From Gracilariopsis chorda (lineage: Eukaryota > Rhodophyta > Florideophyceae > Gracilariales > Gracilariaceae): a stretch of 20,564 nucleotides of DNA. Positions within the stretch are counted from its first letter, which is position 1. Every line of letters begins with the position of its first letter. A program made the position numbers and the translations under genes. Below the pieces are notes generated by a model. That model saw only the letters and a list, made by a program, of their open reading frames with translations, did not search any database and was not told where the DNA came from. The stretch covers positions 1 to 20,564 of the forward strand of contig NBIV01000965.1 of assembly GCA_003194525.1 (NCBI GenBank), written 5' to 3'. Below, piece by piece: positions 1-20,564 of the stretch.

Positions 1-735
1 TGGGCCACCGTGAGAGCGGTTATCCTCCGAAGAGGGACAGTCCGTACCAGCTTAGAAAAGCGGTCGGTAATGACAAGTAGAAACTTGTTTCCACGTTTCG
101 TGGTGAGTAATGGTCCGAGAATATCGATCGCGATAAACTCGAGCGGCGCCCTTGCGGGGAATAGTTTCATCTTCTTCGCATTTTGCGGAGTTGACGCGAT
201 TCTTCGCGCATTCGCTACAAAACCGCACAGTTGCGTAGCAATCCACCGCCATTGCGGGCCAATAGAAATCCCTTCGCAGGGTTAGGTAGAGTTTCCTCCC
301 ACCTGGGTGACCTCCAATGGGGGCGTAGTGTGATAGATGTAACACCCGCGATTGCAGGGAATGTGGTACCACAATCTGTGGGCGGGCTTCGACCTTTTAC
401 GAGGTAGCCTTTGTCGTTTACCCCGAAAGGGAGATCTTCACCACCGTTGATACGGGCACGAATTCTCGTACAGAATGGGTCGCCGAATTGTTCTCGGATC
501 ATTTCTCCGGTGATACCGGTACAAAGTTTCCGGTAACGGGTTCTCAGATTTATCTCGCGATGCGAGTAGTTCGTCAAAATCAGCATCCTCGTCCCAGGTT
601 TCTGGCCTAGCCTCGACGGCATGTTCCGGATCATCCGGGTCTATAGCCATGAAGCATGGGACTTCATCATCCTCCGTTGGGAGTGCTTCCCCACTTGTGG
701 GTAACCCGCGATAAAAGCGTCGGCCTGAGTGTTTC
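1..735 (-). pseudogene. Integrase (Pol C-terminal part), frameshifted and cut by window edge
   Basis: Integrase inserts the cDNA copy into host DNA. The minus frame at about 372-215 carries the N-terminal HHCC zinc-binding domain: two His in HYAPIGGH, then FYWPAMAVDCYATVRFC and a C-x2-C (CSEC) followed by AKNR. Downstream the reading moves to another frame and enters the RNase-H-fold catalytic core, where the first catalytic Asp lies in IDILGPLLTT (about 150-120). The core continues off position 1, so the second Asp and the Glu are outside. Upstream, about 735-440, an acidic linker (DPDDPEHAVE, WDEDADFDE) joins it to RNase H. At least two frame changes occur here (near 440-480 and near 215). 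The family assignment is firm and the present copy is broken. Confidence 0.88.
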
Positions 736-1230
736 TGCGCACCCTTTTTGTAAATGACTTGAAAGTCATATTCCGCGAGGCGGAGTCTCCAGCGCATGAG
801 GCGTCCCGACGGGTCGGAGATATTCATCAACCACCTCAATGAGGAATGATCCGTGTACAAGGTGAAGTGAATTCCCATAAGGTAGGGGCGCAGAGTGGTC
901 ATCGCCCATACGACGGCGAGGCACTCTTTCTCCGATACGGAGTAAGTTCCGCTCATGAACATTGAGCGAACGTGACCAATAACCAATTGGATGTCGTTCC
1001 CCCTCGGGGGTGGTTTGAAAAAGAGCACACCCGACTTGGTAGTCGCTCGAGTCCGTATCTACGGAGTATGGCAACCCAAGTTTTGGGAGATGTAGGATTG
1101 GTGCTGATGTGACAGCCTCCTTTAAGGAGTTAAAAGCTTCCGATTGCTCGGGCGTAAATGTTCCCAGTTTTGGGGGGTTCCCCTTTCGCAACAACGCGTT
1201 CAGGGCGCTGCAGTATCCGAAAAGTTCGGG
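736..1230 (-). pseudogene. Ty3/gypsy RT connection and RNase H domain, frameshifted
   Basis: This is the tail of reverse transcriptase plus RNase H, which removes the RNA strand of the RNA-DNA hybrid in the particle. The stretch around 1190-1090 has the usual connection text (TFTPEQSEAFNSLKEAVTSA). RNase H starts near 1075 with DTDSSDYQVGCALFQ, whose first Asp is the usual catalytic one. It continues with SEKECLAVVWAM (catalytic Glu) and LYTDHSSLRWLM (catalytic Asp), and ends near FQVIYKKG. All three acidic residues are present. An extra T in the run near 945 shifts the frame just before the SEKE motif, and a lost base near 1204 separates this segment from the RT palm and thumb. Further small indels lie near 715-735. 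Confidence 0.9.
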
Positions 1231-2360
1231 ATAAACCGTCGATAGACGTTGACCAGCCCCAGAAAGGAGCGCAGTTCCGTTTGAGTACGGGGTTCTTTCG
1301 CCTCAAAGAGGGATTTGACTCGAGCTTTCTCGATCGCTAACCGTCCAGGACGGATAATGTGACCCAGATACTTCACAGTATCTGTGAAAAACTCGCATTT
1401 CCTCAACTTGAGGGTAATTCCCGCATCGCGGAGTACGGTCAGCACGTCTCGGACGTGAGTGAGATGGTCGTCCAACGAGTTGGAGAAGATGATAATATCA
1501 TCAAGGTAGACCAGACAACTCCGCCACTTAAAGCGGTTGAGTAGAATATCTACTGCACGCTGAAAAGGTGGCGGGGGCGTTGGTTAACCCAAATGGCAAC
1601 CGCTTGAAGCGGTACGTTCCTGCATGGCAGGTGAATGCGGTTTTGTCGCGATCCTCCTGTCTGACAGGTACTTGCCAATATCCCCAATTGGCATCAAGGG
1701 CCGTGAACACGGTGGCGTCTCCAAGGGAGTCAATGCACTCGTCCATACGAGGGATGGGGTACGTGTCCCTAACAGTCACGGCATTGAGCCGGCGGTAGTC
1801 GACACAGAACCTCCAGGTTCCGTCAGCCTTTAAAGCCAGTACAACTGGGGATGCCCAGGGCGATTGAGCGGGCTCAATCACACCTGCGCGGAGCATCTTG
1901 TCCACCTGGGACTGCTCCTCTTCCCGAGCTTTCGGACCTGCCCTGTAAGGGGGTTGTGCAACCGGTCGCGCACCGGGGATTAAATCGATCCGGTGTTCCG
2001 TTGCATCAATCTCGCCAAGCGAGCCATCCCACATTGTGGTGAATTCCCGTAACATAGTACGGAGTTTGTCGCGGTGCGACTCTGGCACGTGGCTGAAGTC
2101 CAGCGCTTCAAGTGCTTTTTCCGGATCAATCCGGTCATTGCTCGATGGAGCATTGTCCTGTGGAACAGGTGTGGTTCGCAATTCCGAGTTACTCGGTATG
2201 TTCGACGCTGAAGTAGCGGTTTCCTCCCCCTCCTTAGACTTGACGTCTTCGGACGGCGGGGTGAACTCCTCAGAAGAGGTGGTAACTCCGAGTACATCGG
2301 CGGCTGTCATCTTCGTTGGCAGCATTCCCATAGGATGGGGGGTTACACTCCCAATTACTT
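1231..2360 (-). pseudogene. Ty3/gypsy reverse transcriptase, one-base frameshift inside the palm
   Basis: Reverse transcriptase copies element RNA into DNA. The reading frame from 2331 starts with a low-complexity linker (about 110 residues), then RT: the finger region with GVIEPAQSPWASPVVLALK, FCVDYRRLN, motif A TALDANWGYWQVPV (first catalytic Asp), and motif B LPFGLTNAPATF. An extra base in the A run at 1563-1566 (plus strand) throws the frame off. The YLDD box (motif C, about 1510-1480) and LRKCEFF...YLGHII are in the next minus frame, which runs to 1200. The upstream end is also shifted near 2360-2400 relative to the protease frame. Substitutions inside the motifs are few, so this looks like a fairly recent loss, or possibly assembly indels. 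Confidence 0.93.
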
Positions 2361-3245
2361 GGTGTTTGACCAGATACTGGGGTGTTTGCCAAGGTTGGCA
2401 ACCAATATCCGGAAAGGAACATCCGGGGAAATGGAGACAATTCCATTAGCCAGCGCCAGCTGGGATTTCTCGTACAACGAGGCGAGGGGTGTATAACCCG
2501 AAGACCGTGTTGACGGGAATTTACCTGTACCCAGAACTTGGGACTCAGCCGGTATAGAAACCGAGGCAGCGACGCGGAGCTTGGTGGACTCGCGGGACGC
2601 GGGCGGTGGTTCCTGCGCAGCAGGGAGCGGAACTTGTTTCCGAGAGGACCGCTTTAGCGGGCGGCGAACAATCGGAACCGACGATCCGTCGTCAAGTTCT
2701 ACACGCCTGAGGCGGGGCCTGATTGCGTCGACAAATCTGTCGCAGTAATCACATCCCAGTATGACTGGTGCTGCCAGTGAACGGCAAACGATGAAGTCCA
2801 ACTTCACCACAGATGTACCAAGTCTCACGACGAGGTCCACTGTGCCCACCGTTTGTAACGGATTGTTGTTCGCATCCGAAATGTCGGGGACCGCGTCAGA
2901 GCGGATACGCGACCGCACAAGCGGGGGTAACAATGATTCCACGACAAAGTTGGGGCCTGCACCTGTACCCAGGACGGTGAGAAACCTCACCATAAACTGG
3001 GGGTCAAGGCCAAGGTCGGCATAGACCTTATAATTGCGCTTGGCCAAGACCAAGACTCTACCGGGAATCCGGGGATTTTTACTCCGTATCCACGGGCGAC
3101 GCAACACACCGAGGTGCGCAGAGTCCGCGTCAGCGGTGTCTTTCCTCGAGAGGACTTTCACCGGGGAGCGAGGCGAGGACGCCTCGGGCGCCAACAGCCT
3201 CGTTTTTGAGGACGCCTCTCCCAAAGGGGAGACTCCCTCAGTTAG
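2355..3245 (-). pseudogene. Retropepsin-type aspartic protease region, catalytic Asp lost
   Basis: Retroelement protease cleaves Gag and Pol. The open frame from 3224 has about 80 N-terminal residues with no clear domain, then FLTVLGTGAGPNFVVESLLP at residues 81-100, a flap-like middle, and ILGCDYCDRFVDAIRP (residues 155-170). The last matches the hydrophobic-hydrophobic-Gly signature near the end of retropepsins. The active site should read D-[TS]-G, but residue 86 is Gly (GGT on the minus strand, 2967-2969), giving G-T-G. One A-to-G change from GAT explains it. The enzyme cannot be an active aspartic protease in this copy. The frame ends in a stop at 2355-2357 just before the RT frame picks up, which looks like an indel. 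Confidence 0.82.
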
Positions 3246-3252
3246 TTTTCCG
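3205..3252 (-). promoter_or_regulatory. Possible Gag/Pol -1 frameshift zone at the Gag stop codon
   Basis: The Gag frame ends in TAA at 3244-3242. The protease frame is open upstream across this point in the -1 frame, so the two frames overlap. The bases just before the stop read GCGGAAAAC, which resembles but does not match the canonical X-XXY-YYZ slippery heptamer. Just downstream, CTCCC-CTTT-GGGAG could form a stem. This arrangement fits the -1 recoding used by many gypsy-type elements, but a plain mutation would look the same. Confidence 0.3.
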
Positions 3253-5415
3253 CCTTCGGCGGTGGGTTGGTTTCCTCGACAACGAGTGCTTCATCCCGTT
3301 GACGGGGGTTTCTATCCGCATAAGCGGGGGTTGCAACGGATGGTTGCGTGATCTCCCGAATCGGGGTGTATGAAGCTTGCCGCGCACGCGGGGTCTGTGG
3401 TAGGGCGTGAGAAAAGTCCGTTTTAGCACGGAGGTAGGAAGCCGTCGGGACGGAACGTTTCTCCTCTGGAGTGAGGGCCTCATAATTTGCCACCACCTTG
3501 GCCATATCCTTCAGTGAACAAATACACTGAGGAGAGGTATGGCCATGGGCATAGCACAGGTGGCAAATGAGAGCCAGCACCGCGACACGCGGATTATTAT
3601 TCCGAGTATCGGAGAAGCGAACCGCAGGGCGGGTGTCAGTCCATCCAGGCCGTTGATAACGGGATTGACCGTTTGAAAACGGGAGTCGTTGGGGTTGAAC
3701 CCGACTGTTACCACCGTATAGAACGGGATCTTCTGTTCCCGTATCATGGGTCATCTCCGTCGTTGACGGTAACTCACTGGTGGGTATCGACACACCATCC
3801 CCCTGCGCTAAATGCACGGTATCAAATCCCTGTCCAGGGTTCCCATCCGCGGTGAGCGGGAGAGAGGAAGCTTCGCTTTCCAGCAACAACGCCTTGGCGA
3901 TTTAGACCGATTGTTCGGAGTTCTTGCACGAAGTGCATCCCCTTCCGCTCGAGCGTGTTGGACCAGCTCGAGGTAGGTGATCCTTCGCTTGTCCTCCCGA
4001 TAACGGGTAACTAAACTCCGGATTGCCGGGTCAAGACCATCAATGAGCATGGTACTGCGCTCCCCAGCGGGGTATACGTTACCACATCTGTGGAAAGCCT
4101 TGTTAAGGCGCACCGAGTAATCGGTCTCGGTCTCTCCAGCACGCTGGCGTGTATCTCGCAAAGCGAGGATAGCCTGCTGAATAGCGGTGTTGGTGGCGTA
4201 GGAGCGCAGAAGATACTGCACAGCCTCCGGCCAGCAAGTAACTCCTCCCTCGGAGGCGCGAGAAGATCCTCGGACAGAGGTGTATTGGTCCTCGGCCACT
4301 CCCCGTAAGAAATACGGTAAAGCCAAATAGGCTTGTCCCTCATTCATACCGAGGATATCGGCCTCCGCTACAAAGCGGGATAGGAAATCCAGTACTAGGA
4401 CTGGGTCCTCTCCAGTAAAATACTGGTTGCGGAGCGAGAGCTGCATTCGCTTAATGCATTCTCGCACCTTTCCCGTACCACGGGGCGTACGTCCAAGTGA
4501 CGAATCTTCAAGCCGGTAGTACCGGTATGATAAAAGCTTCCGGTAATCCGGGTTTGTCGGTTTCAATTCCCGGAGACCGGGGTGTCTTCTCCCCTTCTGG
4601 CGGGTTCGGACCACACCTTCAGTGGCCGATGACCGCTTCGAGCGGGAGGAGTAGCCTCGCTTCTCGTCCTCCGAGTCGGAGTCCGAGGAGCTCGAGCTAA
4701 CCGAATGGTTTCGGGGTGAATCCGACGATGTCGAAGAATCGGAGTCCGAATATTTTCGGTGATGTTTCCGTCGGTGACGGCGTTTCTTCTTCCCAGCAAG
4801 CTGGTCGTTGTGCGATGCCTCGTTGACCGGATCACCCGGGGATGGTTTGTCCATGAGGACGAACTGCTCCAGCGTCTCCAGGCGGGCACCAATCCGATCA
4901 AATCGGGCTTCAACTCCTTCGATGAAGGCGGCGGGTTGTCCCAAACTCTCCAACACGGAGTTGACGTCAGACCGTAAAATACGGAGTTCCTCGGCGACCT
5001 CCTCTACGGGGGTTGCCGAGACCACCTCTTGGAGGGATTTTAGTTTCCCTACAAGGGTGTCATGGGCGGTCCACAGAGCGCGGACCTGGGATTCCAGGGA
5101 AGTCCCCTGGGGGGTGTTATCGCCCGTTCCACGGGGGCTTGAAGCCGCGACAGCGGGAGCAGGCCGGGGTGCCTGGGGCACTGCGGCAACAGCCGGAGTC
5201 GATGCTGCATTCCCCTGCGGGGGTGATAACGAGGGCAAAAGGAGGTTCCGGGGTTCCCGGTCGGGGGTATCATTCCGCGATGAAGCGGCGCCAGCACGGC
5301 TGGAACTTGTCCGTATAGGGATACGGGGTACGAACCGAACTTCGGAAGTGTCCACGTTGTCGCGGGAGCGACTACGCGTAACCACTGGCTCCGCGTCGGA
5401 GGGATTTCTCGACAT
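3242..5415 (-). pseudogene. Gag polyprotein with CCHC zinc knuckle, one internal frame change
   Basis: Gag forms the particle and binds element RNA. The frame opens at an ATG at 5415, 83 bp downstream of the primer binding site. Visible in order: a Ser/Pro/Ala-rich N terminus (1-110); a helical segment with heptad-like spacing (about 110-185); a very basic stretch KKKRRHRRKHHRK (209-221) followed by a Ser/Asp-rich tract; and a capsid-like retrotransposon Gag domain (about 320-500). Near 3895 the frame changes by -1. The next frame (to 3242) carries the zinc knuckle C-x2-C-x4-H-x4-C at about 3565-3524, the usual nucleocapsid element, and ends AEN-stop. The shift lies in the middle of Gag, so I read it as a mutation and not as recoding. 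About 500 residues before it are intact. Confidence 0.9.
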
Positions 5416-5499
5416 GAGAAAATACCGTTACGACGGGAAACGATCACGGAACTTCCGGTGAATGAAAACAAACCTCGTAAGAGGGAAAGCAAAAACCGA

Positions 5500-5517
5500 T
5501 TCTAGGTCGGGAGACCA
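5500..5517 (-). other. Primer binding site, complementary to a tRNA-Tyr-like 3' end
   Basis: The plus strand here reads TTCTAGGTCGGGAGACCA, which has the form of a tRNA 3' end: T-stem 3' half CTAGG, acceptor 3' half TCGGGAG, discriminator A, CCA. The tRNA-like match extends to CGA just upstream and then stops, close to position A58, where priming usually ends. A C1-G72 acceptor end is the hallmark of archaeal and eukaryotic tRNA-Tyr, and the yeast tRNA-Tyr end (CGGGAGACCA) agrees. The site is three bases (CTT, 5518-5520) from the LTR end. The 82-bp leader between it and the Gag ATG (5416-5499) shows no gene. Confidence 0.7.
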
Positions 5518-6068
5518 CTTTGTGGTGCAATGCCCCAAAGGGGAAAAACACCGAAAGACGTCCGGGATCTTCCTCTCACGAGGTGAACCCAGTTGGGTAG
5601 AGCCCTCCCAGAGGTGTCACGGCGAAGCCGGTTTGTAAGACCAGGGACACCTGTCGCGACTCGCGCAGGGAGGTGAAGGCGAAGAATCGGTATCCGCGTG
5701 AGCGGGGCGTGATCCTCAGTAGAGGTATGTTTCCACGTAAGTGGGGGTGTGTGAGCGGATGCGCACACGAGGGCCGCGGATAGCGGGAGGTGCTACCCTA
5801 AAAAGGGGAAAGAGGAAGGACGAGTGGGTCGCGAGAGCGACGAGTAGATACGGCAATGCCGGTGGACAGGACTCCCTATACAGGGCGAAACACCAATATG
5901 ATTGGAACAATTAGTACTCCCAATGATGGGTCTCCTTTAGATGTGCAAGGGGGGTGAACTTCCGTACACTACGGTGCTTCCCTCCAAGGAGGAGTTGAGA
6001 ACACGCGGAGGCGGTAAAGCTCAGAGCCAATTCCCCAGGTTGGGTCCCTTGTTGGGGAAGGTTTACTG

Positions 6069-6093
6069 GTGCGACGGCAGTGCGCCGTCGCAC
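6069..6093. repeat. Perfect 10-bp hairpin in the LTR
   Basis: GTGCGACGGC at 6069-6078 pairs perfectly with GCCGTCGCAC at 6084-6093 around the 5-nt loop AGTGC. It is the longest perfect stem I found in the window and is GC-rich, so it should fold in RNA or extrude in single-stranded DNA. In element orientation it lies downstream of the AT-rich block, that is in the presumed transcribed part of the LTR. No T run follows that would make it look like a terminator. Confidence 0.85.
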
Positions 6094-6119
6094 TAAGTAC
6101 TAGCTTCCCAGAAATGGGT

Positions 6120-6150
6120 GTGAAAATAATAAATAAAATTAACTAAAATA
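6120..6150 (-). promoter_or_regulatory. AT-rich block in the LTR, possible core promoter
   Basis: This is an A/T-only-like run (AATAATAAATAAAATTAACT and neighbours) inside an otherwise GC-rich LTR, about 175-205 bp from the LTR 5' end on the minus strand. On the minus strand it reads TTTATTTATTATTTT. The solo LTR keeps a shorter AATTAACTA block at 9368-9380 in the corresponding place, so it is one of the few conserved pieces. The position suits a TATA-like element at the end of U3, but no start site can be read from sequence. Confidence 0.35.
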
Positions 6151-6330
6151 CTCCACATTCCGTGGCAACATCCACTACTGTGGCCAACCGCCAATTGACC
6201 CAAAACCGTGTCCCACGTGTCCATACCCACCATTGTGGGCGTAGTTCATATACACACTACACAACCGATAATATCGGGAAAGCGTTCAAGTACCCAGAAT
6301 CCCTCCCTGAGGGCGTTGCACTTCATCAAG

Positions 6331-7935
6331 AACCGTTTGCATACCCTTCACTTTTCTTACTAGATGTTCCCCGCCAGCTTTCTGTAGGGCATCTGAGATT
6401 CCAGTATCTGATGGTAGGACATTGTCCCACCAACGGATATTGTCACTGAATCATTGTTGGAACGCAATCGATTGCTAGCGATTGCGACATATACTTCTAG
6501 TATCATAAATTCATTACTTTGTAGCCTTGTTCTGCATTCACCAATACAATGGTCAAGTCAAGGTCAATGGGGCATTTCGGCAGATCTACTCGCAATCGAA
6601 ATGCAGTACAGATCTCACTCTTCGCAAATCTATAATCACACGATTGCAATTCTTCAAATAACTACACCGCCAATAGCACTATACAACCACAAAAAAACAA
6701 AATGACTTCCAGAGTATATAAAACAGAGATGTTCTTTCCGTAACGTTTCGTTCTTCAAAGAGAAAGAATTCTCTGTAGCTGAACAAGTACGCCTTTTCTC
6801 AGCTCTGAACTTTGCGCAGTAGGTGATAGGCCTTACAAGATGTGTTATCATCCCAAAAACGAACGTTTATCTTCAAAATGATGATCTTTTCAAAAACAAG
6901 AAAAATCATCTTTTTCCTATGGTTCAAAAGAATGTAGCGTATAGATTCGGGTACCCTGTGGTCTTCTCAAAACTTCTCTATTTTTCTTGTTGTTTGCAGA
7001 AAGCATTTGGGCAGCGATGTACAAGATAAGCTTTCTGAAACTTCATACCAGATTTGTTCGTAAACGGCTTCGTTTCCTCTCTATGGAATGTGGAGGGAAG
7101 AAATGCAGTTTGATTTTGGATCCGGTAGCAGTTTTGTTGTGTACATATCGCCTGCGATAGCTTTGCTAAGAGGACCAGTCAATCAAAAGAGTGGCATAGA
7201 AGCAATGAGGCACAGCAAGACAAAATGAAGGAGGGATAGGGATGTTAGGTACTAAGAATGCTTAATGGTTCATTTGTTGAACGGAGGAGTTCGGTGAAAG
7301 GCACCTTCGGTTCAATAATAATGACTAATTGGAGTGATAAATTATTTTTGCAATCGGTAGCTACACGCATATATCATCCGAAACTTCTTTGAGCGTGCAC
7401 AGAGTCACGCATTGGCTGACAATGTTGGATTACGAGCCAAAATGAAACCCCTCCCTAGGTTCGCGGGTGTGATTCACCCTTACGTCACATTCTAAGTGAG
7501 TCCAAAACCACGTGACACATTGTAAACACCACTGTCGGCTTAGGCTACGCCAAAAAATGCCCAAAAGGTACTCAAAAATTAATCACTGACGTCAAAAGCA
7601 AATTGTACTAAACCAAATTATAGAAATAGATTATAATCCGCCAAGCAGCCAGTAAAACATTGTCTAGATAAGCTTAGCATATATTACAACGTAATAAACT
7701 TTTAATAAGAACTACGTAGACCGCGATCTACCCCCAGTAAAAAATCTATCCGTTGAATGAGAACCATGTAAATTAATTGATTGCAATACAGTGAAGGGTT
7801 CAGAAATGGGTTTTGAAATTGGTTCAAACTGTCAAAATAGTAGCACAGACTCATTATTTTGCCAGTTGGAACCGTACAATGCATTTTATAAGTAGAATAT
7901 CTCCAATCATTTAAATGGCCAACATGTAACAACCA
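6331..7935. other. AT-richer intergenic DNA, no recognisable gene
   Basis: About 1.6 kb right of the LTR holds only short, frequently interrupted frames on both strands and no protein motif I recognise. A TATATAAA-like string occurs near 6714-6721 but no open frame follows that would make it a convincing promoter. The first 100 bp or so still show a few hairpins. The only other structure I note is the inverted repeat at 6463-6486. Confidence 0.5.
6463..6486. repeat. 8-bp inverted repeat CGCAATCG/CGATTGCG
   Basis: CGCAATCG (6463-6470) and CGATTGCG (6479-6486) flank an 8-nt spacer. The same half-site reappears as CGCAATCG near 6590 and as CGATTGC near 6643, so the motif occurs four times in 190 bp. 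This could be a protein-binding dyad or an element end. Nothing else supports either reading. Confidence 0.5.
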
Positions 7936-7940
7936 AGGTG

Positions 7941-8786
7941 ACCTCCTTTATCAAGAGCTTACAAAGCTACTACGACTATCTGTAAAAACCTGGAATGCCG
8001 TGGGTACGTTAAACCTATACAAAGAAGTGGGGATGGAATTGTGATTCAAACACCAAGAAAAGTAATAGAGCGTGAATCTACGAAAGACGTAGAAATCAGT
8101 CGTGAGATTCCCAGTCAATCTTGCGCTTCGTCAAATAACAATGACGAAAGAATGAAAGTATGGAAACAAGAAAGAATTAGAACATCGACTGTTATTAATA
8201 CGTTAACGAAGGCTTGAAGACAACCGTGCAACTAATACCAACTTGCAGCAGAAACGGCAATCCGAAAAGGGGTTCATGGTGGCTGATTGATAACCAAGTG
8301 ACGAACAAGATGTCATTATTTTCGAATACTTCACAGAATGCTTTAGTTTCTACTAATGGATCCAACACAGGAAAAGAGATTCAACCTCGGACCTCGTCCA
8401 TTGTATCTTCTAGAGAACAAAAGGAAAATCAGAATCTCAAGGCATTTGTTCGATTTATACCGTGGATGGGAAAGACAGCCGAAGAAGCCATAGAAGTTTA
8501 ACGGAAAAGGTCTATTGACAAAGGTTAAAAAGCATTCAGACTTTTTGGGAATGCAACAAATTGCAGAAAGTATACTGTTGACTACGAATAGTGGATGTGG
8601 CCGAAAACGGGTCTACAAAACCTTTTTCTACGCTATAGGGCTCCTATGGAACTATTTTCAAAGTTTAGTCCAGAGACCTTACAAGTCAAAGAAGACGGAA
8701 CAGATGAAAATGAAAAGCACCTATTGACGGATTCAATCAGCATCTTAAGCTGCGATAAAGACCTCAATGCATATCCGCTATGCTGA
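7941..8786 (+). pseudogene. Unidentified decayed coding region
   Basis: Long stop-free stretches follow one another on the plus strand: about 7941-8216 (about 91 codons, no early ATG), 8214-8501 (95 codons) and two overlapping frames at 8515-8786 (63-70 codons). The first reads as normal polar protein (ERESTKDVEISREIPSQSC), and the second is Ser/Asn/Lys-rich. I do not recognise a domain. The density of open frames is higher than in the DNA to the left, which suggests one gene broken by a few frameshifts. The neighbouring solo LTR begins only 28 bp beyond the end, so the insertion may have interrupted or followed it. Chance open frames remain possible. Confidence 0.35.
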
Positions 8787-8813
8787 AAAGTAGCTAAAGC
8801 TTACTTTGTGTAC

Positions 8814-9583
8814 TGTGGTGCAATGCCCCGAGACGGGAGCTGACACACAAGGGTGTTCAACGTCCTCCTCTGTAGGGTAGCGCCGCGATAAAACCACCTG
8901 TGGTGAGCACACGAAGCTGGGTGTAAAGCCGGGACTCACCGTCACGACGGGCGATCAGGTGTAAGAAGCAGAAAGACCGAGAAGTCAGAAGCGGTAAAAT
9001 GTGGCGACACACTAGTGGTGGGCAATGCGCAAGGGCGGTACGGTATCCACACGAGTGGGGCGGTGGTGACCGAGGCAACGGTAATCATCAGTAGCCGCCG
9101 TACAACGACACCTGTATACGGGGGAACACAGCAATAGCCGCGGTAAAAGCGCACACGGAACCGAACACAATAGGGTTAAGAATGTGCTGAAAGCTCCACG
9201 AGGTGGGTAAATAAGCCTGCACTAGATGGTGTCTCTCCGGACGCATGAAAACACTCACCAGGGGTTCTGAGTCAGAGCTGACACTCGCCTGCTGCGTTTA
9301 CTTCGACCCAGGCGACCGGAGCCCACACACATGAGTAGTGGTGGTCGGCGCCCTGACATTACAGTGAAATTAACTAGTAATATCCCTAAGGGGGCGTCTA
9401 ATAATACATACGTGTGTCACATGCCAGCAATGCTGTGCACTACACCTGCAACCCATATTGGGGGCCTTCCAACGGAAACTGAATACCGGTACATTACTCA
9501 TACTTCACAGTCTGGAGGTGAGCATCGCCAAAGTGGAGTATGAAACCCATTAGTGCTGATACCGCTGAAAGCGTTGCACTTCA
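8814..9583 (-). repeat. Solo LTR (770 bp) with 5-bp target-site duplication
   Basis: It starts TGTGGTGCAATGCCCC and ends GCGTTGCACTTCA, the same termini as the LTR at 5521-6325, in the same orientation. The flanks are identical 5-mers: TGTAC at 8809-8813 and TGTAC at 9584-9588, which is the expected duplication size for Ty3/gypsy integration. No Gag or Pol sequence is next to it, so the body was lost by LTR-LTR recombination. The interior is strongly diverged from the other LTR and shorter by 35 bp, so the two belong to related but separate families or very old copies. Hairpins are frequent here too, for example ACCAC-CT-GTGGT at 8894-8905 and CCGTC-AC-GACGG at 8939-8950. Confidence 0.92.
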
Positions 9584-9732
9584 TGTACGACGTATAAAAT
9601 ATAACACACAAACGAACGACAATATCACTGCCCTTAGGCAATGAGTCTACATTCAATACTCATGCTGTGCTACCTAAATAGATCAAGATAGTCAAAGATC
9701 ACCAAGAGAGCTAAGCCCGCTTAATGTCCCAT

Positions 9733-10107
9733 GGAAGGCTGGTTATGCCACTTCGAGGTTCATTCCATGGCGTCCAGCGGGATATGCCGGCTGCATGTCA
9801 TAGCGAGGGCAGTTTAACCACCTCTGCTTTGCTTTCTGTGGCACCGAGTGGGCTACGCCCACTTAGTGCCACGAGGAAGGCTTGTTATGCCACATTTACG
9901 TTCATTCCATGGGGTCTGGCGGGTTATGCCCGCTGCACATGATGGCAAGGGCGGATACTCCACCTCGGCTCTGCCATCTGTGGCACTAAGTGGGCTATGC
10001 GCGTTTAGTGTCATGAAGAGGGTTGTTTATGCCATTTCTACCTCCAATCCTTATTGTCTAGCTGGTTATGCCCTTGAGACGTCATAGAGAGTGTGGTTGA
10101 GCCACTC
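9733..10107. repeat. 142-bp tandem repeat, about 2.6 copies, with stem-loops
   Basis: Units at 9733-9874, 9875-10016 and 10017-10107 (partial) align with a constant 142-bp step. Units 1 and 2 are close, while unit 3 is more diverged. Each contains repeated GG-TTATGCC-like cores inside short dyads, such as GCGGG-TTATG-CCCGC in unit 2. The right part of unit 1 folds into a long hairpin (9838-9872): GTGGCAC and GTGCCAC outside, AGTGGGC-TAC-GCCCACT inside, separated by 2-nt bulges. Unit 2 keeps part of that fold with G-T pairs. Two frames across it are open for 72-79 codons, but I take these as a by-product of the repeat. Confidence 0.85.
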
Positions 10108-10565
10108 TTATTTCTTTTTCTGTATAATGATATATGTAGCAAGCGTTGTATTGAAGTGGTTTGTTTTACGGCACTTACCTCTCCTGTTTTTCAGAGGCTC
10201 TTTTATGTACGCTATATGATTCTTGTGGCCACTCTTGTGCAATCATCTCCCTAACTTTTGAAATAAACGCCAGATCATGTAACTCTTACCGCTTTTCTTT
10301 AGTTCTATGTATATAGCTGTTCCAGTGTTAGCACTGATTATGTAATGCAGATTTACATAGTCTCATCGTGGTTTAGATAGGCTTGCTACTTCACCTGACC
10401 AGACTGTAAGAAGTTTTTGTATTAGAAAACGGGTTTAATGATGCTGTGCTTCAGTTTGCTCTTCACAAACGTCTGGCATGAACTTTTTGAAAAGCAACAC
10501 TATCATGAATAATGTCTTACTCTATGGATATCCTCTCGACGTGCTTGATTTACTCTGACAGAGAT
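10108..10565. other. AT-rich intergenic DNA, nothing recognised
   Basis: Between the tandem repeat and the recombinase relic I see no open frame of interest, no RNA gene and none of the small-hairpin density of the retroelement. It serves as a useful background stretch for comparison. Confidence 0.5.
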
Positions 10566-10569
10566 GTAA

Positions 10570-10950
10570 AGCGAGGAAAAGATTGACGAGCACAGTCGTT
10601 ATATGCCGCAAAATAGTTTGCGTATGCGTGATGACCAGCCATCTGCAAATATCTCCATGATTGCTTGATCTCTGAAACCTAGCGATCGATACAGCTGAAC
10701 TGCTCCCCTTTTGATGGAATGGCCAGAGTACATTTCAGCCTCACTTTCGCTGACCCCTATTGAGAGTAATCGCCGTAGAAGGAATTGCGTGTTTTTTTGC
10801 GCTCCAGTGCCGAGAATGGTCAAGAATATTTCCACCTGCTGAAGTTCTTTAATCGCAAAACAAGTATCCTCGTGAGCTTCCACGCAAGATCAACCAGGAG
10901 TACGTTGCAATAAAAGGGTCCATGAGAAATTTGAATCGTAAAGCCGTGTT
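10570..10950 (-). pseudogene. Tyrosine recombinase catalytic-domain relic
   Basis: Tyrosine recombinases cut and rejoin DNA through a Tyr. The minus frame from 10883 contains YSGHSIKRGAVQLYRSLGFR (residues 52-71), which matches the conserved box II (GHS-x-R-x-G-A) of integrase-type recombinases, then QAIMEIF. A frameshift near 10640 separates this from the expected C-terminal part, which is legible in another frame as GHHAYANYFAAYN, with a His and the candidate nucleophile Tyr. In the box II HxxR motif the Arg position reads Lys (HSIK). Upstream, an open stretch from 10923 may continue the domain (SWLILRGSS). Crypton or DIRS-like elements are the likely sources in a eukaryote. Both the substitution and the frameshift indicate decay. 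Confidence 0.65.
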
Positions 10951-11291
10951 CCCTGTCCAGGTTTTAAGTTTGTAAATCTTCTGCTTGGTAAAGTTCTTTA
11001 CAGAGTCATTTGCAATAAGAATGCATCAACCGGAACCCACAGACACATTCTGAAGTTTGAGGTTAGAACGTTCATCATAACGCAGTCACAATTTTAATTC
11101 AATGGGCATATTAGAATGGAGAAGAACATCCCTTATGTTGACAAATCACTGCTGAGCACTGCACCAGTACCTCTCGGTGTGATCACAAAAGTTCTTAACC
11201 GTTATAGGATTTGCGCGCAATGTCACAACACCTTAATGCGCTAGATGTACTCTGTGTGATCTTCGTAACGCAGCGAGTTCGACATTGCTGA

Positions 11292-11556
11292 TTAGAGGGT
11301 TTCCATGAGCTTTAGAATTTGTTTCATCAACAACCCATGTCCTCCTGTGACAATTTCGAGATTACATATGTCTCAAAACCTGTATCAACGCATTCATTGC
11401 ATCATTCTTCAGGCTGTCTGGATTCTCAAATTTGCAATAGTCCGCTAATAGATTCAAAACAAAGGTTGAACTAGACGGCGTTACAATAATAAGATCACGA
11501 GCTTGTTCGATATTTACGTAATCTGTAATTACTTTCAAAGCGAGCTTATGTTGAAC
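11292..11556 (-). pseudogene. Unidentified helical protein fragment
   Basis: Two minus frames read like one protein: 11556-11362 (64 codons, with ARDLIIVTPSSSTFVLNLL and NPDSLKNDAMNALIQVL) and then 11365-11292 (NLEIVTGGHGLLMKQILKLM). The pattern of amphipathic helices separated by short turns resembles armadillo/HEAT repeats, but there is no diagnostic motif and I cannot name a family. A stop and frame change between the two parts, and no continuation at either end, point to a relic. It lies about 340 bp upstream of the recombinase relic on the same strand but shows no sign of belonging to it. Confidence 0.35.
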
Positions 11557-11579
11557 TTAGTAGAAGCACTGCAAGCAGA

Positions 11580-12965
11580 CTACACAAGTTGGTAACGAAC
11601 ACGAAGTCGTTCATCGCCACTGACACTGAAGTTTGGGTTCTTTGAACCTCTCCCTTTTCGAACGCGTGTTAAAACGCTGTTGAGAACTGACCTATAAAAG
11701 TCAGGAGATACTGATTTCGTGCGTATAGAACAGATGCCGACGTTTTGGAGACCGCAATGGGCCCTGAGCTCTGTTGATTGCGCATCATGCGTGAGACGCA
11801 TATGTGGCTGAATTGTAGGTAGCAGGTTGCGTAGGTGGCAGGTTATCGTAGGTAGACCTGCACCACGGGTTTGAGAGCTGTTCCCCATAGACCGTGGGTG
11901 ACGTCAATTCAAATGAGGTAGTTTCCTGTTTGAGAGCTGCCCGAAGGAGGCACAATAAATACCCGGTTTCGGTATGAAGGAACAGAAACCGGAGGCATCC
12001 TCAGACGAACTTCTGAGGTCTTGTGCCTGTTCCCTCGCCTCGCGTTCACTCGCACGCCTCCGTCGTGCGACTGCCCGCTCCAGCTTTCCTGTCCAGACCA
12101 ACAAGCTCATTACTCGATGGTGACCAAAGCACGCCAAAGAATCACTGGCAACAGGGAAGTGAACAGTTCGCGAGATTCTGGGTGATGGCCATGATCGGGA
12201 TGTTTTCACATCAGCACCACTGTGGATCGTGCAGCGAAGCGGCAGAAACACAGGGCGACAGTTGCGAGCAGCGCATGCGCGACGCCTGCTCCGCACAGTG
12301 TGTGCACGGCACATTGCCTCAGCTGGCATCTGTGAGAAGAAAACAACTACAGCGAGCAGGCGTGTCAAGGAGCAGGGGCATGCCGATGATGCTGGTCATT
12401 TACGAAGGGCAACAAGTGTCGTGGTTTGGTGGGCGTCAGTGATATCCATAGGGTGCAACAGTCGTGTCTTTGGTATGATAGCGGGGACGAATGAGCCGCG
12501 AACTTGAGCCTTTCCGTAGTTGCGGTTTTGGGAGCCCTACCTTCGCGTGTGTGTCACGATGGAGAAGGCTTTGTACCGGCATCAAAGCAATAAGCCGAGT
12601 TCCCGCATGGAAACACGCCTACGTCGTAAACCAGGACAATCCCATACGGCTCAAGTCCTCCGTAACTGGCAACATCGCCCTCCATGAAAAACCAAACATT
12701 CGTTGCGTATCGAACACGGTCTTGTAGCTCTTTTCCGTTCTTCTTGCATTGGGGATCGCACTCCTTTTCGAAGGCAGAAGTGGCGCGTACAGTCGTACTT
12801 CTTTTAGTTCCACTAGCATTCCGTTCTGACCTCCAGATCGGCCAATGCCTTACCCAATATTTGGCACGCCGTAGTCGAAGATTACTACTAAGCTGCCACT
12901 GTCGCCTCTGCTTCTGCCTTGAGGTTTGCTTTTACCGGCTACGCCACCGTCCTCCGTCTCCTCTG
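11580..12965. other. Unresolved region with competing short open frames
   Basis: Open frames here overlap on opposite strands and none carries a motif I recognise: 11888-11580 minus (102 codons), 12368-11904 minus (154 codons), 12023-12442 plus (139 codons) and 12684-12977 plus (97 codons). They are Arg/Ser/Ala-rich in the GC-richer middle part, which often gives chance open frames. Upstream RPA1 sequence would be expected on the plus strand here, but I could not see it. It may have decayed beyond reading by eye. Confidence 0.4.
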
Positions 12966-12969
12966 CCTC

Positions 12970-14442
12970 CTCCGTGATTTCACCACAGCTCAAATGGCTC
13001 ATCATGCTCGCTCAAGCACCGCCCGTGACGCGCTTGGAATCCGGCAATTACGTGAACTCGTAATGAAGGCCTCTAAGTATCCGAAGACACAAAGTATGAA
13101 CCTGCCGGTCATCGGAACCAATCTGAAGGATAGTTTCCATGGAGCTTACAGGAAGGCTACAGCTCGTAAGGATAAGCGATTTGTTGCTGGGAATCGAAGT
13201 TCATGGCAAATCCAACCGTTCTGCATCTAGAATAACTAAGTGGGAGTGAGAACCCTGACTTTGAAGATGCTCTTTCCCTTGGAAGAACGATACAAGAACC
13301 ACCTTGGTTGCGAATTTGACCAGAACCTGCATGTTATGAACGACGAATATTTGTCTAACCTTCACGAATGATTCAAGAAGGAATTAGTAAAGATATCTGG
13401 AGGAGGAAACCAGGAAACAAGAAGCGCAATACGATCGTACATAAACACTGCTCTAAACCCTCAATCCAGCACCGATAAGTCCGCGTCGAGCCGTCCTTTC
13501 TATAAAGAGAAAAGTGATGATGAAAGTGCTGGACCAGTAGCAAGCACAATGGAGAAAGAGGAGGAGCTTTTCGCACGTGCCAAGGAAGAGGAAAACGCAT
13601 TTGCAACTTCCGAGGATGAGTATGATTTTACAGCAGCGATGACGAGGAAGACGATCTAACAAAACAGCAAGTAAATTCCGCAAATGATGTTGATGACGCT
13701 TCTCCGACAGCACGTGCAAAACCAAAGAAACGAAGTCGAAGACCGATAAACGTTCCAAAATAAGCAAGGGAAAAGCGTATTATCAGAAGAGGAAGATTGG
13801 ATTGAGTGCGGGGACTCGCATATCAGTATTCTTCTGTAAGAGTTTCCGATAGGAACATAGTCGAGTTTGACCGGACTTTTCCTTTGGCTTTCCTCGGCAA
13901 GCTTAACATACCGGCGGTAATGAAAGAAAGTGCGAAGGATGTGAGTCTGATAGAAGTAGAGAAACTAAATAGATGTTTTGTTGAATCTACAAATAACGAA
14001 CACCGGGTAATTACTGAGGGATCAAACATTCGCGAGATACACCAGCTTCGGGATGGGCTTGTAGAATTTGAGTCGTCTCGAGACGAACGATATGTATGGG
14101 ATACTAAAGATTTACGGGGTAGAGACATTAAGGGCAGCCCTGACCAATGAGCTCATGATGGTGTTCGACGCATACGGTATTCCAGTTAGCATTAGAGATC
14201 TTTCTTTAATCGCGATTTGTATGACGGTGAACGGCTCTTACCGTGGATTTAATCGTGTGACCATGGATGACACGCCCGGATTGTTCCAACGAGTGACATT
14301 CGAGACGAGCATGAAGTTCCTCAAAGATGCAACTGTGAACGAGATGGAAGAGTTTGTGACAAACCCCAGCTCAGCAATTGCACTCGGGCAGGTGTACGAA
14401 GGCGGCACTGGTGGCTTTCAATTGCTACACCAAGTAAACTGA
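12970..14442 (+). pseudogene. RPA1: RNA polymerase I largest subunit, C-terminal third, decayed
   Basis: The intact protein is the catalytic subunit of RNA polymerase I, which transcribes rRNA genes in the nucleolus. Recognisable pieces, in order: the segment after the trigger loop (DALGIRQLRELVMKASKY, about 13027-13080); a strand reading SDLLLGIEVHGKSNRSASR; FPLEERYKNHLGCEFDQNL (about 13272-13330); an acidic linker (EKEEELFARAKEEENAF), which is typical of Pol I and absent from the Pol II and III subunits; NRCFVESTNNEHRVITEG; and the C terminus YGVETLRAALTNELMMVF to QLLHQVN with a natural stop at 14440-14442. The pieces lie in changing frames, with shifts near 13165, 13625 and 14105 and stops at 13247 and 13369. 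The trigger-loop text before 13020 is badly eroded. No poly(A) follows the stop, so a retrocopy is not indicated. Confidence 0.85.
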
Positions 14443-14482
14443 TATTCCATGCCGAGCTGTGTTGAAATGCGAGCGCAAACGC

Positions 14483-15560
14483 CTAGTCCCAAAACATGGC
14501 GTTACTATCCCCGCCCACATGACACAAAAAACGACTTACTGATTTTGGATGCCAGTCTACCGAACTGCAAGGTGCTCGTTTGTGTGCCTTGGCCGTTCGA
14601 CAACAATCTTGCGGTTTTCCAGTCCCAGTAGAAAAGCCTTCCAAGACTTTCACTACTTCCAAGAAACTGTCCACCAGGTAATGCAGTCATGCCGCATGCG
14701 TAGCCCGCAACTAGTTTGGTCACGGAAAACGCGCTTCTCGGTGGGCTGGAAGCGATGGCCTATTGAAAAACAGTCGAATGGTGTTTTCCATACTCTGGCA
14801 ATATAACCACTTCTGATTTGGATGTATGATAGTAACAGGCATGGTATGAGCAAAGGCTCTGTAATGTATTTGATAAAAAACTGGATTACGTACTCCCGTA
14901 CGCGAAGCACTTTCTCATCGGCGCCTGAAACAAATCGACGGCCTTCATCAATGAATGGACAGAGAGTTGACCGAGCCCATGTGTTTATCATATGTTGAAC
15001 GACTTCGGAGGCATCTCTAACGTCGATTTGCATGACTTTCTTTTCCGCACAACCTTCCAGGAACTGAAAGGGTTCGTGAGGGCAAAAACCGCACGCATAA
15101 TGGATTAACTAAGGTACTGAAGGATGAAAGCACTTTTCCCGACTCCACGTCCCACAGTAGTACGCGTTTGTTCAAATCCGGCGGTCAAGAACTGCGACGC
15201 TGCTTAGTCGAACACGGCGTCACGAATCGCCTTTGAATGACCCACGTACGTCCTCGCCAGTTTCGCGGACTGCGAATACCACAATTTGGCACTTCCATCA
15301 TTTCCAGCCAAAAGAACCAAATGGCCGTATTCCGGACTGAGACGTAAAACTGATGCATCGGGTGGGTGAGCATTCTTGGATGAAGTGGCTCGCTTGGGTA
15401 TATATGTTGTGTACTGTTCTAAATCGGCAAATGTTATACTTAAAGAAAGTGGGACATGCCACGCACGATTTGGATAGTCGGTTTGTGAGGATAGGTGAAA
15501 AGTGCTGCTCGGTACCAGTACCGACGGTGTTTTGTTGGTGTACTGCTCGGTAGACGTGCG
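14483..15560 (-). pseudogene. CDC40: Pre-mRNA splicing factor PRP17/CDC40, WD40 part, decayed
   Basis: PRP17/CDC40 is a WD40 spliceosome protein acting in the second splicing step. Reading minus from about 15560: STFHLSSQTDYPNRAWHVP, matching the family's DYxGRSW box; YIPKRATSS; then WD repeats with SPEYGHLVLLAGNDGSAKLW and LARTYVGHSKAIRDAVFD. An in-frame TAA follows at 15206-15204. Then come IDEGRRFVSGADEKVLRVRE, a frame-broken repeat, SESLGRLFYWDWKTARLL and VDWHPKSVSRFL, ending FWD-stop at 14483-14485. Ending directly after the last WD is the natural C terminus of this family. At least four frame changes and the loss of Trp or Gly in several repeats show it is dead. It converges with RPA1, with 40 bp between the two stops. 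Confidence 0.85.
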
Positions 15561-15880
15561 TGGGCGCTTTTGAGTGGCAGACGATTGGGGTTTAGACGGA
15601 TCGTTTTGTGGGAATTAATGGAGTTTTAACTGGAGATCTTGGGCGCTTTTGTGGCTCTGCAAAAGGTTGAAAGGATCGCTTCAGTGACGAGAACGCTTCT
15701 AAATCGTACGCGATTGTCCCCATAGTTCCGGTGACAATACTGCGTGTGGTATACCACCCTTTAACTGTTGGGTCTCGGTAGAGGGGTGGCCACAGTAACA
15801 ATTGTACGAGACGGGCGCTGCCTTGCGGGCAACTATCCTAGAGGCTGAAGGTTCAGAGCTCACGCTGACACGAGTGGTGT
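15561..15880 (-). pseudogene. Possible N-terminal remnant of PRP17/CDC40
   Basis: The minus frame 15801-15592 (69 codons) has YRDPTVKGWYTTRSIV followed by SSLKRSFQPFAEPQKRPRSP. PRP17 proteins carry an NPT-containing box and a region rich in basic residues before the WD repeats, and the position directly upstream of the recognised part is right. The similarity is too weak to be sure. Chance is a fair alternative. Confidence 0.25.
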
Positions 15881-16260
15881 GTCCTGGAGAGAAATATGGA
15901 GATGTAAGGGTCACGAGATCAAGGTGCCAGTGCAAGAGGCGGAGAGTGGAAATTCACATGAAACGCTAATAGGTAGCAACACACAGCGGTACGACTAAAA
16001 CAGTAGAAACAAAACGCAGAAAGGAAGAGGGAGTTCTCGAGCAAAGCTGCAATCCCGGTGAGCCGGTAAGATTCCGCGAAGGCAGGGCTCTACGACCGTC
16101 GGGGTCGATAGGATCCTCCAAGTTGAGGGAAATCGGGTTGTTGTCCCCTTTACAGAGTAAGCCGCCGGCGGCAGCCGTACTAAGTAGTGTAGCGGGAATT
16201 CCCAATAAAAATATCTAAAAGATATCCTAAATTTGGGCACAGGCCCGCAGTACACGTGGT
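15880..16260. repeat. Hairpin-rich segment of unknown origin
   Basis: Five dyads fall in about 190 bp: CCGG-TGAG-CCGG (16055-16066), CGACC/GGTCG with a 5-nt loop (16093-16107), CCTC/GAGG (16115-16128), ATATCT-AAA-AGATAT (16211-16225) and GGGC-ACAG-GCCC (16235-16246). A GGGAATTCCC palindrome lies near 16194-16203. The style is that of the LTRs at 5521 and 8814, so this may be a piece of another element, but I found neither their termini nor a target-site duplication. Confidence 0.4.
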
Positions 16261-16370
16261 GTGTCTACAAGTCATGTCTACTATCCATCCACCTGTGAAG
16301 GGGACTTCTCATAAACGGCTCCACAGTCGCACGTTTACAGTGCCAATTTATGAGTGGCTTCCCCCACCAC

Positions 16371-17350
16371 CTAACCAATTTCCGCGATCTGAACCATCCG
16401 TAGACGAAATGCTACGCTGCGTTTTGGGGCGGCATCTTTATCTGAAGAATGGTCAGCATGAGCCGCTAGAATATCCATCGCAACGGCACCTCTGTTGCGG
16501 GGAAGCGTGAACTGCCAAGCAGAGGGTATGTAGGTACTGTATATCTGACTTGGAATGGTGATGAAGACGAATAATCGTCGAGTTTCACGAATTGCAAAAA
16601 GGTGATCCGACATATTTTCCCACGTGTTCAACGTTGATGGTTTGTCATCACGCACGATCGCTTTGTCGATCCAATAGGCTCCGAGCAAGCACAACCGTCC
16701 ATTGCGGGAGCAGTGGAAAGCACGAAGCTGGACGTCGTTGCAAACGCGTTCAAGCCGCAGACAGGCGCACGACACCTCGCATCGCTTCGCCCCCGACATG
16801 TGTGCTTCCACCCGCTTGCCGCTGTCGTACAGGAAAGCCTCTACCAAAACGAAAAGCATGGCATATGCAACAAGGGATGTAGAATATAGAGGCTCTGTTC
16901 TCTGACAGGTCGATGTTCTTTCTGTTTTCATGTTTGTATCATTCTACAGCGGCTTATATGCCGTTCCCCAAAGCTTCTTTCAACGCTTCTTCTGTGCTGC
17001 CCAATTACAATATCGTGCACCTGGTCTATCCTGACGTCCAATTACAAGCAGGATAATTTCAGTTCCAATAAACATCGTTGCAGCATACGTCGAAACGAAA
17101 CGTCCATCTCCAATGCGTAGACGGTAAGTGACAAGGGTAAAGGACATCGCCGCGCTTGCGAATTGCACCATCTGTCGAGCACACCAACGTCTTGTTCTCT
17201 GAGAAATGACGTGGGGCTCTTCGAAACAACCGTGGCCATTGATGGCATTTCTGCCAGCACTTCCGTTGCCATGCTGCAGTATCAGCTTGACAAGGGCGAC
17301 AACAAAGCTTTCGCTGCGAAAGAGTTCTGCCCTTCAGCGAGTATCAGCGG
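16371..17350 (-). pseudogene. Unidentified decayed coding region, possibly a membrane protein
   Basis: Minus frames 17272-17042 (76 codons), 17171-16980 (63 codons) and 16931-16371 (186 codons) follow each other in steps. The middle one is hydrophobic (ATMFIGTEIILLVIG) and the last starts with a hydrophobic stretch (SLVAYAMLFVLVEAFLY) and then has AYWIDKAIVRDD. Together they could be fragments of one protein with several membrane spans. No family signature is visible, and the frame changes would make it non-functional. The 186-codon frame is among the longest in the window outside the retroelement, which is the main reason to list it. Confidence 0.35.
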
Positions 17351-17354
17351 CTAA

Positions 17355-17930
17355 GTGCACAATACACACTCCTGATCCATGCACAGATTCACAACCGGCA
17401 AAGCGAACAACAACCCACGAAGTGGTTCCATCACATCTACTCGGCGCGAAGAGCAACATTCGCGCCCTTCAAATGCATTTCCGCAACTGTCACCATCGCT
17501 GTCATTGTTCGTACTGAACTTTGTGACTGTTTTATGGGTAAACTCATTGTTGAAGGGCATGTAGTAGCGGCTAATCACTCGGAGCTGTTCTGCTGAAAAG
17601 TATAAAGGTTTTGTGTGTGGGTTGTATTCCCTCACTGTTCCCAACGCAACTCACATTTCTGCGACCTTCCCTCCTCCCCCTTCTCACCCATTTCCCACTT
17701 CTCAGTCTCTTTGGAATTCCTGCTTCCCATTCCACCCATCATTCAAGGTTAGCATTTCTGTCTTCGTTACCTTCGACTGAGTTTATCTGGGAATCCCCCC
17801 ATTTTTCGTGCTCCGCATGTCATATACTTGGATTCTTTACCTACAACCATTTCAGTATGACATTCAGCAAACCAACTGCCTCCGACGTTCTGTTTCATCT
17901 GAAAACTGAAGAGCTTGTCTCCTCTAAAAT
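17355..17930. other. No recognised gene; pyrimidine-rich tract
   Basis: A C/T-rich run of about 50 bp (about 17660-17715) lies here, and the open frame across it (17611-17961 plus) is Leu/Pro/Ser-rich, as expected of such DNA. Upstream parts of the MSH3 relic would be expected in this area, but only the last bases before 17934 are readable. Confidence 0.4.
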
Positions 17931-17933
17931 CAG

Positions 17934-18675
17934 ACTCCCAACTCTGCAACTTGTACTCTGAAAAATCTCAGGCCTCTTCTGGAGCAGAGATCACTCGTTC
18001 CAGCTGTCTCTGCAAAGTTTGTCCTTATGAATCTATATATATGCAAGGAAGGGGTCTTCCGATTCAATTTCAAAGGAAATGAGTTCTTTGATGGTAAAAA
18101 TAGCAGAAGCATCACGAATCTTGAGCGCCGCATATCCAAACTCTCTCGTTCTAATGGATGAACTTGGCAGAGGAACTTCCATCCACGATGGGACCGCCAT
18201 CGCCTATGCAACTTTGTCGTATCTTGTTGCAAACACTGGTTGCACTACATTGTTTGTAACACTTTCCAATGATTGCATCACTTCATGGCCTCTATCCTCA
18301 TCTTATTCGAGCTTCATACATTGACTATCTGGAAGTGAAGGATGGAATGAATAATACAACATCTCCAGAGGTGGACGAATCTGGGCTTAAGAACCGCTCA
18401 TCTCAAGAACAGATCAAGTCCAGAATTATATTCCTTTACAAGTTAACGGATGGTGTGGTTCCCAGTATTTATGTTCTGAATGTTGCACGACTTGCGGGAA
18501 TACCCAAAGAAGTTATTGATGAGGCACAGGTCAAGGCATTCGACCTAGAAACGTCAATGAAGATTCAGAAAAAGTGCGGGAAGATGGCACATCTCATGGG
18601 AATGGCCTTTGGCAGCGAAAGGATGTGGTACAATATATTTCCCGCATAGTAGAACAAGGCTCTAAGACCTGACGC
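17934..18675 (+). pseudogene. MSH3: MutS homologue, MSH3-like ATPase domain, decayed
   Basis: MSH3 pairs with MSH2 to bind insertion-deletion loops in mismatch repair. In order: an eroded Walker A region (about 17934-17960), where the family has TGPNxGGKS but this copy reads TPNSATCT; SLVPAVSAKF; SDSISKEMSSLMVKIAEAS; Walker B and D-loop in SLVLMDELGRGTSIHDG (Asp at about 18157) with AIAYATLSYLV; TGCTTLFVT, favouring MSH3 over MSH6; then the C-terminal part with IIFLYKLTDGVVPSIYVLN and ARLAGIPKEVIDEAQ. Frame changes occur near 18050, near 18255 (two bases lost, where the family's conserved THYP/THFP should be) and near 18610. The loss of Walker A and the frameshifts mean no function. An MSH6 origin cannot be fully excluded. 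Confidence 0.8.
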
Positions 18676-18965
18676 AAGGACTGCCACGTTCGGTAAACAA
18701 ACTCAGGTATGAAGCCAAGAAAGCGTTAAATTTCAGTGACATCCATAGGAGCAATGAACTCTTCCCAACAGCCGAAGAAGCTGTTTCAAGTTATGTTTCA
18801 GTAAGCGAGGTTGCCCCGTCTTATTCTCCTATTCCGAAAAGGTACTAATCAGGATCAACATATCCATCACTTACAACAGTGGAAAATGAAGATGGAAGCA
18901 TTACGTATAAACCATGGAATTCGGTTTATGTCTGCGATAGACGGGTTCCGGGTCTTGGTTTATAG
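18669..18965 (+). pseudogene. Open frame after the MSH3 relic, one internal stop, unidentified
   Basis: Reading in one frame from 18669 gives 59 codons (LPRSVNKLRYEAKKALNF, then FPTAEEAVSSYVSVSE), a TAA at 18846-18848, then 38 more codons (NEDGSITYKPWNSVYVCD) to a TAG at 18963. The text looks coding on both sides of the TAA. It may be the tail of the MSH3 relic after another frameshift, because eukaryotic MutS homologues end in a variable helical tail, or it may be the start of a separate gene. I cannot choose between these. Confidence 0.35.
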
Positions 18966-19860
18966 AGAAAGGCCTCAGAAAACTAAATCACTCATCAAAT
19001 GGTGCACTAAGACTCCATTGATGTGAACACTCGTGCTGGTATGTCGCTTATATTCTATATGTATCACACGCCTCGTCTTCTGCCGTCCATCGAGCGTTCA
19101 TTAGAGCCTGTTTCTGTATATGTAAACTCTCCTGTGCCATACACTGCTAATCCATTGCGATTAGAGTACGAGCTACGAGAGGTAGTCCTTGTTATGGGCG
19201 AACGAGAGCATCTAGAAGAAGAGAAGACCAATTTTTGTTGCAGTATTATGTACAGATAGGTGCCTCTGCGCGACGTCAGTATGCGCAACACTTCAACAGC
19301 ACATCCATTTCTACATCCCTACTCCCTTTCATGTTTCAGGTGAAGAAAAGACAATACATAGTTTGTGAACTACAAACAGTGCCATGAGGATCACACAACC
19401 CTTTCACAATTTTGGTTGCTGATCGTCCTGTACGTGTAGAAGAACGTTTTCACGGAACAGAATATGCCCACGTTTTCTGATGTTGACAGGATTGACCTTT
19501 TTTATAGGTATCGTATGCTCGCTGCCTGCTTCGTTGTGCCGGCGTACGCTGGGCTAGGTGAGAACGAAGACAGACATGGCACAGATGCGAAAGACGGATA
19601 GTGCAAGTGATACATAAATCAACACATGTTCCCTGACTGGGCTACAATACAACGAAAGTGGAATTTTACTCGCACGTCGTACAACTGCCCGTACACAATT
19701 GATCGCTAGACTCATGAACGTACGTTGTCATAGTGAATTGTGCTCCACAAAAGCATGTCTTCACCTACCTAGTGATCAAAATCACCTCGCGAACGATGGG
19801 CGCATTAGAAATACTTCACTTTCTTTCGGACTTGTATTGTAGTGCTATGTGTAGAAAACC
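18966..19860. other. No recognised gene
   Basis: One open frame at 19023-19259 plus (78 codons, with PRLLPSIERSLEPVSVYVNS and a Glu-rich end) is the only candidate and shows no family feature. From 19260 to 19860 both strands are closed by frequent stops and I see no repeat or RNA gene. Confidence 0.4.
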
Positions 19861-19863
19861 TGT

Positions 19864-20564
19864 TTATAAATGTTGATGGGGCGGCATGCAGGAAAACAAA
19901 AAGAACCGCACTATAGAACAGAGCAACAGAGTTTCCGGGGAACCATCACTTCTTTCCATATGGAAGGGGGACCGACGGAAGGGAGACCGATGGAAGGGAG
20001 ACCGAAGGGAGCGTGAAAGGACCAACCTTGAATCCGCCTTCCGACTTCGGCTGAGCCACAGATCTCGGTTTTCTAGGGCCGCAGAAACGCAGGGGCGCTC
20101 GGTAGTCGTCTGATCAGCTACGGCAGTATTGACTCCGGATGAAACCTGACATCGGAGTTCAACAGTTGGTGTAACCGGGGTACTAGAGGCAAGAGCTACC
20201 GATAACACACGCAGTGACGCCTTTGCTTCCTCCAAGTGCTTTTCAATTCTGGAGAGCGTGTCGTTCTCTATTTGTGACATGTAGCGCTTGTAGTCAGACG
20301 ACTTCTGACCCGCATCTGTAAGAGGACTCTCCGATCCCATTTTCTTGGCTTAGATTAGCCAGCAAGGGGTCACCACCGGAATAAGCAGGGCCGCGATCAA
20401 GCATGACCCCCATATCGCTGATCATACCGCGATAAAAGGCTAGGGGATCCTTTGGACGATTCAGCTTCTTCTTCAATTCGGCATCGTACTGTGATTGAAG
20501 GGCGGCAACGGTTTCTTCCAAAGCGCGGACTTCAGCCACAGAAACAAATCCTGGTCGAGGCTCT
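19864..20564 (-). pseudogene. Coiled-coil protein fragment of unknown function, cut by right edge, frameshifted
   Basis: The minus frame is open from the window edge to 20294 and reads as a helix with heptad spacing (AEVRALEETVAALQSQYDAE), then AFYRGMISDMGVMLDRG. Near 20330 the text continues in the next frame (GQKSSDYKRYMSQIENDTLS, IEKHLEEAKASLRVL) down to 19864. One base gained or lost would join the two, so I treat this as one gene with a frameshift. Its C-terminal part contains a pentapeptide repeat encoded by the 15-bp repeat at 19962-20006. The N terminus is outside the window. A Gag-type coiled coil or a cellular cytoskeletal or nuclear-pore protein are both conceivable. No motif decides. 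Confidence 0.45.
19962..20006. repeat. 15-bp minisatellite, three units
   Basis: Units at 19962-19976, 19977-19991 and 19992-20006 follow GGAAGGGAGACCGAN, with one G in place of A in the first unit. The length is a multiple of three, so on the minus strand it adds a repeated R-S-P-F-x pentapeptide to the coiled-coil frame without breaking it. Purine-rich on the plus strand. Confidence 0.85.

What the first reader, a model, noticed from the sequence alone, without database searches (positions are those of the whole stretch)
1372..1751. Protein-coding retrotransposon sequence packed with perfect mini-hairpins
In 380 bp coding for the RT palm I count nine perfect inverted repeats with stems of 5-7 bp and loops of 1-4 nt: 1372-1388, 1401-1413, 1443-1457, 1472-1483, 1541-1553, 1600-1612, 1656-1668, 1701-1712 and 1738-1751. 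There are also 4-bp ones such as 1421-1431. Unbiased random sequence would give about 1.5 (4 loop sizes x 1/1024 x 380), so the excess is roughly six-fold by hand count. In the densest part the centres are 19-28 nt apart. The stems differ in sequence, and the frame still encodes conserved RT motifs, so synonymous choice must be carrying the pairing. This suggests genome-scale ordered RNA structure in a retrotransposon, or a mutation process (for example intramolecular template switching by its own RT) that perfects short palindromes.
Basis: partly seen in the sequence, partly recalled or inferred. Interest (0 to 1): 0.88.

Follow-up and report, generated by a model that had tools for sequence, protein, structure and literature searches.

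The report
Red-algal retrotransposon tiled with mini-hairpins
A family of jumping genes in a red seaweed carries a dense series of tiny, stereotyped hairpins along its length, even inside its genes, apparently kept there by natural selection for a job that is not yet known.

Summary
All nine inverted repeats are where stated; the 380 bp hold 11 perfect stems of >=5 bp against 1.48 in shuffles (0 of 2000 reach 11). The excess covers the element part of the window (1-6326) and ends with it. The unit is stereotyped: 11-14 nt, 4-5 Watson-Crick pairs, loop of 3-4 nt, CC...GG base. Inner pairs occur at chance if the loop would be 0-2 nt, at about 0.5 if 3-5 nt, so real hairpins are meant. The element is a Ty3/gypsy chromovirus, probably of Gracilariopsis chorda. 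Four families 55-72% identical in DNA share the trait; two distant gypsies and four copia loci lack this unit. Stems are conserved against loops and flanks, positions turn over, density stays; centres prefer ~21-nt spacing, though not significantly in the 3' third or in family C. Young variants show no hairpin-perfecting mutation process. Best reading: selection for a distributed hairpin array, perhaps for Gag binding and packaging; function untested, working strand unsettled.

The parts
1..6326 (-). 5' part of one copy of a Ty3/gypsy chromovirus (5' LTR to integrase, cut by the contig end); carries 142 non-overlapping CC...GG hairpins covering 28% of it
   Evidence: LTR start from 38 or so genome matches that begin at query 273-276, i.e. 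window about 6326; hairpin count and coverage; domains
5960..6326 (-). 5' LTR, at least this much (other end not determined)
   Evidence: the 3' LTR of another copy (L088:4959-5401) is 99.5% identical to it over 443 nt
3808..5415 (-). gag frame, 535 aa; 41 CC hairpins vs 5.2 in synonymous shuffles
   Evidence: homologues, several with PF03732
2355..3224 (-). frame between gag and RT, probably protease region (label by position and recall, no Pfam match); 16 CC hairpins vs 2.5
1528..2331 (-). reverse transcriptase frame (RVT_1 E 3.2e-15); 15 CC hairpins vs 2.8
438..1194 (-). RNase H region in two overlapping frames (broken in this copy)
   Evidence: PF17919, PF17917 in 766-1194 and 438-1028
52..372 (-). 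integrase zinc-binding domain (PF17921)
1372..1751 (-). the finding's own stretch: 11 stems >=5 bp; CC...GG units at 1401-1413, 1421-1431, 1472-1483, 1600-1612, 1619-1631, 1656-1668, 1701-1712 (and 1743-1757 by the same rule)

Best explanation
SHOWN: a lineage of Ty3/gypsy chromoviruses in this red-algal genome carries an element-wide array of stereotyped Watson-Crick hairpins, CC + 2-3 paired bases + loop of 3-4 nt + their complements + GG, in LTR, gag, pol and a 3' antisense gene alike. Real hairpin geometry matters (step at the 3-nt loop), arms are conserved over loops and flanks between subfamilies, and density persists while positions turn over. INFERRED: selection acts on number and rough spacing rather than on single sites, so the array serves a distributed function of the element's own nucleic acid. 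MECHANISM I THINK MOST LIKELY: distributed binding, in which the element's Gag/nucleocapsid recognises the small CC-clamped helix (about 12 nt of hairpin plus about 9 nt of linker) and uses the array to select, condense or package its own RNA or cDNA, as dispersed packaging signals do in some RNA viruses. The Gag step has no direct evidence here. The confidence is for the whole chain; for the part 'selected hairpin array' alone I would say 0.85.
For: Density and control. Unit: CC-started spans of 12 and 13 nt with >=4 outer pairs 52 and 48 vs 2.9 and 3.1. Steric step: family A inner pair .19/.23/.24 for loops 0/1/2 and .55/.48/.51 for loops 3/4/5; same step in B, C, D. Lineage: 8 of 10 gypsy loci fetched have it, 15-33 observed vs 2.6-3.1. 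Selection: A1 stems differ from subfamily A2 at 7 of 98 sites, other sites at 119 of 577, loops at 13 of 42, Fisher p .001, while rare variants hit stems at .045 per column vs .0505 outside. Compensation: doubly changed pairs Watson-Crick in 40 of 60 if all other pairs of the hairpin are kept, 215 of 506 overall, background 5744 of 15386 (ordered family pairs). Spacing: period 21.0 in A, 0 of 1000 hard-core placements reach it; B alone 21.0, p .0025; D 20.5, p .0125. Vacant middle slots hold stems of >=4 bp in 10 of 29 vs 2.5.
Against: No binding or structure data. The ~21-nt preference is not significant in the 3' third (A+B, n=207, best 20.0, p .10), in the 5' LTR+UTR (n=25) or in C (best 23.0, p .03; at 21 p .71), and weakens if all stems >=5 bp are included. 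Register is hardly conserved between families beyond shared hairpins. Over all families stems are only a little less divergent (.347) than outside (.386) and loops (.412). Sense-strand G.U pairs are not favoured as in ordinary selected RNA structure. Loops share no motif. Local folding puts the hairpins at mean pair probability only .45 as sense RNA.44 as antisense RNA.60 with DNA parameters.
Confidence: 0.4

Rival explanations
1. Self-folding against RNA silencing. The element has a conserved antisense gene, so sense and antisense transcripts may coexist. Hairpins that work on both strands would slow their annealing and leave no ~21-nt stretch fully accessible to small RNAs. A G.U on one strand is an A.C on the other, so such hairpins must be strictly Watson-Crick.
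For: Strict Watson-Crick pairing without sense G.U preference; antisense frame of 609 aa conserved in family B (39% over 543 aa) and in three database proteins, one of G. chorda at 50%; host has two loci with near full-length Piwi domains and two frames with two RNase III domains each; spacing near 21 nt.
Against: No transcript or small-RNA data. No RdRP match was found, but the control was silent too, so this is inconclusive. The hairpin excess is as strong outside the antisense gene as in it. Whether hairpin-free gypsies lack an antisense gene was not tested.
Confidence: 0.22
2. The hairpins work in the single-stranded minus-strand cDNA during reverse transcription, for example by condensing or shielding it.
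For: With the CC...GG base given, stems whose one wobble is G.T on the minus strand are enriched (155 vs 70.9) and sense ones hardly (77 vs 62.9), p 2e-5; young substitutions are strand-symmetric, C>T 72, G>A 69, T>C 48, A>G 44; pair probabilities are higher with DNA parameters.
Against: Two further outer wobble types run the other way (53 vs 32.9 and 30 vs 36.1), and the unconditioned test shows no strand asymmetry (245:192 against a baseline of 1504:1347, p .20).
Confidence: 0.13
3. A mutation process, RT fold-back or template switching, makes perfect short hairpins.
For: Strict Watson-Crick pairing and a 3-nt minimum loop would also follow from fold-back copying; restriction to some retroelements fits.
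Against: Young variants create 4 and destroy 30 hairpins against 1.6 and 29.2 (n=170); no hairpin-perfecting cluster seen; loop inversions 1 vs 1.42; stems depleted of fixed differences. A fixed CC...GG base is not explained. Young variants may be mostly post-insertion host mutations, so a process confined to reverse transcription is not fully excluded.
Confidence: 0.07
4. Chance, base composition, codon usage, or palindromic protein-binding sites.
For: The region is GC-richer than most of the window.
Against: Dinucleotide and synonymous shuffles; gypsy L069 with GC .51 has 0 CC hairpins; the loop-size step is not expected of dyad sites.
Confidence: 0.01

Closest known systems
Dispersed packaging signals of ssRNA viruses such as MS2 (PMC6281560: abstract and passages seen)
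   Same: Many small stem-loops with a shared feature, scattered over coding sequence, varying around the feature; that review says spacing and recognition motif both matter
   Different: Here the shared feature is the stem base (CC...GG), not a loop motif; density about 20 per kb over LTR, genes and antisense gene; strict Watson-Crick; a retrotransposon; no protein partner shown
Genome-scale ordered RNA structure (GORS) of some RNA viruses (name recalled; papers only seen as listings)
   Same: Pervasive excess folding across the element (family A mean z -1.47 sense, -1.38 antisense vs about 0 for host DNA) with coding kept
   Different: One stereotyped 11-14 nt unit with preferred spacing; energy excess weak in families B, C, D (z -0.17 to -0.87)
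Ty3/gypsy chromoviruses
   Same: LTRs, RT, RNase H, integrase, chromodomain at the end of pol
   Different: The hairpin array, and a conserved antisense gene of about 610 aa downstream of pol

Membership tests
Ty3/gypsy chromovirus | gypsy-type RT, RNase H, integrase | tested here: met
   RVT_1, RT_RNaseH_2/RT_RNaseH, Integrase_H2C2 in the window; rve in copy L088
Ty3/gypsy chromovirus | chromodomain at the C-terminal end of pol | tested here: met
   PF00385 E 5.9e-10 at residues 909-950 of the L088 frame; the window copy is cut before it
Ty3/gypsy chromovirus | direct LTRs | tested here: met
   paired LTR matches 10.73 kb apart on C104; 5' LTR of window vs 3' LTR of L088 99.5%
Dispersed packaging signals | many hairpins with a shared recognition feature across the genome | tested here: met
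   CC...GG unit
Dispersed packaging signals | bound by the coat/Gag protein and needed for assembly | not testable with these tools
   no binding or assembly data
GORS | folding energy lower than shuffled controls across the genome | tested here: met
   family A z -1.47/-1.38, 17 and 12 of 53 windows below -2; host 2 and 4 of 53; weak in B-D
GORS | structure selected in the sense RNA, G.U pairs included | tested here: not met
   sense G.U no better than other mismatches
RT template-switch mutation | multi-base changes or loop inversions that perfect hairpins | tested here: not met

The most novel reading that the evidence does not exclude
A retrotransposon lineage has evolved a strand-symmetric hairpin code: strictly Watson-Crick mini-hairpins with a lineage-specific clamp (CC...GG here, little CC clamp in the relative L073), preferably ~21 nt apart, that fold both strands of the whole element, so that an element with an antisense gene avoids double-stranded RNA and silencing, or loads a repeating nucleoprotein, without any fixed site.
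Probability: 0.25. Interest if true: 0.92.

Novelty: new variant of a known kind. Interest (0 to 1): 0.82.

Why it matters
It would be a case in which almost the whole sequence of a mobile element, genes included, is shaped by one small repeated secondary structure with flexible positions. The copies are many and young (144 scored matches, the window's own included, at 94-100% RT identity, several with a frame of 1885 aa), so the structure, its strand and its partner can be tested directly. The same loop-size rule with another clamp in a relative (L073) suggests an evolving code and gives a simple statistic for scanning other genomes.

Tried and rejected
Mutation by template switching: not supported. 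Dyad protein sites: contradicted by the loop-size step. Loop-sequence recognition: no common loop. A 3' neighbour A: 44% after hairpin GG against 35% after other GG, too weak to use. Register conserved between families beyond shared hairpins: weak (.042 at period 21.107 at 20, n=445), not claimed; the sharper cross-family lags come largely from shared hairpins. Strand: the CC-conditioned wobble asymmetry was not reproduced without the condition, so the strand is left open. A first multi-copy alignment with loci in the wrong orientation was discarded and redone. Periodicity in the first short pieces of B, C, D was not significant; longer pieces gave it for B and D, not C. Structure prediction of P0122, a homologue of the antisense protein, on 3 sequences failed (mean pLDDT 31); no fold search was made. 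The viral-contig scan gave 1 locus without the excess. Ten literature searches listed no paper that I could recognise as describing such arrays; only listings and abstract starts were seen, except PMC6281560 (abstract and passages). The library lacks most subscription journals, and no G. chorda genome paper was read.

Full report
WHAT THE WINDOW IS. The window is contig C903 of a 91.3-Mb, 1081-contig genome held as G000. A Gag relative of Gracilariopsis chorda (P0158, BWQ96_04085) lies on a contig of 367,541 bases, the length of G000 contig C44, so the host is very probably that red alga (Gracilariaceae). Window 1-6326 holds part of one Ty3/gypsy element on the minus strand: RT, RNase H and integrase zinc domain, gag by homology, LTR start near 6326. 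The copy is broken: most matches of other copies to its RT frame stop at residue 258 and pol is split into several frames. Several other copies keep a frame of 1885 aa; the 144 scored matches to the RT (of 3626 candidates, the window's own included) are 94-100% identical. LTR matches on C104 lie 10.73 kb apart. The 3' part of that copy (L088) encodes an integrase core and a chromodomain, then a 609-aa frame on the opposite strand, then the 3' LTR.

THE OBSERVATION. All nine claimed repeats exist. In 1372-1751 there are 11 stems of >=5 bp with loops of 1-5, against 1.48 in dinucleotide shuffles (0 of 2000 reach it). The window has 20-27 such stems per kb in 1-6000, 11 in 6001-7000 and 1-8 beyond; beyond 7001 the 1-kb z-scores against shuffles lie between -0.9 and 2.4. 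Synonymous shuffles, which keep protein and codon use, give 10.5 vs 41 observed (gag), 3.7 vs 19 (RT), 4.8 vs 20 (2355-3224), 15.6 vs 49 (3' pol of L088) and 9.6 vs 31 (antisense frame); all five observed values exceed the maximum of 200 shuffles.

THE UNIT. Listing the hairpins shows a stereotype. In the element's sense strand, windows of 12 and 13 nt that begin CC, end GG and have at least 4 outer pairs number 52 and 48 against 2.9 and 3.1; spans of 11 and 14 also exceed (29 vs 2.7, 14 vs 3.0), 15 and 16 slightly (9 vs 3.1, 6 vs 2.9). In 140 such hairpins of 12-13 nt from families A-D, pair 3 is G-C in 69, pairs 4 and 5 are mixed, and triloops have no common sequence. Non-overlapping CC hairpins number 142 in 1-6326 and cover 28%.

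REAL HAIRPINS. Given three Watson-Crick pairs outside, how often is the next inner pair formed? In family A .19.23.24 if it would enclose 0, 1, 2 nt and .55.48.51 for 3, 4, 5 nt, falling to about .25 by 11 nt. B, C and D show the step (loop 2.29.24.16; loop 3.37.51.42), and so does the outside relative L073 (.22 and .53), though there a loop of 1 is raised too (.35); the distant gypsies L069 and L070 show none. Three nucleotides is the steric minimum of a folded RNA loop (established knowledge). Protein dyad sites or composition would not give such a step.

WHO HAS IT. Of ten gypsy RT loci that I picked, not at random, from the 150 listed, eight show the CC excess (15-33 observed, 2.6-3.1 expected); they form three families B, C, D, about 68-73% identical to A in their best DNA alignments; two, at 36-39% RT identity, have 0. 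Over whole aligned blocks the families are .55-.72 identical. Of four copia loci fetched, L061 has no CC excess (2 vs 1.4), and L082-L084, two families, show no excess at any span tested; L061 alone has a different excess, 19-nt spans with 9-nt loops, 20 vs 4.7. Of ten loci found in public contigs one, L073 (53% RT identity, a contig filed under a bacterial MAG), has 50 stems vs 16.3, mainly of 9, 11 and 13 nt, with only a weak CC excess (11 vs 5.0); the other nine stay below z 2.

SELECTION OR MUTATION. Forty other copies of A were aligned to the window; of 60 loci held, the two cuts of the window itself and 18 repeated cuts of the same copies were left out. They fall into two groups that differ by 19% in the integrase region. 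There, sites in A1 stems differ at 7 of 98, loops at 13 of 42, other sites at 119 of 577 (Fisher p .001 for stems vs other). Rare variants (at most 2 copies) instead fall on stems at .045 per column, outside .0505, loops .083, and 170 isolated ones create 4 and destroy 30 hairpins where random placement gives 1.6 and 29.2. So young variants are blind to the hairpins and fixed differences are not, the mark of purifying selection; the fixed differences come from one region. Among families, 164 of 796 ungapped hairpin comparisons keep every pair (173 gapped ones dropped), 36 of the 164 with at least one compensated pair. Doubly changed pairs are Watson-Crick in 215 of 506, background 5744 of 15386, and in 40 of 60 if all other pairs of the hairpin are kept; these counts use ordered family pairs, so kept pairs can count twice, in the background too. 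Across all families stems diverge only a little less (.347) than outside (.386) or loops (.412). Positions are shared more than by chance (A-B 11 of 37 vs 2.3; the other five pairs 2-9 vs 0.5-1.1, C-D not beyond the null maximum), but most have turned over. Loop inversions, expected of fold-back copying, are not in excess (1 vs 1.42).

SPACING. Distances between hairpin centres in A peak near 21, 40 and 63; the best period is 21.0, reached by none of 1000 hard-core random placements; each half alone gives 21.0 (p .005) and 20.5 (p .002). B alone gives 21.0 (p .0025), D 20.5 (p .0125), C 23.0 (p .03, nothing at 21), B+C+D 21.0 (0 of 400); the shorter pieces of B, C, D taken first had shown nothing significant. 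If other stems of >=5 bp are added the signal weakens (A p .0375, B+C+D p .0075). In the 3' third it is not significant (A+B best 20.0, p .10), nor in the 5' LTR+UTR alone. Where two neighbours lie 36-47 nt apart, the middle holds a stem of >=4 bp in 10 of 29 cases vs 2.5 expected. I call this a preference, not a strict lattice.

WHICH STRAND. A G.U pair on the sense strand is not favoured (.94x, 1.3x, like other mismatches). With the CC...GG base given, stems whose one wobble is G.U on the minus strand are enriched (155 vs 70.9) and sense ones hardly (77 vs 62.9), p 2e-5, but this sum leaves out two outer wobble types that run the other way (53 vs 32.9 and 30 vs 36.1), and without the CC condition there is no asymmetry. 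Folding energies of sense and antisense strand are alike in A (z -1.47 and -1.38). So pairing is essentially strict Watson-Crick and the working strand is open: RNA, cDNA or both.

MECHANISM. Element-wide, position-flexible, and present in LTR, genes and the antisense gene, the array is best read as a distributed function of the element's own nucleic acid. Distributed Gag binding for packaging or condensation fits the shared stem motif, the spacing and the lineage specificity; evasion of silencing fits the strict pairing, the conserved antisense gene and the host's Argonaute and Dicer-like genes. Neither is shown. No paper describing such an array was recognised in the ten literature searches made here (listed in Tried and rejected).

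Noticed in passing
L088:3118-4944 (minus strand); L089 about 2178-3746 (minus strand): Antisense gene of about 610 aa downstream of pol, conserved in family B (39% over 543 aa) and in three database proteins, one from Gracilariopsis chorda (50% over 95%); no Pfam domain; structure prediction of a homologue failed.
   Followed up: partly
L061 (G000:C52:114000-117500): A copia element unlike the main copia families has an excess of 5-bp stems with 9-nt loops (span 19: 20 vs 4.7), perhaps another hairpin geometry.
   Followed up: partly
L090 (G000:C648:600-1800); matches on C483, C648, C777, C944: Pieces of Piwi (Argonaute) domain on opposite strands, with an 83-bp inverted repeat (88%), recur about every 8 kb on several contigs: a repeated element with inverted Argonaute fragments, a possible source of dsRNA against the host gene.
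   Followed up: partly
window 1-760 (sense columns 5690-6410 of the alignment): Near-identical copies fall into two groups that differ by about 19% only towards the integrase side, as if the family were recombinant.
   Followed up: partly
L073 (JALZUP010000409.1): A contig filed under a bacterial MAG (Robiginitomaculum sp.) encodes a gypsy RT and looks like eukaryotic contamination; it has the hairpin excess without the CC clamp.
   Followed up: partly
window 9700-10125: Three tandem copies of a 142-nt repeat, 64-76% alike to the first.
   Followed up: no
window 14068-14442 and 18269-18649: Host exons: RNA polymerase Rpb1 domain 5 and a MutS domain V match just under its cut-off.
   Followed up: no
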